A stretch of 64,000 nt of DNA from positions 682,001 to 746,000 of the forward strand of contig CBDCXE010000006.1 in the NCBI GenBank assembly GCA_965223725.1, read 5' to 3'. This document shows positions 1 to 64,000 of the stretch, one piece after another; the first letter of the stretch is position 1, and each line of letters begins with the position of its first letter. This DNA is from CBDCXE01 sp965223725 [NCBI: Nitrospinota bacterium] (GTDB lineage: Bacteria > Nitrospinota_A > UBA7883). The position numbers and the translations under genes were made by a program. Under the pieces are notes generated by a model, which did no database searches, was not told the DNA's origin, and saw nothing but the letters and a program-made list of their open reading frames with translations.

Positions 1-75
1 AATGTTGTTCAGCCCGGTTTTTAACACACGTCGCCCGACCTTGCCGAACACATCTCCAATGGAAAGAATTTTCAT
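1..75 (-). CDS. ymdB: YmdB-family metallophosphoesterase, N-terminus only (partial)
   Basis: The first 25 codons run off the left edge. The protein starts MKILSIGDVFGKVGRR, the N-terminal metal-binding GD(V)xGxxGR signature of the YmdB/TIGR00282 calcineurin-like phosphodiesterases. The ATG lies 3 nt after the rny stop codon, so the two are probably co-transcribed and translationally coupled. The rny-ymdB pairing is a known conserved neighbourhood. YmdB proteins hydrolyse 2',3'-cyclic nucleotides in vitro. The rest of the active site is outside the window, so integrity cannot be judged. Confidence 0.8.
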   Translation of the reverse strand, partial: MKILSIGDVFGKVGRRVLKTGLNNI

Positions 76-78
76 AGA

Positions 79-1632
79 TTATTTGGCGCACTCTGTTGAC
101 CGGGTTTCCCGTATGACAGTAACCTTGATTTCACCAGGGTAGGCCAGCTCGTTTTCAATCTTCCGCGCGATATCCTTCGCCAGGAAAAAAGCTTCGTTAT
201 CATGGATTGTCTCCGGCTCCACAACCACCCGGACCTCGCGGCCTGCCTGAATGGCGTATGTCCTGCCAACACCATTGAAGGAGTCGCCGATCTCTTCTAG
301 CTTCTGCATCCTTTTGATATATGTCTGCAGCATCTCTTTACGGGCGCCCGGCCTGGATGCCGACAACGCGTCGGAAGCGGCGACGAGTATGGAAATAATG
401 GAGTCCGCCGGCACATCTTCATGATGGGAGGCGATGGAGTTGAGCACTACTTTCGGTTCGTTATATCGCCGGGCCACGTCGAACCCTATCTGTGTATGGC
501 TGCCTTCCAAATTGTGATCCAACGCTTTGCCGATGTCGTGCAGCAGGCCCGCTCTCCGGGCAAGCTTTACATTTTGGCCTAGCTCCGCGGCCATCATCCC
601 ACACAAAAACCCAACCTCCACAGAATGGGCAAGCACGTTTTGTGAGTAGCTGGTTCTGTATCTCAACCGTCCCAACAGCTTGATCAATTCCGGATGAATC
701 CTATCGAGACCCAGCTCGAAGCATGCTTTTTCACCCTCTTTTTGCATCTGTTCATCCAGCTCAGCGGTCACTTTTTCGACGGTGTCTTCTATTCTGCCTG
801 GATGTATTCTGCCATCGTGGATCAGTTTTTCCAGCGTTTGCCGGGCAATCTCCCGTTTTACCAGATCAAAACAGGAAAGAATGACGGCATTGGGTGTATC
901 ATCAATAATGATATCCACACCGGTGGCAACTTCCAGAGCGCGAATATTGCGTCCTTCCCGGCCTATGATCCGTCCTTTCATTTCATCATTGGGCAGGTCT
1001 ACAACAGACACAGTGTTTTCCGCGGCGTAGTCGGATGAATGGCGTTGCACTGCCTGGGCTATTATATAGCGAGCTTTTTCCAGGGCTGTTTTATTAGTTT
1101 CTTCTTCTATTTTTTTAATATTATTCGTGGATTCCAGCCTTGTCTCTTCCAGCAGGCTGTTTTTAAGCTCTTCCTTTGCCTGATCCGCGCTCAACCCGGA
1201 CAGTTCCTGTAGCTTCTGTTTTTGAGATTCTATTATTTTATTTGATTCACTGATTTTCTCATTCAATCCAGATTCCAGCTTCTCGATACTCTGCCTTTTA
1301 TCGTCCAGAGATTTCTCTTGCCGATCAAGCTGTTCCAGTTTTTCATCCAAAGATAATTCCCGTTGTAGCAACCGCTTTTCGATTTTTTCGATCTCTCTTT
1401 TTTTTGTATCCATTTTCGATTCGAGCTCTGACTGTGTCTGGAGAGCCTTTTCCTTGGCAGAGATCTCAGCTTCTTTCTTTATGTTTTCTGCGGCAAGTTT
1501 TGCCTGATCAAGCAGTTTTTCAGACTCCTCCTCCAGCTGTTTTGTTTTATTGACAAAAAGCTGTTTTTGCAAAAACCATCCTGTGCCTGCGCCCAGGCCT
1601 AGGGCTACAATTGCTAAAATAAACATTTCCAT
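79..1632 (-). CDS. rny: Ribonuclease Y
   Basis: Membrane-anchored endoribonuclease that starts mRNA decay. About 517 aa, the usual family size, if the ATG at 1632 is used; it has AGAAGGA 9 nt upstream, while the longer ORF to 1680 adds an uncharacteristic tail. Order: an N-terminal membrane helix ([18 protein letters not shown]), a long charged coiled coil (about residues 30-190), a KH domain containing [15 protein letters not shown], and an HD hydrolase domain with the metal-binding pair in [12 protein letters not shown]. The C-terminal end carries the conserved [13 protein letters not shown]. It sits directly upstream of ymdB. All catalytic motifs look intact. Confidence 0.97.
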
Positions 1633-1737
1633 GCCTTTTAGTCCTTCTATAACATGGTTGATACATGCAATACCGCCCACGCGATATTATAATCAGGCGA
1701 CCCAGAGCAAGCTAACGCTTGAAGTTTTCAGTGACAG

Positions 1738-2031
1738 CTAAACTGCCAGCCAGCGCGAAGTGAGTTGTAAATTTGCAGGAATACGTGAATTGGCTGAAAT
1801 ATCAGCAAAATTCCGATTGGTAAATTTTGTTTTTAATAATTTGTCTTCAACATGTGAAGAGACTACAAAAACTTTATCGCCGCAAAATAACTTGTTCGCG
1901 ACGCTTTTTTTCACGATTCCATTGGTTGAGCTAAAAGCATAAGAGCAGATTTGATCAACAGATCCAAACCCGAAATGGTATGCAAATAAGAACAACGCTA
2001 AAACAGCAGCACTTGCTAAAAATTCAATCAT
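1738..2031 (-). CDS. Small hypothetical membrane-anchored protein
   Basis: A 97-aa ORF that I do not recognise. Residues 1-20 form a hydrophobic segment (MIEFLASAAVLALFLFAYHF) followed by a polar domain with cysteines near positions 29 and 49, so it may be a type II membrane protein or carry an uncleaved signal. Only a weak AGGCG precedes the ATG. It stands alone between rny and a long AT-rich spacer. The sequence is plausible as protein (a clear hydrophobic/polar division) but no family motif was identified, so it could also be a chance ORF. Confidence 0.4.
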   Translation of the reverse strand: MIEFLASAAVLALFLFAYHFGFGSVDQICSYAFSSTNGIVKKSVANKLFCGDKVFVVSSHVEDKLLKTKFTNRNFADISANSRIPANLQLTSRWLAV

Positions 2032-2083
2032 AACGCCTATAATTGCTCGGGCTTCCTGCCGAATTCTTCATATATAATATCCC

Positions 2084-2139
2084 CCGGTCCGCGACGTGTG
2101 GTTCGATCTTTTGAACCTGGATAACCAGGTGGTCGCCGG
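2084..2139. other. Palindromic structured element (possible interspersed repeat or RNA)
   Basis: GCGAC at 2091-2095 pairs with GTCGC at 2132-2136. Inside, two competing hairpins share the bases ACC: GGTTC (2100-2104) with GAACC (2113-2117), and ACCTGG (2115-2120) with CCAGGT (2125-2130) across an ATAA loop. Both strands stay open for about 38 codons without a start. No second copy was found in this window. Identity unknown. Confidence 0.35.
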
Positions 2140-2779
2140 CTTGACACTATCAGGCTTTCCAGTGAACCTGGACTTGCTCAACAAGCGTCATAGTTAGCAA
2201 CCTGCATTAAAGTGTTGGCTCAAAAAATCTTCGCCACTTCGCTCGCGGCAGGGGAAATTTCACAAGAGTTAAAATAACCAGCAATATTTCCCTTATCTTG
2301 TTTGTTTTTATATCATAGTTCCTGTTTAACCTCAATGGAAAACAGATGGAGCGCGCGCCAACTGCCACTTTTTGTCCAATTTTTGTCACAACTGCTGCCG
2401 ACGATCTACAAATTTTGGTAAATAATCAGCAGAAAAATAATTGTATATTACATAAGCCTTTTAATATCATGACAGTATATTCTGGCGCCAATTTTGTATT
2501 TAAATTTAATCAGAATTGAGCATTTTATTGTGTTCAACAAAATATTACATAAATGAATAGCGATAAAAATCATGAAAGTTTCGATAAGGGACAGAGCGAG
2601 GCACTACTTTAACCCGCTCCATGTATATTGCTCACTTACGACCGTTATCAGAAAAGAGCAGGCGTTACGCGCTTCCAAAATTTATGAGAATAGAATTTAC
2701 AACAGCCGTTTACTCGGTATGTTCTAAAATTAAGTACATACTTTTGCAGTAAAAAGCCATGTGACAGTTTTGATATTGG

Positions 2780-2808
2780 TTGACTCTGTTAATTGATGTT
2801 TTTATACT
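2780..2808 (+). promoter_or_regulatory. Sigma70-type promoter for the Cys-rich lipoprotein
   Basis: TTGACT (2780-2785), a 17-nt spacer, then TATACT (2803-2808). The start would be near 2815, giving a leader of about 60 nt to the ATG at 2875. Both hexamers differ from consensus at one position. Confidence 0.6.
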
Positions 2809-2874
2809 GGAATGGTGGCAACAGTGTGTATATAACAAAATGGAGGCAAAGCGGCCGCCGCTTTATTGTGATTC

Positions 2875-3687
2875 ATGAAAAAATTTACAAAATCATTTCT
2901 TGTATGCTCAATCATATTAGTCGCTTTCGCTTCGTGCGCAAAAAATAATAATGAATCTAAGGCAAGTGATGTTACCGGGTTTTGGGTCGGCATTGGCACC
3001 TTTCTAAGAAATTGTCAAAATCCACCAGATCCATGCAGGTGGAACGCTTCGTACTCGCTTGATCTTGTGCAGAATGGCGTCGACGTGACAGGGCAGATGG
3101 ACTTTACATTGGTGGTGGATGAAAAACTTAACCCGGGCGCGAATTGCGATTCATTTTTGAGTAATGGCTCCATTTCCAACGGTATCGTGAATGATAACAA
3201 CTTCTCTTTTGTTGATACTGGTGGAAACCAGTGGGAGATGAAATTTACTGAAGATCGCATGAAAGGTATCGCTGGCAACTCTGTGGAAAACTGTTCTCAG
3301 GTTAAATCGGATGATCTTTCTGCCGTAAAAGAGAAAAAGGGTGAAGTGGGAGGTCCGCAGACACCTATGACATGGCGGAACGTTGATGAGTGTGATGACA
3401 ACATGAATGTTAACTATAAGTTTTTTGATTGCACTAACAACGAATGTTTTAGCCAGGTATGGCCCGAAGCGCCTGATTTTTATCAAACATCAGGACTTGA
3501 CGCTACTAATATCAAAGTTATAGAGTGTCCACGCGCCGCGAAGGTTTGCGTTGGGGCCCTGTCAGAGGATGGGACAAAAAAATGGGGTGTTGGGTTTGAC
3601 GCCAAAGATGACTGCCTTGAATGTTGCTATTTTTGTGAAGAATCAGAGACTGCGTTTTTCCCGTTTCAATGCGAAAACGCTAAATAG
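2875..3687 (+). CDS. Cysteine-rich lipoprotein of unknown function
   Basis: 270 aa, not recognised. The N-terminus is a lipoprotein-like signal (MKKFTKSFLVCSIILVAFASC) with the candidate lipidated Cys at residue 21; Phe at -3 of the lipobox is unusual. The mature part begins with a polar linker, then a segment with beta-barrel/lipocalin-like spacing (VTGFWVGIG), and is rich in cysteine: about 14 further Cys, clustered near the end in DDCLECCYFCEES. This suggests a disulfide-stabilised or metal-binding periplasmic or surface protein. It has its own promoter and no operon partner. Exported state is well supported; function is not. Confidence 0.75.
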   Translation: MKKFTKSFLVCSIILVAFASCAKNNNESKASDVTGFWVGIGTFLRNCQNPPDPCRWNASYSLDLVQNGVDVTGQMDFTLVVDEKLNPGANCDSFLSNGSISNGIVNDNNFSFVDTGGNQWEMKFTEDRMKGIAGNSVENCSQVKSDDLSAVKEKKGEVGGPQTPMTWRNVDECDDNMNVNYKFFDCTNNECFSQVWPEAPDFYQTSGLDATNIKVIECPRAAKVCVGALSEDGTKKWGVGFDAKDDCLECCYFCEESETAFFPFQCENAK

Positions 3688-3868
3688 TAGTATGCTTGAA
3701 CAGCGTACTAATTTCCATATCCGGCGCGCAAGTCTGTATTTGGATTTTAGATATCAGTCGAATACTGGACCAGTTTCGCTTAGCAAATAGCAGGTTTTCA
3801 TTGATGTACCCCGAGGCAATCAAACGCGTAGGCTTTGATGTCTTTATATTTCTGGGAGTTTAAGTGTC

Positions 3869-5335
3869 ATGGGCGCTCCCGATCGCAAATCATCTAATGA
3901 TGTGAATGGCGACACCAGCACGATTCTGCCGTTTAAATGGGGCGCTAAAGGCTCTACATACAAAAAAGCGTCTGTTCCCCTGGCATTGCAAATGGTCTCC
4001 GATGGGGTGATTGCAGTTGGCCTGCTTTTTATCCTGACGATATTACGCCATAACGATTTCGACAATCATTACCGTCTGCTTGCTGTGATGACGTTGCTTT
4101 TGATGGGTATATTTTATAACAACCTTGGGGTGTATGGAAAACAAACCAACACATATATTGTATTCAAGTCTTTGCTCAAAGCGTGGATCTCTGTGATTGT
4201 ATGTTTGGTTTTCATCAGCTTTACGGTCAAGGTATCGGAAGAATTTTCTAGGCAAGTGATACTGGCCTGGATACCTTTGACATTTGTGATGCAGTTTGCC
4301 GTCCACATAATACTGCCAACAATGTTCTATGAGTACAAGGGAGAGGCGGGAAAAGATGAGAACGCGATAGTGTTGGGTACCGGGCGATTAAGCAACTATC
4401 TTGCTCATAATATAAATGAAAACCCATGGCTCAATGTGAAAGTGATAGGTGTCGTGGATGATAGCGAAACATCCGGTGAGGAGTGGGATTTTCCTGGTGT
4501 CCCTTTTCTTGGGAGAGTGGTTGACCTGTCTAAGATAATTGATGAGAACAATATTAAAAGTGTTTTCATATCAAAGCCTATAGAGTATACAGAAAAAATA
4601 AGTGGGTTGTATTTAAGCTTGCTGAATAAAAATGTTGATATATTCTGGGCGCCAGATATTTTCGGGATGACGCTTATAAATCCGAGTGTGAAGGAAATAG
4701 GCGGTATCCCTGTCCTTGCGTTGTCAGAGACACCGCTTATCGGTAGTCAAGCGTATATAAAATCGCTGTTCGACAAGATAATGGCGTCTATAGCTTTGAT
4801 CATAGCCAGCCCTGTGATGCTGATCACTGCCATTGCGATTAAAGTCACATCACCCGGGCCGGTTATATTCAAACAGAAAAGACATGGCTGGAACGACCAG
4901 GTGTTCGATATATGGAAGTTTCGCAGCATGTATTACGTAAAAGAGAAAGAAGGAGAAGTAAATCAGGCGACCAAGGATGACGCGCGGGTGACCTGGGTAG
5001 GGCGTATTATACGTAGAACCAGCATAGATGAGCTTCCGCAATTTTTTAATGTGCTATCGGGCTCTATGTCCATGGTGGGGCCAAGGCCGCACCCGGTTGA
5101 TTACAATTTCCATTTTGCGAAACTGATCAATGCGTATTTCGCCCGACACAGGATCAAGCCTGGCATCACCGGCCTGGCCCAGGTCAATGGCTTTCGGGGC
5201 GAGACCGACACGGTCGATAAAATGGAAAAACGTGTTGAGTATGATATAGAATATATAAACAACTGGTCTATATGGCTGGATATAAAAATTTTAGTAAAAA
5301 CAATATTTGTACTGTTTTCCAAAAACGCATACTAA
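3869..5335 (+). CDS. Undecaprenyl-phosphate sugar-1-phosphate transferase (WcaJ/WbaP type)
   Basis: Polyprenyl glycosylphosphotransferase that loads the first sugar phosphate onto undecaprenyl phosphate for exopolysaccharide synthesis. 488 aa with the full two-part layout: four N-terminal membrane helices, a Rossmann-like CoA-binding-type middle domain (IVLGTGRLSNYLAHN), a fifth hydrophobic helix (about 305-330), and the catalytic bac_transf domain with FKQKRHGWNDQVFDIWKFRS, RRTSIDELPQFFNVL, MVGPRPHP and RHRIKPGITGLAQVNGFRG. GGGAG stands 10 nt before the ATG. No other polysaccharide genes adjoin it, so the acceptor pathway lies elsewhere. The exact sugar cannot be read from the sequence. Confidence 0.93.
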   Translation: MGAPDRKSSNDVNGDTSTILPFKWGAKGSTYKKASVPLALQMVSDGVIAVGLLFILTILRHNDFDNHYRLLAVMTLLLMGIFYNNLGVYGKQTNTYIVFKSLLKAWISVIVCLVFISFTVKVSEEFSRQVILAWIPLTFVMQFAVHIILPTMFYEYKGEAGKDENAIVLGTGRLSNYLAHNINENPWLNVKVIGVVDDSETSGEEWDFPGVPFLGRVVDLSKIIDENNIKSVFISKPIEYTEKISGLYLSLLNKNVDIFWAPDIFGMTLINPSVKEIGGIPVLALSETPLIGSQAYIKSLFDKIMASIALIIASPVMLITAIAIKVTSPGPVIFKQKRHGWNDQVFDIWKFRSMYYVKEKEGEVNQATKDDARVTWVGRIIRRTSIDELPQFFNVLSGSMSMVGPRPHPVDYNFHFAKLINAYFARHRIKPGITGLAQVNGFRGETDTVDKMEKRVEYDIEYINNWSIWLDIKILVKTIFVLFSKNAY

Positions 5336-5477
5336 CCATTCAGGATAGCGATAAATATTTATGTGACTTTATAAAATATTTCCGGATGTGTCATTACAGA
5401 AGTATTAACTATTATATGATGCTTTATATGAACAGTTTTTCTCCCTTTTCCGCCCGCCATTTCCCCTGGCTTGAAGC

Positions 5478-7502
5478 ATGAAAGTAACCGCCGCAAAAAT
5501 GTCGATTGGCATAGTTATATTTTCGTTCGCGCTGGTATGGTTATGGGAATTCATCACCGAACCTTATTTAGGATCTATTTTACTATTTGAAACCTATGAG
5601 GAAAGCCTGGAGGATAAATGGAGAGAAGTCGCTTTTTCAGTAAGCCTGGTTTCGATAGCTATTATTTTGCCTTTGCTTTATATATTACACACAGAAAAAC
5701 TGAGAAATAAGGTAAATGATGAATTAAACCAGATTTTTGATCTCTCTCCAGACATGATCTGCTCTGGCACTGTGGATGGCTATTTTCTCCGGGTTAATTC
5801 TTCATTTAAAAAGATCCTGGGATATGATGAAAGGGAAATGATCGGAACATCATTCTTTGAATATATCCACCCAGATGATCGCGCGAAAACTATGGAATCG
5901 ATTAAAAAAACATTTACCGGCAGCGGGATCAATCTGATAGAAAACCGGTATATCTGCAAAGACGGATCCATCAAATGGATATCCTGGTCCACGCAAATTT
6001 TGCAGGAGGAGGGTCATTTTTTCGGCGTGGGTCGGGACATTACAGAATGGAAAAAGGTTGAGCGGGACCTGTTGGTAAAAAATTATGCGATAGATTCATC
6101 TATCCATGCCATTGCAATGGCTGACCCGGTGGGAACAATAACTTATGTAAATGACAAACTCCTTGAAATGTTCCGGTATGACAGCGCTGAAGAATTGATC
6201 GGTAAAAATACCGAAGTATTCAAATCGGACGAATGGGAAGAAGTGCCTATAATCAAAATATTGCGCGAGCATGGAGAGTGGAGCGGAGAGATGATATCTG
6301 CAAGAAAAGACGGCAGTTCATTCAGCGCCCAGGTTTACGCCAATACAGTGAAGGATGGCAACCAGGACATGGTTTGCATGATGGGCTCCCTTGTGGATAT
6401 TACGGATAAAAAAAGAGCGGATGAAGAGCTGATGATCGCCAAAACCAGGGCAGAGGAGGCCAGAAACGAAAAGGAACGCTATATCTCCCTGATTGCCCAG
6501 GATTTGAAAACCCCGTTTACATCGCTCGTATTACTCCTGCAATTGGTGATGACAGATAACGAAGTTAACTTGCCCGATGAGTATAAGGAGCGATTCAAGT
6601 CGTCCATCGTTGAGGTTGATCAGGCGGTGCGGCTGATCAATGAAGTGATCCACGCCAGCCAGTTTCAAACGGGGCAGATAAAGCTGAAAAAATCATTTTT
6701 TGACGGCAATGAAGTTGCTTTTCAGGTTGCCGCCAACTTTGGTCATTTGGCGGAGGAAAAAGGTATCAGGCTTGTAAACAATGTGCCCGAGCGGACCCGG
6801 TTGTATGGTGATCCAGCGCTGTATACAGAGATATTACAGAACATCATATCGAATGCTATAAAATATTCGAACAAAGGCGCCCGGGTGACAATATTCGCGT
6901 TGAATAATGAGCCTGCCACCATCGCAGTGAGTGATAATGGAACCGGTATCTCTGAATCATTTCAAAATGATATTTTCCGACATGATGTAAGAACCAGTAA
7001 AGTGGGTACCATAGGCGAGAGGGGTTCCGGGTTTGGGCTGCCTATCAGCAAAGATATTATAGAAGCCCATGGTGGCGCTCTCCGGTTCGAAACCGAAGCA
7101 GACAAAGGAACTACATTTTACATAGGATTGCCTGAAGTAACACCAGAAGTGCTTGTTGTGGACAATGACGAGGTTTCCATCAGCGCAATCAGAAAGATTT
7201 TACCAAAGTATAATATTGATGTACGGTTAACTTGGGGTGGGGCTGAAGCGCTTGCCGCTATTAAAGAGAAAAAGCCACATCTAATAATATGCGATACTAA
7301 CCTATCAGATATAGATTATGGCAAGTTTATTACAACAATAAAGAATAACCCGGAAACCGCAAATATACCGTTACTGGTGATGGATAGAGGGGAAGACTAT
7401 AATATATTTGAGAAAATAAAGCCGATTCAACAACGCGATGTAGTGAGGAAACCGCTCCAAGAAGGAAAGCTTGTGAAGCAAGTCCTTGATTATATTGTAT
7501 GA
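5478..7502 (+). CDS. PAS-PAS hybrid histidine kinase-like protein lacking the phospho-acceptor His
   Basis: 674 aa inner-membrane sensor. Two membrane helices (about 6-25 and 50-70) flank a short periplasmic loop; PAS domains lie at about 82-195 and 200-315, the dimerisation helix at about 325-400, the HATPase domain at about 435-550 and a receiver at about 553-672. The H-box reads AQDLKTPF where the family has SHELRTPL: the His is Gln341 (codon CAG, 6498-6500). The ATP site looks intact (NIISNAIKYS, DNGTGI, GSGFGLPIS). The receiver keeps its Asp606 and the late RKP lysine but has Met where Thr/Ser is usual. It may bind ATP and sense ligands without autophosphorylating on the normal residue. 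It precedes another two-component pair. Confidence 0.9.
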   Translation: MKVTAAKMSIGIVIFSFALVWLWEFITEPYLGSILLFETYEESLEDKWREVAFSVSLVSIAIILPLLYILHTEKLRNKVNDELNQIFDLSPDMICSGTVDGYFLRVNSSFKKILGYDEREMIGTSFFEYIHPDDRAKTMESIKKTFTGSGINLIENRYICKDGSIKWISWSTQILQEEGHFFGVGRDITEWKKVERDLLVKNYAIDSSIHAIAMADPVGTITYVNDKLLEMFRYDSAEELIGKNTEVFKSDEWEEVPIIKILREHGEWSGEMISARKDGSSFSAQVYANTVKDGNQDMVCMMGSLVDITDKKRADEELMIAKTRAEEARNEKERYISLIAQDLKTPFTSLVLLLQLVMTDNEVNLPDEYKERFKSSIVEVDQAVRLINEVIHASQFQTGQIKLKKSFFDGNEVAFQVAANFGHLAEEKGIRLVNNVPERTRLYGDPALYTEILQNIISNAIKYSNKGARVTIFALNNEPATIAVSDNGTGISESFQNDIFRHDVRTSKVGTIGERGSGFGLPISKDIIEAHGGALRFETEADKGTTFYIGLPEVTPEVLVVDNDEVSISAIRKILPKYNIDVRLTWGGAEALAAIKEKKPHLIICDTNLSDIDYGKFITTIKNNPETANIPLLVMDRGEDYNIFEKIKPIQQRDVVRKPLQEGKLVKQVLDYIV

Positions 7503-7619
7503 TATTATCATTCAATGCATAAAATAACATACCGTACAAGCTGAATATTAATATATCGTGTTGAGTCGTATTATACCAAACTCTAATATCCCGCCATTAA
7601 TATTATTATATATTTGATA

Positions 7620-7648
7620 TTGGCATCATGGCGAGTAAAGTGTATAAT
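7620..7648 (+). promoter_or_regulatory. Sigma70-type promoter upstream of the GAF/PAS kinase operon
   Basis: TTGGCA (7620-7625), a 17-nt spacer and a perfect TATAAT (7643-7648). The expected start is near 7655, upstream of the small ORF at 7711 and of the kinase-regulator pair. Confidence 0.65.
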
Positions 7649-7710
7649 AACTTTATATTAAGAGTGATCTTAATATAGAAATTATTTCATTTGAGAGTAA
7701 AGGTTGCATC

Positions 7711-8016
7711 TTGAAACGCGCAGGCAAAATTGAAAATATGATGCAAACAACTGCAATTAGGCCGAGATATCCTTTCGCAGTGTTGAACAATTCGGACAGT
7801 TTAAAACCAAAACGTTCAAAAGCATTCAATCTAACGTCCGCTAATAAAAATAATCTTACGGTAAACTTGTTAATACTGAATCGTAAACATCCAATATTTA
7901 AAGGTATTATAAAAAATATAGTATTTATGATACAACCAGAAAGTGTATTGCATAAATATTGCATAACTTATTTAAATTTAGACTGCTCCGCATCGGTTTC
8001 AGCGATGCATTGTTAA
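7711..8016 (+). CDS. Possible small hypothetical protein
   Basis: A 101-aa ORF from a TTG start with AAAGG 7 nt upstream, lying between a good promoter and the kinase gene 51 nt downstream. The product is basic at its N-terminus (MKRAGKIENMM) and shows no domain, signal peptide or membrane helix that I recognise. AT-rich sequence gives long chance ORFs, and the opposite strand is also open here, so the call rests only on the promoter, the Shine-Dalgarno and position. Confidence 0.27.
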   Translation: MKRAGKIENMMQTTAIRPRYPFAVLNNSDSLKPKRSKAFNLTSANKNNLTVNLLILNRKHPIFKGIIKNIVFMIQPESVLHKYCITYLNLDCSASVSAMHC

Positions 8017-8067
8017 AACCGTTTTAATAATTAAAGGGAAAGCTATAGACATCAGAGGAGACTACTG

Positions 8068-9903
8068 TTGAGTGAAGGAACAAGGGAAAAAGACCTGCTC
8101 GAACGGATAAACGTATTGCAGAACGAGCGGGACACATTTGCTCAAGCCTTGTCCAAATCAACCATGGTTTTCAATAAAAGGGTCAAAGAACTTTCAGTTA
8201 TAAAGCGTATTGGCGAATCTATGCGCTGGAACCATGAGAGGAGTAAAGTCTGCAAAGGTCTGGTCGATATAATTATTGATGAATTACCTGCTGAAAACTG
8301 CTCGCTATGGCTGGTAAACAATGAGATTGGTTCCATCGAACTTAGGGTCGCCCGTGGACGAAAAGATAGTAAAACCAAATATTTTGCGCCAAACGAGCCA
8401 GCGTTTTCTCGCCTTGCATTAGGGGAAGGCGTGGTCGGATGGGTGGCTGACAATGGCAAATCCCTGAATGTGACGGATGTTACCAAAAGTAAATACAGCG
8501 CCAAGCTAGAAGAGAAAATGGATTGCCAGATCCGTTCGATTCTATGCGCGCCAATATCCAGAGGCAGAAAAGTCACAGGCGCCATTAATTTATCACACCC
8601 GGATGTCGGGGCTTTTTCTGATGAAGATGAAAGGTTGCTGGATACAATAGCAGAGCAGGCTGCATTAGCGTTTTCCAACCTGATATTGCATGAGCGCCTT
8701 TCGGACCTGACCGAGCATCTGGAACTATTGGTCACACAACGTTCGAAGGAACTAAAATTTTCTGAAACCAAATATAGTTCATTTATGGGCAACGCAGGCT
8801 CAGCGATCATTATCGCCAATCAACAGGATGGCAAAATAGTTGAAGCGAATAATGAAGCCAGCAAACTTATGAAAATTGGCAGAGATAAAATTGTTGGTAC
8901 ACCGTTTTATGAACTGGTGGAAGATCACTGCTTCGAACAAGTTATGGACTCGTCTAACACCGGGCGCGGCAGGTTTAATGGGCTTGCCCTGAAAGGTGGC
9001 CTGCGTGATGGAGTTTTTGTTGATATCAACGCCAACGCTATTTCTACTGATGAAGGCAGCTATATATATTTGATCGTTCATGACGTTACCTATCAAACCA
9101 ACCTGGAAATAAAACTTAAAAACTATTCTGACCATTTGGAAGAGATTATAGATAAAAGGACACAGGAGCTGCAGGACGCGCATCAAGAGCTGCTGCTGGC
9201 GACCAAGCTTGCCGCCATTGGTGAGTTGGCATCATCGGTCGCCCATGAAATAAACAACCCCCTGACTGTAATCAATGGCTATGTTGAAGATATGGTGGAA
9301 TTGTTTGGCTCTGGCGATAACAAACCAGATATCGATTCGAATGATATTCTGGAAAGGTTGTCTGTTATATCCGCCCAGGCTGACAGGTGCAAGGATATAA
9401 CATGGTCCTTGCTAAATTTTGCCCGGCAAAGGGATATAAATATCGAGTTGCTCGATATAGGTGAGGTAATCTTGCAGGCTATTCACTTCGTATCACACAG
9501 AGAACGTAAAGTGGATATCAAATTCGACTATGATATCAGACCGGAAATACCACATATCAGCTCAGACATGAGCATGATCGAGCAGGTATTGGTTAATATC
9601 TACAGCAATGCTATCGACGCAATCGATTCAACTGAAGAAAATGGGAACATCAGTACCAGCGTATTTAATAGCAATGATGGCATAAACATTACAATAAAGG
9701 ATACCGGCCCAGGCATGACAGCCGCGGAAATGGAATATATATTCGATCCTTTTTACACCACGAAACCGGCATTCAAAGGAACAGGGCTCGGTCTATCTAT
9801 TTGTAAAAAGTTGATAGAACGCCTCGGAGGAACTATCACAGCCCAAAGTGTTCTTGGCGAAGGATCACAATTCATGATATTTTTACCTATAAAGATAAAC
9901 TAG
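8068..9903 (+). CDS. GAF-PAS sensor histidine kinase (NtrB-like)
   Basis: 611-aa cytoplasmic kinase with no membrane helix. The TTG start is chosen for AGAGGAG 7 nt upstream. A GAF domain (about 60-205) follows a short coiled coil; another coiled coil leads to a PAS domain (about 225-350) and the HisKA helix with VAHEINNPL, the phospho-acceptor being His393. The HATPase domain has an intact N box (NIYSNAIDAI), DTGPGM and GTGLGLSIC. The stop is 10 nt before the regulator gene, so the two form an operon and presumably a cognate pair. Unlike its upstream neighbour this kinase looks fully active. Confidence 0.93.
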   Translation: MSEGTREKDLLERINVLQNERDTFAQALSKSTMVFNKRVKELSVIKRIGESMRWNHERSKVCKGLVDIIIDELPAENCSLWLVNNEIGSIELRVARGRKDSKTKYFAPNEPAFSRLALGEGVVGWVADNGKSLNVTDVTKSKYSAKLEEKMDCQIRSILCAPISRGRKVTGAINLSHPDVGAFSDEDERLLDTIAEQAALAFSNLILHERLSDLTEHLELLVTQRSKELKFSETKYSSFMGNAGSAIIIANQQDGKIVEANNEASKLMKIGRDKIVGTPFYELVEDHCFEQVMDSSNTGRGRFNGLALKGGLRDGVFVDINANAISTDEGSYIYLIVHDVTYQTNLEIKLKNYSDHLEEIIDKRTQELQDAHQELLLATKLAAIGELASSVAHEINNPLTVINGYVEDMVELFGSGDNKPDIDSNDILERLSVISAQADRCKDITWSLLNFARQRDINIELLDIGEVILQAIHFVSHRERKVDIKFDYDIRPEIPHISSDMSMIEQVLVNIYSNAIDAIDSTEENGNISTSVFNSNDGINITIKDTGPGMTAAEMEYIFDPFYTTKPAFKGTGLGLSICKKLIERLGGTITAQSVLGEGSQFMIFLPIKIN

Positions 9904-9913
9904 ATAATTCCAA

Positions 9914-11272
9914 ATGAGTGCACGATTAACCCGTCTACTGATCGTTGATGACGATGATATGCTAAGGGAGCTTTTGTATAAAAGGTTTTCTAGCAAAGAG
10001 AGTTTTAGCGTCACTGCAAGTAAATCCGGCTCCGAAGCGCTTCAGGAAATCAACATGAATGAATTCGATGTTGGGATACTGGATATAAAAATGCCAGGTA
10101 TTTCCGGCGTAGAACTTTTAAAGGAAATCAAGGCCCTACAGCCCGATTTCGAAGCTATTATCCTGACCGGCGAGGCGGATGTCAGCTCAGCGGTGGAATC
10201 CATGAAACTGGGCGCTTATGACTATATGACAAAGCCTTGCAAACTAGACCTGCTGGAGAGAACAATCAAACGGGCCCATGAAAAGAAGAACCTGTGCGGC
10301 CAAAACATGAGGTTAAAAGAAGAGCTCCACCACAACACATTTGTGGGGAAAATTGCCGGCTCTTCGGTGGCAGCGAAAAAACTTCGTGAACAGGTGGCCG
10401 CCATGGCGGAGCTTGACGAGCCGGTTCTTATAACAGGCGAAAGTGGTTCCGGGGTAGAAACCGTCGCCCAGGGTATCCACCAGCTATCAACAAGGAAAGA
10501 AAACCCTTTCATAACGATACATTGTGGGGTGCTCTCTGAAAGCATGCTCGATGTCGCCCTGTTTGGTCAGATGGCCAACGCATATGTGGGGGCGGGGAAC
10601 CGGAAGATGGGTTTGCTAGAAACGATGGATGGCGGGACAGTCTTTTTAAACGAGATAGAGCAGCTAACCCCTTCGATGCAGGTCAAACTCTTAAACTATC
10701 TGGATACTGGAGAATTCGTTCGCTTCAGGGGCACATGCAATATCACAGCTAATACACGGTTGTTGCTAGGAGCGCCGGAAGACCTGGAGCATCTGACCAG
10801 AATTAAAAAGTTTCGGGAAAGCTTGTATTTGAAAATATCTGCGCTGGCGATAAGGGTGCCCACACTCAGGGAAAGGAAAGAGGATATACCAGAAGTCGCC
10901 GAGTGCATATTCCAACAGCATAGATCTTCTTTGACCCGAGGCAAAAGGCTATCCAAGAAAACTGCGGCAATCCTGATGAGATATGACTGGCCTTTTAATG
11001 TGAGGGAGCTGGCAAGTGTGTTGGAACGCGCCGCCAGCCTGTCGAACGGTAATACCATCCGGGCGAAAGATATCCCGCTAAGTTTTGATAAAAAACCTAA
11101 AAGCGGCGATGATCGTCACTTAATGAATTTGGCTGAAATAGAAAAAGAGCACATATTGCATGTTTTGGAAACAGTAAACGGAAATATATCCAAGGCGGCT
11201 CGTATTTTAGGAATCAGCCGCCCCAAGCTTTATCGTAAAATAGAAGGTTACAAGTCCAGCTCGCCTGACTAA
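9914..11272 (+). CDS. NtrC-family response regulator with degenerate AAA+ domain
   Basis: 452 aa: receiver (about 6-120), AAA+ sigma54-interaction-type domain (about 135-365) and a C-terminal Fis-type helix-turn-helix (ISKAARILGISRPKLYRKI). The receiver is intact (VDDDD, phosphorylatable Asp57, TKP lysine) and so is the DNA-binding helix. The ATPase core is not. Walker A is GESGSGVE with Val181 in place of Lys. The sigma54-contact loop GAFTGA is NAYVGA (222-227). Walker B has Asn246 in place of Asp. The sensor I region is changed and the second finger Arg is Lys. It therefore probably acts by DNA binding rather than by ATP-driven opening of sigma54 promoters, as known for GAFTGA-less relatives such as HupR. 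Confidence 0.92.
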   Translation: MSARLTRLLIVDDDDMLRELLYKRFSSKESFSVTASKSGSEALQEINMNEFDVGILDIKMPGISGVELLKEIKALQPDFEAIILTGEADVSSAVESMKLGAYDYMTKPCKLDLLERTIKRAHEKKNLCGQNMRLKEELHHNTFVGKIAGSSVAAKKLREQVAAMAELDEPVLITGESGSGVETVAQGIHQLSTRKENPFITIHCGVLSESMLDVALFGQMANAYVGAGNRKMGLLETMDGGTVFLNEIEQLTPSMQVKLLNYLDTGEFVRFRGTCNITANTRLLLGAPEDLEHLTRIKKFRESLYLKISALAIRVPTLRERKEDIPEVAECIFQQHRSSLTRGKRLSKKTAAILMRYDWPFNVRELASVLERAASLSNGNTIRAKDIPLSFDKKPKSGDDRHLMNLAEIEKEHILHVLETVNGNISKAARILGISRPKLYRKIEGYKSSSPD

Positions 11273-11429
11273 CCAGAACATGGTATATTTCGACAAACTG
11301 CCATGGGCGATCATCTTATCGCGCTCCTTTTAGTTGTGTTACCAATTGCTATTTTTAAGAAAACAATATTGATTTATATAGGGTTGAATCATCCTGGGCG
11401 CTCTTAAAATAAGATCGGAACTATAACTC

Positions 11430-11457
11430 TTGACATAACGTAATGAATTGTTATATT
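11430..11457 (+). promoter_or_regulatory. Sigma70-type promoter for the DUF2802-like gene
   Basis: Consensus TTGACA (11430-11435), a 16-nt spacer and TATATT (11452-11457). The start would be near 11465. Confidence 0.6.
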
Positions 11458-11666
11458 GTCAGTTACGAAGTGTGAGATGTTCCACGATAAAATAGGATAG
11501 AGCAAGCTTGTATTTCGGGTAGGAGCTGGAAAAATCTGCCGAGCAGATATGTTCATGACCAGGCAGACTGAAAAGTTCGAAAACGAGAATACTCGAGAGG
11601 AAGACCAGCAAATGCAATAATAAAACCTCTTCCTCCCGTGCGCGCAACCTTCAGCAATAGTGACTG

Positions 11667-11732
11667 ATGAAAAAGAAACGGAAGAGCAAATGCCCTCCAT
11701 CCCCTCCTCGAATTCTATTCAGAGAAAGATGA
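11667..11732 (+). other. Possible 21-codon upstream ORF
   Basis: ATG to TGA, starting MKKKRKSK, in the same frame as the following gene and ending 6 nt before its TTG start. It could couple translation or be chance; there is no family evidence. Confidence 0.2.
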
Positions 11733-11738
11733 TATACC

Positions 11739-12290
11739 TTGTCACCTGAATTGTTTGGAGCGCAACTTGGGATGCTGGATACCGATGCATGGATACTCAT
11801 CCAGATAATCGTAGACATTATCTTGTTTTCAATTCTCGCCTTGTATATATTGCGTAGCTGGAAAGAAGATGAGATTGTGGAAGAGGAAGAAGAGCCACCG
11901 CCCGCTCCCCCGGTGAACCCGACAAATAATGGATCAAAAGAGGCGATGGATGTGACTAAACTGGAGTCTATGCTGGTTGAGTTTTCAGTGTTACTTGCGC
12001 ATGCCGAAGAGGCGGCGGAGAGAATAGAAAACGCCAGCAAGTTCGCGTCTGACACTGTTCACGATGAGGCTGGTAAAACACAACCGATAACCAACATTAA
12101 TTATGTTCTGGAAAATAAAATCAAGCGGCAAGCCTCCGCGGCGATAGGTAAAAATGGCGCAAAAGATGGAAAATACGCTTATACCGATGCGGCGAAGCTG
12201 ATATGGGCGGGGATGAAAGATGAAGAAATCGCCCGGATCGTCGGATTACCAATCATTGAAGTTAAACTTATAAGAAACATGGCCGAATGA
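11739..12290 (+). CDS. Membrane-anchored DUF2802-like protein
   Basis: 183 aa. A membrane helix (about 17-41, WILIQIIVDIILFSILALYI) is followed by an acidic/proline linker (EEEEEPPPAPP), a helical segment, and a C-terminal helix-turn-helix-like motif (AAKLIWAGMKDEEIARIVGL, then PIIEVKLI) of the kind found at the end of DUF2802 proteins. Start: the TTG fits the promoter; an ATG at 11772 would give MLDTDAW and keep the membrane helix. Function unknown. It stands alone and converges on the TAXI gene. Confidence 0.7.
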   Translation: MSPELFGAQLGMLDTDAWILIQIIVDIILFSILALYILRSWKEDEIVEEEEEPPPAPPVNPTNNGSKEAMDVTKLESMLVEFSVLLAHAEEAAERIENASKFASDTVHDEAGKTQPITNINYVLENKIKRQASAAIGKNGAKDGKYAYTDAAKLIWAGMKDEEIARIVGLPIIEVKLIRNMAE

Positions 12291-12332
12291 TCGGGTTGTA
12301 AAGCCAAAGCCTATCAACTTGTTTTGCTGGTT

Positions 12333-13292
12333 TTATTCAACCCAGCCTTTCTCTTTATAATATTTAAGCGCGCCAGGATGAAACGGCGCAGTCATGCCCT
12401 CCAACGATTTTTCCGGTGTCAGGTTGTTCAGCGCTGGATGGGTATTTTTAAACTCATCAAAATTTTCGAATACTGATTTTACAACATTATATACGATATC
12501 TTCTGGCGCGTCTGTAGTGGTTAGCAATGTGGCCTTAACTGCGAAAGTTCGCACAGGATCGTTGGCGCCTGGATAAACGCCGCCCGGTATATCTGTGGTC
12601 ACAAAATAGGGTCTTCCTTCTCTCAGCTTTCCTATTATTGTGTCATCAATGGCAACCAGGGTTACTTTATGGGCGCTGGCGATATCCATGATGTTGGCAG
12701 AGCCCACGCCGACGGTGTAGAAAAACGCATCGATCCGGTTATCCCGCAAATAGTCTGGCGCTTCGGACGCTTTCAAAGATTCTACTGTCATATCGTCCAG
12801 ACCAAACGGTGTGACGCCGAAAAGAGCCTGCGCGCTGGAGCGTTGACCAGATCCCGGATTACCGATATTGACCCGCTTGCCCTTAAGATCGGCAAAGTTT
12901 TCAATGCCACTGCGCTTAGACGCGACAATATGAAACGGCTCTGGATGGAGCGAGAATACAGATCGCAACTTTGAAACAGGCTTTCCTTCGAAATCGCCAA
13001 CTCCTTTATAGGCCCTGAATCCGACATCCGACTGCACAACGCCCATGTCCAGCTCGCCTATCGACATGGCGTTCACGTTATAGGCGGACCCACCAGTTGA
13101 CTCCACAGTGGCGCGGATACCATGTTCCGCCTTTCGTTTGTTTACAATCTTTGATATAGCCCCTGCAGTGGGATAATAAACGCCAGTCACACTGCCAGAA
13201 CCGATGGTCACATATCGACTGCCAGCTTCAGCAGTGTTCAGCGTTACAGCCAGCAACGCCATTATAATTGTGAACATAGTATTTAATTTCAT
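12333..13292 (-). CDS. TAXI-family TRAP transporter solute-binding protein
   Basis: 319 aa periplasmic receptor. A Sec signal peptide (about 1-23, ending NTAEA) is followed by the TAXI hallmark IGSGSVTGVYYPTAGAIS, then VESTGGSAYNVNAMSIGELDMGVVQSD and NIGNPGSGQRSSA. Such proteins pass small carboxylates (glutamate or 2-oxoacids in studied members) to a DctQM-type permease. No permease gene is next to it, so it is an orphan receptor or works with a distant fused permease. It diverges from the FtsX-type permease gene, with a palindrome between them. Confidence 0.93.
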   Translation of the reverse strand: MKLNTMFTIIMALLAVTLNTAEAGSRYVTIGSGSVTGVYYPTAGAISKIVNKRKAEHGIRATVESTGGSAYNVNAMSIGELDMGVVQSDVGFRAYKGVGDFEGKPVSKLRSVFSLHPEPFHIVASKRSGIENFADLKGKRVNIGNPGSGQRSSAQALFGVTPFGLDDMTVESLKASEAPDYLRDNRIDAFFYTVGVGSANIMDIASAHKVTLVAIDDTIIGKLREGRPYFVTTDIPGGVYPGANDPVRTFAVKATLLTTTDAPEDIVYNVVKSVFENFDEFKNTHPALNNLTPEKSLEGMTAPFHPGALKYYKEKGWVE

Positions 13293-13350
13293 GCGATATC
13301 CCGTTAGTTGCCAGTATCAAGCTCTATTATGTTTATAACATGTAGACGTG

Positions 13351-13365
13351 TATCACGTCGTGATA
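13351..13365. promoter_or_regulatory. Perfect 15-bp palindrome, candidate operator
   Basis: TATCACGTCGTGATA, a 7-1-7 inverted repeat in the 111-bp gap between the divergent TAXI and permease genes. The size and symmetry suit a dimeric helix-turn-helix repressor; the regulator is unknown. Confidence 0.5.
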
Positions 13366-13403
13366 AAATAGCAAAAGGCTAAACATAACAGTTAATTTGC
13401 AAT

Positions 13404-14639
13404 ATGCTATTCAAACTGACCTGGCGCAACCTGTGGCGCAGAAAACGCAGGACGCTGATCACCGCATTCACTGTGGCGGGCGGGATATTTTTTTCCGTAG
13501 CGTTCACAGCCACCGGTGATTACGCTTACACCAACATGATAGATACCAGCTCCACCATGGGGTTCGGGCATGTCACCATCGAGCCGGCCGAATATAATGA
13601 CAGTCCGTCGTTGCAAAAACGGCTCAATAACGTGGAGCGGGTCAGGGAAGCTGTGTTGGGTATAGAAGGTGTGGAAAACTCTGCGACCAGAATCTCGGGA
13701 CAGGTGATGTTCGCCAGTGCGGCAAAAAGTGTTGGCGGATTAGTGATCGGCGTTGATCCCGACCAGGAGACGCCAAAAATCAATATATATATACGTTCCA
13801 TGGTAGAGGGGGCCATGTTCGATAGTAGTGACGGCAAAGGCATTCTGATCGGCGTTAAAATGGCGGAAAAGCTGAAGCTGAAACTTGGCAGGAAAATCAT
13901 TTATACCACCACCGATGTTGATGGAGAGATCGTAAGCGAGCTTGCCCGGGTCACCGGGATGTTCGAAACCGGAGTGGACGAAGTCGACAGCTCCATCGCC
14001 CTTTTGCCGATAGACAGGCTGCGGTCCGTGTTGGGTTATGAGAATGATGAGGCGACATTTGTAACGGTCTTTCTCGATGATCAACGATATGCAGATGAAA
14101 AGCGGAACGAGATTAAGTCCATCATCGGAAACGATAATCGAGAGATTTTGACATGGCGCCAGACCCAGGCGGAGATCGCAGGCATGGTGGCCATCGACCG
14201 GCGTATGAATTATCTTTCACAATTTCTTGTTGGTTTGCTGATTGCCGCCGGCATCCTCAACACGATGTTCATGAGCGTGCTGGAGCGCAAAAGAGAGTTC
14301 GGGATTATGATGGCTGTGGGCATGTCGCCATTCCGCCTGTTCAGGCTGGTGTTGATGGAATCATTTTGGATAGGGCTATTGGGGCTGGCGATGGGCGTCA
14401 TTATCACTGTCCCGGCCTTTGTTTATATGACCAACACCGGCATAGATCTCAGTTCGCTTATCGAAGATGGCGCTGATCTGGGCGGTGTGCTGATCGATCC
14501 GGTGATGAAATACAGGCTGTACAAGGAAAGTGTGGTCGCCATACTCGCAGGTGTTTTTGCGCTGACTATGTTGGCTGGTTTATACCCAGCCTATCGCGCC
14601 GGAGCGACACCACCGGTCGAAAACATGAAAACGATTTAA
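13404..14639 (+). CDS. ABC transporter permease, FtsX/MacB (LolE-like) type
   Basis: 411 aa. The N-terminal helix (MLFKLTWRNLWRRKRRTLIT, with the usual basic WRNLWRRKRR) leads to a periplasmic MacB-type domain (about 45-235), then three C-terminal helices of the FtsX domain including LERKREFGIMMAVGMSPFRL, the coupling-helix region that contacts the ATPase. Members extract lipoproteins or export peptides. No ATPase or second permease adjoins it, so the partner must be encoded elsewhere. The substrate cannot be inferred. Confidence 0.9.
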   Translation: MLFKLTWRNLWRRKRRTLITAFTVAGGIFFSVAFTATGDYAYTNMIDTSSTMGFGHVTIEPAEYNDSPSLQKRLNNVERVREAVLGIEGVENSATRISGQVMFASAAKSVGGLVIGVDPDQETPKINIYIRSMVEGAMFDSSDGKGILIGVKMAEKLKLKLGRKIIYTTTDVDGEIVSELARVTGMFETGVDEVDSSIALLPIDRLRSVLGYENDEATFVTVFLDDQRYADEKRNEIKSIIGNDNREILTWRQTQAEIAGMVAIDRRMNYLSQFLVGLLIAAGILNTMFMSVLERKREFGIMMAVGMSPFRLFRLVLMESFWIGLLGLAMGVIITVPAFVYMTNTGIDLSSLIEDGADLGGVLIDPVMKYRLYKESVVAILAGVFALTMLAGLYPAYRAGATPPVENMKTI

Positions 14640-14664
14640 ACTATAAACCGGCCAAACAGAGCAG

Positions 14665-16119
14665 TTACAAAAGTTTCTGCTGTTGGCCATGGTCGTCACT
14701 TTTGATCTGGGCATTTTTTTCGCCGTCACGCAGCCTCAGCCGGACCATGTCGCCAGCCTTTAGCTGGCCGGCGGATTTGATTACCCGCTTGCCGGACGAA
14801 TCGGTGATGATGCTGTAGCCACGCTGGAGAACATTATGTGGGTTATACGCTTCCAGCTTGCCCGCCCCAGACTCCAACCGGTTTTGTAATTGCAGGAGAT
14901 TAGCCTTTAATCGATCGCCAAGTTCGCCAGATATTCGACCAACGTCGGTACGGCGCTGGGCAACCCATTGTTCCAGCCGGAGAGAGAGCAATTTTGTGTT
15001 CGGTGTGGCAAGCCGGGCACGCCCGGCTTCGACGTTCATCAGTATAGCCCGCCGCAACCTTGCCTGCAGATCATGAAATGTTTTTTGTCTCATCTGGAAC
15101 TGGTTTTTGGGACTAAGCGCGCCCAGGTGGCGCGCCACCCCGGCAAGACGGTTCCGAAATATTTCCGTCACCGACCGGACTCCGCGTCTTGACCTCTCCG
15201 TGCAATCGTCGATCTGACGGGCTCCGGTTTCGATAATATCCCGCAGTGTTGTAGATATTTTGTTCAACTGATCATCCAGATATTCCTCCACCGCCAGGCG
15301 CTCCGGGGCGATCTGTTCCGCAGCTGCTGTTGGCGTAGAGGCTCGCAGGTCGGCGACAAAATCGGCGATGGTAAAATCAGTCTCGTGTCCAACGGCGGAA
15401 ACGATCGGCAACTTCGACGCCGCGATGGCCCTTGCAACAATCTCTTCGTTGAACGCCCACAGGTCCTCCAGCGATCCACCGCCCCGGCCGACGATGATCA
15501 CATCAACTTTGCCATACTCATTAAACTCTTCAATCGCGTTGGCGATCTGTGCGGCGGCGCCTTCGCCCTGTACCGGCACAGGGTTGAGGACGATCCGGAT
15601 CCCTGGGAACCTGCGCCAGATAGTGCGGATCATGTCGTGGGCCACGGCGCCTTTTGGCGAAGTGACGATACCTATCGACCAGGGGATATAAGGTAAAGGC
15701 TTTTTCAGTTCATCATCGAACAACCCTTCTGTGGCCAGCTGCTTTTTCAGCTTCTCGTACGCCGCCTGCAAAGCCCCCAGCCCTTTAGGCTCCATCGACT
15801 CTACGGTCAGCTGATACTCGCCCCGTTTTTCATAGACCGATACTCGACCGCGGCACACCACCTGATCACCATGGTCCGGCTCGAACTTTATATGTCCCCG
15901 GTAACCTTTCCAGATGACGGCGCGGATCTGGGCGGATTCATCCTTCAGCGTAAAGTATGCATGGCCGGATGGATAGACCTTGTATGCGGAGATTTCCCCT
16001 TCCACCCAGAACCCAGTGAAGCCAGACTCCAGCACAGCTTTAATATCACGGGTCAGCTCGGCAACGGTCAGGACCTTGCGGCCGACCGGTTCGTTATCAT
16101 TATTCATAGCGTCTACCAT
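14665..16119 (-). CDS. xseA: Exodeoxyribonuclease VII large subunit
   Basis: About 484 aa. An OB-fold DNA-binding domain (LTVAELTRDIKAVLESGF, GHAYFTLKDESAQIRAVIW) precedes the catalytic region with RGGGSLEDLWAFNEE and AVGHETDFTIADFVADLRAS, then a coiled-coil C-terminus ending in the typical L..YNPHNVLQRGYSI. The ATG at 16119 is chosen because it overlaps the trmFO stop as TAATG; the ORF extends 7 codons further. With XseB it degrades single-stranded DNA in repair. xseB, often next in line, is absent here: the gene ends against the convergent permease gene. Confidence 0.95.
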   Translation of the reverse strand: MVDAMNNDNEPVGRKVLTVAELTRDIKAVLESGFTGFWVEGEISAYKVYPSGHAYFTLKDESAQIRAVIWKGYRGHIKFEPDHGDQVVCRGRVSVYEKRGEYQLTVESMEPKGLGALQAAYEKLKKQLATEGLFDDELKKPLPYIPWSIGIVTSPKGAVAHDMIRTIWRRFPGIRIVLNPVPVQGEGAAAQIANAIEEFNEYGKVDVIIVGRGGGSLEDLWAFNEEIVARAIAASKLPIVSAVGHETDFTIADFVADLRASTPTAAAEQIAPERLAVEEYLDDQLNKISTTLRDIIETGARQIDDCTERSRRGVRSVTEIFRNRLAGVARHLGALSPKNQFQMRQKTFHDLQARLRRAILMNVEAGRARLATPNTKLLSLRLEQWVAQRRTDVGRISGELGDRLKANLLQLQNRLESGAGKLEAYNPHNVLQRGYSIITDSSGKRVIKSAGQLKAGDMVRLRLRDGEKNAQIKSDDHGQQQKLL

Positions 16120-17495
16120 TATGGCAGAGTGGCGCGCCATTTTTCCATTTCATTGGCGGCTCGTTTCATCGTGACGGCTCGTCGCTCTTTTTTATTTTTG
16201 ATCTTGGTGTCCAGCGGCGGGAATAGGGAGAAGTTGATATTCGTAGGCTGAAAATTGTCTGCCCTGCCACTGTCGGTTATATAGTTCAGAAGAGCGCCTA
16301 AAGTTGTTGTCGCTGGAGGAGGGGCTGGTTTCATTCCCAAAAATTCTTGCGCTGTAAAAATGCCCGCCAGCAGGCCAGTGGCGGCAGACTCCACATAACC
16401 TTCTACCCCGGCCAGCACACCGACCAGCCGAATATTGGCGTCCGCTTTCAGCGTCATGTCATGGTCGAGCGCCACTGGTGAGTTTATATAAGTGTTTCTA
16501 TGCAGTGAACCGAACCGGAGAAACTCTACGTTAGCCAGCCCGGGGATAGTACGGAAGACCCGCTGTTGCTCCTGATATTTAAGCTTAGTCTGAAACCCTA
16601 CAAGGCTGTATGACTGTCGGTCGGCTGTTTCCTGGCGAAGTTGAACAACCGCATGCGGCCTTTTTCCGGTGTGTGGATCGGTAAGCCCCACCGGTTTCAT
16701 CGGGCCAAAGGCCAGGCTTTCCCTGCCCCTGGAGGCGATCTCCTCGATCGGCAAGCATGATTCAAAATAGTAACGTTTCTCGAACTTTTTGAACTCAACA
16801 GCTTCCGCGTTTAGCAAATCATCCACAAACGCCTCATACTCACCCCGATTCATCGGCAGGTTCAGGTAGTCCCCATCGCCCGGATCGCCATACCTGTCTT
16901 GATGAAACGCGATGGAGTTGTCGATGGAGCCAGCGTCCAGCACCGGGGCGATGGCGTCATAAAAGTAGAGGTGATCACTGCCGGTCAGCGCGCTCAATGA
17001 TTGCGCCATCGCGTCGGAGGTCAACGGCCCGGTGGCCATTATGACTTTATCGTAACCTTGAGGGATGGAGGGCGCCTCTTGCATTATAATGTTGATTGCT
17101 GGTTCCTGTTCGATCGCCTCGGTGACAGCTTGCCCGAACGCTTCGCGGTCAACCGCCAGCGCCTTGCCCGCTGGGACACGATGCTTCTGCGCCGCTGCAA
17201 TTATCAACGAATCGAGCGAGCGCATGTCTTGTTTCAGCCTGCCGGTGGGCGATTCCGGTGATTCAGATTTTAATGAATTGGAGCAAACAAGCTCTGCCAG
17301 GTGGCCCGTTTTATGCGCCTCTGTTTGCTGCTGCGGACGCATCTCATAAAGGTCTATTTTGGCTTTGCCTTTTAACCGTTTGGCCAACTGCCATGCCGCT
17401 TCCGACCCGGCCAATCCGCCGCCAACAACCGCTACTTTAAACAGTTTGCCCTCAGCGTTCAGGACGATTCCACCATCTCTTTTTTGTAGTTGCAC
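16119..17495 (-). CDS. trmFO: tRNA (uracil-54-C5)-methyltransferase, folate/FAD-dependent
   Basis: Makes m5U54 (T) in tRNA using methylenetetrahydrofolate and FAD. The FAD Rossmann motif is VAVVGGGLAGSEAAWQLAK; family blocks follow, such as YEMRPQQQTEAHKT, LVCSNSLKSESPES, AVDREAF and GVEGYVESAATGL. The start is uncertain. The frame is open to 17573, inside topA; in-frame GTG codons lie at 17510 and 17495, and a CTG at 17462 overlaps the topA stop as CTGA and would give the most family-like N-terminus. Conserved sequence begins only at about 17444. It is coupled to topA upstream and xseA downstream. Confidence 0.93.
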   Translation of the reverse strand: MQLQKRDGGIVLNAEGKLFKVAVVGGGLAGSEAAWQLAKRLKGKAKIDLYEMRPQQQTEAHKTGHLAELVCSNSLKSESPESPTGRLKQDMRSLDSLIIAAAQKHRVPAGKALAVDREAFGQAVTEAIEQEPAINIIMQEAPSIPQGYDKVIMATGPLTSDAMAQSLSALTGSDHLYFYDAIAPVLDAGSIDNSIAFHQDRYGDPGDGDYLNLPMNRGEYEAFVDDLLNAEAVEFKKFEKRYYFESCLPIEEIASRGRESLAFGPMKPVGLTDPHTGKRPHAVVQLRQETADRQSYSLVGFQTKLKYQEQQRVFRTIPGLANVEFLRFGSLHRNTYINSPVALDHDMTLKADANIRLVGVLAGVEGYVESAATGLLAGIFTAQEFLGMKPAPPPATTTLGALLNYITDSGRADNFQPTNINFSLFPPLDTKIKNKKERRAVTMKRAANEMEKWRATLP

Positions 17496-19723
17496 TCTTT
17501 GTTGGCGCACGCCATGAATGTGCCAGACTTCAGGGCTTTGATGGTAAGGAAAGTATATTCGCATTGCGGGCATGGCTCATCATGCGGCTCCGCCCAGGTG
17601 GTGAATTCGCATTTCGGATATTTGTCACACCCGTAAAAAATCCTGCCACGTTTAGTGCGTCGTTTGACCAGCTCACCTTCACATTCTTTGTTCGGGCATT
17701 TAATGCCTGTGCTTATCTGCTTGGTGGTTTTGCACTCAGGGTATTTGGAGCATGCAATGAATCGGCCAAACCGCCCGGTTTTAATCACCATCGGCGAACC
17801 GCACTTTTCGCATATATGATCGGTCGGCTCATCCGGCGGCGCTTCCTGTTTCTCCGCGACGGTACCGTCTTTTTCCAGCTTCATGGTGTTTTTGCATTCC
17901 GGATAGCCAGAGCAGGCCAGAAACTTGCCGAACCGTCCGAACTTGATGACCATCTCCTTGCCACACTTATCGCACTTGTGATCTGTCTTCTCCGCCTCGC
18001 TTTTCACGTTGCGCATGTTGGTTTTGGCTTTTTCCAGATCCTTTTCAAAAGGCTTGTAGAAATCGTCCAGCGCACTGGTCCATTCCTTGGCCCCTTCCTC
18101 CACCAAGTCGAGATCACCTTCCATCTTGGCAGTGAACTCCACATTAACGATATCCGGGAAATTTTCGACCAGCAATTCAGTGACCAACACACCCATTTCA
18201 GTGGGGGTTAGGCGACGCTCCTCGGTGGCGCAATACTCTCTTTCCTGAATGGTCTCCATTATACCTGCGTATGTTGACGGCCTGCCGATGCCTTTCTCTT
18301 CCAGCTCTTTTATCAGCATCGCTTCGGTGAAGCGGGGGGGTGGCTGGGTGAAATGTTGTTTCTGTTCCAGATCGAGTAGCTTCAGTTTGTCGCCCTGCGC
18401 CAGGTTGGCAGGCAATAATTTGTCGCCATCCGCTTGCGCATTTGTGTTTGGCTGGTCCGATGTCTCTTCATACACTTTCAGAAAACCGTCGAATTTCAGG
18501 ATCGAGCCGGTGGCGCGCAATGTATAATCTTCCGCTTTAATATCTACCGCTGTAATGTCCATCTGCGCCGGGGTCATCTGGCTGGATACGAATCGTTTCC
18601 AGATAAGCTCATACAGCGCCATCTCATCCTTTGTCAGTTTCGAACGGATCGAATCGGGCGTTCTCATTGCCGATGTGGGGCGAATAGCCTCATGGGCGTC
18701 CTGGGCCGCTTTCTTCTTTTTATAGAAGTTTGGATCCTTCGGCAGATATTTGGCGCCATACTTTTCATTGATTAGATCACGTACGGAAGAGAGCGCCTCG
18801 GCGGAAACACGGGTGGAGTCTGTCCTCATGTAGGTGATCAGCCCGACCGGGTCACCCTCGCCCACATCCATACCTTCATACAGCTTTTGCGCGATGCCCA
18901 TTGTTCTGCGGGCGGAGTAGCGCAGCTTCCGGCTGGCTTCCTGTTGCAAGGTGGAGGTGATAAAGGGCGCCGACGGGTTTCTTTTCCTGTTTTTCTTCTC
19001 GATTTTGGAGATGGCCAAATCAGCCGATTTTATAACCTCCGCAATTTCGGCAGATTGTTCTTCGGAGCCTACTTCTATCTTTTTGCCATGATGATGCAAC
19101 AGCTTCGCCTCAAACGGCGGCGGTGTTTTACCTTCCACCTGAGCAACCAGGCTCCAGTACTCCACCGGTTCGAATGCCAGGATTTCCTTTTCCCGCTCTA
19201 CAACAAGGCGGAGCGCCACGGACTGAACCCTGCCAGCCGAAAGCCCTTTGCGGACCTTTTCCCAGAGCAGTGGCGAGAGCTTATAACCCATCAACCGGTC
19301 AAGAACACGGCGCGCCATCTGGGCGTTTACACGGTTCTGGTTTATCTCGCCCCGGTTTTTCATTGCATCCTTGACCGCTTTCTTCGTTATCTCATTAAAC
19401 AGGACGCGGTATATTTTTTTCCCTTTAGAGGTCTCTTCGGCTATATGGTGGGCGATCGCCTCACCTTCGCGGTCCGGGTCAGGCGCAAGATAGATTTCAT
19501 CAGCCTTTTTCGCGGCCGCTTTGAGGCTTTTAAGCACAGGGCCTTTACCCTTGATGGTCACAAACTCTGGTTTGTAGCCGTTTTCCAGATCAACGCCAAG
19601 TTTCGATTTCGGCAGGTTTTTGATATGGCCGACCGTGGCCATAACATTGTAGCCTTTACCAAGATATTGTTTGAGAGTGGAAGCTTTCGCCGGTGATTCC
19701 ACTATCACCAAAGCTTTTGCCAT
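17459..19723 (-). CDS. topA: DNA topoisomerase I
   Basis: 754-aa type IA topoisomerase relaxing negative supercoils. Toprim domain at the N-terminus (LVIVESPAKA; metal-binding APDPDREGEAIAHHI), then the gate domains with the active-site Tyr298 in GLITYMRTDSTR. The C-terminus has zinc ribbons: two close copies with CDKCGKEMV..CSGYPEC and CEKCGSPMV..CSKYPEC, a third (CPNKEC..CDKYPKC) and a fourth (CPQCEY..CANKEC). Four ribbons is within the family's range. It lies 35 nt downstream of dprA and overlaps the trmFO frame. Confidence 0.97.
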   Translation of the reverse strand: MAKALVIVESPAKASTLKQYLGKGYNVMATVGHIKNLPKSKLGVDLENGYKPEFVTIKGKGPVLKSLKAAAKKADEIYLAPDPDREGEAIAHHIAEETSKGKKIYRVLFNEITKKAVKDAMKNRGEINQNRVNAQMARRVLDRLMGYKLSPLLWEKVRKGLSAGRVQSVALRLVVEREKEILAFEPVEYWSLVAQVEGKTPPPFEAKLLHHHGKKIEVGSEEQSAEIAEVIKSADLAISKIEKKNRKRNPSAPFITSTLQQEASRKLRYSARRTMGIAQKLYEGMDVGEGDPVGLITYMRTDSTRVSAEALSSVRDLINEKYGAKYLPKDPNFYKKKKAAQDAHEAIRPTSAMRTPDSIRSKLTKDEMALYELIWKRFVSSQMTPAQMDITAVDIKAEDYTLRATGSILKFDGFLKVYEETSDQPNTNAQADGDKLLPANLAQGDKLKLLDLEQKQHFTQPPPRFTEAMLIKELEEKGIGRPSTYAGIMETIQEREYCATEERRLTPTEMGVLVTELLVENFPDIVNVEFTAKMEGDLDLVEEGAKEWTSALDDFYKPFEKDLEKAKTNMRNVKSEAEKTDHKCDKCGKEMVIKFGRFGKFLACSGYPECKNTMKLEKDGTVAEKQEAPPDEPTDHICEKCGSPMVIKTGRFGRFIACSKYPECKTTKQISTGIKCPNKECEGELVKRRTKRGRIFYGCDKYPKCEFTTWAEPHDEPCPQCEYTFLTIKALKSGTFMACANKECNYKKEMVESS

Positions 19724-19758
19724 ATGATTATGCGGCTCCTTTTTAGACTATTTACTAC

Positions 19759-20889
19759 TTATAAAGCACTGATAAATCGTTTGCCAGCCATCTGTTTTAT
19801 CAGGCCCTTGATTTCAAGGGAAAGGAGTATAGCAGATACTTTAGACATTGGCAAACCGCTCTGCTCAACGATATTGTCGATATGTTTTTCGGTATGGTCC
19901 ACTATTCCAGCTATTATTCGCTCATCCCTGCCAAGGCTATCTATTTGATTTATAATCGTTTCAGGATGATCCACTTTGAGGTTTAGCTGGCGGTTGAGTA
20001 TGATATCACGCATATATTCCGGCAGTTCATTGATGATATCTTCGGCTGACTCCACCAGTTTTGCATGACCCTTTTTGATCAAGTTGTTCGTCCCCTTGCT
20101 TTTTGGTGAGTTGACTGGGCCTGGCAGCGCAAAAACTTCCCGGTTCTGGTCCAGCGCTGAAAAAGCGGTGATCAAGGCGCCACTTTTTTCCGCCGCTTCG
20201 ATTACAACTGTACCAAGTGTAAGCCCGCTAATCACCCGGTTGCGGATGGGGAACCGCATTTTGTCCGGCCCGGTGGTAAACGAAAACTGGCTGATAACAG
20301 CGCCATGATCCACAACTTTGCTCTGCAGCTCATGATGCTCCGGTGGATATTTAACATTCAGCCCACACCCAAGCACCACCATGGTTCTGCCACCTTCCCT
20401 GATTGCCGTCCGGTGCGCGATACCATCCACCCCTCTGGCCAAGCCGGAAATTACGGTTATTCCAGCATCGACCAGCCCCCTGGTCAGCTTCTCTGTCATC
20501 AGCTTTCCGTAGGTGGTAGGTACCCTGGTACCGACTATCGCCACGCTCATTTCATTTTCACCCTGCCATTGCCCTTGTATGGAGAGCACAGGTGGCGGAG
20601 CGAAAACTTTTGATAAAGGTTCTGGATAGCCAGGTTCGCCAAAAACATATATCGACGCGCCGATCTGTTCCGCCCAATCAACCTCCTGCTTTGCAATTTT
20701 CTCCGGATCAGTAGCTTTAACAGCATCCGCCAGACCGGGGGTGACATCCTTGACCGCAACAAGCTGCTTTATCGAAGAATTGAAGACAGCAGAGGCGGAC
20801 CCAAATGCCGAGACGAGGCGATGGAATGTGCTGGGGTGCATGTATGGCACGGCGTTTAACGCTATGCGCGCCAACCGGTCTTCGGTCAT
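19759..20889 (-). CDS. dprA: DNA-processing protein DprA (Smf)
   Basis: 376 aa. Binds incoming single-stranded DNA and loads RecA during transformation. A SAM-like N-terminal part (about 1-70) precedes the Rossmann-like DprA domain with VAIVGTRVPTTYGK, SGLARGVDGIAHRTAI, FPIRNRVISGLTLGTVVIEA and FALPGPVNSPKSKGTNNLI. A winged-helix domain at the C-terminus (IVEQSGLPMSKVSAILLSLE) matches the DML1 type. The ATG overlaps the glnE stop as ATGA. No other competence genes are present, although the T2SS-type machinery is related to competence pili. Confidence 0.95.
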   Translation of the reverse strand: MTEDRLARIALNAVPYMHPSTFHRLVSAFGSASAVFNSSIKQLVAVKDVTPGLADAVKATDPEKIAKQEVDWAEQIGASIYVFGEPGYPEPLSKVFAPPPVLSIQGQWQGENEMSVAIVGTRVPTTYGKLMTEKLTRGLVDAGITVISGLARGVDGIAHRTAIREGGRTMVVLGCGLNVKYPPEHHELQSKVVDHGAVISQFSFTTGPDKMRFPIRNRVISGLTLGTVVIEAAEKSGALITAFSALDQNREVFALPGPVNSPKSKGTNNLIKKGHAKLVESAEDIINELPEYMRDIILNRQLNLKVDHPETIINQIDSLGRDERIIAGIVDHTEKHIDNIVEQSGLPMSKVSAILLSLEIKGLIKQMAGKRFISAL

Positions 20890-23777
20890 GACCCTTTTCT
20901 GACTGCGATAAATTTCAAATAATGCTCCCGAACCATGTCCATGGTTTGCTTAACCTGATCAACCAGGTGGCCACCGCCGCCCTTTGTTTCCACGGACCTT
21001 GCCAACCTGCGCAGTAAAATTTTATCATCCTTTGGTATGGTATTGACAGACTGTTCCCTGTCCATCCTCAATGTGTCTTCGATCGAACGGTAAAACCGAT
21101 AGGCGGTCGAAAGCTCCACCACTGTTTTGGTATCGAGCCATTTGCTCTTTCTGGCATTTTCCAGGGCAGAAATAGTAAAAGGTCCGTCAACGGAGCAATC
21201 TGCGGCGCTATTCATCGCAAGCAGCTGGCATATAAACTCTATCTCTATCAACCCGCCCTTGCCGAACTTGATATCTATCGCCCCCTGTTTTACTTTTTGA
21301 GTGGCGATTTTCTCCCTGATCCCGGCTATGGAAGCTATTTCACGGGGCGTTAGCGGCACCTCTGTGACAAACCTGCTCAACCTGTTCAAAACCTTTTTGC
21401 CAAACTGTTCATCGCCAGCCACGGCCCGCGCCCCCACCAGCGCCAGCCGCTCCCACGCCTGCCCCCGGTTGGTATAGTAATCGTCCATGGTGTTGTATGT
21501 CATCACCAGTGGGCCACCTTCACCCTCTGGCCGGAGCCGCATATCGATCTGGTATCCGGCGCCATAGGTTGTCATGGTGTGGGAGTTTTTAATAATCGAC
21601 TGCGCCAGTTTATTCATATAGTCCAGGGCGTCACCATCGTCGCGCCCCTCCTTAGGCTCATAAAAGATCAGTAAATCGAGATCAGATCCAAAGTTCATTT
21701 CTCTTTTGCCCATTTTGCCGGCGGCGATCAACGTCCATTCAGCAGGCGCATCATCTGGTTCGCTTTGGTTGTTCAGATAAAGGTTTGCCACCGCTTTCAG
21801 ATATTCTTCAGCCAGGATGGTCAGCCCTTCCATAAGTTCAAACCGGTCACTGATATCCAGAATCCTGCGAAGCCCAAGCCTCAAGCTCTCCCCCGACCGA
21901 AATGAGTTAATAAAAGTAATCTTTTCTTCATGCGATTTGGTTGGCCCGACAGAACGCAACTCTTTGGCGTATGTGACCCGGTCCGCAGGAGCGCCCACCG
22001 GGTTCGATCCCAGTAGTCTGTCAAACAGATCCGGCTGACGCAGCAGTATGGCGGTCAGATGTTCTGACGATGAAAATATGGCGGCCAGAAGCTTTATAGC
22101 GCTTTTATTTTCATCCAGCAGGTCGTAAAGCAGGTTTCGGTTCCTACCGCTCTCCACAAAGTTGGAAAACCCCAGAATTACATTGTCGGGCCAGGGGGTG
22201 GCTATAGCTTCGGCGACAATTACCGGGCCGAACCGATCGAACGCCGCGATGCTTTTGTCCGACGGGTGAGAGAATGAACTGCCGTTACGCAAAAGGTTTA
22301 GCGCCCTGGCAGAAGCGGTCGGGTGATCGAACTTCAGTGAATCTAGCCAATTTGCGGTGGTCTCTTCATCACCCAATGAGGTCGGGAATGTTTCGCGCCT
22401 CTCTTCATCCGACCTGAAAAAGAAAAGATCGAAAAGCTCTCGGATTCGGGTTCTCCGTTTTTTTAACTGCTCCATAAGCTCTTTGGCCGGATCGGAGCTA
22501 TCTATACCCATAAGTCCTGCCAGCGAGTTCTGACGATCAATATCTTTCGGTATGGAATGCGTCTGTTGATTGCGAAGGTATTGCACCCGGTTTTCTATTT
22601 TACGAAAGAATATATATGAGTCGATCAGATCGTTATAATGCGGCAACGATAGATATCCCAGGTCCTCACTCTCCGCCAAAGCTTTCATTGTTGATTGGGT
22701 TTGCAGGTTTTTATACCTGCCGCCATGCAGCATCTGGAGCCATTGGGATATAAACTCGATCTCGCGGATGCCACCTTTGCCAAGCTTGATATTGTCACCT
22801 TTGTTTTTGACGCTTTTGCCGGTCAGTAACGATTTGTCGATTTTGGTTTTCATATCGGCGATTTCGTTCAGGGCTTTTTCGTCCAGATATTTCCTGTATA
22901 CAAACGGATGCAGCCGGTCGATGATTTCATCGCTCACCTCCGTCGATCCGCCGCAATGGCGCGCCTTGATCAGCGCCTGGCGCTCCCACTGCCGACCCCA
23001 TGATTCGTAATAGATCTCCATTGCGCCGATAGAGTTTGTGATCTCTCCATACTGTCCCTCCGGGCGCAGGTCCAGGTCCACTCGGAACACAAACCCCTCT
23101 TCATTCTGTTCGTTGAGCAAAGTGGTGACTTCCCGGGCGATCCTGACGAAATATTCGTGGAGTGGAAGTTGATCAGGGCCACTGGTTGTTCCGTTGTCGG
23201 AGGAGTGGACATACATAATATCGATATCGGACGAGATGTTCAGCTCACTTCCGCCCAGTTTGCCAAGGCCCAACACAGCGAAACTGGCAATACGTGGCTC
23301 ATCATCGGTCAATTCTGTGTATATCGGGTCTCCATATTTTTCCCTGGCTCTGGTTTCCACATATTCAACCGCTGTATCTATCGCCACTTCCGCCACCACT
23401 GTCCATTCCGCCAATGTCTCTTGCAGTGGCGCCATACTGGCAAGCTCCCGGGCGCCTATACGGCATAGCTCACGATGCTTGAATATACGCAACGCTTTGG
23501 ATGGGTCATATTCTTTCATCAACCCGCTAATATTTTTTGACATGTCAGCGCGGTTTCGCGGCTTGTCAAGGATCGACCGGGATAGCAGCCAGTCGACCTG
23601 TTCCGGGCGGGTAATCAGCCAGTCTGTTAAAAACTCACTTCCGGCGAACAAGGCCACTATCGGGCGCAACTGGTCCAGCCGATCGGCCAACTCTGGTTTA
23701 ACATCGATCAAGCGTTCCAGGCCCCTTGAGGCCGCTGTCGGGTCCCCTGTGGTTTTAGAGAGCTCTTCTATGTTCAT
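20886..23777 (-). CDS. glnE: Glutamine synthetase adenylyltransferase/deadenylylase
   Basis: About 963 aa, full length for GlnE. Two nucleotidyltransferase modules are visible: the N-terminal one with LGKLGGSELNISSDIDIMYV and a second, about 480 residues later, with AGKMGKREMNFGSDLDLLIFY; each has the GSDxD-type metal-binding pair. The helical linker regions contain GKGGIREIEFISQWLQ and GKGGLIEIEFICQLL. It tunes glutamine synthetase through reversible adenylylation in response to PII. The start at 23777 overlaps the upstream stop as ATGA; the frame extends 8 codons further. No glnA or glnB is nearby. Confidence 0.96.
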   Translation of the reverse strand: MNIEELSKTTGDPTAASRGLERLIDVKPELADRLDQLRPIVALFAGSEFLTDWLITRPEQVDWLLSRSILDKPRNRADMSKNISGLMKEYDPSKALRIFKHRELCRIGARELASMAPLQETLAEWTVVAEVAIDTAVEYVETRAREKYGDPIYTELTDDEPRIASFAVLGLGKLGGSELNISSDIDIMYVHSSDNGTTSGPDQLPLHEYFVRIAREVTTLLNEQNEEGFVFRVDLDLRPEGQYGEITNSIGAMEIYYESWGRQWERQALIKARHCGGSTEVSDEIIDRLHPFVYRKYLDEKALNEIADMKTKIDKSLLTGKSVKNKGDNIKLGKGGIREIEFISQWLQMLHGGRYKNLQTQSTMKALAESEDLGYLSLPHYNDLIDSYIFFRKIENRVQYLRNQQTHSIPKDIDRQNSLAGLMGIDSSDPAKELMEQLKKRRTRIRELFDLFFFRSDEERRETFPTSLGDEETTANWLDSLKFDHPTASARALNLLRNGSSFSHPSDKSIAAFDRFGPVIVAEAIATPWPDNVILGFSNFVESGRNRNLLYDLLDENKSAIKLLAAIFSSSEHLTAILLRQPDLFDRLLGSNPVGAPADRVTYAKELRSVGPTKSHEEKITFINSFRSGESLRLGLRRILDISDRFELMEGLTILAEEYLKAVANLYLNNQSEPDDAPAEWTLIAAGKMGKREMNFGSDLDLLIFYEPKEGRDDGDALDYMNKLAQSIIKNSHTMTTYGAGYQIDMRLRPEGEGGPLVMTYNTMDDYYTNRGQAWERLALVGARAVAGDEQFGKKVLNRLSRFVTEVPLTPREIASIAGIREKIATQKVKQGAIDIKFGKGGLIEIEFICQLLAMNSAADCSVDGPFTISALENARKSKWLDTKTVVELSTAYRFYRSIEDTLRMDREQSVNTIPKDDKILLRRLARSVETKGGGGHLVDQVKQTMDMVREHYLKFIAVRKGS

Positions 23778-24844
23778 CCGAAAACTTCTCCCAACGCACA
23801 TACTTTGGATGGTGATCCGCCGAAAAGATCATCCCACATCTCGATTCCTTCCATGCAAAGGTAGAGTGCAACAGAAGGAGCGATATCATCTATATAACCT
23901 TTCACTGTTTTAAACAGCTCCTGACGTAATGGTTTTACATATCTCATTTTGTTATCAGGGCAGAGGACGAACTCGGCGTTCAGGATGGTCGACCCGGGGA
24001 ACCGTTCCCTGATCACAGGTTTTAGCGATGGATGGAAGCGCAGGGCGCCGAGGCTGATCCATTTAATATTGCCATTGGTCGCCTCAAACATTACGTCTAT
24101 CACCATTTTATATTCTTTGCGCCAGTTTGGTTGATGCACGATAGGGTCGAAATGGAACGCCACGTTCCAGCCAGCCGTAGTAACTTTTCTTATAGCGTTC
24201 AATCGCTGATCCAGAGTGGCTGAACCCTTTTCATCAGATTCAACAATAGATGGTGTGTTCAACGACCAGGCGATCACTACATTGTCCACGGGCTCCAACT
24301 CCAGCAATCTATCCACATTATCTGTTTTCGTTTTCAATTCCAGCGTGGCTTGCGGCCTTTTTCTTATGAACTCGATCAGATCTTTCTCTATTCCCAGCGG
24401 AGCGCCAAACATGAGAGAGTCGGACAACTCCCCGGTGCCTATGCGGATAGGGCCTTTTCTATTCGCCAGCTCGGTGTCGATCTCTGCCATCAGCTTGTCA
24501 ATATTAGTGGCCAGCCGGATGCGGTAGTCATTCAGATACCCTTGCAACACGCAGTAAGTGCAATCTATGGCGCACCCTTCCGCCAGGTCGACCACCCAGT
24601 AGTTGCAGCAGACCAGCCCCATTGTGCCTGGGCACTTACGCAAAAATTTGCCTTTGTTCGGCGCCAGGTGTAACACCCGCTTGCCCGCGCCCACCGGGTC
24701 GACGCTGTAGCGGAACTTGCCGTCATCAGAATTCTCCGACAATATCGTATCAACATCTGGCCATTCATTCATGACCCGGTGGGCTATATCAGAGTCAGCC
24801 GCTTCCGGTGATACGATAATTTTGTCTAGTTTTAGCTGTTTCAA
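23774..24844 (-). CDS. SPL-family radical SAM protein (spore photoproduct lyase-like)
   Basis: 356 aa. The radical SAM cluster motif is C91-x3-C95-x2-C98 in EGCAIDCTYCVL; family blocks include RIGTGELSDSL, WSLNTPSIVESDEKGSA and WNVAFHFDPIVH. It resembles the SPL-like radical SAM proteins (SplG/SplB relatives) found in non-sporulating bacteria, where the substrate is not settled; a thymine-lesion repair role is only an analogy. It carries no N-terminal extension. It starts with TTG at 24844 and overlaps glnE by ATGA, so it is part of the housekeeping operon. Confidence 0.85.
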   Translation of the reverse strand: MKQLKLDKIIVSPEAADSDIAHRVMNEWPDVDTILSENSDDGKFRYSVDPVGAGKRVLHLAPNKGKFLRKCPGTMGLVCCNYWVVDLAEGCAIDCTYCVLQGYLNDYRIRLATNIDKLMAEIDTELANRKGPIRIGTGELSDSLMFGAPLGIEKDLIEFIRKRPQATLELKTKTDNVDRLLELEPVDNVVIAWSLNTPSIVESDEKGSATLDQRLNAIRKVTTAGWNVAFHFDPIVHQPNWRKEYKMVIDVMFEATNGNIKWISLGALRFHPSLKPVIRERFPGSTILNAEFVLCPDNKMRYVKPLRQELFKTVKGYIDDIAPSVALYLCMEGIEMWDDLFGGSPSKVCALGEVFG

Positions 24845-24938
24845 TATTCACACTGTTTAATAATCGTTATGTGGGTTATATGCTATCAGACAACGCGCTA
24901 TAAAAGTTTTGGGATGTGGCGAAAATGGACCTAGCGCG

Positions 24939-25562
24939 CTATAAATCAAATGATTCCAGCTTGGTGTATATGGCGCCGCCTGGGTCGAGCTGACTTTCGT
25001 ACAGTACCAGACTGTTAATCATCGCTTCACCCACATACGTATCATGGTTGTTATGGGTCAGCCGGATCAACCCACCCCTGGCGTTTTTGCTTTTCACACG
25101 GCCGATGGTCAGGTGTGCCTTGAACGGGCGCTCATCCCCAGGGATGCCGAGCAGCTCCAGATGTTCCGATAGCTCTGCTTCCAGCATTGAAAGTTTGTGG
25201 TTCTCACCTCCCACCCCGAACCATACTATTTGCGGTTTGTGCATATTCGGAAACAGGCCCATCCCCTGGATTGTAAGCTTTAATGGCTCTGATTTGATCG
25301 CAGCCTTCCGGGCGCAGTTGGCAATAGCAGGTATCATCTCGACATTGACATCGCCCAAAAACTTTAGCGTGATATGGAGGTTGCTGAACCGGACCCACCG
25401 TACATGTGATGGAGAGATATCGAAGCCGGATATCAGACGCTCCGCGTTGCTGATGACCTGTTCGGGCAGGTCAATAGCGAAAAATAACCGTCTTGTTTTT
25501 GAATTGTCTCTGTTCTTCTGGCCAGTAAGTATGCTAACCGGCCTCGTCCCCGTTTTCCTCAT
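24939..25562 (-). CDS. thpR: RNA 2',3'-cyclic phosphodiesterase (2H family)
   Basis: About 207 aa. Both catalytic HxT motifs of the 2H phosphoesterases are present: H63-x-T65 in NLHITLKFLG and H150-x-T152 in AHLTIGR. The core opens with TRRLFFAIDLPEQV. It opens 2',3'-cyclic RNA ends and was first known as a 2'-5' RNA ligase. The ATG at 25562 is used, a 29-bp overlap with def; a further in-frame ATG lies at 25589. The roughly 20 residues before the core are not conserved, so the true start could be later at a non-ATG codon. Confidence 0.92.
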   Translation of the reverse strand: MRKTGTRPVSILTGQKNRDNSKTRRLFFAIDLPEQVISNAERLISGFDISPSHVRWVRFSNLHITLKFLGDVNVEMIPAIANCARKAAIKSEPLKLTIQGMGLFPNMHKPQIVWFGVGGENHKLSMLEAELSEHLELLGIPGDERPFKAHLTIGRVKSKNARGGLIRLTHNNHDTYVGEAMINSLVLYESQLDPGGAIYTKLESFDL

Positions 25563-26091
25563 GCATAGAGCCGTATCTTGTATGTTCATTGCCGAAGGAG
25601 AGCGATGTCAGGTCGCTCATCCGATCCACAAATACTTTACCATAAAGATGGTCTATTTCATGCTGATAAACCCGGGCCTTAAAACCTTCCGCCCTGATTT
25701 CTATTTCCTTGCCGTCGCGGTCGTATCCGGTGACAGTGACTGCGTTAGCCCGGCTGACCCGGCCCCAAAGGTTTGTCAGGCTCAGGCAGCCTTCCCAGCC
25801 TTCTTCCATTTCTGTGGAAAAATCTTTCAGCTTTGGGTTGATTAATACAGATAGGGGCAGTTCCTCCGGCCCGGAGTAACGCGGGTTTTCTTCCATGCCC
25901 ACAACGATGATCTGTACCGATTCATGAACCTGTGGCGCGGCAAGTCCGACACCGGAATATTCATCCTTGGTTTCGATCATGTTGTCGATGAGGGTTTGAA
26001 TCTCCGGAGAGGTTATCATACCCACCGGCACAGGTTCGGCCCTCAAGCGCAAAACCGGATGGCCAAGCTGGGCCACCTTTAGAATAGCCAT
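25534..26091 (-). CDS. def: Peptide deformylase
   Basis: 185 aa metalloenzyme removing the N-formyl group of nascent proteins. All three family motifs are intact: GVGLAAPQ (47-54), EGCLS (100-104, metal-ligand Cys) and HEIDH (144-148, the two His ligands and catalytic Glu). The C-terminal tail is somewhat extended (FGNEHTRYGSMHEENG). It lies between the nifU-like gene and thpR in the co-directional run; fmt, its common partner, is not here. Confidence 0.97.
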   Translation of the reverse strand: MAILKVAQLGHPVLRLRAEPVPVGMITSPEIQTLIDNMIETKDEYSGVGLAAPQVHESVQIIVVGMEENPRYSGPEELPLSVLINPKLKDFSTEMEEGWEGCLSLTNLWGRVSRANAVTVTGYDRDGKEIEIRAEGFKARVYQHEIDHLYGKVFVDRMSDLTSLSFGNEHTRYGSMHEENGDEAG

Positions 26092-26100
26092 ATACTTTTT

Positions 26101-26718
26101 TTAACCGTAGTACTTGGCCCGATAGGTTTCGAACAGCTCCATGGCTTTTGGTCGACAATTGGTGCAACCGGTCGATATCTTGGTCCGCTCCTGCAACGTT
26201 TCGAAATCCTGCACGCCCTCCAGAACTTCTTCCTCGATCTCATGATCGGTCACGTTCAGGCATTCGCAGATAAGCGTCGCAGTTTTTTCCTCAATCTCAT
26301 CTTCACGCCCATTCTTGCGTAAATAATCGTTGATCGCTGATCGCAGAGCTTTATCACCCAACACAGAGCAGTGAATCTTGATCGACGGGAGCCCGCCAAG
26401 CCGGTCCATTATGTCTTGTGGTTTAAGCTTCAAGGCATCCTTGATCGGCATGCCGCCATTTTCGGTTACCATCTCCGACATCATTGATGTAGAGCCGATG
26501 GCAGACGCGCATCCGAAGGTTTTCCACTTCAGGTCATATATATTATCTTCATCACCCACCTTGATCCAGACTTTCATCATGTCTCCACAGGTAGGGTTGC
26601 CAACCATTCCGATGCCACTGGCGCTATATTCTTCTTCGGTTTCCTGGAGCACGTTTCGTGGGTTCGTAAAATGGTCCATCACAATGTCGCTATATCCGAA
26701 ATTGTTATCAGTATCCAT
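26101..26718 (-). CDS. NifU-like iron-sulfur scaffold (IscU domain + BFD-type [2Fe-2S] domain)
   Basis: 205 aa. The IscU-type domain has the three scaffold cysteines C44 (NPTCGD), C70 (FGCASA) and C117 (HCSVLG). It is followed by a BFD-like [2Fe-2S] domain with C151-x-C153 (ICECLNVTDHEIE) and C185-xx-C188 (TGCTNCRP). The C-terminal Nfu domain of full NifU is missing, so this is the two-domain form common in anaerobes and deltaproteobacteria-like lineages. No cysteine desulfurase adjoins it. It heads the housekeeping run, with an extended -10 promoter upstream. Confidence 0.93.
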   Translation of the reverse strand: MDTDNNFGYSDIVMDHFTNPRNVLQETEEEYSASGIGMVGNPTCGDMMKVWIKVGDEDNIYDLKWKTFGCASAIGSTSMMSEMVTENGGMPIKDALKLKPQDIMDRLGGLPSIKIHCSVLGDKALRSAINDYLRKNGREDEIEEKTATLICECLNVTDHEIEEEVLEGVQDFETLQERTKISTGCTNCRPKAMELFETYRAKYYG

Positions 26719-26762
26719 AATAAGGTTTTAACCTTTCAATTTAATTTACGTGTTTTTGTTTA

Positions 26763-26771
26763 ATTATAACA
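26763..26771 (-). promoter_or_regulatory. Extended -10 promoter for the nifU-like operon
   Basis: On the minus strand TGTTATAAT, a perfect extended -10, about 45 nt before the start codon. No strong -35 is visible, as usual for this class. Confidence 0.5.
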
Positions 26772-26998
26772 GATGTCGATTGTTTAATTCCGATCCTCTT
26801 AACAAACACTTATATACAATATTTAACGGCTGTTTATGGATAAAATCTTAATGGCGATTTGTCAAGTGATTCGGATTAACTGTATATTTCTTTTCTTTGT
26901 TGTATATTTTATCATACATTTGTGGGCGCCTACCAGTTACCCTGATCGAAGTGATAACGCCATTAGCAGGTATAAGTAATTATAAAACAAATATTTAT

Positions 26999-27037
26999 AA
27001 TATTGGCTTCTTATGCCAGGTAAATGGCGCCAATATT
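26999..27037. repeat. 9-bp perfect inverted repeat
   Basis: AATATTGGC (26999-27007) and GCCAATATT (27029-27037), separated by 21 nt. Could be an operator or a stem; no owner can be assigned. Confidence 0.35.
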
Positions 27038-27143
27038 GTAACATTTATATGACAAGTGAGAGCGAGCGGCATCTGGTTACTGTTTTCTTTCTTCCTGTTG
27101 TCTTCACTACTATGTCCTCACGCCGGTAACAGGAGGCCGCTTT

Positions 27144-27201
27144 GATTTTGGTGGTGGCGCGCTACATCTCTTCAAGTGCGCCCCGCCAAAATCCTCTTTT
27201 T
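27144..27201. terminator. Large hairpin downstream of gspF
   Basis: GATTTTGGTGG(T)GGCGC (27144-27160) pairs with GCGCCCCGCCAAAATC (27178-27193), about 16 bp with one bulge and one wobble. The T-tract CTCTTTTT follows on the plus strand. It lies just past the gspF stop, so it may end gspEF transcripts, although the T-tract has the polarity of a plus-strand terminator. Confidence 0.5.
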
Positions 27202-27210
27202 AATCAATCA

Positions 27211-28440
27211 TTATTTGGCGCTGCCTGGCAGTTTGACCAAATCCCACATCGGCACAAAAACAGCCAGCGCCAGAAAAAGCACTATCAACCCAATCATCAC
27301 CACCAGGCCCGATTCCACATATGACGATAGCGCTTTAATATCCCGGCTGGCCTCTTTTTCCAGAAAGTCGCTTGTTTTCAACAATGTTTCATCCAATGTT
27401 CCAGACATCTCTCCAGCTTCAACCATTTGTGTGACCACAGGCATTATTAACGCCTCGTTTTTCATCGATAATGAAATTGACGAGCCTTCCTTAACATCAT
27501 TTTTACATCTGTCGACCAGAGAACCAAGCTTCAGGTTGTCAGTCACTGTAGATGACGTTTCCAACGCCTGTATGATCGGAACTCCAGATTTAATCAGGTT
27601 GCCCAACGCGTTTGCCCATCTGGCCAGGGCGAGCTTCAATATAATAATACCTGTCGCCGGGGTCTTCAGCTTCCACGTGTCGTAAACCAGACGGCCCTTG
27701 CTGGTGGTAAGTATGAAGGAGAACAGACCATACATGATCAAGGCTCCTGTCAAACCGATGAGCCAATGGTTGTGGACAAACTGGGTAATGTTAACAAGCG
27801 CTTTTGTATATATTGGCAGCTCCAGCGGTGATCTGTTAAAAATCATCATATATCTTGGAATCACAAATCCTATAATGATCACCAGGGCAAAACCCATGGC
27901 GCCTAAAACTATTTTTGGATAACGGGTGATTTCTGTGATCCTGTTTCTGATCTCCAGCTCCCGCTCCAGCATTTCGACAAGATAGTCTAGGGCGGTATCT
28001 ATACTTCCCGTTTCTTCACCTGCCGACAACATGGCAATATAGATATCAGGGAATATCTCCGGGTATTGTGACAGCGCGGCGCTAAGCGAGCCTCCATCTT
28101 CAATAGCGGCTTTTATCTGAATCAGCTTGCTTCTGAAATTCATGGATACGGTCTGATCAATTAACGCGCCAATGCAGGCTGATATTGGAATGCCTGCCTT
28201 CAATAAAGCTGACAGCCTGCTGGTGAACATTATTTGCTCTTCAGGCGAAATTTTTTGAGGAAACAAGCTCTGTCCGATTTTCTGGAGTGACTGCATCTTT
28301 TTGTCAGGCTTGATATCTGTTGGATATAGCCCCATTTTCAGCAGGCTGTCCGCAATGGAAGCTACAGTCGTTCCTTCCAAAGAACCTGTTATCAGCTTGC
28401 CCTGGTTATCCCTGGCGATATATTTAAATGAACTAGGCAT
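27211..28440 (-). CDS. gspF: Type II secretion inner-membrane platform protein GspF
   Basis: 409 aa. After a short N-terminal segment (FKYIARDNQGKLITGSLEG) two T2SF domains (about 65-190 and 270-395) follow, each leading into a membrane helix; the typical LLKAGIPI, SAGEETGSIDTALDYLVEML, MVEAGEMSGTLDETLLKTSDFLE and a final hydrophobic stretch (VMIGLIVLFLALAVFVPMWD) are present. The protein links the GspE ATPase to the pseudopilus. It follows gspE by 15 nt. The pseudopilin genes lie 30 kb away. Confidence 0.94.
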   Translation of the reverse strand: MPSSFKYIARDNQGKLITGSLEGTTVASIADSLLKMGLYPTDIKPDKKMQSLQKIGQSLFPQKISPEEQIMFTSRLSALLKAGIPISACIGALIDQTVSMNFRSKLIQIKAAIEDGGSLSAALSQYPEIFPDIYIAMLSAGEETGSIDTALDYLVEMLERELEIRNRITEITRYPKIVLGAMGFALVIIIGFVIPRYMMIFNRSPLELPIYTKALVNITQFVHNHWLIGLTGALIMYGLFSFILTTSKGRLVYDTWKLKTPATGIIILKLALARWANALGNLIKSGVPIIQALETSSTVTDNLKLGSLVDRCKNDVKEGSSISLSMKNEALIMPVVTQMVEAGEMSGTLDETLLKTSDFLEKEASRDIKALSSYVESGLVVMIGLIVLFLALAVFVPMWDLVKLPGSAK

Positions 28441-28455
28441 TCTTTATCTGCCGTT

Positions 28456-30129
28456 TTATATTATATTTTTCAGCTCTTCCAATGTGGTTTCCCCGTTAAT
28501 CACTTTTCGGGCGCAATCGTCATATATTGTATGCAATGACCCCGATCCGGATTTTGTATCTTTGGAGTTGCGAACAGGTTCTCCCCTTGCAATCTTTTCC
28601 ACAACAGATTCGTTAACCTCCATATATTCGAAAACACCTGTTCTACCAAAATATCCACTGCCTTTGCATAGGGGGCATCCACTACCTTTATACAATGCTC
28701 GCTTGCTCCACTCGTCTTGCATGGCGGCGCCTTTATCTATTATTACGATTTTGCAATTCGGGCAAATTTTTCTCACCAGCCTTTGCATCAATACACCTTT
28801 CAAAGTTGCCGAAATAGATCGAGTCTCCACACCCAGGTCCAACAACCTGGTAACAACACCGGCGCAATCATTGGTATGCATTGTAGATAGAACCAGGTGG
28901 CCGGTCATCGCGGCCCGGGTAGCGATCTGGGCGGTTTCATCATCACGAATCTCGCCAACCATGATGACATCCGGGTCTTGCCGCAGCATCGAGCGCAATC
29001 CCCTGGCGAAAGTGAGCCCGGTTTTCAGGTTTACCTGGGTCTGCCGGACGTTTTTCAGGCTGTATTCCACCGGGTCTTCTATGGTGACTATATTTATCTT
29101 TGAGGAATTGATCATGCCTAATGTGGCGTATAAGGTCGTCGTCTTGCCAGAGCCTGTGGGGCCAGTGGTGATGACTATCCCTTGTCGCGAGAAGATAGCG
29201 CGCTGGAAATTCTCTAGAGTGGCGCACGCAAGACCGGTTTCCTCCAGCCCTGCAAAAACTGAATCTGGATCCAAAATCCTGACTACCACTGCTTCACCAT
29301 ATATTGTCGGAAACGTTGAAACGCGAAGTTCAATGGATTTGAAATCTGTACTAAATTTGAAATGACCCTCCTGGGGCAACCGGGTTTCCGAAATATCAAG
29401 TTTCGCTAAAATCTTTATCCTGGACACGATCGATTGCTCCAGATTTTTTGGCGGCGCAGGAACCTTGAACATTGAACCATCAATTCTGTGGCGCATGCCC
29501 AGGTCGTTCTCTTCTGGTTCAATATGAATATCTGATGCGCGGTCCCGAATGGCGCGGTTGATTATCGCGTCGACCAATTGCGATACCGGCAGCGGATCGG
29601 AGTTATAGCTTTCACTGTTTTCCCTGGCAAAGAAGCTCCCGGTCACTTTTTTTTGAGAAGCAGGATATCTGGTTTTGCACCCGGCGATGCTGTAATGATC
29701 ATCGATCGCTTGTATAATCCTGCTTTCAGAGGCGATAAACGGCTCTATTTCACAGCCCAGTATAGTTGTCAACTCCTCGATGGCAGATAAATCTTGTGGC
29801 TCCGCCATAGCAATTTTGACCACATTTTCAACTTTTTCCATTGGGAAAACGGCATGCTTTATTGCCAAGTTTTCAGAGATGCGATCCAGTATTTCCGATG
29901 ATGGTTTTACCTCATCCAGGTTTGCCATTGGAACGCCTAACTGTTTGGATAGGGCGATGGTCACAGTCTCTTCGGAACATAACCCCATAGAGGTGATGAC
30001 TTTGCCAAGTCTGGCTCCATTAGACTTTTGTTTTAAAAGCGCTTTAGATAAATCATCTTTGTCAAGCGCTTTTGCCTCAACAAGAATTGCGCCAATAAGC
30101 TTTTTCTTTCTGACCCCCAGCATAACCAC
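28456..30129 (-). CDS. gspE: Type II secretion ATPase GspE
   Basis: 557-aa hexameric ATPase powering pseudopilus assembly. A T2SSE N-terminal domain (about 40-150) precedes the ATPase core: RASDIHIEPEE, Walker A GPTGSGKTTTLYA, the Asp box around IEDPVEY, Walker B RQDPDVIMVGEIRD and the His box TGHLVLSTMHTND. A zinc-binding tetracysteine element follows (CPNC..CPLC). The GTG at 30129 or the ATG at 30123 could start it. It is transcribed away from clpS and forms an operon with gspF. Confidence 0.94.
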   Translation of the reverse strand: MVMLGVRKKKLIGAILVEAKALDKDDLSKALLKQKSNGARLGKVITSMGLCSEETVTIALSKQLGVPMANLDEVKPSSEILDRISENLAIKHAVFPMEKVENVVKIAMAEPQDLSAIEELTTILGCEIEPFIASESRIIQAIDDHYSIAGCKTRYPASQKKVTGSFFARENSESYNSDPLPVSQLVDAIINRAIRDRASDIHIEPEENDLGMRHRIDGSMFKVPAPPKNLEQSIVSRIKILAKLDISETRLPQEGHFKFSTDFKSIELRVSTFPTIYGEAVVVRILDPDSVFAGLEETGLACATLENFQRAIFSRQGIVITTGPTGSGKTTTLYATLGMINSSKINIVTIEDPVEYSLKNVRQTQVNLKTGLTFARGLRSMLRQDPDVIMVGEIRDDETAQIATRAAMTGHLVLSTMHTNDCAGVVTRLLDLGVETRSISATLKGVLMQRLVRKICPNCKIVIIDKGAAMQDEWSKRALYKGSGCPLCKGSGYFGRTGVFEYMEVNESVVEKIARGEPVRNSKDTKSGSGSLHTIYDDCARKVINGETTLEELKNII

Positions 30130-30266
30130 CCGATCATTTTTTGGAAACAGAGATTGAAGGCATTATACACAATACTATTTAGTAGAGGCTTGAAATATTA
30201 TATAAATAAGCATTATCATAGCCATAAATCAAGGTCGGCATGCTGAATTAAGGGGTATGTGTTAGA

Positions 30267-30572
30267 ATGGCTGGGACAAAAAACCAGACCGAAGATGAAA
30301 CATCGATAGATGAAGGGCTCGGGCCGCTTTACTGGGTGGTGATGCACAACGACCCTGTTACTACAATGGATTTTGTTGTGCAGGTTTTAGTAGAGGTGTT
30401 TGGCATTGCCAGTGTTAAGGCAGTGGAGCTTATGTACAATATACATAACAATGGTCTGGAGCATGTAGCGCTTTTGCCACTTGAACGGGCGGAGTTTAAG
30501 GTGGAATCGGTTCACAGAGCCGCGAGAGCGCAAGGGTATCCGCTTACTTGTACTGTAGAGCTGGAGCAGTAG
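30267..30572 (+). CDS. clpS: ClpS-like Clp protease adaptor
   Basis: 101 aa. The core matches ClpS (VVMHNDPVTTMDFVVQVL, AVELMYNIHNNG, AEFKVESVHRAARAQGYPLTCTVEL). The N-degron pocket residues Asn28, Asp29 and His60 are kept, but the second Asp of the usual HNDD is Pro30, which might alter N-terminal residue preference. The disordered, acidic N-terminal extension of about 20 residues is normal. ClpS delivers N-end-rule substrates to ClpA/ClpC; clpA, its frequent neighbour, is not here. AAGGGG lies 11 nt upstream of the ATG. Confidence 0.88.
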   Translation: MAGTKNQTEDETSIDEGLGPLYWVVMHNDPVTTMDFVVQVLVEVFGIASVKAVELMYNIHNNGLEHVALLPLERAEFKVESVHRAARAQGYPLTCTVELEQ

Positions 30573-30635
30573 CTCCTAAACGGATATCTACAGGCTTGGG
30601 GAATTTAAACAGTTAAATTTACTGGAGTTGAAAAT

Positions 30636-31487
30636 ATGCTTGAATCTCTATGGGAAAACGCTGATTGCGCTGATCAACTTTGCAGGGAAGTGTTCATTGG
30701 GTTACCTCGATTTATACATACCGGGTTTTATATAATGGCTGGGGCGATGATGGCTTTGTTTCTCGCAGCGTCTTATATGAAGATAAATGTCTGGTTATCA
30801 GGCAGGGACGATGCGGACACACCAGAATTGCAGGGGATCACACCGATTGGTGTTATGTTCCTTTCCATTCGTAAACTGTTTTCGGCTGAATGCCTATTCG
30901 CTTATCGTGTAAAAACCCAGAATGTTGTGCGGCAATGGGCGTTGATGATCACCATGTGGTCATTCTATATGCTGGTGATTGGCACAGCTTTGGTCGCTAT
31001 TGACTATGACTTTTTCTACGGTTCAATACTTACAGGCACTGTTTGGCAGGTCTTTTCATTGGTATTGGACCTTTCCGGCCTGTTTCTGCTGTTCACACTC
31101 GCTTTTTTCCTGTTGCGTCGTTATGTTTTCACCCCAGAGCGGATTGTAGGCAACTTTGAAGACGCCGCCATTATGATTCTGCTGCTGCTGGTTGTGGTTT
31201 CCGCATTTGTGTTGGAGGGTACACGGCTGGCCGTTCAGGATTTCCCGGAGCATTGGTCGCCAGGCGGAAATATATTTGGCGTTGTAATCAACGCTGTGTT
31301 TTTTGGCAGCAAACCGGCGATGCAACTGTTCTATATTATTTCATGGAGCGTGCATGTGTTCCTATCTTTTGCGTTCATTCTGTATATTCCATTTTCGAAA
31401 CAGTTCCATATGTTCGCAACGCAGATCACCACCGCCAATGTCGCTAATCGGGAAAAATACCGGGCCGGTTTAATGTATCAAGACTAA
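30636..31487 (+). CDS. NarI/HdrE-like membrane cytochrome b subunit
   Basis: 283 aa, about six membrane helices. The last helix pair carries the histidine pattern of the nitrate-reductase-gamma/HdrE/DsrM group (SVHVFLSFAFILYIPFSKQFHMF), and an early His lies in FIHTGFYIMAG. These subunits hold haem b and pass quinol electrons to an iron-sulfur partner. Here no HdrD-type or other redox subunit follows; a strong terminator comes straight after the stop. The cysteines near the N-terminus (DCADQLC) are unexplained. GGAG precedes the start. Confidence 0.8.
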   Translation: MLESLWENADCADQLCREVFIGLPRFIHTGFYIMAGAMMALFLAASYMKINVWLSGRDDADTPELQGITPIGVMFLSIRKLFSAECLFAYRVKTQNVVRQWALMITMWSFYMLVIGTALVAIDYDFFYGSILTGTVWQVFSLVLDLSGLFLLFTLAFFLLRRYVFTPERIVGNFEDAAIMILLLLVVVSAFVLEGTRLAVQDFPEHWSPGGNIFGVVINAVFFGSKPAMQLFYIISWSVHVFLSFAFILYIPFSKQFHMFATQITTANVANREKYRAGLMYQD

Positions 31488-31497
31488 GCAAATCGAC

Positions 31498-31533
31498 ACC
31501 TGGCCAGCTATTAAACTGGTCAGGTGTTTTTTA
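31498..31533 (+). terminator. Rho-independent terminator after the cytochrome b gene
   Basis: ACCTGGCCAG (31498-31507) pairs with CTGGTCAGGT (31516-31525), 10 bp with one wobble and an 8-nt loop, followed by GTTTTTTATT. Confidence 0.85.
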
Positions 31534-31935
31534 TTCCTTCAGACCCAGCGCCCCTTTCAGCATTACACCTGCCGACGCAATAAAGAAAATCGCCCCTATC
31601 AGCACCACAGGCGCAAACATCATGGATGCGTCTGTCATGCCACGTAAAATTAATCCAACCGGCATTATCAAGGATAGTATGGATAGCCGAGAGAGCCACT
31701 TTTTCCCTAAGTCGGACAATGCGAGCCTGTCGACCATCACACCTATTATCATGTTGTACATTGCGAACGGCATGCCATGGGTGTGTCCAGCCTTTAATAA
31801 CAAGCGGGCGTAGGTCATCATATACACATCCCCTTCAAGTTGATCTTCGATGGAGAAACCGAGTAAAAACCCACCCGCTGCAGCGAGAAATATAACTATG
31901 GCGCTTACGATTATGTTCAGTCTGCCAAATTTCAA
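31531..31935 (-). CDS. Small four-helix membrane protein with an HTHGM motif
   Basis: 134 aa, not assigned to a family. Four predicted helices; between the first and second lies LLLKAGHTHGMPFAMYNM, a His-rich motif at a membrane boundary that could bind haem or metal, reminiscent of short haem-copper-oxidase-like membrane proteins. That likeness is an impression, not an assignment. The start is TTG with a perfect AGGAGG 8 nt upstream, which decides it. It sits 23 nt after trpE on the same strand and may be co-transcribed with it. Confidence 0.72.
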   Translation of the reverse strand: MKFGRLNIIVSAIVIFLAAAGGFLLGFSIEDQLEGDVYMMTYARLLLKAGHTHGMPFAMYNMIIGVMVDRLALSDLGKKWLSRLSILSLIMPVGLILRGMTDASMMFAPVVLIGAIFFIASAGVMLKGALGLKE

Positions 31936-31958
31936 TTTAATTTCCTCCTTATTGTATT

Positions 31959-33443
31959 TTATTTTCTTTCCAGTCCGTTTTCCGCCAGTTCGACAGCTTT
32001 CATCAACGCTTTACCTTTGTTGATGGTCTCCTGATATTCGGTGGCCGGCACAGAATCTGCCACGATACCAGCGCCGATGCCCAGGTATGCGGTGGAGCCT
32101 TCGATCTGCAGTGTGCGGATGGCGATGGCTACATCCATATTGCCGGAAAACGAAAAATAACCAACAGCGCCACCATAGATACCGCGCCGGGTTTCTTCCA
32201 TCTCTTCGATGATTTCCATGGCCCGGATTTTCGGGGCGCCTGAAAGGGTGCCAGCGGGGAAGGTGGCGCGCAACGCGTCATATGCGTCCAGCCCCTTGCG
32301 CAGTTTGCCGCGCACGTTTGATACGATATGCATCACGTGCGAATACTTTTCTATGGTCATCAACTCATTCACCTCCACACTGCCGCCATCCGCCACCCTG
32401 CCCACGTCGTTACGGCCCAGGTCGACCAGCATGATATGCTCCGCCAGCTCTTTCTCATCTTCCAGCAGCTCTTTGGAGAGGCGGCGGTCATCGTCGTCAT
32501 CGATACCCCGTGGCCGGGTGCCGGCGATGGGGCGCAGTTCCACAACTCCATCCTCCACCCGCGCCAACGATTCCGGCGAGGCGCCTACGATCGCCCTGTC
32601 ACCGAAGTTTAGATAGTACATATAAGGTGACGGGTTGACCGTGCGTAGCGCGCGATAAACCTGAAACGGCGGAACATGTAAAGTCGCATTCAACCGCTGG
32701 GCCAGCACCACCTGAAAAATATCGCCTTCGCGGATATAATCCTTGCACCGTTCCACGTTTTGCTCGAAGGTTTTCCTGTCGATGTTGCTTTCGAAGGTGG
32801 CGCTGTCCGGGGCGCCGGTCACTGTATCGAAATATGGTATCGGCCCTTTCAGCTTGTTTATAATCGCGTCGATTTTACCGACCGCTATATCGTAAGCTTC
32901 ATCGCTGCCGTTCTCGTCCACCAGCGCGTTGGAGACAACCTTGATGGAGTTGGCCACGTTATCAAATATCAATATAGTGTCGGTCAAAATAAACATAGCG
33001 TCCGGGGTGTTCAGCTCGTCGCTGACGGTCTCTGGCATCTTCTCGAAAAACCGGACATTGTCGTATGTCAAAAACCCGACCGCGCCACCGAAAAACCGGG
33101 GCAGCTCCGGGATGGTGACAGGTTTGAACCGGGCCATGATTTTTTTCAGTTCATCCAGCGGATCGCCTTCCGCTTTCCAGGTTTCTGTTTTATCGGTATG
33201 GGTGAAGGTTACCGTTTCGTTTTCGTATATGAATACGTTGATGGGATTCGCGCCCAGAAATGTGTAGCGGCCCCATTTGTCGCCACCTTCCACCGATTCG
33301 AGCAGCCATGAATATTTCGCGCCACCCAGTTTTACATAGGCGGATACAGGGGTCTCCAGATCAGAGAAGATCTCTCGATAAATTGGGATCAGGTTTCCTT
33401 TTTCCGCTAGTTTTGCGAACTCTCTTTTATCTAACGAATACAT
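31959..33443 (-). CDS. trpE: Anthranilate synthase component I
   Basis: 494 aa, first enzyme of tryptophan synthesis. The N-terminal domain holds the feedback element SWLLES; the chorismate-binding domain carries REGDIFQVVLAQRL, RPIAGTRPRG, DLGRNDVGRV, GTLSGAPKIRAMEII and GGAVGYFSFSGNMD. It looks complete and tryptophan-sensitive. The glutaminase partner trpG and the rest of the pathway are not in the window. No leader peptide with Trp codons is visible upstream. Confidence 0.95.
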   Translation of the reverse strand: MYSLDKREFAKLAEKGNLIPIYREIFSDLETPVSAYVKLGGAKYSWLLESVEGGDKWGRYTFLGANPINVFIYENETVTFTHTDKTETWKAEGDPLDELKKIMARFKPVTIPELPRFFGGAVGFLTYDNVRFFEKMPETVSDELNTPDAMFILTDTILIFDNVANSIKVVSNALVDENGSDEAYDIAVGKIDAIINKLKGPIPYFDTVTGAPDSATFESNIDRKTFEQNVERCKDYIREGDIFQVVLAQRLNATLHVPPFQVYRALRTVNPSPYMYYLNFGDRAIVGASPESLARVEDGVVELRPIAGTRPRGIDDDDDRRLSKELLEDEKELAEHIMLVDLGRNDVGRVADGGSVEVNELMTIEKYSHVMHIVSNVRGKLRKGLDAYDALRATFPAGTLSGAPKIRAMEIIEEMEETRRGIYGGAVGYFSFSGNMDVAIAIRTLQIEGSTAYLGIGAGIVADSVPATEYQETINKGKALMKAVELAENGLERK

Positions 33444-34266
33444 ATGTTTTGCTCAAAAGCTCTCATTTATTTTTATGTTTCAAATTATTTTAAACATATT
33501 ACCGTTTTAGCTTTCATTTATCATCTCCATATTGTCTGCTGTGGGCAGCGCAGATTCACTGACGTGTAGGCGAAAATTCTTTTCTTGTTGTGCGGCAGCG
33601 CTCGCTATCCCTCATTAACCGCGGGACTATATGTATGCTAAAACAGTCGATTTTGGACTCTTCAAATGCTTCTTTTGCTTCTAATTCTTCACCTGCTATT
33701 TATTTCTGTAGACGCTCACTTACAGTTATATGTAATGCAGAATCCCTACCTAGCGCAAATTTGAATATCATTAGGTTAGCACCTTGATGATGGTGTTGAC
33801 TGTGCCAGTGTTGTGGATACCGCTTCCAGATGTGGCGGACACGCCGTCGTGAATGACAAAGTCTTTAATAGTCAGCGTGCCGCCGTCGTTTAAAATACCG
33901 CCGCCAGGGCCAGTGAGTGACAGAGCCGTTGCGGATGGTGATGCCAGTAAGGGAAACCGTATGAGCCACGATGATAATAAGCAGTCGGCAACGTCTCTTC
34001 CCCCCGGATAATATTTGCTTTTCACTTTTTGGTGGAGGAACGTCTTCAGCGCTGGTTTGACCGCTTAATATGTGTGCCACCTCCGTCAACGCTTCAAACG
34101 CCTTGGCCTGCCAGTAAAGCGTCTCCACTTTCCCGATATTGGGCGCGTGCAGCAGTTCGCTGCATATTATAGTCAAAGCATCCGTGAATGCGAACTTTTT
34201 CCTTGTATAACGCATCCACTACCCCTGCAGTACGGTGTGTAAGGCATGTTTGCAAAACTTTACTGA
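33444..34266. other. Gene-poor region with a decayed beta-helix gene
   Basis: 823 bases between trpE and the dnaJ-like gene. The right half is a frameshifted coding remnant (see pseudogene). The left half (33444-33770) shows only short open stretches on both strands and no credible start sites. Confidence 0.55.
33775..34215 (-). pseudogene. Frameshifted remnant of a beta-helix repeat (adhesin/Pmp-like) protein
   Basis: One frame reads from ATG 34215 through an unrecognised N-terminal part to HTVSLTGITIRNGS; near 33920-33935 the coherent sequence moves to another frame, LTGPGGGILNDGGTLTIKDF followed by GSGIHNTGTVNTI, and soon stops. The two halves join naturally as the LTGITIxNG...GGGIxNxGxLTI pattern of right-handed beta-helix outer-membrane proteins, which are normally far longer. 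This indicates a single-base indel plus truncation. No signal peptide is visible at the remaining start. Confidence 0.55.
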
Positions 34267-35214
34267 CTACAGTCCAGCCTTGGCCATTTTGGCGGCCAGT
34301 TCTTTTTGCTCCTTAGTGATTTTTGATGGGGTTTTGATTTTCAATGTGACGTAAAGGTCACCTTTTTTGCCGCCACGCAGTTTAGGGACACCGGCGCCTT
34401 TCACCCTGATTTTCTGGCTCGGGTCGGCGCCAGGTTTTACTTTAATATCACGGTTTCCGTTCATGGTGGGCACGCTTACAACTCCGCCCATTATCAGTGT
34501 CGAGTATGGCGTCTCCGCCTCCACATACAGGTTACTGCCGTCACGTTTGAACACCGGGTCGTCGGCCACTTTTATTTCTATATATATATCACCCGCTGAG
34601 GCTCCGCTGGCCCCGGGTCCGCCATGCCCCTTCAGGCGCAATTTCTTGCCGGTCTCTATTCCGGCCGGGATTTTCACCGTGTGTGTTTTGTTTCCAGAGC
34701 CTGTTTGCAATGTGATGGTTCGTTCGCCCCCCTCCACCGCCTCTCGGAAAGATATGGTCATCTCTGTCGTAAAGTCTTGCCCTCGCCGTGGTCCGCCACC
34801 CCCAAAGATGTTTTCGAACCCGAAGCCGCCCATACCGCCAGCGTCACCGGTGGAGGTCTGATACCGAACGCGCCCTCCTCTGCCGCCCCTTCCACCAAAA
34901 AGCTGGCTAAACAGATCTTCGCCAAACCCGAACTCCCGAAACGCGTCGCTGGCCCCGGCGCCGCCGAAAATATCTTCATAGCTGTATTGTTGGCGGAAGC
35001 TGTCATGGCCGAACCGGTCGTACTTCGCTTTTTTATCTTTATCGCTCAACACGGCGTATGCTTCACTTATCTGTTTGAACTTCTCTTCCGCTTCCTTATC
35101 ATCCTGATTTTTGTCTGGATGATACTTTTTGGCCAGCTTGCGGTAGGCTTTTTTTATCTCGCTCTCAGAGGCGTCTCTGCCAACGTTCAACAGTTCATAA
35201 TAATCTTGTGACAT
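34267..35214 (-). CDS. DnaJ-like co-chaperone without zinc finger (CbpA type)
   Basis: 315 aa type II Hsp40. J domain (1-70) with the HPD motif at 32-34 that stimulates DnaK; a Gly/Phe-rich linker ([24 protein letters not shown]); then two DnaJ C-terminal beta domains (about 145-300) with [19 protein letters not shown] and [19 protein letters not shown]. The four CxxCxGxG repeats of DnaJ are absent. It lies downstream of apt with a 59-nt gap. No dnaK or grpE is nearby, so this is probably an accessory co-chaperone. Confidence 0.93.
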
Positions 35215-35273
35215 AACTTCTATTTTAACCTGAATAAACCAACTTTTGTCATAACCGTATCCGCAAAACCGGG

Positions 35274-35813
35274 CTACTCGTCCACCGCTTCGGTATCGTA
35301 GCTCAGCAGTGAATGGACTGTATAATCTTTCAGTTTTTCACGCCCCGGCAGGAATGTAAGCTCCACCAGAAAAGCCATCTCCACAATATCGCCCCCCAGC
35401 TTCTCCACCAGCGACGCGGCGGCGGCCATGGTGCCGCCGGTAGCCAGCAAGTCGTCTATCAGCACAACACGCTGACCCGGATCGATGGCGTCTTGATGAA
35501 TCTCTATTTCAGCGGAGCCATATTCCAGGTCGTACGCCACTCTGTGGGTTTTATGCGGAAGTTTGCCCGGTTTGCGGATCAGCACCGCGCCGGTACCCAG
35601 CTCGTATGCCAGTACAGGCGCTATAATGAAGCCTCTTGCTTCTATACCGATGAACACATCTGGCGGATTATCCTTATATCTATCTATCAACATGTCGATC
35701 GATCGCCGAAACGCTTTCGGGTCGGCGAACAGCGTGGTGACGTCGTAAAAAAGAATTCCCTCCTTCGGAAAGTTCGGAATCTCGCGAATAGATTTTTTTA
35801 GTTCTTCCGGCAT
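35274..35813 (-). CDS. apt: Adenine phosphoribosyltransferase
   Basis: 179 aa, purine salvage: adenine + PRPP to AMP. Begins with the typical [21 protein letters not shown]; the substrate-binding [14 protein letters not shown] and the PRPP loop [14 protein letters not shown] are intact, and EIHQDAI marks the family flexible loop region. The start ATG lies about 120 nt from the divergent dsbD. A simple single-domain protein of normal length. Confidence 0.96.
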
Positions 35814-35933
35814 ATTCTACCTTTCTGGAATATTGTCATCATATAAATCGTCAAAACATAAACTGCTGTGTGCGCATGTTATTATACTAGCCACTTTATA
35901 TTCGAAGTCTATATCAATATCGAAAGTTTTTAT

Positions 35934-37721
35934 ATGTATATGAGATTTTTGGCCATGGCCCTGGCGGCTACACTCCTTGCCGGGGTGTCCGCCGCCCAGC
36001 TTACGCCCAGCTCCGAGAAGGTCACGGCAAAGGTAGCGCAAGACCGGGATGGCTATCGCCCGGGCGAATCGTTCCGCCTGCTGTTCGGGCTGAGTTTCGA
36101 ACCGGGCTGGCACGGCCAATCGAACAAACCTTCGCTGGAGAGCCTGATACCCACCACCCTGGACATAGCGGCGGAGGGGGATGCGACATTCGGGCGGGTC
36201 TCATATCCGGAGGGCACGATGGAAAGGTTCGAGTTCTCAGAAACCGCGCTGTCCACCTATAAGGATACGGTATACATCGGCGTCAGCGGCGCCATGCAGA
36301 CCGACGCCGCGCCGGGCGAATATCCGGCGGAAGCTAACATCACCGTGCAGGCGTGCGACGACACGTCGTGCCTGCCGCCATCGAACATAGCGATACCGTT
36401 TGTCATCAATGTGGTCACCGCCGACACAGAAATAACCATGCTCCGCGCCGATCTGTTCGCCGCAAACGAAGCGCTGTTCGGCGGTGCGGAGCAACCAGAC
36501 GATGGGTCGAGTATCGCCGACTACCTGACAAGCAACGGGCTGCTGCTGACGATGGTTTTCATCTTCGTCGGCGGGCTGGCGCTCAACCTCACTCCCTGCG
36601 TCTATCCGCTTATCCCGATCACCGTTTCATATTTCGGCGGTCAGGGCAAATCGAGCCAGACCAAGTTAATTGCCAACGCCATCTTCTATCTGCTGGGCAT
36701 GGCGGTGATGTATTCCACCCTTGGTGTGGTGGCGGCAATGACCGCCAGCCTGTTCGGCGCGCTGTTGCAGCATTGGGCGATGATCCTGTTCATCGCGGTG
36801 GTGTTGACGGCGCTGGCGTTGTCGATGTTTGGGTTATACGAAATAGCGCCCCCAGCTATTTTGACGGAGATCGGCGGCAAGAACCGCGAAGGCCTGGCGG
36901 GGGCGTTCATGATGGGCCTGACGGTCGGGATCATCGCTGCGCCATGCATCGGGCCGTTCGTCATCGGCCTGCTCACCTTCGTGGGTGAGACCGGCGACCC
37001 GGTCCTGGGGTCGGCCATGTTTTTCATGCTGGCGTTGGGGCTCGGCGCCCCGTTTGTTGTCCTGGCGATTTTTTCCGGGTCGATCTCATCGTTGCCCCGG
37101 TCGGGCGAATGGATGATCTGGGTGCGGCAGTTTTTCGGTTTTGTGCTGCTGGGGATGACCATTTATTTTCTCGAGCCGCTGATTCCGGAGCCCCTATACC
37201 TGCCGCTGTTCGGCGCGTTTATCATCGGCGCGGGGCTCTGCCTCGGCTGGATATCGAGCGCTGGCGTGGACGGTCATATTTTCAAAATGTTTCGCTGGGC
37301 CGTCGGGCTGGCGGCGGTGGCGCTTGGTCTGTTTATGATCACATCATCGCAATCGGCCGAGGGGCCAGCCATGAAATGGGAGAATGTAACGGCCAAGGCG
37401 TTGGAAGTGGCGAAAGCAGAGGGAAAACCTGTGGTGATTGATTTCACCGCCGACTGGTGCCTTCCATGCAAGGAGCTGGAACATTTTACTTTCAGCGACG
37501 AACAGGTGATCGAGACGGCCAAAAGTATCAAAGCCCTGAAAGCTGACCTGACAAAATCGGGCAACACAGCGGCGGAAGCCATCAAGGAACAGTTCAACGT
37601 CTCCGGCGTCCCGACCATAGTCTTTATCGACTCCAGCGGCGCAGAACGTACAGACCTGCGGTTCGTCGGGTTTATCTCAGCCGAAAAGTTCAACGAAAAG
37701 TTGCAAAGCCTCCTCAACTAG
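35934..37721 (+). CDS. dsbD: Thiol:disulfide interchange protein DsbD
   Basis: About 595 aa; carries electrons from cytoplasmic thioredoxin to the periplasm. A signal peptide (MYMRFLAMALAATLLAGVSA) leads to the alpha domain with redox pair C141/C146 (QACDDTSC). The eight-helix beta domain has its pair at C222 (LTPCVYPLIP) and C338 (APCIGPFV). The gamma thioredoxin domain has C509-xx-C512 (ADWCLPCKEL). All six electron-relay cysteines are present. Two in-frame ATGs (35934, 35940) are possible starts; the upstream ORF extension is not signal-like. Its codons are visibly GC-richer than those of the neighbours, possibly a sign of separate origin. Confidence 0.95.
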   Translation: MYMRFLAMALAATLLAGVSAAQLTPSSEKVTAKVAQDRDGYRPGESFRLLFGLSFEPGWHGQSNKPSLESLIPTTLDIAAEGDATFGRVSYPEGTMERFEFSETALSTYKDTVYIGVSGAMQTDAAPGEYPAEANITVQACDDTSCLPPSNIAIPFVINVVTADTEITMLRADLFAANEALFGGAEQPDDGSSIADYLTSNGLLLTMVFIFVGGLALNLTPCVYPLIPITVSYFGGQGKSSQTKLIANAIFYLLGMAVMYSTLGVVAAMTASLFGALLQHWAMILFIAVVLTALALSMFGLYEIAPPAILTEIGGKNREGLAGAFMMGLTVGIIAAPCIGPFVIGLLTFVGETGDPVLGSAMFFMLALGLGAPFVVLAIFSGSISSLPRSGEWMIWVRQFFGFVLLGMTIYFLEPLIPEPLYLPLFGAFIIGAGLCLGWISSAGVDGHIFKMFRWAVGLAAVALGLFMITSSQSAEGPAMKWENVTAKALEVAKAEGKPVVIDFTADWCLPCKELEHFTFSDEQVIETAKSIKALKADLTKSGNTAAEAIKEQFNVSGVPTIVFIDSSGAERTDLRFVGFISAEKFNEKLQSLLN

Positions 37722-37872
37722 GCGTCAGAACGACACTTTTGTTACATTGACGGGATGGATGGGGCTGTTCTTTTGTTTGACTATTAATATTAACCGGCCC
37801 ATCCACCTATTAAGAGTTAAGACCGTAAACAAACTCTGGCACAGAGCGCCTTGCGCGAAAAGAAGGGTAGTT

Positions 37873-37931
37873 CCACATTTATCCTGAGAGGGCTGGAAGC
37901 GCCGTGACGGCGCCCGACAGGACAAATGTGG
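37873..37931. repeat. Long nested hairpin between convergent dsbD and ankyrin genes
   Basis: CCACATTT (37873-37880) pairs with AAATGTGG (37924-37931); inside are a CCT/AGG step and a perfect inner stem GCGCCG-TGA-CGGCGC. No T-tract follows on either side. It may block converging polymerases, or be a REP-like or MITE-like element. Confidence 0.5.
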
Positions 37932-37942
37932 CGTTACACCCC

Positions 37943-39094
37943 TTACCGAACTTCCCGCGGCAAGATATCGGCGCAACTCATCGTCTCGCAGAAATGGACG
38001 CCCACGAACTTCATATGTGGGCTGAGCATACCGGTTTTCACAGAGTCCAGTTTCGTGTTTCCGGTCACCTTGCCAATAATCAGAACTCTGCCAGACGTTT
38101 TGAATGTTCCATTCGGGATATCGGATACTTTTGCCATATTGTCGGATCCACGTTGCGATAATCTAAAGAGTCCATCGCTTCTGGATATCATTTGCAAAAA
38201 TGTGGCCGGTATCGCCACCACTTTGCCCTCATAGTTATACGGGTTCGCCATCAGCTCATTAGCAGCGGGCCATGACTGGATATTGTGCCGGCTGACCAGC
38301 TCGTCGTGATTCTTTTTCACTTCTGCGTAGGTTATTGTTTTGTATACTTCTTCTTTGGGCGCAGGCCGGGCCACTGGCTCCTCAGCGGCCACTGCGACAG
38401 TCTCTCTCTGCGGTTCCACAGCACCCCCAATCTCATTCGCCTGTTCCATCTCTTCGACTGGCGTATCAGAGCTAGCCGTAGCATTCATAGTTTTTTTGGG
38501 GGAAGTGACTTTCTTTTTGGCAGGCGCCTTTGCGGCGGTTTTCCTGGGTGGAATACTGCCCAGTATATGAACAACATCCGCATGACCATAGGCCCGGGCC
38601 ATATCCAACGCTGTTTTATTTTCACCCTCTGTTGCTTTTATGAATGGGTCAGCGTCTTTGGAAAGCAGCAGATTGACAATATCAGTTCGGCCAGATTGCG
38701 CGGCGTACATAAGGGGCGTTTGGCCACCGGCGAATTTGCTGTTCACATCAATACCCCAATCGATAAGCATGTTGACAATTTCGGTATGGCCGTTTTGCGC
38801 CGCCATAGCCAGAGCTCTGTCATTTTCTGCGCTATGTTCGGCGCCATTGCCAAGGAAGAATTCGACAACTTTGACTCGGCCCCTTTCAGAAGCCACCGTC
38901 AACGGTGTATCTTTCTTTACGACGGTAGATGAATTTATCCGGGCGCCTTTATCTATCGCCAGTTTTACTTCATGAATATCACCCTTCCATGCCGCATCCC
39001 GTAGCTTGTCATCCATTTCACTGGCAAAAACAGTGGTTGGCAAAGCAAGTAAAACAGCCAAACCAAATACAGTCGCGCGGAACATATCAATCAT
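37943..39094 (-). CDS. Secreted ankyrin-repeat protein with C-terminal domain
   Basis: About 383 aa. A signal peptide (cut near TTVFA/SEM) is followed by four to five ankyrin repeats (about 28-180), with clear helices such as DTPLTVASERGRVKVVEFFL and QTPLMYAAQSGRTDIVNLLL. A Lys/Pro/Ala-rich linker (KAPAKKKVTSPKK) and an acidic spacer come next. The last 115 residues form a separate beta-rich domain resembling an OB-like periplasmic fold (YEGKVVAIPATFLQM, SGRVLIIGKVTGNT) with two late cysteines. GGAGAG 6 nt upstream supports the ATG at 39094. Probably a periplasmic protein-binding factor. Confidence 0.85.
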   Translation of the reverse strand: MIDMFRATVFGLAVLLALPTTVFASEMDDKLRDAAWKGDIHEVKLAIDKGARINSSTVVKKDTPLTVASERGRVKVVEFFLGNGAEHSAENDRALAMAAQNGHTEIVNMLIDWGIDVNSKFAGGQTPLMYAAQSGRTDIVNLLLSKDADPFIKATEGENKTALDMARAYGHADVVHILGSIPPRKTAAKAPAKKKVTSPKKTMNATASSDTPVEEMEQANEIGGAVEPQRETVAVAAEEPVARPAPKEEVYKTITYAEVKKNHDELVSRHNIQSWPAANELMANPYNYEGKVVAIPATFLQMISRSDGLFRLSQRGSDNMAKVSDIPNGTFKTSGRVLIIGKVTGNTKLDSVKTGMLSPHMKFVGVHFCETMSCADILPREVR

Positions 39095-39307
39095 CAAACT
39101 CTCCGATATACTTTTATATAATGTCTTGCCCGTATTCTAGAGCAAAAGGTCTGGCCGGGCAACTAAAGTCGCTTTTTATCAGCATAGCGTGGACAGTATA
39201 CTTTAGCCACTATCCCCGGTATGATCTGGTTTGCAAATTCTAAAAATCAGGCTATAATTACGCAATGTGGAAACTTGGGGCCTTAATATCATAAGGATTA
39301 TAATGTC

Positions 39308-39856
39308 ATGTTATATGCAGTGATTGGACTGGTCGTTCTAGCCGCTTTACTCTATTATTTTATTGCTTATCTTCCCAAACAGCGTGAACTGCGCGAAAAA
39401 TTCCTCAGCTCTGTAAACAGCTCGCTGGACAACGGCGCCACGCTATTAGTCGATGGCAAGTATGAAGAAGCGTTGCACGAATTCGATGGAGTTTTGGCCC
39501 AGGCCCCTCTCAAACGAGAAGCCGAAGCGTTCGCCCGCGCTGGCAACGGCAAGGTGGCTTGTCTGATGCAGATGATGGGTGTGGATGACAAAGAGGCCCT
39601 CTGTCAACAAGCGATCACTGTTTTGAAGGAAGCGGTTGGCATGCCGAAACTAAAGCAAAACCCGATGGAATACGCCAAAGCCAACGCCAACCTGGGGGAT
39701 GTGTACCGGCGGCTGGCGGTGGTCAGCGATGGCAAGGCCAACTACGGCAATGCAATCAACGCATATAGGGAAGCGCTGAAAATATATACTGCAAGCGATC
39801 ATCCGGACCTGCATAGACAGATTAATAGCAGCCTGCAGGAAGCGAAGCTCGGTTAA
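39308..39856 (+). CDS. Membrane-anchored tetratricopeptide protein
   Basis: 182 aa. One N-terminal membrane helix (LYAVIGLVVLAALLYYFIAY) anchors a helical domain of TPR-like repeats: NGATLLVDGKYEEALHEFDG, then a repeat around KANANLGDVYRRLAVV and YGNAINAYREALKIY. Likely a scaffold facing the periplasm or cytoplasm; no partner can be named. AAGGAT lies about 9 nt before the ATG. It is monocistronic, with about 500 bases of spacer after it. Confidence 0.8.
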   Translation: MLYAVIGLVVLAALLYYFIAYLPKQRELREKFLSSVNSSLDNGATLLVDGKYEEALHEFDGVLAQAPLKREAEAFARAGNGKVACLMQMMGVDDKEALCQQAITVLKEAVGMPKLKQNPMEYAKANANLGDVYRRLAVVSDGKANYGNAINAYREALKIYTASDHPDLHRQINSSLQEAKLG

Positions 39857-40357
39857 TAAGGGTTTAAACTCATTCATCCAGCCGGGGCCTTTTAGCATTA
39901 GGGCTCTCCAACTTTTTTCCGGTTTGTATAATTTTGTCCTCAAATTGCCTGGCAGTCAAAGCGGGTGGCAATAGGCCTGACGTTTTTTTCTGGGAACATG
40001 TTGGTCTGGTGGTAGGATTTGTGTTGCGCTTCATATGGAGTCCCCTGTTTTGTTGGTGTTTTTTGTTTTCCCCTCCTTGTCTACTGAATAAACGGTATTG
40101 GAGTCTCCATCATAACGAAACATATTATGCTTTCTTAATCAGTTGAGCATAAGAACATATTGGTTATTAAACTGCAGCGTTAGCGAACGTGATTGAGTCA
40201 CGATAGACCTCCATTTAAACTATCAGAAAGGCAGTTCCACATCTTCCGTCAGGGAAACTGCGCTGGCCATGCCAGTTGTGGTATATTTGTGGTCGAATCA
40301 GGTCAATGCTGTTTATTGGCGAACATGAAACTTTCTAATTAAACAGGGTATAAGAAC
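39857..40357. other. Intergenic spacer with weak structures
   Basis: 501 bases. A 70-codon plus-strand ORF at 39934-40146 is Trp/Cys/Phe-rich with no Shine-Dalgarno and is probably chance. A folded segment at 40232-40270 pairs GCAGTTCC with GGGAAACTGC (one bulge) and contains CTGGC-CAT-GCCAG just after. The phrase ATAAGAACAT occurs at about 40150 and again just before the next gene. Confidence 0.45.
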
Positions 40358-41086
40358 ATGAAAAAAGTTTACTTACTAGCAATAGCTTTTGCCATGGTGG
40401 CGCCATCAATAATTATTTCATCAACCGTTACCGCTGCCGCCGGTAAACCGACCATGGCAGTGAATGAATTCAAAAACGAAACCCGCGCCCATTGGTGGCG
40501 TAGTGGTGTCGGCAAGGATTTGGCTGTGCTGCTGACGAACGAACTGGCTTCATCAGGAAAATTCAAGATGGTAGAACGCAAAAAAATTGGCGCAGTACTG
40601 GATGAGCAGGATTTGGGCGCTTCCGGCCGGGTGCGTAAGAAAACCGCCGCTAAATTGGGCAAGCTGACCGGAGCGCAATATATTGTGGTAGCCACGGTTA
40701 CCGCCTATGAAGAGAATACATCCAAACGAGGAGGCGGCGTAAGTTTTGGTGGAATATCCATAGGAGGCAAAAAGGAAAAGTCCTATATCTCTGTCGACCT
40801 GGAAGTGGTGAACACAACGACAGGGGATATAGATTATACCCGTTCTGTAGAGGCAAAGGCGTCAGGCGGTGGGCTGAGCCTCGGCATTTTTAAAGGAGGA
40901 TTCGGCGGAACGTTGGGCGGATCGGAGAAAACACCTCAGGGCAAAGCTATCAGAGCCGTTGTCATAGAAATATCAGAATATCTAGAGTGCGCCATGGTCG
41001 ACCAAGATTCCTGTTTGAGTGAATATAAGGAAAAAGAGAGAAAGCGTCGTGAAAAAACGAAAAGCTCTATCTCGTTGGATGAGTAG
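40358..41086 (+). CDS. CsgG-family periplasmic protein
   Basis: 242 aa. A signal peptide ending near STVTAAA precedes a CsgG-type domain: MAVNEFKNETRAHWWRSGVGKDLAVLLTNELASSGKFKMVERKKIGAVLDEQDL, shown by the pieces GVGKDLAVLLTNELA and KFKMVERKKI, then LGKLTGAQYIVVATVTAYEE. There is no lipobox Cys, unlike true CsgG curli secretion channels, and the C-terminus is a charged tail (KEKERKRREKTKSS). So it is a soluble relative, as in many periplasmic CsgG-like proteins. It is 3 nt upstream of the DUF2461 gene. Confidence 0.87.
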   Translation: MKKVYLLAIAFAMVAPSIIISSTVTAAAGKPTMAVNEFKNETRAHWWRSGVGKDLAVLLTNELASSGKFKMVERKKIGAVLDEQDLGASGRVRKKTAAKLGKLTGAQYIVVATVTAYEENTSKRGGGVSFGGISIGGKKEKSYISVDLEVVNTTTGDIDYTRSVEAKASGGGLSLGIFKGGFGGTLGGSEKTPQGKAIRAVVIEISEYLECAMVDQDSCLSEYKEKERKRREKTKSSISLDE

Positions 41087-41089
41087 AAA

Positions 41090-41791
41090 ATGGGCGCGTC
41101 ACGTAAATCGGGAAACGGCGTTAGTAGCTTCTGTTTTTCGAAAGAGGCGCTGAAATTTCTGGTTGGGCTGGAGAAAAACAACAATAAAGAATGGTTCGAC
41201 ACGCGCAGGGATATATATGAGGAACATTTGCTCAGCCCTATGAAAACCTTTGTTTCGTTGTTGGGCCGAGAGTTGGAGAGTAAACTATCCGGTTTGAACT
41301 ATACGCCAAAGGTCGGAGGTTCACTTTTTCGAATAAACCGCGATATCAGGTTTTCCAAAGACAAACGCCCATACAAGACGCATACGGCTGCGTTTTTGTG
41401 GGTTGGTCCGTCGGCGAAGATGGAGTGTCCCGGTGTTTATATTCATCTGGACGCGAAAAATCTATTGATAGGAGCCGGGTTGCATATGTTTAGCAAGGAT
41501 GGGCTGGACGCATACCGGAATTATGTGGATAAAAACGGCGCAGTCCTTCAAAAAGCAATCAATAAGGCGGATAAGGCAGGTTTTGAGCTGGGAGGAGAAA
41601 AGCTTCAAAGGGTCCCAACTATGTATGACAAAGGTCACAAATATGGCGAACTGCTGAAAATGAAAGGTATGCATGTGGGCAAAAAGTTTCCTGCGTCCGC
41701 CGCCACCAAACCTGGGTTGGTCAGCATGTTAAAAAAGGAGTATACGCCGGCGCTGGATCTGGTGAAAATATTGGAGCGGGCGCTGTTTTAA
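41090..41791 (+). CDS. DUF2461 (TIGR02453) family protein
   Basis: 233 aa of a conserved family with unknown activity. Hallmarks: FSKEALKFLVGLEKNNNKEWFDTRRDIYEE near the N-terminus (key pieces NNNKEWFD and YEE), then KVGGSLFRINRDIRFSKDKRPYKTH (pieces FRINRDIRFSKDK and PYKTH) and an F-x-x-G-L-H-like GAGLHMFSKD. Length is normal. The 3-nt spacing to the CsgG-like gene implies co-translation, but the link between the two is unclear because this protein has no export signal. Confidence 0.88.
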   Translation: MGASRKSGNGVSSFCFSKEALKFLVGLEKNNNKEWFDTRRDIYEEHLLSPMKTFVSLLGRELESKLSGLNYTPKVGGSLFRINRDIRFSKDKRPYKTHTAAFLWVGPSAKMECPGVYIHLDAKNLLIGAGLHMFSKDGLDAYRNYVDKNGAVLQKAINKADKAGFELGGEKLQRVPTMYDKGHKYGELLKMKGMHVGKKFPASAATKPGLVSMLKKEYTPALDLVKILERALF

Positions 41792-41927
41792 TGCTTGCGA
41801 GTCTTTGTCCGTCCTATAATGGTTATGACAAACTGATTAAATTCAGGAGCCATATTTCTGGTATGATATTAACTTGACTGCGTACAATATATTTAAAAAC
41901 TATCCTTTGAATTTGGAGGGATGAATT

Positions 41928-42476
41928 ATGAAACGGGCTTTTTACCCTGTGCTTTTATTAATGGTTGTTTTTGTGGCTTCCCCCGTGTTTGGTCAAGACA
42001 AGACTGTCAGTCATGATGATTTGCTGGGCGCTTTGTCTGGCTATCATGATATTCCGGGCGCGGAATACTGGTCACAATTCGACGCTGCCAGCGCCAGCTC
42101 TGGTTTAATGAGTATTGTAAACAGCGTGGATGTGCCTTCACCCATGCGCGCCAGAGCGTTAAAAGCTCTTACATATTTCAAAAGTGACGATGTTGCCAGG
42201 CATTTAGCCTCCATCGCGCAGAATGAGCAGATGCCATATATCAGAGCGGCGGCTTTCAGCGCGCTTTCGCAGGTGAGCAGCCCCGCCGAAGGTTTGCAGG
42301 TATTGAAAAACGCCCTGGGTGATTCTGATGTTATGGTCCGATTGACTGCGGCTCGGGCGCTCCGTGGTATGCAAACCGAAGAAGCGGCAAAAGTCATCGA
42401 AGAAAGCCTTGGGTCAGAGACGAGCAGTACTGCCAGATCGATAATGACAAATATTTTGGACCAGATGCGCGAATAG
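41928..42476 (+). CDS. Secreted HEAT-repeat protein
   Basis: 182 aa. A Sec signal peptide (FYPVLLLMVVFVASPVFG) leads to a helical domain with at least three HEAT-like repeats, the clearest being MRARALKALTYFKSDDVARHL, PYIRAAAFSALSQVSSPAEGL and VMVRLTAARALRGMQTEEAAK (about 70-165). A periplasmic binding scaffold is likely. GGAGG lies 8 nt before the ATG and a strong terminator follows, so it is a single-gene unit. Confidence 0.8.
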   Translation: MKRAFYPVLLLMVVFVASPVFGQDKTVSHDDLLGALSGYHDIPGAEYWSQFDAASASSGLMSIVNSVDVPSPMRARALKALTYFKSDDVARHLASIAQNEQMPYIRAAAFSALSQVSSPAEGLQVLKNALGDSDVMVRLTAARALRGMQTEEAAKVIEESLGSETSSTARSIMTNILDQMRE

Positions 42477-42504
42477 CCAGGACAGGCGTACATTTTATAT
42501 CAGC

Positions 42505-42544
42505 GGACCCTTGAGATGATTTTCACAAGGGTCCTTTCAGTTTC
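42505..42544 (+). terminator. Rho-independent-type hairpin after the HEAT gene
   Basis: GGACCCTTG (42505-42513) pairs perfectly with CAAGGGTCC (42526-42534) over a 12-nt loop, followed by TTTCAGTTT. Confidence 0.7.
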
Positions 42545-42558
42545 CAAGGTATACTGCT

Positions 42559-43527
42559 GTGGATTTTTCTATAGACGCGCTTGTATTATGTGGCGACAAA
42601 GGCGCAAGCAAAGCTATTTATGGTGAAAGCAAAGCATTTCTCTATTTGCATGGCGCGCCACTATTTATCCATGTCATCAAAGCATTGGAAAATGTTTCCA
42701 GAGTAAATCGTATTTTTATAATAGGTAACAAGGAGAAACTGGATAGCCATCTGAATTGTGAGGCTGGTATGGCTGAATTTACCAAACCGATAATCCTCCT
42801 GGAGCAGCGGAAGAACCTGATCTTGAATATCTGGAACGGATTTCTGGCCACCCTTGACCGGTATGAGGAGGGGGATGAGAAGAATAATCGAGAGCTTTTC
42901 GAGAGGGTTGCTTTGATGCTGCCGGGTGATTCACCACTTATATCAGCCGATGAAATCAACGACTTTCTGGATCGTTGCGATATGGAGAAATATGATTATG
43001 TGGGAGGGTTAACCGATAGCGGAACGATGAGAAGATATTACCCGACCGATGACAAACCGGGGATAGAGATGGCGTATATACAACTGCGTGAAGGGGCGTA
43101 TAGAATAAACAACCTTCATCTGGCCCGCCCGTTCGCATGTTCCAACATGGATGCGATCCAGCAGATGTATAACGCCAGATACCAAAAAGATTTCAGCAAT
43201 GTTATAAAGCTCACTAAAGGTATGTGGGCGAATCATGTAAAACTACAAAGTCTTGTGATCTACTTCATGTTACAACTATCGATGCTGTTGGCGTATTTAC
43301 GGCTTGACGTATTGAAACGTTTTATCAGACAGTATGCGCCGATGGAAACTGTGACCAAAACAGTCGGAGATATATTGGGAATGCGGTTCGGCCTGGTGAT
43401 AACCAGGCGGGGCGGGGCAGCGCTGGATGTTGACAACGAAATAGATTACGAGACAATGAAACTTCGGTTCAACGAATGGAAAAAGCTTCAAAAAACGGAA
43501 TTCACAGACGTTCCGTTAAGAACTTAG
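42559..43527 (+). CDS. MobA-like NTP-transferase family protein
   Basis: 322 aa GT-A-fold nucleotidyltransferase-like protein, starting with GTG. The N-terminus IDALVLCGDKGASKAIYGESKAFL is read as VLCGDKGASK plus KAFLYLHGAPLF, matching the nucleotide-binding loop and the conserved Lys of MobA/IspD-type enzymes; VALMLPGDSPLISADEI gives the metal-binding GD-x-P. A hydrophobic segment (about 228-245) is unusual for the family, and the C-terminus resembles GDILGMRFGLVITRRGGAALDVD-like ends of cofactor nucleotidyltransferases. The substrate is not evident. It overlaps the next gene by 52 bp. Confidence 0.8.
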   Translation: MDFSIDALVLCGDKGASKAIYGESKAFLYLHGAPLFIHVIKALENVSRVNRIFIIGNKEKLDSHLNCEAGMAEFTKPIILLEQRKNLILNIWNGFLATLDRYEEGDEKNNRELFERVALMLPGDSPLISADEINDFLDRCDMEKYDYVGGLTDSGTMRRYYPTDDKPGIEMAYIQLREGAYRINNLHLARPFACSNMDAIQQMYNARYQKDFSNVIKLTKGMWANHVKLQSLVIYFMLQLSMLLAYLRLDVLKRFIRQYAPMETVTKTVGDILGMRFGLVITRRGGAALDVDNEIDYETMKLRFNEWKKLQKTEFTDVPLRT

Positions 43528-44408
43528 GCCATGCAATCGGCTTGATTGCAGGCCCGGCCCTGATACTGTTCGCGCCAGATAGCGCCTGGGCCTGGGGCGT
43601 TGGGATGCATATCGCCCAGGGCAGCTTTATCATGGAAAATCTTGCCATGATAAAGCCCGCCATAGCCATGGTCATAAGCGCCAACCCGATGGACTATCTG
43701 TATGGCAGTATCAGCGCAGATATTTTTATAGGCAAAGGGTATAAACGCAGGGAGGACCATTGTCATAATTGGAGCGTAGGTTTAAAAGTGCTGGAAGAGT
43801 CGCATGATGACTCTACCAAGGCGTACGCTTATGGATATCTGTCGCATCTGGCGGCGGATATAATAGCCCACAATTATCTGGTGCCGAAGATGCTATCGAC
43901 ACAGCCTGCCTCCGACAGAGTGGGCCATGTATATTGGGAGTTCCGGGCAGACCGGTTCATCAAGAAACGTTACTGGAAAATGGCCAGCAAGGTAATATCA
44001 AACCATAACAAGAGCAACGACACCCTTATCAAAAGTGTTATGAAAGGGGGCGACCTGCGATTTGGCGCAAAGAAAATGGTATTCAAAAGGTCAATCAAGG
44101 TCAGCGACTTGATAGTGTGGCGAGAGCAGGTTGACAACGCATTATTCGGCAGGCGTAAGCTGACTAAAAAGCAGGTCATCAACCTGAATAACTATTCGAT
44201 AAACATGATCATTGATATGCTGGTGAATGAGGAAGAAGCTGTGTGCATGCGTTACGACCCGGTGGGCACCGGCAGTATGCTCAAGGCAAAACAGTTTAGG
44301 AGTCAGCGAAACAATCACATATCGGCCAATGAGATCGACCAGTTTTTCCAGGTCCCGGATGATATAACAGAACTATCTTATGTGGACGCCGATTCGACCC
44401 GGTTTTAG
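43476..44408 (+). CDS. Zinc-dependent phospholipase C-like exported protein
   Basis: 310 aa. The signal peptide ends SAWA, leaving Trp40 as the mature N-terminus (WGVGMHIAQG); in phospholipase C/S1 nucleases the N-terminal Trp binds zinc. Further ligand-type residues follow in EDHCHNW, KAYAYGYLSHLAADIIAHN and VYWEFRADRF. Helical all-alpha pattern throughout. The only in-frame start with a signal peptide lies 52 bp inside the preceding gene, so the two are coupled. Its stop overlaps the convergent TPR gene. Lipid or nucleic acid substrate is unknown. Confidence 0.83.
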   Translation: MEKASKNGIHRRSVKNLGHAIGLIAGPALILFAPDSAWAWGVGMHIAQGSFIMENLAMIKPAIAMVISANPMDYLYGSISADIFIGKGYKRREDHCHNWSVGLKVLEESHDDSTKAYAYGYLSHLAADIIAHNYLVPKMLSTQPASDRVGHVYWEFRADRFIKKRYWKMASKVISNHNKSNDTLIKSVMKGGDLRFGAKKMVFKRSIKVSDLIVWREQVDNALFGRRKLTKKQVINLNNYSINMIIDMLVNEEEAVCMRYDPVGTGSMLKAKQFRSQRNNHISANEIDQFFQVPDDITELSYVDADSTRF

Positions 44409-45469
44409 TATATCCCGGCCAGCGCGCTGATTCGGTTTTCCAGTAAACCATGGTTTATCAGGTTGAGCGATTTTTTAAACCATGCCAATGCGTTGTTTTC
44501 ATCACCTTGCCTTATGTGACACAACCCAGCGCGGTATGGAATCATATGGTCCAGCCTAAACTCTGGGAACAGCTCCTGATACATCTTTCCCGCCGCTTCA
44601 TATTGGCCGGTTCCAAAAAGAAGGTCGGCCTGGCGCCTATTTAGCGCTGGTTCAATCTCTTCGCCCTCTTCGGTAGCGTTTATCAGCATGTTCAGATATT
44701 TTTTCGCCTGGACATACTCCTGCTTCTCCAGGTAATAGCTCACCAAAACTTCGGCCGGCTCCAACGCATCTGGGTCGATCTTCAGCGCTTGTTTGAACAG
44801 CTTCGCGGCCTCTTCCTGTTTACCCAGTTGGTATAGCCGGTCGCCATTGATAATTTTTCTCCAGGCGCTTCGTTTCTGTCTATTGGTCAGATTCAGCAAT
44901 ATATTCATCAAATGTGAAATGATCCAATATATCGTCACAGCCAGGTCATCCAGCCGGTCCATGAGCCAGCCAATGGGGCCAGCGAGAGATGGTTCACTAC
45001 CTTTTTCGCCCGTATCGTTTGGATGCTTCATGAGTATGGCCTTCTCTGTCTCCAGCAACGCAGCTGCTTGAATATCAGCGGAAGCGTGGGGCAATACTCT
45101 TGATATGGCCTGCAAGGTGGTATGCTCGCCATTGATGAATTTTATGATACCGTATAGCGCTTGTACTGAAAGGTTGCCGGGGGATTTTTCTGCCGCTCTG
45201 ACGCAAAGTTTGGCCGCGCTATCAAGCTCGCCAATTTTATATCGATGATTCGCCGCAAAGAAAAGAGCCGGCGCTGAAGAGACCTGTTCGTTTATCAAGG
45301 TATCGAAATCGCCACCATCACCTGCCAATAGACCGCGCCTGATCCGAAGCCTGTTATCACGGTCTGAATCGGAAGAGGCGATAGCGGTATCCAGCGCCTT
45401 GATGGCTTCATCCCGCTTGCCAACAGCATTCAGTTTGGCTGCTTTTCGGAGCGCCCGCCAGGCTTTCAT
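44405..45469 (-). CDS. Tetratricopeptide-repeat protein with central hydrophobic segment
   Basis: 354 aa. TPR-type repeats occupy both halves (MKAWRALRKAAKLNAVGKRDEAIKAL read as AAKLNAVGKRDEAIKAL; AAKLFKQALKIDPDALEP; YLEKQEYVQAKKYLNMLI; AWFKKSLNLI). Between them at about 160-195 lies a hydrophobic stretch (DLAVTIYWIISHLMNILLNL), either a membrane hairpin or a buried helix. It follows the cyclic-nucleotide-binding gene by 20 nt on the same strand, a likely operon. No function can be assigned. Confidence 0.8.
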   Translation of the reverse strand: MKAWRALRKAAKLNAVGKRDEAIKALDTAIASSDSDRDNRLRIRRGLLAGDGGDFDTLINEQVSSAPALFFAANHRYKIGELDSAAKLCVRAAEKSPGNLSVQALYGIIKFINGEHTTLQAISRVLPHASADIQAAALLETEKAILMKHPNDTGEKGSEPSLAGPIGWLMDRLDDLAVTIYWIISHLMNILLNLTNRQKRSAWRKIINGDRLYQLGKQEEAAKLFKQALKIDPDALEPAEVLVSYYLEKQEYVQAKKYLNMLINATEEGEEIEPALNRRQADLLFGTGQYEAAGKMYQELFPEFRLDHMIPYRAGLCHIRQGDENNALAWFKKSLNLINHGLLENRISALAGIY

Positions 45470-45489
45470 CGGTTATTCTGGCTGGATGA

Positions 45490-45948
45490 TTACCATAACA
45501 GGTTGTTGCGCAGCTCGAAATTGGCGCTCCGCATCCTTTCGCACAGCAAGTTAGCGATATTCCTGATTAATTTATAGCCCGTTTTGTAACCATCCTTGAT
45601 TAACTGATTCAGATCTTCATTCCGGAGCCGCAGGCAGGATACAGCATCCTGGGCGATGACGTTGGCGGAACGGCGGGAGTGGTCTATATATGAAAACTCC
45701 CCAATAACACCAAAATTTTTGATTACCCGCAAACGGTGCATTTCAGCAGTTTCATCGATGCGTTTTATCTCAACCGACGCCCAGCCTTCATAGATAATGT
45801 ACAGATCCAGATCAAAATCTTCCTCCTTGATAATAGCTTCACCCTTGGAAAAGTCGCATGGGATCCCTATGGCCGCTAGTTTTTCCATTTCGCTCAGCTC
45901 GAAACCATCAGCAAGTTTGCAATGCTTCAGAATCTCTACTTTGTCCAT
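45490..45948 (-). CDS. Stand-alone cyclic nucleotide-binding domain protein
   Basis: 152 aa, essentially one Crp-type cNMP-binding beta-roll with its helices and no DNA-binding domain. The phosphate-binding cassette is recognisable: FGVIGEFSYIDHSRRSANV keeps the Gly-Glu and the Arg-Ser-Ala. It follows rplI and precedes the TPR gene. GGGAGGG lies 4 nt before the ATG, directly after a small hairpin. It could sense cAMP/cGMP and signal through a partner such as the TPR protein; that is inference. Confidence 0.85.
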   Translation of the reverse strand: MDKVEILKHCKLADGFELSEMEKLAAIGIPCDFSKGEAIIKEEDFDLDLYIIYEGWASVEIKRIDETAEMHRLRVIKNFGVIGEFSYIDHSRRSANVIAQDAVSCLRLRNEDLNQLIKDGYKTGYKLIRNIANLLCERMRSANFELRNNLLW

Positions 45949-45957
45949 GTTTCCCTC

Positions 45958-45974
45958 CCATTAATTTAATGGGC
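45958..45974 (-). repeat. Small inverted repeat abutting the Shine-Dalgarno of the cNMP-binding gene
   Basis: CCCATT-AAATT-AATGGG on the minus strand, in the 31-nt gap after rplI and touching the GGGAGGG ribosome-binding site. May influence initiation or be a weak attenuator. Confidence 0.4.
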
Positions 45975-45979
45975 GTAGT

Positions 45980-46540
45980 TTATTCCGGATCAGGCTTGAC
46001 CTCTTCGGGATTGTCTGCACTATCCTCAGTAACAGCAGCAGACACCTCTTCTGTCGCCACTTCCTCTGTGGTCCCTTCTTCAATTTCCGGCGCCGCCTCC
46101 GGCTTTACGACCAGGTTCAATACAGCCGTTACTTGCGGGTGGATCTTCACCTGGGCCTCGAACTGCCCAACTTTCTTTACTGGTTGTGACAGCGCTATTT
46201 TCTTCTTCTCGACCTCGAATCCTTTCTCCTTTAACGCTTCTTCGATATCAGCGTTGGTCACAGAGCCGAAAAGCTTGCCCTCTTCACCAGCCTTTCGGAT
46301 AAACTCAAGTTCACCCACCGCTTCGAGCGTGGCTTTGCTAGCCTGGGCCGATTCCATCATTTTGGCGATTTTCCTTGCCCTCTGCTTCAGGTTGTTTTCA
46401 TAGGTCTTGATATTTTCCGCCGTGGCCGGGAAAGCCAGCTTCCTGGGCACAAGGTAGTTGCGTGCGTACCCTGCGGCCACTTCAACAGCGTCCCCCGGTT
46501 CGCCCAGTTGCGGCACATAATCACTTAATATCACTTTCAT
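45980..46540 (-). CDS. rplI: Ribosomal protein bL9 with acidic C-terminal tail
   Basis: 186 aa. The N-terminal domain is classic L9 (MKVILSDYVPQLGEPGDAVE, then AAGYARNYLVPRKLAFPAT), with the long connecting helix and a C-terminal domain containing EEGKLFGSVTNADIEEAL and VKIHPQVTAVLNLVV. The normal protein is about 150 aa; the extra 35 residues are a Glu/Thr/Val-rich acidic tail (EEGTTEEVATEEVS). It ends the rpsF-ssb-rpsR-DUF2232-rplI operon. Confidence 0.96.
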   Translation of the reverse strand: MKVILSDYVPQLGEPGDAVEVAAGYARNYLVPRKLAFPATAENIKTYENNLKQRARKIAKMMESAQASKATLEAVGELEFIRKAGEEGKLFGSVTNADIEEALKEKGFEVEKKKIALSQPVKKVGQFEAQVKIHPQVTAVLNLVVKPEAAPEIEEGTTEEVATEEVSAAVTEDSADNPEEVKPDPE

Positions 46541-46585
46541 TTTATTCTCTCCAGCCTTTCAAATCCGGTTTATATATATTTATTG

Positions 46586-47545
46586 TTAATCTTGTTGTTC
46601 ATTATTTGGGGCGTCCAGTTTGCGAAAGTCCGCCCAGACATCAGCAAAGCCGATCATGCTCACCGCCACTATCAACATCATTTGTGAAAATACAATGAAA
46701 TAACCAATAGCTCGCAGGATAACAGGTATACCCAATTTTGCAAAATAGAAATGGATAATAGCGATACCCTGGAACAGGTAAGCCAACCCGGAAATTATCA
46801 GGATGTTCAGTCCTACCGCGCCAGCAAACCCATCAAATAAATATGTGGCTATCCCGCCTGCGATCACTGCCCAAACTAGAGTATCAATTGTTCGCCATTT
46901 TGAAAAATAGTGGCCTTCGAAGTGGATTCCCAGTCCTAATTTATCAGATAAAATATTGATTACTAAATAGTTTACAACAACCAGAAACACGACACTGATA
47001 AACGCCATACTGAAAAATGTAGTCATGAACAAATTTATCATTGATTCAGAATTATTCTCCACCCATTCGATATAGCTTTGCTCCATACCAACATTTTTAT
47101 AAGTTTCCAGCATAGTGTCTATCGCCGCTTTGGCCCAATGGGTCAGCCCTTCAAAGAAGCCAGTTTCACCGCCAGAGCCAAAGAGAAGCAACAGTACAGC
47201 ACCAACGGAGAAAGGTATCAAGGCAGAAAATGTGATCGTCATCTCCAACGATGCCGCGCGCCGGTAAGCCTCCGACAACGCCAGCGCTACAAGTCCGCAA
47301 AATATCAGAAAAAATAAAGCGTTAGCCAAGCCACTTACGGCCGTTATTATCAAGGCGCCAACCCCAACGAACATCGCCCCCGCCCTTTGACCATGTACTA
47401 GAAAAGAATAGTATAAGGGTACAGGCGCAAACAGTCCTGCAGGGGGGATAAACGCTGATAAATAGAACAGGGTAAGTGATGCGGCAAGGGGAAGCGTCGT
47501 GTGTAGCAGGCTTCGCCCACCATTTCGCCCTATGGTATGCGTCAT
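46586..47545 (-). CDS. DUF2232 (YybS-like) membrane protein
   Basis: 319 aa with eight or more hydrophobic helices, starting LLHTTLPLAASLTLFYLSAF and ending near FIVFSQMMLIVAVSMIGFADV. DUF2232 proteins occur between rpsR and rplI in many bacteria, which matches this position exactly. The function is unproven; resemblance to ECF-type or YybS membrane components is the usual annotation. The start lies 13 nt after rpsR. Confidence 0.87.
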   Translation of the reverse strand: MTHTIGRNGGRSLLHTTLPLAASLTLFYLSAFIPPAGLFAPVPLYYSFLVHGQRAGAMFVGVGALIITAVSGLANALFFLIFCGLVALALSEAYRRAASLEMTITFSALIPFSVGAVLLLLFGSGGETGFFEGLTHWAKAAIDTMLETYKNVGMEQSYIEWVENNSESMINLFMTTFFSMAFISVVFLVVVNYLVINILSDKLGLGIHFEGHYFSKWRTIDTLVWAVIAGGIATYLFDGFAGAVGLNILIISGLAYLFQGIAIIHFYFAKLGIPVILRAIGYFIVFSQMMLIVAVSMIGFADVWADFRKLDAPNNEQQD

Positions 47546-47558
47546 GACCGAAGCCTGT

Positions 47559-47822
47559 TTACATATTTGTAAATGGTATCAGCGCTATGGACCTTGCCCG
47601 TTTGATCGCCACTGTCAGCTTCCGCTGATGATTGGCGCAATTACCCGAGATTCGGCTGGGGATGATTTTCCCTCGTTCCGTGAGCAGGTTTCGTATGGTT
47701 TTGATATCTTTATAATCGATATGCTCGATTTTCTCCAGGCAGAATCGGCAAACCTTTTTTTGAAAAAAGGTCCGCCGCTTGAAACCGCCTTTGCTTCCCT
47801 TTGAATTGAATTGTCTGTTCAT
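47559..47822 (-). CDS. rpsR: Ribosomal protein bS18
   Basis: 87 aa. Core motif [21 protein letters not shown], shown here as [18 protein letters not shown], followed by the RNA-binding [21 protein letters not shown]. Cysteines CRFC and NC suggest the zinc-binding form. AAGGAG stands before the ATG. S18 pairs with S6 on the small-subunit platform and the complex is the presumed repressor of this operon's leader. Confidence 0.97.
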
Positions 47823-47889
47823 TTTATTAATATCTCCTTATCGCCCAATGCCCGGGCTGGTCGTATTTTATTTATTAAGTAGCTGAAAG

Positions 47890-48294
47890 TTAGAATGGCA
47901 CATCTTCATCCATGCCGCCACCGCCGCTGTCAAAACTGGATCCACGGGATTGAGACTCGGAGCCTCCGCCCTTGCCACCCCCGCCGCCGAGGAATACCAC
48001 GCGGTCTGCGGTGACTTCAAGTTTGCTCCGCTTCTGACCATCTTCTGTTTCCCAGGCGGAGTATGAAAGCCGACCGTCAATAGCCACGGATCTACCCTTG
48101 GAAAGATATTCAGAGCATAGCTCCGCAGTTTTGGCCCAGGTGACTATATCCACAAACACCGTTGACTCTCTATCCTTGTACTTCTCGTTCATGGCAAGGC
48201 CAAACTTGCACAATGCAGAACCACTGGGTGTATAGCGAAGCTCCGGGTCACGGGTAAGGTTGCCGATCAGCACTACTTTATTCAGGGTCGCCAT
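47890..48294 (-). CDS. ssb: Single-stranded DNA-binding protein
   Basis: About 134 aa. OB fold beginning ATLNKVVLIGNLTRDPELRY, with FVDIVTWAKTAELCSEYLSKG (read as VDIVTWAKTAE) and VAIDGRLSYSAWE. A Gly/Ser-rich linker leads to the acidic tip MDEDVPF that recruits repair and replication partners. The ATG at 48294 overlaps the rpsF end by 17 nt; the frame is open 7 codons further. The gene lies between rpsF and rpsR, a common arrangement. Confidence 0.97.
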   Translation of the reverse strand: MATLNKVVLIGNLTRDPELRYTPSGSALCKFGLAMNEKYKDRESTVFVDIVTWAKTAELCSEYLSKGRSVAIDGRLSYSAWETEDGQKRSKLEVTADRVVFLGGGGGKGGGSESQSRGSSFDSGGGGMDEDVPF

Positions 48295-48724
48295 TTTCAA
48301 TAACCCCCTGCTCAACAGGCGCTTCCGGAACGGTTGTGGTTTCCGAAGTTGTTACATTTTCATTTTCTAATTTAGGTTTTTCTTCCGCTTCATCGAAAGG
48401 AGTTTTGTTCTGGTTACGTCCGGCGGACCCGTCGAAAATAACAACCAGCCCTTTCAGGATGTTTTCGTTGAAGCGATAGTTTCTGTAAAGCTTGGCCACG
48501 ATATCCGGCCCTGCGGAAAAGCGGATCAGCGAGTAGAAACCGTACCTCTGCTTTTTAATGGCATAAGCCAGTCGCTTTTTACCCCAGTCGCTTTTTTCGT
48601 TGATTCCGCCCTCTTCAGCTTCGATAAAGCCAGTCAGCTTTGTTACTTCGTTTTCGATCTCTTCGTCGGTGAGGTCAGCCTTGATGATGACAAGGGTCTC
48701 GTAGTCCTTACGCGCATTTGCCAT
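48278..48724 (-). CDS. rpsF: Ribosomal protein bS6
   Basis: 148 aa. S6 fold with YETLVIIKADLTDEEIENEV, WGKKRLAYAIKKQRYGFYSL and FNENILKGLVVIF. The C-terminus has an acidic Glu/Thr-rich extension of about 45 residues (EEKPKLENENVTT), like the tail of bL9 in the same operon. AAGGAG lies 5 nt before the ATG and is paired in the leader structure, so expression is probably autoregulated by S6:S18. Confidence 0.97.
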   Translation of the reverse strand: MANARKDYETLVIIKADLTDEEIENEVTKLTGFIEAEEGGINEKSDWGKKRLAYAIKKQRYGFYSLIRFSAGPDIVAKLYRNYRFNENILKGLVVIFDGSAGRNQNKTPFDEAEEKPKLENENVTTSETTTVPEAPVEQGVIENGDPE

Positions 48725-48729
48725 AGGAT

Positions 48730-48778
48730 CTCCTTTCGGTTATCAAGCTCCATCCATTTTATACGAAGGAGCAAGGAG
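48730..48778 (-). promoter_or_regulatory. Candidate S6:S18-binding rpsF leader that sequesters the Shine-Dalgarno
   Basis: On the minus strand CTCCTT (48778-48773) pairs with the ribosome-binding AAGGAG (48735-48730). Directly stacked inside, GCTCC (48772-48768) pairs with GGAGC (48751-48747). The 3' side carries an 11-nt bulge, TTGATAACCGA, containing CCG. A bulged CCG in a hairpin before rpsF is the known S6:S18 recognition feature. Confidence 0.6.
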
Positions 48779-48796
48779 TTAATATTAAAAACGAAA

Positions 48797-48826
48797 ATTA
48801 TAACAGAACAGGTAATTGTTTACCAA
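48797..48826 (-). promoter_or_regulatory. Promoter of the rpsF operon
   Basis: Minus strand TTGGTA (48826-48821), an 18-nt spacer and TATAAT (48802-48797), extended by TGT (TGTTATAAT). The -35 overlaps the last codon of the PilZ gene. The start is near 48790. Confidence 0.65.
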
Positions 48827-49356
48827 AGGAAAAACTTGATGGTTTTTTCAATCTGTTGCTCGAGCTTGTCGAATTTAACGCCAAGTTTGGTGATTTGTGT
48901 GGCTGGGTCCGTCACTACGTTCATGATTTCACTTTTTATATTTAAAAGCTTGTTTTCATCCTGCCCTGGCAAGTTGAAGGCTATGAACAACGGCTCGCCT
49001 TTGGCAAACTTGTATCGGCTCATCTGGGCTCTTGTAACCTCGAACCCCATGCCAGTGGCGCTTATATCAATGACTTTCACATGAACCCCTTTTTTCATGC
49101 CAGAGCTCACTTCTGGTGTTCGGCTGATATAGCCGTAAACATTTATTGGTTTTCTGTAGTTATCCCGTACATTGGGGATCAGCATGAATTGCTGATTGCA
49201 CGATTTACATGTAGCCTTTGCCGATTTTTTTAATGGCGCGTTAAGTTTTATGACTGATTTGTGCCCACACCCTGGACATTTGAGCTTTAGTTCCGGTGAA
49301 GGATAGAATACCAGCTCAGGTAAGCTATCCTCTGTATCGTCGGTTTCGGAGATCAT
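48820..49356 (-). CDS. PilZ-domain c-di-GMP receptor with N-terminal zinc ribbon
   Basis: 178 aa. Cysteines C27-xx-C30 and C50-xx-C53 (KCPGCGHK, CKSC) form a small zinc-ribbon-like module. The PilZ domain follows with both ligand motifs: R64-xxx-R68 (RDNYR) and D97-x-S99-xx-G102 (DISATG). It should therefore bind cyclic di-GMP. It is transcribed into the rpsF promoter region and diverges from the aldo/keto reductase. Partners are unknown; the T2SS or the glycan genes are possible targets. Confidence 0.88.
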   Translation of the reverse strand: MISETDDTEDSLPELVFYPSPELKLKCPGCGHKSVIKLNAPLKKSAKATCKSCNQQFMLIPNVRDNYRKPINVYGYISRTPEVSSGMKKGVHVKVIDISATGMGFEVTRAQMSRYKFAKGEPLFIAFNLPGQDENKLLNIKSEIMNVVTDPATQITKLGVKFDKLEQQIEKTIKFFLW

Positions 49357-49450
49357 CTTTACATTACCGATTAATCAATAGATAATACAATAATTTTAGT
49401 TAGTTATTCGCATACAGTAAACGGGGATTTCCCCCACTGTTTATATTATA

Positions 49451-49462
49451 AGTGTTAACACT
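49451..49462. promoter_or_regulatory. 12-bp palindrome between PilZ and aldo/keto reductase genes
   Basis: AGTGTTAACACT, perfect two-fold symmetry, next to an AT-rich TATATTATAA. A possible operator for either divergent gene. Confidence 0.35.
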
Positions 49463-49506
49463 ATTTCAAGGCTAATAAAATTAAATAATTATATCGAATT
49501 TTTGCT

Positions 49507-50442
49507 ATGAATCAAGTTATGGAATTTGCTGAAAGAAATATCGGCCCTGTTGGTCTTGGCGCCTGGGGTATCGGTGGCCCTCCATTCTGGGCCGAAAGAG
49601 ACGAAGCCACCGCCGTTGCCACTGTACGAAAAGCGATAGATTTGGGTGTTAACCTGATAGATACTGCTCCTGTTTATGGATTTGGCAGGTCGGAGGAGAT
49701 TATCGGGAAAGCGATCGAGGGTGTGCGGGATAAAGTTTTGATTGCCACAAAATGCGGATTGCGATGGAAAGAAGAAAAACTGGGTGGAATATATAATAAC
49801 CTTAAGCCAGCGTCGATTTTTGAAGAGCTGGAGGCTTCTCTTAAAAGATTGAAAACAGACAGAATAGATTTGTATCAGATACATTGGCCCGACCCAAAAG
49901 TCTCTCTTCAGGAGCCGTTGGTGGCGCTGTCACTGCTGAAAATGCAAGGGAAGTTACTGAACATTGGTGTGAGTAACTTTAGCAAGGAGCAACTGGAGGA
50001 AGCGAACCAGATTGCTGAAATAAGCTCTGTTCAGCCAAAATATAACCTGCTGGAGAGAGAGATAGAAGATTCGATCCTGCCTTATTGCCAGGCTAATGAT
50101 ATCAAGGTGTTGGCTTACAGCCCTCTTGCCTCTGGCCTGCTGACCGGTAAATATAGTGATCGCTCACAACTGGACGGCTGGCGCTCCAAGGGCAATATGG
50201 GAATATTTAAAAAAAAGACGATTGGTCCGGCCCTTGATAAAGTACAAAAATTAAAAGAGTTTGCTGATAGTAAAGGCATATCACTGACAAACATGGCCAT
50301 CCGCTGGGTGATAGACCAGCCAGGTGTCACCTGTGCGCTTGTGGGGGCCAATACACCAGGGCAGGTCGAACAGAATATCAAAGCTGTTGATATGAAGCTT
50401 GAGCAGAGTGATATTGAATCTATAAAATCTATAATTGGTTAA
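49507..50442 (+). CDS. Aldo/keto reductase
   Basis: 311 aa NAD(P)H-dependent oxidoreductase of the (beta/alpha)8 AKR superfamily. The catalytic tetrad regions are present: Asp and Tyr in NLIDTAPVYGFGRSEE, Lys in IATKCGLRW, His in DLYQIHWPDP. The cofactor-binding end has GVSNFSKEQLEEA, AYSPLASGLLTGKY and GANTPGQVEQNI. Substrates of such AKRs cannot be predicted. It is a single gene with no operon partner. Confidence 0.93.
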   Translation: MNQVMEFAERNIGPVGLGAWGIGGPPFWAERDEATAVATVRKAIDLGVNLIDTAPVYGFGRSEEIIGKAIEGVRDKVLIATKCGLRWKEEKLGGIYNNLKPASIFEELEASLKRLKTDRIDLYQIHWPDPKVSLQEPLVALSLLKMQGKLLNIGVSNFSKEQLEEANQIAEISSVQPKYNLLEREIEDSILPYCQANDIKVLAYSPLASGLLTGKYSDRSQLDGWRSKGNMGIFKKKTIGPALDKVQKLKEFADSKGISLTNMAIRWVIDQPGVTCALVGANTPGQVEQNIKAVDMKLEQSDIESIKSIIG

Positions 50443-50564
50443 TGTGGTCCTGCCAAACTATACAAATCTTCACTTGGCGTTGGTAATATACTTTCCATTA
50501 ATACAATTCTTTTAATCGTCATAGTTTCTGATAATCTGATAAAATCCGTGTTGGGGTAGGAATC

Positions 50565-53282
50565 ATGGATATTACCAAAATAATACGCAACTTATTAAAT
50601 GTTGCAATCGTCGCGTATTTGCTTGCCTTCGCCTATTTCGCCATTTTCGGTGGATTTGATATAGACCTGAGAGGTTTTGGTATACCCTTCAGGATACATA
50701 TGGCCGATATGTATAAACCATCAAAAATATTTTTTATTCTGGTTTTGGCGCGGTTGACCCTTGGCTGTTTCGATTCAAAATCTATCGACTATATAAAAAA
50801 GCCTTTTGTTCGGTTGTATAACTCTAGGTTGACCAACCCTTGCTGTATATTGCTCGGATTAATATTTCTGTTCGCTTTATTCCTTCGAGTTTGGGGGCTG
50901 GGGCAAGGGACGGAGCAATATATTTATCATCCGGACGCCCCAAAGCAGATAAGGGCTATATTCAATTTTCTTGAATGGAAATACAGCTTCGACCTTCGGT
51001 TTCTGGGAAACAGTCATTTTGCTGGTTATCCATATTTCGCCATGCACTTCCCGGAATTTATTCTGAGGTTTATCAACCTGTTTGACAGCGTCACCAGCTT
51101 CAAGGTTTTTAACGAAAACTATAATACCGCCGTGATGGTGGCGCGGCTTGTCAACATTGTTTACTCAATTTTCATATTGTTTCTGGTCTACAGGATCGGC
51201 ATGAAGATAAGCGGCAGGTTTGTCGCTTATCTATCTCTGTTTCTATGTTCAGTCTCTATCATACAGATCCATATGGTTAAATATGTGGGCAACGATCTGC
51301 CGATGTCTTTTTTCTCTCTTATAGCTGTTTATTTTGCATTGAAAAACCTGCAAGGCGAACGCCTGCGATGGTACATCCTCGCAGGCTTGTTCATAGGTTT
51401 GTCTATGGCGAGCAAATATAATGGGGCGCTTACCTTCGTAATTATTGGTTTGATTTATCTATCACTCAGAGAAAGCTTTGTGGATACGCTGAAATCTTCC
51501 GGTTTGATTATTAAGTCTGTGGTTACAGCGTTGCTTCTGTTTTTCTTTGTCAACGCCAACTTTTGGGTCGACCCGGAAAATGCATTTAGAGCTATAAGGG
51601 AAAGCAGTAACCTGGTGGCTCATTATGGACTGTACAATCATGGTCACCTGGAGTTTCTGTGGTCGCATTTAGCTTATAACTATTACGTTTTGAATGGAGT
51701 ATTGAGTCCGGTTCCGGTCTGGATAGCGGCGGCGCTCCTTTTTGTTTTGGTGGCGCGCAGAGGCTCTGATCATTTCTATCTATGGGCAGGCCCTGCCATA
51801 ATATTTATTGTTGGCAAGATTACGATGCCTGTTAGCGCCGCTAACCATTATTTGAATATAGCGCCAATATTTCTGATAGCGATATCCATGGGCGTCAATG
51901 AAATTATGAAAATGATTCGCTACAGGGGCGTTGGCGCAGCCATAGTCGCCCTGACATGCATATACCCAGCATATTATGCAATCGGGGATACAAGCTTTTG
52001 GAGCCTTCGGCCCTTAAAGCATGAAGGACAAAAATGGATGAGCGAAAATGCAGATTATGAGGCGCATGGCGCTTATGCGCTTTTCTATTTTAGTGATTGC
52101 TATACTGACTCTGTCGCCGGCAGGGACCCGGAAACAAACAGGTTTGTAATAAACAAGTTTTATTACGACCTGCCCAAAGCTCCATCTCTGCACAGAACCA
52201 GAACCAATTGCCTGGCATTGCTTGAGCCTGATCCACTGTTTTTCCCGAATACACACTGGGTTGATGATGAGAACAGAGCAACAATTTATCCGGCCAACTA
52301 TAATTTGGTGACCACCACCAAAAAATTTGTAACGACCAAACAGGCGCCGGTGGAAAGGCTTGTTAAAGCCAGTGAGCTGAAAGGAGGAATAACTGTATTA
52401 ACTGACAATTGCTCTCAAATGAAAAATAACAGAGTTAAGGTGAATATCGGCGGTAAAAAGTTCGAATATAATATGGCGCCGGGAAACAAAGTAGTATCAG
52501 AAGTTACCGCCCCAAATCGTACGTGGCTATACTTCGGGGAGTATGTATCGGTGATCGCGGAATCGAAGGAAAGCGCATGTTGGTCCGTTGGAACGAACCC
52601 GCAAGATACTGGAGATATTAAACTGGCTCTGGGCGCCAGGGAAAAGGCTGCTGAGTCATACCTGGAATCAGGATCACCATACAGTCTGATCAAAGCATAC
52701 CTGGAAGGTTCTGAAACCCAGAAAGAAAAAGCTCATAAAGAAATAACCAGGCTTTATCCCAAGCTTTTAACAGGAGAATATTTGAAGAAAGCTACACACT
52801 CCTGGAATGACGCGGCAAATTATACCAGCAATCTTTTTGATATAAAAATGGTAAAAGAGATCAAAAACACAGATACTACTAATGTGTCCGATCCGGAAAA
52901 TATAGAGTCAGTTGGGCCAGGCGAAACATTGTATGGGCCATACATTCCTCTGCTCCAAGGTGATTATACATTATATATAAAATGGAGCGGGAGTGAGCTA
53001 TTGCGCTCTTTCGATATCGACATTGTCAGCTTAAGAAGCAAAAATGTGATAACAAAGAAAAAAATAACTAATAACATGGCCAAAAATTATGCCACTATCA
53101 ATTTTACCATAGAGAATTTTATGGAGCCGGATATTGAGTTTCGTTTCTATAATGTGAAAGGCGCCCGTCTATTGATTGGACAGCTATTGGTTAAGCCGCA
53201 GTACCACAAACCGTTGAAGCGTCTGTTACAAAAATTTCAGCGCGCTGTCCACCAGCCACAACCAGAAGTATCGCAAAACTAA
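50565..53282 (+). CDS. GT-C-fold membrane glycosyltransferase (PMT/ArnT-like) with large C-terminal domain
   Basis: 905 aa. About twelve membrane helices in the first 480 residues, with an acidic residue in the first periplasmic loop (RVWGLGQGTEQYIYHPDAPK) as in lipid-linked-sugar transferases of the GT39/GT83 kind. The remaining 420 residues are periplasmic, mostly beta-rich, with scattered Cys and two possible carbohydrate-binding-like modules. It has its own start (TAGGAATC before ATG) and stands alone. Acceptor and donor are unknown; a polyprenyl-linked sugar donor is inferred from the family. Confidence 0.85.
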   Translation: MDITKIIRNLLNVAIVAYLLAFAYFAIFGGFDIDLRGFGIPFRIHMADMYKPSKIFFILVLARLTLGCFDSKSIDYIKKPFVRLYNSRLTNPCCILLGLIFLFALFLRVWGLGQGTEQYIYHPDAPKQIRAIFNFLEWKYSFDLRFLGNSHFAGYPYFAMHFPEFILRFINLFDSVTSFKVFNENYNTAVMVARLVNIVYSIFILFLVYRIGMKISGRFVAYLSLFLCSVSIIQIHMVKYVGNDLPMSFFSLIAVYFALKNLQGERLRWYILAGLFIGLSMASKYNGALTFVIIGLIYLSLRESFVDTLKSSGLIIKSVVTALLLFFFVNANFWVDPENAFRAIRESSNLVAHYGLYNHGHLEFLWSHLAYNYYVLNGVLSPVPVWIAAALLFVLVARRGSDHFYLWAGPAIIFIVGKITMPVSAANHYLNIAPIFLIAISMGVNEIMKMIRYRGVGAAIVALTCIYPAYYAIGDTSFWSLRPLKHEGQKWMSENADYEAHGAYALFYFSDCYTDSVAGRDPETNRFVINKFYYDLPKAPSLHRTRTNCLALLEPDPLFFPNTHWVDDENRATIYPANYNLVTTTKKFVTTKQAPVERLVKASELKGGITVLTDNCSQMKNNRVKVNIGGKKFEYNMAPGNKVVSEVTAPNRTWLYFGEYVSVIAESKESACWSVGTNPQDTGDIKLALGAREKAAESYLESGSPYSLIKAYLEGSETQKEKAHKEITRLYPKLLTGEYLKKATHSWNDAANYTSNLFDIKMVKEIKNTDTTNVSDPENIESVGPGETLYGPYIPLLQGDYTLYIKWSGSELLRSFDIDIVSLRSKNVITKKKITNNMAKNYATINFTIENFMEPDIEFRFYNVKGARLLIGQLLVKPQYHKPLKRLLQKFQRAVHQPQPEVSQN

Positions 53283-53300
53283 AAAGCCTGGATAACCAAA

Positions 53301-53897
53301 CTATCCGCCAAAATAGAGGGCGGAAATGATATGAAGTGAGACAAGAAAAAGAAACGTTATCGATATTGGCCTATGCATTTTACGCCATTTGGCCAGGGCC
53401 TCTACAGTAATTGAAGAGATAACCAACTTCTCCTCTGCTTGTTCGCGAGTGAGGCCTTGATCGATAAGCGCAGATCTCCTATCGCTGATTTCTTTGTACG
53501 CTTTTGTATAAATAAATCTGCCCACCAGGCCGGATAGTGTGGCCGTCAGCATCGCCAATGTTGTGAAAACAGGCGCCAGTGCGCGAAAATGAGCCCCTCC
53601 ATGAACCCCGATCAAAACTACACCGATAATGGCGAATAATTGGTGCGCGTCCAGCCAATCTTTCAACCGGCCAGGAAAACGTTTAAACCTTTTTTTTACT
53701 GTATAACCGGCCAAAGATAAAAATATCATTAATAGTCCGATATTACCCAAAGAATGCATAAGAAGATGATGCAGGTCCCTGGTTTGTGTGGTCAGGTTGT
53801 CGATGAGAATCTCTATCGCAATGGTAATGGATATAATAATGGCGCTTAGAGATAGTAAAATTGCAAGACGCCCAAAAGTCCGCAAAACTGTTATCAC
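53301..53897 (-). CDS. Cytochrome b-like membrane protein paired with a multihaem cytochrome
   Basis: 198 aa, about five helices. Histidines lie at membrane-helix positions fit for haem b: LHHLLMHSLGN, DAHQLFAIIGVVLIGVHGGAHF and KMHRPISITFLFLVSLHII. The pattern resembles ferric-reductase/cytochrome b-type membrane anchors, but the exact family is not certain. The start is 23 nt after the multihaem cytochrome c gene on the same strand, suggesting a membrane quinol oxidase or reductase module with the cytochrome as periplasmic electron carrier. Confidence 0.75.
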   Translation of the reverse strand: MITVLRTFGRLAILLSLSAIIISITIAIEILIDNLTTQTRDLHHLLMHSLGNIGLLMIFLSLAGYTVKKRFKRFPGRLKDWLDAHQLFAIIGVVLIGVHGGAHFRALAPVFTTLAMLTATLSGLVGRFIYTKAYKEISDRRSALIDQGLTREQAEEKLVISSITVEALAKWRKMHRPISITFLFLVSLHIISALYFGG

Positions 53898-53920
53898 ACC
53901 AGCCTCAATACCATTTAATT

Positions 53921-54775
53921 TTAGTCATCATCGTGATCATCATAATCTTTCCACCGATACGACCTGGAATGCTCACCTTTCCTATCCCCCCGGTCCCCCG
54001 GTTTTTCATGCTCGCGTCCGGTTGGATGACATTTCACACAATCAGAATAGCCACGTATTCCCTCTTCCAGGTGCTCATTGGCAACCTCCCCTTTTGTATG
54101 CTCATGACAACCCAAATAACAATCATATTTTTCCAATGAATCGGGATGACATGTCTTACACTCACTATTTGCGCCAAACTTTTTGCCGTGCGATAGCGGA
54201 AACTTGTGGTCGAACTTGGCCGGCTTCCAGCTTGTGATATCGTGGCATTTTTTACAGTCGGAACCTACCTGAATATGCTTAGCTGGTAATAAATGGCAAG
54301 TGGCGCATGCGGCTGATCCTTCCATTTTAGTATGATCAAAATTTGCCGGTTTCCAGCTGGTGATAGAATGACAGTCTCTGCAGTCAGCGCTTTTTGGTTT
54401 GCCATGGTTTGGGCTGAGTTGGTGGCATTGTATACATGGAGCCTCTGGGTATATTTCAGCATGTGCTGCTACGAGCGTTATTTTTGCGTTGGAGCCCAAA
54501 TGTTCCGTATGGCAATTAACGCATCCGGTTTTTTTCTTGTGGCCGGCAGACAGGCTTACTCTATTCAACCAATATGCGGATCCATGGCAATCCTGACTTG
54601 AACAGAGCGTTCCATCTGGTTTACTAAAAGGTTCATGGCAAGCCTTGCAATTTTTGATATTAACATGGCCCTTGTGTAGCTGGCCGGGGGAGAAGAGCCA
54701 GCCCTGCTTGTAATACGAAAGTAATGCCAGGGCGCCTATCAAAACCAACAGTGCTATTTTGGATCGTCTAGTCAT
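53921..54775 (-). CDS. Membrane-anchored multihaem (up to ten) cytochrome c
   Basis: 284 aa with an N-terminal signal anchor (IALLVLIGALALLSYY). Eight canonical CxxCH sites: CKACH, CVNCH, CIQCH, CRDCH, CATCH, CKKCH, CKTCH, CVKCH. Two more are atypical: CSSQDCH (Cx4CH) and CYLGCH (Cx3CH). The unit CH-(D/S)-ITSWKPA-x-FDH occurs twice, the repeat seen in class III-type multihaem proteins. The C-terminus is acidic/His-rich (DYDDHDDD). It precedes the cytochrome b-like gene and should receive electrons from it in the periplasm. Confidence 0.93.
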   Translation of the reverse strand: MTRRSKIALLVLIGALALLSYYKQGWLFSPGQLHKGHVNIKNCKACHEPFSKPDGTLCSSQDCHGSAYWLNRVSLSAGHKKKTGCVNCHTEHLGSNAKITLVAAHAEIYPEAPCIQCHQLSPNHGKPKSADCRDCHSITSWKPANFDHTKMEGSAACATCHLLPAKHIQVGSDCKKCHDITSWKPAKFDHKFPLSHGKKFGANSECKTCHPDSLEKYDCYLGCHEHTKGEVANEHLEEGIRGYSDCVKCHPTGREHEKPGDRGDRKGEHSRSYRWKDYDDHDDD

Positions 54776-55004
54776 CTAAATTGATTTTGAAGGTATATAG
54801 CATTGCTGTTGCCAGGTGGTCGTAAATATACAAAATAAAGTATTAATGTAAAATTGGTCAATAAAACACAAAGCTGCAGAATACCAGCTGCACTATACTG
54901 CGAGTAAAAAACAGGCGAAAGCGGCTTGGGCCGAAGCTAGCTAAGATGCAACTGGCAGCCAGTTGAGGGAGGCAAAAGACCGCCAGCGCACATCAATTTT
55001 CAGA

Positions 55005-55298
55005 TTACTTTTTACCGCCAAGAACGGAGTCTTTGCAAGCTTTCGCCACACGAAATTTCACAACTTTTTTCGCCGGGATTTTTATGGTCTCCCCGGTTTG
55101 TGGATTGCGGCCTTTGCGAGCCTTGCGGTTGACGAGCACAAGTTTGCCAAGCCCAGGCAGTGTAAAACCAACCTTTGCTTCTTTGTAAGCCAGTTCCGCA
55201 AGATCATTAAGGATTTGAGCGGCCAACTTTTTTGTGATGTCAGCATTACTAGCAATGTGATCCGCGATTTGAGATTTGGTCATAGGTTTTTTTGCCAT
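55005..55298 (-). CDS. HU-family nucleoid protein
   Basis: 97 aa. DNABII fold: MTKSQIADHIASNADITKKL, then AKVGFTLPGLGKLVLVNRKAR with the arm GRNPQTGETIKIPAKKVVKFR. The Gly-Arg-Asn-Pro tip with its conserved Pro intercalates DNA. The C-terminus ends in AKACKDSVLGGKK, longer than the shortest HU. It lies downstream of the ParB-like operon on the same strand, with tandem inverted repeats in between. HU versus IHF cannot be told with certainty, but GRNPQTGETI favours HU. Confidence 0.93.
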   Translation of the reverse strand: MAKKPMTKSQIADHIASNADITKKLAAQILNDLAELAYKEAKVGFTLPGLGKLVLVNRKARKGRNPQTGETIKIPAKKVVKFRVAKACKDSVLGGKK

Positions 55299-55348
55299 AA
55301 CAACTTTCCTGCATGTAGGTTAAGGGTTCCAGATAACAATACAAGGTT

Positions 55349-55373
55349 GACCGATTTAATCAAAGTTTCGGTC
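55349..55373. repeat. Inverted repeat GACCGA-N13-TCGGTC upstream of HU
   Basis: GACCGA (55349-55354) and TCGGTC (55368-55373). First of two tandem copies between the HU start and the ParB-like stop; candidate operator in the HU promoter region. Confidence 0.5.
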
Positions 55374-55397
55374 TAATTACAATAAAAAAATGCTCCT

Positions 55398-55425
55398 GAC
55401 CGAAATTATTTTCATGCAATCGGTC
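55398..55425. repeat. Inverted repeat GACCGA-N16-TCGGTC, second copy
   Basis: GACCGA (55398-55403) and TCGGTC (55420-55425). On the minus strand a T7 run starts about 7 nt past the stem, so it might also act as a weak terminator for the ParB-like operon. Confidence 0.5.
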
Positions 55426-55470
55426 TTGGCTGTGATAATAAATTGTCGGGAATAACATAACCACTGGTAG

Positions 55471-56442
55471 TCATAGCCATTTATAAAGTTTTTCCAGCTC
55501 TGCTTTCTTTACGCTAGCTATCGCGCGGGCGGAATCGAGGAGAGCTTGAGCGTTATCAGCTTTTATTTTCAGCTCGATATCGCGCCCTTCAAAATTTTCC
55601 GGCGCTTTCACTTCAACATTGGCGGGCAGCCCCAATGCTGCTACTGCGTTATTCATTTCTGTTTCCATCCTCTCAAGCTGCGGTTTTTTTCTTTTCATTA
55701 TCAAGGAGTAAAGAAGCGCGGATGATTGTTTGTTATTGCCAAAGGCTCCGGTTGCAACAACCTGAGCCTTATTTAATACAGACTCGACCGAACCGTTTTC
55801 AATCGAACATATTTCTGCTATCGCTTCCATCAGCTTGATCGACCTGTTCAGTCCGAATTTATATTGCATAAGCCATCGGCAGAGCGCCTCACGCTCTGCA
55901 TCAGTGTAACTATCCAGTATTATCGCCGCCCCGGTTTTCATGCCTGTTTCATATATCAGTTGCTTTGCAGCCTCACCAAAGGCGCTTGTTTTTTTCAGGC
56001 GGCTCAATATTTTTGCTGATTTTGACAATCCTGTAATCGGCATCAGCGTATCTATAACTTCCTTTTCGGTCTTGCTAAAATTATCCATCGCTGATGAAAC
56101 GATATTAGCCTGTTCAACCAGATTAAACTCCCTGTTTGCTCTGTTCTCATACAGATGTTTGATAAACAGTTCATATGGGTTGATCCCGGCATACTCGATT
56201 GCAGCGACTTTATCGAGCCCGGCCAATTTGGCCGCCTTGGCCCGACGGAATCCGCTAATCAATAAGGGCGCCCCATCGGTGGCGCATGTCACCCAGATCG
56301 GAGTAACCACGCCAACTTGCCGGACTGACTCTGTTAATGATTCGTCTTTCAACGGATATGAAAAACAGTATTTCTGATCGTATTTTATATCTTCGAGGGG
56401 AAGTTCGACCAGGCTAGCTGTGACTGAACCTGCGCCATTCAT
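55471..56442 (-). CDS. Orphan ParB/Srx-fold protein
   Basis: 323 aa. The ParB N-terminal (CTPase-type) fold is seen in VTPIWVTCATDGAPLLISGFRRAKAAKLAG, with the GxRRxxA element as SGFRRAKAA, and the following NRANREFNLVEQANIV corresponds to the ENxxR/Ixx-EE box. A helical middle domain suited to DNA binding follows. No ParA lies beside it, and it is not next to gid/mnm genes as chromosomal parB usually is. It overlaps its upstream neighbour by ATGA. Probably a nucleoid or transcription factor of the ParB/Noc type rather than the primary partition protein. Confidence 0.82.
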   Translation of the reverse strand: MNGAGSVTASLVELPLEDIKYDQKYCFSYPLKDESLTESVRQVGVVTPIWVTCATDGAPLLISGFRRAKAAKLAGLDKVAAIEYAGINPYELFIKHLYENRANREFNLVEQANIVSSAMDNFSKTEKEVIDTLMPITGLSKSAKILSRLKKTSAFGEAAKQLIYETGMKTGAAIILDSYTDAEREALCRWLMQYKFGLNRSIKLMEAIAEICSIENGSVESVLNKAQVVATGAFGNNKQSSALLYSLIMKRKKPQLERMETEMNNAVAALGLPANVEVKAPENFEGRDIELKIKADNAQALLDSARAIASVKKAELEKLYKWL

Positions 56443-57164
56443 ACTGATCGTGGAGATGATTCCGAGACCAGCCAGAGCAGGTCATCGAAGGATGCGCCGG
56501 TGCGCAAGGTGACCGCCCGTAAACTGCGGATCTGTTTTGTGGAGAACGCTTTTATTTCCACAAGACGTTTTTCCAGCGCCGACGCTCCATAAGCGCCATC
56601 GAACCGCTTCAGGTTATGTCGCCGCATGTCAAACCGTGGCAGGTCACAATCATCCGCCAGCGTTATATCCTTTTTTATGGCCAGGTCAACCAGCTGTTCA
56701 CCCTTTGGCCCCAAGCTCTCCAGCACTACATAGGCAGTGGCGCTAAGTTTTATGTTGGGTGAAAATAGATGAAGCATGACAGCCTCCAGCCCCCGCTTTT
56801 TGTTTAACCGGCCCAGCATTTTTAGCAGCTCTACCTGGACCTTCTCGCCGCGCAGCGGCAGTTGCGATATGGCAAACCATTCGAAGCCGCCTTTATAGCT
56901 TTCGAATATCAACCGAAATTTTTTGATCTTTATCGCTTCACTGTTTGCATTATTAACTTGTCTTATCAGCTGGGCGAATGTTGGGTAGGGCTGATCTGCG
57001 ACGGAGCCTTGAAGGGTTGTATGTAGCGCACGCGCTTTAAAATATATTGAATTGATTATTCTATTTGGCCATCGACGTTTTATATTTGAGCTTTGATCGT
57101 CCCCGGTGATAGCTGGATCATAAACCCCTGGATACATATTTGTATCACTGTTGCTATATTCCAT
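56439..57164 (-). CDS. HEAT-like hypothetical protein coupled to the ParB-like gene
   Basis: 241 aa, family not recognised. Residues 85-160 look like alpha-solenoid (HEAT) repeats: FEWFAISQLPLRGEKVQVELL (pieces ISQLPLRGE and VQVELLKMLGRLN), then GLEAVMLHLFSPNIKLSATAY and VVLESLGPKGEQLVDLAI. The N-terminal 50 residues are disordered. It has no signal or membrane segment. The stop overlaps the ParB-like start (ATGA), so the two are made together and probably interact. Confidence 0.7.
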   Translation of the reverse strand: MEYSNSDTNMYPGVYDPAITGDDQSSNIKRRWPNRIINSIYFKARALHTTLQGSVADQPYPTFAQLIRQVNNANSEAIKIKKFRLIFESYKGGFEWFAISQLPLRGEKVQVELLKMLGRLNKKRGLEAVMLHLFSPNIKLSATAYVVLESLGPKGEQLVDLAIKKDITLADDCDLPRFDMRRHNLKRFDGAYGASALEKRLVEIKAFSTKQIRSLRAVTLRTGASFDDLLWLVSESSPRSV

Positions 57165-57404
57165 TTGAATGATATTTATATATTAATATTTTAATATATT
57201 AACTAAATTAGCTGTAACTATATGTTAATTACTATTAATTGTCAATAATTAATATTCAGAAAGCCGAAGATACAGGTTGATACAAATACCTTGTGGAAGA
57301 TCTCTAGATAAAAGTGATAAAAATGTAATCGTGCCGATATGGATTCACGCAATTTAGGTATACAATAGAGAAAAGTATTATCTAAGTAAACAGGAAGTAA
57401 AAAT

Positions 57405-58274
57405 TTGATTAGTAAAACCACCAGCAGAGCTACGATTTTATTCGTGCTGATAACATTTCTGGTCTCGCCAAACTTAATATACGCCAAAGAGAAAAAGTCG
57501 CTTTGGGAAGTGGGCCTTATCTCTGGCGCATTTACATGGCCGCACTATATCGGCAGTGACCAGCGATATACATTGCCTGTTGTCTTGCCTGCAATTTTAT
57601 ATCGCGGTGACTTTTTCAGGGTCGACAGGAAAGGACTGAGAGGACTGTTTTACCAGTCTGAAAATATAGCGCTCGACATCGGCTTCTCCGGTGGTGTCCC
57701 GGTTAGCAATGATAATAACGACGCTCGCAAAGGGATGCCAGATTTACCGATTACGGTGCAAATGGGCCCGCGGCTGGTTGTAAAGCTGTTTGATGGCAAC
57801 AACAGCATGAGTATTCTGGGCCGCTTCCCGGTAAGGTCAGTTTGGGATATAGAAGGAAGAAACCAGGGCTGGGCAGCAGAGCCTGACCTGATGTTCAGCA
57901 ACCGAGCTCTTTTCTCCTCATCTGTCAGCATGGTAATACGCACCGGTTTGCTATATGGATCGCAGAAATATCATGACCTTTTATATACAGTTGATGAGCG
58001 CTTCATTACACCAACAAGGCCTGCCTTCAAAGCCCAGGAAGGTTATAACTCTTTTTCTATCTCAGCTCGGCTTCGCCGGTCCATAACACGCAATATTTCG
58101 TCTGGTATAGTTGTCCAGTGGAGGGGTCTGCACAATAGCGTCATCAACGATAGTCCCTTGGTCAGAATCAAAGATAATTATGGCGGTGTCGTATGGCTCA
58201 GGTGGACGTTCTGGCGCTCCAAGGCCAGGGAAGGAAAAAAACCTATCATATCAGAGCCGAGCGAAGGTTTATAA
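57405..58274 (+). CDS. MipA/OmpV-family outer-membrane protein
   Basis: 289 aa. A Sec signal peptide (ILFVLITFLVSPNLIYA) precedes a beta-barrel with alternating strands and the family landmarks PHYIGSDQRYTLPVVLPAILY, a short IALDIGFSGGVPV and GVVWLRWTFW at the C-terminus, which ends the last strand in aromatic residues before a short tail. The TTG start is supported by CAGGAAG 8 nt upstream. Family members are scaffold or porin-like outer-membrane proteins. It lies just before the gsp operon in the same direction, with a separate gsp promoter between. Confidence 0.88.
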   Translation: MISKTTSRATILFVLITFLVSPNLIYAKEKKSLWEVGLISGAFTWPHYIGSDQRYTLPVVLPAILYRGDFFRVDRKGLRGLFYQSENIALDIGFSGGVPVSNDNNDARKGMPDLPITVQMGPRLVVKLFDGNNSMSILGRFPVRSVWDIEGRNQGWAAEPDLMFSNRALFSSSVSMVIRTGLLYGSQKYHDLLYTVDERFITPTRPAFKAQEGYNSFSISARLRRSITRNISSGIVVQWRGLHNSVINDSPLVRIKDNYGGVVWLRWTFWRSKAREGKKPIISEPSEGL

Positions 58275-58317
58275 TAAAATATTCATTTTTGGTTAACTAA
58301 CGCGGTGGCGGCTATAG

Positions 58318-58347
58318 TCGACAAGGTTTGATGACTGTTGATATAAT
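58318..58347 (+). promoter_or_regulatory. Promoter for gspGHIJKLM
   Basis: TCGACA (58318-58323), 18-nt spacer, TATAAT (58342-58347). The start would be near 58355, about 22 nt before the gspG ATG, with GGTGG as ribosome-binding site. Confidence 0.5.
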
Positions 58348-58376
58348 AATGGGATACAAAATAAAATCGGTGGTAA

Positions 58377-58829
58377 ATGAGCGATAACAGAAAAAAGATC
58401 AAGCTGGCAATAAGTGGTCGGTCCGGGTTTACTCTGATCGAGATAATGGTGGTCGTGGTTATCCTCGGCATACTTGCGGCGCTTGTGGTGCCCAAAATTA
58501 TCTCCAGGCCAGATGAAGCGCGTTATGTGGCGGCGAAACATGATATTGGAGTAATAGTACAAGCGCTGAAGCTCTATCGTCTGGATAACGGCGCTTATCC
58601 AACCACCGATCAAGGACTCCGCGCTCTGGTTAACCGGCCCACATCGGGCCCAGTTCCCCGCAACTGGAGGCAAGGTTACCTGGAATATCTGCCGAAAGAC
58701 CCGTGGGGAAACGATTTTCGATACCTGAACCCGGGCAGATACGCTGAAATCGATGTTTTCACATTTGGCGCCGATGGTATGGCGGGTGGTGATGGTATAA
58801 ACATGGATATAGGGTCTTGGATGCGCTAG
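58377..58829 (+). CDS. gspG: Major pseudopilin GspG
   Basis: 150 aa. Prepilin site RSG/FTLIEIMVVVVILGILAA with Glu at mature +5, then the GspG-specific YRLDNGAYPTTDQGLRALV and YLPKDPWGNDFRYLNPG. It forms the shaft of the T2SS pseudopilus. First gene of the gspG-M operon; its end overlaps gspH by 13 bp. Confidence 0.97.
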   Translation: MSDNRKKIKLAISGRSGFTLIEIMVVVVILGILAALVVPKIISRPDEARYVAAKHDIGVIVQALKLYRLDNGAYPTTDQGLRALVNRPTSGPVPRNWRQGYLEYLPKDPWGNDFRYLNPGRYAEIDVFTFGADGMAGGDGINMDIGSWMR

Positions 58830-59332
58830 GTCCTGCTCTTCACCGGTTAATAAAACAGAAGAGTTATAACGACGGCTTTACACTAATAGAGATCGTTGCT
58901 GTTCTCGTCGTTATTGGGGTCACCTTTGCACTCGCCGCCCTATCCATGGGTAAAAGTGACAGCTTTATACTGAACTCTGAAGCCAGAAGATTTGCGGTGA
59001 TTCTGGAGCAGACCCGGCAGGAAGCGATAGTGCGCAGTGAGAAAATTGCCGTTGCGCTCAGAGGCCCGAAATTTCGATTCCTGCGGTTCAATGAAAAAAA
59101 CCAATGGAAACCGTTTAGTGATGATTATTTCCGTGAAGGCAGTCTGGAAGGTGGAGTAATGCCTGTGGGCCTCACTGTAAACCGTTCAAGATCACCAATT
59201 AAGGAGCATCTGGTTTTCAACCCATCCGGTTATTCCCTGCCGTTCAGCCTGACCCTGGGATATAAGAATGAGAAGGTAGCCATCAATGTCGACCCCCTTG
59301 GCAGAGTAGATGTAATCGGCTCCGGCGGGTGA
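58817..59332 (+). CDS. gspH: Minor pseudopilin GspH
   Basis: 171 aa from a TTG start. Prepilin site YNDG/FTLIEIVAVLVVIGVTFAL with Glu at +5, and an H-type C-terminal beta domain with RFAVILEQTRQEAIVRSEKIAVAL, here quoted as RRFAVILEQTRQEAIVR. Position between gspG and gspI supports the assignment. It belongs to the pseudopilus tip or shaft region. The long leader before the cleavage site (about 19 residues) is normal for TTG-start alternatives. Confidence 0.9.
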   Translation: MDALGPALHRLIKQKSYNDGFTLIEIVAVLVVIGVTFALAALSMGKSDSFILNSEARRFAVILEQTRQEAIVRSEKIAVALRGPKFRFLRFNEKNQWKPFSDDYFREGSLEGGVMPVGLTVNRSRSPIKEHLVFNPSGYSLPFSLTLGYKNEKVAINVDPLGRVDVIGSGG

Positions 59333-59344
59333 GGGATCATTGCC

Positions 59345-59704
59345 ATGAAGCGAAAAAGCGGATTTACCTTGCTGGAAGTGGTCATAGCGCTGGCCATCGT
59401 GGCCGTGGCGTTGAGCGCGGCGATGCGGGCCGGCGCAGTATCCATCGATAGCGCTGTCAAACTCAAGACCCATATGTACGCCACATGGGTGGCACAGAAC
59501 CGGCTGGCGTTGCAGGAAGCCAGCGGCAAAAGTAAAGAGAGAACCGATAATGGCAAAACAGTTATGGGTGGGATCAACTTTTATTGGGAAGAGAAGCTTA
59601 CTAAAGTTGACGCTAAATCGAAGCTGAAGCTCATGGAGATAACGGTGTCAACCAGTGTTATTCATGACTATATTGTTGCGGACCTGACGGCCTATGTACT
59701 TTAA
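59345..59704 (+). CDS. gspI: Minor pseudopilin GspI
   Basis: 119 aa. Prepilin site RKSG/FTLLEVVIALAIVAVALSA with Glu at +5, then the family-typical THMYATWVAQNRLALQEA. GspI starts the pseudopilus tip complex with J and K. It overlaps gspJ by 11 bp. Confidence 0.93.
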   Translation: MKRKSGFTLLEVVIALAIVAVALSAAMRAGAVSIDSAVKLKTHMYATWVAQNRLALQEASGKSKERTDNGKTVMGGINFYWEEKLTKVDAKSKLKLMEITVSTSVIHDYIVADLTAYVL

Positions 59705-60293
59705 AGAGAGATATGCGCAATCGATAGCCCGGCGTAACGGGTTTACACTCCTGGAGGCGCTTGTGGCGTTGTCTGTTTTTGCGATCATGTCCTCGGCCGG
59801 GTTTTATGGGCTCAACGCGGCTATAACAAGCAGAGGCTTACTACAGGAAGAGAGCAGCCGGCTACGCGATATGGCCCTCTTTTTCTCTATTATGGAAAAT
59901 GATCTTTCTATGGCAGTATCCAGGCCAGCCCGCGCTGGCAGGGAGCAAATTCTGCGGGCCCTGGTTGGTGGATCGAGCGTCGAGTTCACCAGGGTTGGTA
60001 ACGCGCAATCGAGCGAGCAGCAATCGTCATTGCGAAGGGTAGGGTATCGGTTGAAAAACGGATCCATTGAACTGCTGATCTGGCCGGTGGTAGACAAAGC
60101 CAACCTGGATATGAAACCAGACACCTATAAAGTGTTAAGTGATGTAAACAGTTTCACCATGCGTTACTACAATGGCCAGAAATGGTTTAACACCTGGGAG
60201 GAGGGCTCTCTTCCTAAGGCAGTCGAAGTGAACATCACCACAGCGCAGGATAAGACTTTCACAAGGATATTTTCCATGGCGCAAATATTATGA
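59694..60293 (+). CDS. gspJ: Minor pseudopilin GspJ
   Basis: 199 aa. Prepilin site RNG/FTLLEALVALSVFAIMSSA with Glu at +5; further GspJ blocks are MENDLSMAVSRPAR and GSSVEFTRVGN. Part of the tip complex. Its TGA overlaps the gspK ATG (ATGA). Confidence 0.95.
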   Translation: MYFKERYAQSIARRNGFTLLEALVALSVFAIMSSAGFYGLNAAITSRGLLQEESSRLRDMALFFSIMENDLSMAVSRPARAGREQILRALVGGSSVEFTRVGNAQSSEQQSSLRRVGYRLKNGSIELLIWPVVDKANLDMKPDTYKVLSDVNSFTMRYYNGQKWFNTWEEGSLPKAVEVNITTAQDKTFTRIFSMAQIL

Positions 60294-61246
60294 TGATAAA
60301 GTCCAACAACCGTCGCCTGGTAAACCGGAGCGCGGTGGCTGTGATAACCGCTGTAATCATTGCCGCTATCTCCGCCACCATAGCGTCATATATGCTTTTT
60401 GAAGGCGACACGTCGATCCGCCATGTGGAAAACATTTTCCAGAAGGCCCAGGCGGAAACATACGCCCGGGGTGGGATTCGGTGGGCGATGGGTGAAGTCG
60501 CCAAGCGGAGACATATCATCAATAAAACCGGATTAGGAGAGAATGGACCGCAAGATCTGCCAGTGTTCACATACTCAGACGGTAAAGTATCCGTCACCGC
60601 CGAAGATGTCACAGGCAAATTCAATATAAACTCCCTATCGCAAAACATGCAACAGCCCCAGGGGAAGAAAAACCTGGCGGCGTTCCGCAGGCTGTTAAAA
60701 TTTGTTCAATTAAAGGGCTCGCTGGCGGATGCTGTCTCAGATTGGGTCGATCCGGATAAAAGGATGTTCTCTGTCAACGGCGCGGAAGATGAATATTACG
60801 AAGGGCTCAAAGCTCCTCGCTACCTCCCGGCTAACCGTCAGTTTATTACTTTGGACGAACTTATAAGTGTTAAAGGTTTCACAAACGATATTATAAAAAA
60901 ACTACGCCCCCACATCACAGCTCTGCCCAACGCCAGCTCTCAGGTCAATATAAACAGCGCGTCGGCGGAGGTGTTGGCGGCTGTCTCCGGCCTTAGCCTG
61001 GGCATCGCGAAAAATATTATCGAGGAAAGAAAGAAAAATGGGCGGTATAATAATATGCAGGATGTCCAGAATCGCAACGAAGGTTTAAAAGCAGGGCAAT
61101 TGGGCGCGGCTGGCGGGATAATAACAAATAGTGGATATTTCCTGCTGAAGGCTGAGGCCAGCTTTCGCCGGGCGCGGGTAGTATATGAGGCATTGTCGCA
61201 ATCGCAGGGTCAACAGGCGAAGATAGTATGGTTAAAAGGCGTTTAG
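60290..61246 (+). CDS. gspK: Minor pseudopilin GspK, with unusual cleavage region
   Basis: 318 aa. The C-terminal body is typical: SDWVDPDKRMFSVNGAEDEYYE, with the calcium/alpha-domain piece VSDWVDPD, then LPANRQFITLDEL and QVNINSASAEVLAAVSGL. The N-terminus is odd: NNRRLVNRSAVAVITAVIIAAI has no Gly before the hydrophobic helix, whereas GspK normally keeps the -1 Gly and lacks only Glu+5. It may be processed at Ser or Ala, or not at all. Overlaps gspJ and gspL. Confidence 0.94.
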   Translation: MMIKSNNRRLVNRSAVAVITAVIIAAISATIASYMLFEGDTSIRHVENIFQKAQAETYARGGIRWAMGEVAKRRHIINKTGLGENGPQDLPVFTYSDGKVSVTAEDVTGKFNINSLSQNMQQPQGKKNLAAFRRLLKFVQLKGSLADAVSDWVDPDKRMFSVNGAEDEYYEGLKAPRYLPANRQFITLDELISVKGFTNDIIKKLRPHITALPNASSQVNINSASAEVLAAVSGLSLGIAKNIIEERKKNGRYNNMQDVQNRNEGLKAGQLGAAGGIITNSGYFLLKAEASFRRARVVYEALSQSQGQQAKIVWLKGV

Positions 61247-62484
61247 GGTCCACCCTGTACCTGATGGTACCGGAGAAATGGCAGGAAAACGGCCAGCCGG
61301 GGCCGATGCCTTGGGCTGTGTACAACGGCAAGGACAAACCGGTCGAGACCGGCTCCTCCATCGATATATCAAGCCTGCCGAAAGCGACATCATACGAAGC
61401 GATCGCCCCGGCCAGTGTCACCCTGTTCACCAATGTGGAGCTGCCAGAAAAAAACCGCAGAAGATTCATGCGGGCGCTGCCAAACGCAATAGAAGGCAAA
61501 ATTTTTTCTGATCCGGAGGATGTATATGTGACCCACGGCCCGAAATCGGCCGATAACGAGCTGCCGGTGGCCATTCTGGAGAAGCAGTGGCTCGACAGCA
61601 TGAACCAAAGATTCCGGGAAGCGGGCATCAAGCTTGACGCGATCCGGCCGGAGTCCCTGGTATTACCTGTGGGAGATGGGGAGTGGAGTGTATTCTGGGA
61701 TGGCGTATCCGGGTTTGTGCGCACAGGCAAATACTCCGCCATGACCCTAGACACCGGGGGCGACCCACCCGGCGCTTTGGAAATATTGGCTGATGAGTCT
61801 AGCAAAATATCAGCTTCGCCAAAGTCCATCTGCGTTTACTATCCAAATGGCGTAAAACCACCCCGGGTTGATAAGTGGGAAGAGAAGCTGGGCCTGCCGA
61901 TAAAAATAAAGAAAAGCTGGAGCTGGGAAGAGTTTGTCAAAGATGAGAGCGAAAGCTCCATCAATTTTATGGATGTGGTGGCGCCAGATAAAGATGAATC
62001 GAAAAGTAAAGGACGTCAGTTTGCTACAACTGCCATATTGCTTCTGGCGCTGGGCGCTGTCTGGGTTGGGTCATTACTGCTTGGGTGGTGGCAGGTAAGG
62101 TCTGAGGCCGATATGTTGACAGCCAAAATCAATGCTGGCTTCATGGAGACGTTCCCCAATGCTGCTCTGGTAGACGCGCCGTATCAGATGAAAATAAACC
62201 TGAACAAACTTCGGGATCGCGCCGGTGTGGGGGGCGCGAAAGGGCTGATCCCGTTGCTGGAGGAGATCAACCCCGCGCTGCCTGCAGGTGTCTCTTTTCA
62301 TAGCCTGCGATATAACAGAGGATCGTTGAACCTGGGTATATTGCTGAAATCGGACGCCGACATAGCCAGGATACAAAACTATTTCAAGCAGAAGCAAATA
62401 CCGGTATCAATTAAAAAAGTGGCCGGTTTGCATAATAAGCTGGTGGGCGTCTCTATATCTGTCGGTTCCAGGAAGGCGCAGTAG
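61228..62484 (+). CDS. gspL: Type II secretion protein GspL
   Basis: 418 aa. A cytoplasmic actin-like domain (about 1-250; LPKATSYEAIAPASVTLFTN, ALPNAIEGKIFSDPEDVYV) that binds GspE, one membrane helix (about 270-292, TAILLLALGAVWVGSLLLGW), and a periplasmic ferredoxin-like domain (about 345-415). It recruits the ATPase, whose gene is 31 kb away in this window. The start overlaps the gspK end by 19 bp. Confidence 0.93.
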   Translation: MVKRRLGSTLYLMVPEKWQENGQPGPMPWAVYNGKDKPVETGSSIDISSLPKATSYEAIAPASVTLFTNVELPEKNRRRFMRALPNAIEGKIFSDPEDVYVTHGPKSADNELPVAILEKQWLDSMNQRFREAGIKLDAIRPESLVLPVGDGEWSVFWDGVSGFVRTGKYSAMTLDTGGDPPGALEILADESSKISASPKSICVYYPNGVKPPRVDKWEEKLGLPIKIKKSWSWEEFVKDESESSINFMDVVAPDKDESKSKGRQFATTAILLLALGAVWVGSLLLGWWQVRSEADMLTAKINAGFMETFPNAALVDAPYQMKINLNKLRDRAGVGGAKGLIPLLEEINPALPAGVSFHSLRYNRGSLNLGILLKSDADIARIQNYFKQKQIPVSIKKVAGLHNKLVGVSISVGSRKAQ

Positions 62485-62487
62485 GGG

Positions 62488-62973
62488 ATGATTAAAGATT
62501 TTTGGAAAAACCTGAACCGTAGGGAAAAGTGGATCGTTGGCTGTGGCGGTATAGCCGCCCTGATCATATTGTTTTATATATATATACTGGCGCCCATAAA
62601 TAAAGAGAGGGCGCAGCTGGCGAAAGCATTGCCAGATCTGCGTCTCGCCTCTGCGGAAATGAGGTCAATGAAAGCGGAAATCGCGTCTCTAAGGCAGAAT
62701 GCCGGCGCTTCTCTGGCAAACAGTTTGACTGATGACAGGCTGTTGTCGGTGGTCCGGGCAGGAGCGCGGGCGCCCGGGTTTGTGCTGGGTAACGTATCAC
62801 TCACCGGTAACGGTAAAGTGTCCCTGTCCTTGAAGAAGGCGGGGTTGATCAACTTCCTTCAAATGGTACAACAACTGCGACTGACACATGGCGTGGCGCT
62901 GGAAACAGCAACCGCCTCATTGCTGCCTGATGGTTCCTATATACGAGTCCAGGCAGAATTCATAGCGCTATAG
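62488..62973 (+). CDS. gspM: Type II secretion protein GspM
   Basis: 161 aa. Short cytoplasmic start (DFWKNLNRREKWIVG), a membrane helix (about 18-36), then a coiled-coil and a periplasmic ferredoxin-like domain (LSLKKAGLINFLQMVQQL). GspM stabilises GspL. It begins 3 nt after gspL and is the last gsp gene here; gspN, gspC and gspD are absent. Confidence 0.92.
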   Translation: MIKDFWKNLNRREKWIVGCGGIAALIILFYIYILAPINKERAQLAKALPDLRLASAEMRSMKAEIASLRQNAGASLANSLTDDRLLSVVRAGARAPGFVLGNVSLTGNGKVSLSLKKAGLINFLQMVQQLRLTHGVALETATASLLPDGSYIRVQAEFIAL

Positions 62974-63017
62974 CTTTCTGCCTGAACAATAGTCCAAAAC
63001 TAAAATTTATTTAATAC

Positions 63018-63047
63018 TTGATTCACTTTTTGGATTGTGTATATAAT
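63018..63047 (+). promoter_or_regulatory. Promoter of the lytic transglycosylase gene
   Basis: TTGATT (63018-63023), 18-nt spacer, perfect TATAAT (63042-63047). The start is near 63055, about 80 nt before the ATG. Confidence 0.6.
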
Positions 63048-63132
63048 TTCAATCTAAGACACGTTCAATTTAACAAATACCAAACAAAATATTCCCAGAA
63101 ATTAAAATAATAGATATAAAGAAGTTTGTACC

Positions 63133-63798
63133 ATGTTTCGCTTGGCAGTAATGCTATACACTATTTCCGCAAGCATTGTTTATTATGTTGTGCTTGACTC
63201 ATATTCAGATTTACATGACAAACATGTCGCGTCTTACAACACGGCTATAGCCAGCCTGGCGCAGCTTTCGGCGGATCAACAAAGGATCGACGCGATAATA
63301 ACCGAAAAAGAAAATCTTTTGAAGGTGATTAAGGCGCGCGCGAAGTATCTTGATAATGAAGAGATGAATGTATTCCTTAATGCGATTGTGAAATACAGCC
63401 AAGCCCACGGGTTTGACCCATATCTTTTACTGGCGGTGGTAGAAACAGAGAGCAGCTATCGCCAGTACGCTATATCTAACAAAGGCGCCGTTGGTTTGAT
63501 GCAGGTTCGTCCATTTGTCGCTCGCGATTTGGCGAATGAGCTTCATATAAATGCCGACAGTCCCAGTTTTTTCCTTTGTGATCTCGATTTAAACGTACGT
63601 CTTGGCGCTTATTATCTGGCAAAAATGACAAAGCAGTTTGGCGGAGATTTATCGCTTGCCCTGGAAGCTTATAACATGGGTCCCGGCAAATTGAAAAGTT
63701 TTCTGAGAAAAGGGGCAAAGTTATCGAAGCGGTATGCCAGCCAGGTAAACAAATCAAGATCGCAGATGAAGAATATTGCCCGCAGGTCGCTTGCATAG
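63133..63798 (+). CDS. Lytic murein transglycosylase (Slt family)
   Basis: 221 aa. An N-terminal membrane helix or uncleaved signal (MLYTISASIVYYVVL), a coiled region, then the SLT domain (about 85-205): catalytic Glu106 in VETESSYRQYA, GAVGLMQVRP and LALEAYNMGPGKL. It cuts peptidoglycan between MurNAc and GlcNAc. Position right after the gsp operon suggests it opens the wall for the secretion apparatus, though it has its own promoter. Confidence 0.92.
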   Translation: MFRLAVMLYTISASIVYYVVLDSYSDLHDKHVASYNTAIASLAQLSADQQRIDAIITEKENLLKVIKARAKYLDNEEMNVFLNAIVKYSQAHGFDPYLLLAVVETESSYRQYAISNKGAVGLMQVRPFVARDLANELHINADSPSFFLCDLDLNVRLGAYYLAKMTKQFGGDLSLALEAYNMGPGKLKSFLRKGAKLSKRYASQVNKSRSQMKNIARRSLA

Positions 63799-64000
63799 GC
63801 GTATTTGAAGCCCCTCATTCTATATTAGGGATTATTTTTAACCGCTGGCTGGATGGAAATTTATTCCTGATACAATCAGACTGTATAATATTGTTGACGG
63901 CAACTGTCTTAAGATCTATAATCCAGCAAAATAAAATATAAATTAAGCAGAAGCTGGAACAGCAAATTCATCGTATAAACCTTTAAAGGTAATAAGCGCC

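What the first reader, a model, noticed from the sequence alone, without database searches (positions are those of the whole stretch)
9914..11272. NtrC-type regulator whose AAA+ engine is eroded while receiver and DNA-binding domains are intact
Seen: Walker A Lys is Val181, GAFTGA is NAYVGA (222-227), Walker B Asp is Asn246, the sensor I region is rewritten and one finger Arg is Lys. Asp57 and the Fis helix are preserved. Known: HupR and Rhodobacter capsulatus NtrC lack GAFTGA and act at sigma70 promoters, but they are not this thoroughly changed in the ATP site. Inference: a phosphorylation-controlled DNA-binding switch that no longer hydrolyses ATP or touches sigma54.
Basis: partly seen in the sequence, partly recalled or inferred. 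Interest (0 to 1): 0.6.

Follow-up and report, generated by a model that had tools for sequence, protein, structure and literature searches.

The report
NtrC-type regulator with dead engine
A bacterial switch protein of a well-known class has kept its signal-receiving and DNA-gripping parts but lost the parts of its motor that would burn ATP, so it probably turns genes on or off simply by binding DNA.

Summary
The ORF at 9914-11272 (452 aa) is a receiver / AAA+ / Fis-HTH response regulator 10 bases downstream of an intact GAF-PAS histidine kinase (8068-9903). Walker A Lys is Val181, GAFTGA is NAYVGA, Walker B Asp is Asn246, sensor I Thr-Asn is Ala-Pro, and the second finger Arg is Lys307; Asp303 is Ser and the sensor II Gly is Phe361.

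Of 161 family hits in six genomes of one reachable phylum I compared 90: all 90 keep Walker A Lys and Walker B Asp. AAA+/receiver distance is 1.04 here against 0.40-0.65 in 25 full-length relatives, while receiver and HTH lie in the normal range. This is loss of constraint confined to the AAA+ part, not decay of the whole gene.

Most likely it is a phosphorylation-controlled DNA-binding regulator without ATPase or sigma54 function. A sigma70-like promoter and a perfect 24-bp dyad before the operon are a weak lead to autorepression.

No orthologue was found in what could be searched, so conservation of the changes is untested. GAFTGA-less relatives at sigma70 promoters are known; loss of the ATP site itself makes this a new variant of a known kind.

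The parts
9914..11272 (+). response regulator, 452 aa: receiver, degenerate AAA+, Fis-type HTH
9938..10267 (+). receiver domain (residues 9-118), Asp13, Asp57, Thr85, Lys107 kept
   Evidence: Pfam; columns; normal divergence
10436..10459 (+). Walker A GESGSGVE (175-182): glycines kept, Lys replaced by Val181 (codon GTA, at least 2 base changes from Lys)
10577..10594 (+). sigma54 loop 1: NAYVGA in place of GAFTGA, no deletion
10637..10654 (+). Walker B TVFLNE: Asp to Asn246, Glu247 kept
10763..10777 (+). sensor I region (284-288), Thr-Asn to Ala-Pro
10814..10834 (+). finger region RESLYLK (301-307): Arg301 kept, Asp to Ser303, Arg to Lys307
11129..11245 (+). Fis-type helix-turn-helix (HTH_8, residues 406-444)
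   Evidence: Pfam
8068..9903 (+). partner histidine kinase, GAF-PAS-HisKA-HATPase, TTG start; His393 and ATP-binding boxes intact
   Evidence: 10 bases lie between its stop codon and the regulator's start
7620..7648 (+). sigma70-like promoter TTGGCA-17-TATAAT upstream of the kinase/regulator pair (candidate)
   Evidence: consensus scan, 11 of 12 bases (19 promoter-like sites in that 5-kb stretch against 11.4 +/- 3.9 in shuffles)
7654..7677 (.). perfect dyad TATATTAAGA-4-TCTTAATATA over the expected transcription start (candidate operator, weak)
   Evidence: the only dyad with perfect 10-base arms and 3-8 base spacer in the window; 9 of 500 shuffles of the region have one

Best explanation
The gene encodes a working two-component response regulator in which phosphorylation of Asp57 by the adjacent kinase controls dimer or higher assembly and DNA binding through the Fis-type HTH. 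The AAA+ domain is kept as a folded connector or oligomerisation scaffold and no longer hydrolyses ATP or remodels sigma54-polymerase. It would then act like a conventional regulator at sigma70-type promoters, as repressor or contact activator, probably including its own promoter. Shown by sequence: intact receiver, HTH and partner kinase; loss of the ATP-site and sigma54-contact residues; extra divergence confined to the AAA+ domain. Inferred: absence of ATPase, the sigma70 mode, and autoregulation.
For: The ATP site is changed at several positions: Lys181, Asp246, Thr287/Asn288, Asp303, Arg307. Loop positions that contact sigma54 are changed too. Mean tree distance AAA/receiver is 1.04 against 0.40-0.65 in 25 relatives, and 1.10 against 0.49-0.90 with the catalytic columns removed. 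Identity of the AAA+ to relatives is 35.9% against 51.5-65.6% among them, while receiver (36.3% against 32.0-51.5%) and HTH (36.4% against 24.0-48.1%) are ordinary. The frame is open over 452 codons. Several changes need two or three base changes (K181V, G222N, T225V, N288P), which argues for old divergence. The kinase is intact and adjacent. A sigma70-like promoter with a dyad at the expected start site precedes the operon; sigma54-type sites are not enriched in the window (61 against 68.9 expected). Precedent, from passages of PMC10274813: GAFTGA-less NtrC proteins act at sigma70 promoters, and VpsR (printed 'VspR') works without ATP.
Against: No orthologue, so purifying selection on the changed protein is not measured. 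Codon fit to the neighbours is positive but the joint lowest of 17 window genes (0.024 per codon, equal to the hybrid kinase), so it neither supports nor refutes much. Glu247, Arg301, Arg364 and all P-loop glycines remain, so nucleotide binding is possible. Losses at near-invariant columns are not significantly concentrated in the ATP/loop/finger set (8 of 17 against 7 of 32, Fisher p = 0.10): the whole AAA+ domain is relaxed. The lid is just below the range of relatives (35.3% against 35.8-57.1%). The dyad and promoter are pattern matches only; 19 promoter-like sites were found in the stretch where shuffles give 11.4.
Confidence: 0.62

Rival explanations
1. Recent or ongoing decay: a formerly normal sigma54 activator losing function in this lineage, AAA+ domain first.
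For: No orthologue shows the changes conserved. Relaxation spreads over the whole AAA+ domain, not just the active site.
Against: Open frame of 452 codons. Receiver key residues are complete and receiver and HTH divergence is ordinary. Several replacements need 2-3 base changes. 34 of 49 near-invariant AAA+ columns remain.
Confidence: 0.18
2. Nucleotide-binding but non-hydrolysing regulator: ATP or another nucleotide is bound as a structural ligand and tunes assembly, as reported for R. capsulatus NtrC.
For: P-loop glycines, Glu247, Arg301 and Arg364 are kept. Passage in PMC10274813: ATP binding rather than hydrolysis is essential in R. capsulatus NtrC.
Against: Walker A Lys, present in 90 of 90 relatives compared, is Val; Walker B Asp and sensor I are changed too.
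Confidence: 0.12
3. Poison subunit: it joins rings of intact family members or competes for their sites and damps sigma54 transcription.
For: AAA+ and lid are still recognisable, and R301 and R364 are kept.
Against: A six-frame motif scan found no intact family member in the window, and the genome is not held. It has its own adjacent kinase and its own HTH.
Confidence: 0.06
4. It still activates sigma54 polymerase through an unusual loop and ATP site.
For: The loop has full length and ends in GA, and Tyr at the Phe position occurs in 3 of 90 relatives. Caulobacter NtrC without GAFTGA can promote some sigma54 genes when its HTH is mutated (passages of PMC12421884).
Against: ATP-site Lys, Asp and second finger Arg are all changed. 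Passages of PMC4132715 report that PspF function depends on loop integrity, tested with F85Y and T86A; here both positions differ.
Confidence: 0.02

Closest known systems
NtrC-family response regulators (group I bacterial enhancer binding proteins; NtrC1 1ny5/4l4u, ZraR, AtoC)
   Same: Receiver-AAA+-lid-Fis HTH order; best solved match NtrC1 (E 1.6e-82; Foldseek 1ny5 E 4.4e-31). The adjacent kinase scores best with the AtoS and ZraS models, below their cut-offs.
   Different: Lacks Walker A Lys, Walker B Asp, sensor I Thr/Asn, second finger Arg and GAFTGA.
sigma70-acting NtrC-type proteins without a normal GAFTGA: R. capsulatus NtrC and HupR, Caulobacter NtrC, TyrR, DhaR (passages of PMC10274813 and PMC3162934)
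   Same: Loss of the sigma54 contact with a working sensor part and HTH.
   Different: R. capsulatus and Caulobacter NtrC have a deletion in the loop; the first needs ATP binding, the second needs its Walker Lys and Asp (as stated in PMC10274813). Here the loop has full length and the ATP site itself is changed. ATP sites of HupR, TyrR and DhaR were not compared here.
VpsR of Vibrio cholerae
   Same: Receiver-AAA+-HTH type protein without GAFTGA; stated to work without ATP (printed 'VspR'); Foldseek rank 12 (7v2b).
   Different: Only 26% identical in the Foldseek alignment. Its Walker residues were not compared here.
PEP-CTERM response regulator model TIGR02915
   Same: Best NCBIfam score, 303.8 bits.
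   Different: Well below that model's cut-off of 502.6 bits; not a member.

Membership tests
NtrC-family response regulator by descent | receiver + Sigma54_activat + Fis-type HTH in one chain | tested here: met
   Pfam, each above its cut-off
NtrC-family response regulator by descent | phosphoacceptor Asp with acidic pocket, T/S, K | tested here: met
   Asp13, Asp57, Thr85, Lys107; these columns are D, D, T/S, K in all 25 relatives
functional sigma54 activator (bEBP) | Walker A GxxxxGK | tested here: not met
   Val181; Lys in 90 of 90 relatives compared
functional sigma54 activator (bEBP) | Walker B hhhhDE | tested here: not met
   Asn246-Glu247; Asp in 90 of 90
functional sigma54 activator (bEBP) | GAFTGA loop | tested here: not met
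   NAYVGA
functional sigma54 activator (bEBP) | two finger Arg | tested here: not met
   Arg301 kept, second is Lys307
functional sigma54 activator (bEBP) | ATPase and open-complex formation in vitro | not testable with these tools
   needs purified protein
sigma70-acting, GAFTGA-less NtrC-type regulator | action at sigma70 promoters | tested here: inconclusive
   only a promoter-like match and a dyad upstream
sigma70-acting, GAFTGA-less NtrC-type regulator | changed loop conserved among orthologues | tested here: inconclusive
   no orthologue found in what could be searched
PEP-CTERM response regulator (TIGR02915) | score over curated cut-off | tested here: not met
   303.8 against 502.6 bits

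The most novel reading that the evidence does not exclude
A lineage has turned an ATP-driven sigma54 activator into an ATP-free phospho-switch: the AAA+ domain became a pseudo-ATPase scaffold, maintained under different constraints, that transmits receiver phosphorylation to the HTH at sigma70 promoters, with autorepression through the 24-bp dyad at 7654-7677.
Probability: 0.35. Interest if true: 0.55.

Novelty: new variant of a known kind. Interest (0 to 1): 0.42.

Why it matters
Bacterial enhancer binding proteins are the textbook case of transcription driven by ATP. A member that keeps signal input and DNA output while the motor is dismantled would be a natural separation-of-function experiment on what the AAA+ domain does apart from hydrolysis. 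It would also warn against annotating every Sigma54_activat protein as a sigma54 activator.

Tried and rejected
Orthologue hunting failed. Genome contigs gave 2 relatives at 34-35%; that scan needs an exact 8-residue match, so orthologues below roughly 70-75% identity could be missed. Viral contigs gave none. Plasmids: best listed place 37.4%, all 4719 matching records under 60%, 15 listed. In one phylum 8 of 282 genomes passed E 1e-90, at 37-39%. Pseudomonadota: 0 of 398 at E 1e-85. A two-genome class: 0 of 2 at E 1e-88. The kinase: 0 of 235 at E 1e-70. Searches scored only 4-5 candidates per genome in the rows shown, so a divergent orthologue could be missed.

Placement by TopA: at most 56% in one class (48 of 289 genomes passing E 1e-250), 54% to the only genome of another class, at most 51% in Pseudomonadota (34 of 299 passing E 1e-220).

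Rejected: enrichment of sigma54 promoters in the window (61 matches against 68.9 expected); membership of TIGR02915; TTGCATAA repeats as operator, because copies also occur elsewhere in the window. No second copy of the longer dyad pattern at up to 3 mismatches; the shorter core gave one further match with 2 mismatches, at 16579-16594, where 3.15 matches are expected by chance. The Fisher test of active-site concentration was not significant. Codon fit was uninformative. The fold prediction had three sequences and modest confidence (mean pLDDT 65.3, pTM 0.41); I use it only for overall fold. One search read several relatives on the wrong strand and was replaced, where 25 of 39 candidate relatives were full-length and 14 were dropped. 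Nine of the 39 candidates (L001, L011-L018), all among the 25 kept, had been found by similarity to the window protein itself, which if anything raises its identities. The last printed line is meaningless.

Literature: searches. The lists of 45 (12 of 47), 46 (12 of 222), 63 (12 of 23) and 75 (10 of 11) were cut. I saw no title or abstract start about an NtrC-type regulator without Walker A Lys; that covers only this open-licence library and these terms. Papers seen as passages only: PMC10714721, PMC10274813, PMC3162934, PMC6375630, PMC6211767, PMC12421884, PMC4132715. All others were listings.

Full report
What is there. The ORF at 9914-11272 (+) encodes 452 residues with receiver, Sigma54_activat, lid and Fis-type HTH domains, each above its Pfam cut-off. 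It starts 10 bases after a 611-residue GAF-PAS-HisKA-HATPase kinase (8068-9903) whose phosphoacceptor His393, N-box and G-boxes are intact. The pair reads as a two-component operon. The best solved relative is NtrC1 (E 1.6e-82).

Observation check. Further changes are D303S, N288P, G361F and His at 203. As a yardstick I searched PF00158 in six genomes of one reachable phylum (161 hits) and compared 90 of the 161: the 30 returned as loci and the 60 lowest-scoring listed rows. Walker A Lys and Walker B Asp are present in 90 of 90 each, and the second finger Arg in 89 of 89 with one truncated. Of 49 columns at least 90% conserved, the window protein loses 15, against a median of 1 and a maximum of 6 in the references. 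Its PF00158 score of 149.4 bits is below every listed hit (lowest listed 190.1; the last hits were not listed).

Is the gene alive? Among 25 full-length relatives (of 39 candidates) the AAA+ domain is far better conserved than the receiver: a protein's mean identity to the others is 12 to 28 points higher. In the window protein the difference is -0.3. Tree distances agree: AAA/receiver ratio 1.04 against 0.40-0.65, and 1.10 against 0.49-0.90 after removing catalytic columns. Receiver and HTH lie within the range of the relatives. This pattern fits release of constraint on the AAA+ domain alone, which whole-gene decay would not give. Several substitutions need two or three base changes, so the change is not fresh. 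Against this, the losses are not significantly concentrated at ATP, loop and finger columns (8 of 17 against 7 of 32, p = 0.10): the whole AAA+ domain is relaxed, which also fits a domain on its way out. Codon fit to neighbouring genes is positive but joint lowest of 17 genes, which decides nothing.

What it probably does. With the receiver, HTH and kinase intact, phosphorylation should still control assembly and DNA binding. Without Walker A Lys, Walker B Asp, sensor I and the second finger, ATP hydrolysis is very unlikely. Without GAFTGA, sigma54 contact is very unlikely: passages of PMC4132715 report that PspF function depends on loop integrity, tested with F85Y and T86A, and the equivalents of both differ here (Tyr at the first is also seen in 3 of 90 relatives). 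That paper also discusses E108 (here Glu247, kept), its switch partner N64 (here probably His203), D164 (here Ser303) and R162/R168 (here Arg301/Lys307). The residue matching is mine, by motif.

How it may act on promoters. Passages of PMC10274813 state that some GAFTGA-less NtrC proteins act at sigma70 promoters, that R. capsulatus NtrC needs ATP binding but not hydrolysis, that Caulobacter NtrC needs its Walker Lys and Asp, and that VpsR (printed 'VspR') works without ATP. Passages of PMC3162934 count 4850 true and 121 putative sigma54 activators and around 110 homologues with deviations in GAFTGA, and name TyrR, DhaR and HupR as sigma70-dependent. Upstream of the operon lies a sigma70-like promoter, TTGGCA-17-TATAAT at 7620-7648 (19 such sites in that 5-kb stretch against 11.4 in shuffles). 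Over its expected start site lies a perfect dyad, TATATTAAGA-4-TCTTAATATA at 7654-7677. It is the only dyad with perfect 10-base arms and a 3-8 base spacer in 64 kb, and 9 of 500 shuffles of the 565-base region contain one. It is a reasonable candidate operator for autorepression, no more. No convincing second copy was found.

What is missing. No genome is held for the window and its lineage could not be identified: TopA is at most 56% identical in one class, 54% to the one genome of another and at most 51% in Pseudomonadota. No orthologue of the regulator was found, nor a close kinase relative.

Structure. AlphaFold2 with a three-sequence alignment gives mean pLDDT 65.3 and pTM 0.41. Ten-residue blocks are 72-88 in the receiver and 55-86 over most of the AAA+ core, 43 at the loop (221-230), and poor in the lid. 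Foldseek returns NtrC1, NtrX, NtrC4, LuxO, VpsR and FleQ first. This supports a retained overall fold only.

Verdict. A real and unusually thorough loss of the AAA+ active site in an otherwise intact response regulator: a new variant of a known kind, of moderate interest until relatives show that the changed form is maintained.

Noticed in passing
5478-7502 (+), codon 341 at 6498-6500: The hybrid kinase upstream of the operon has Gln (CAG) where the H-box phosphoacceptor His should be (SLIAQDLKTP), while its N-box, G-boxes and a C-terminal receiver Asp remain: a second signalling protein with a lost catalytic residue next to the degenerate regulator.
   Followed up: partly
2077-2257 (-): 6S RNA (RF00013, 84.8 bits against gathering 46.4).
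   Followed up: no
7947-7966 (+): Two tandem ATTGCATAA repeats 11 bases apart in the long leader before the kinase gene.
   Followed up: partly
11430-11457 (+): Promoter-like match TTGACA-16-TATATT with TG (11 of 12), ahead of the small gene at 11739-12290, which matches DUF2802 only below its cut-off (20.1 against 33.5 bits).
   Followed up: no
35868-37721 (+): DsbD-like protein matching the selenoprotein TsoB model (494.8 bits, below its cut-off of 805).
   Followed up: no
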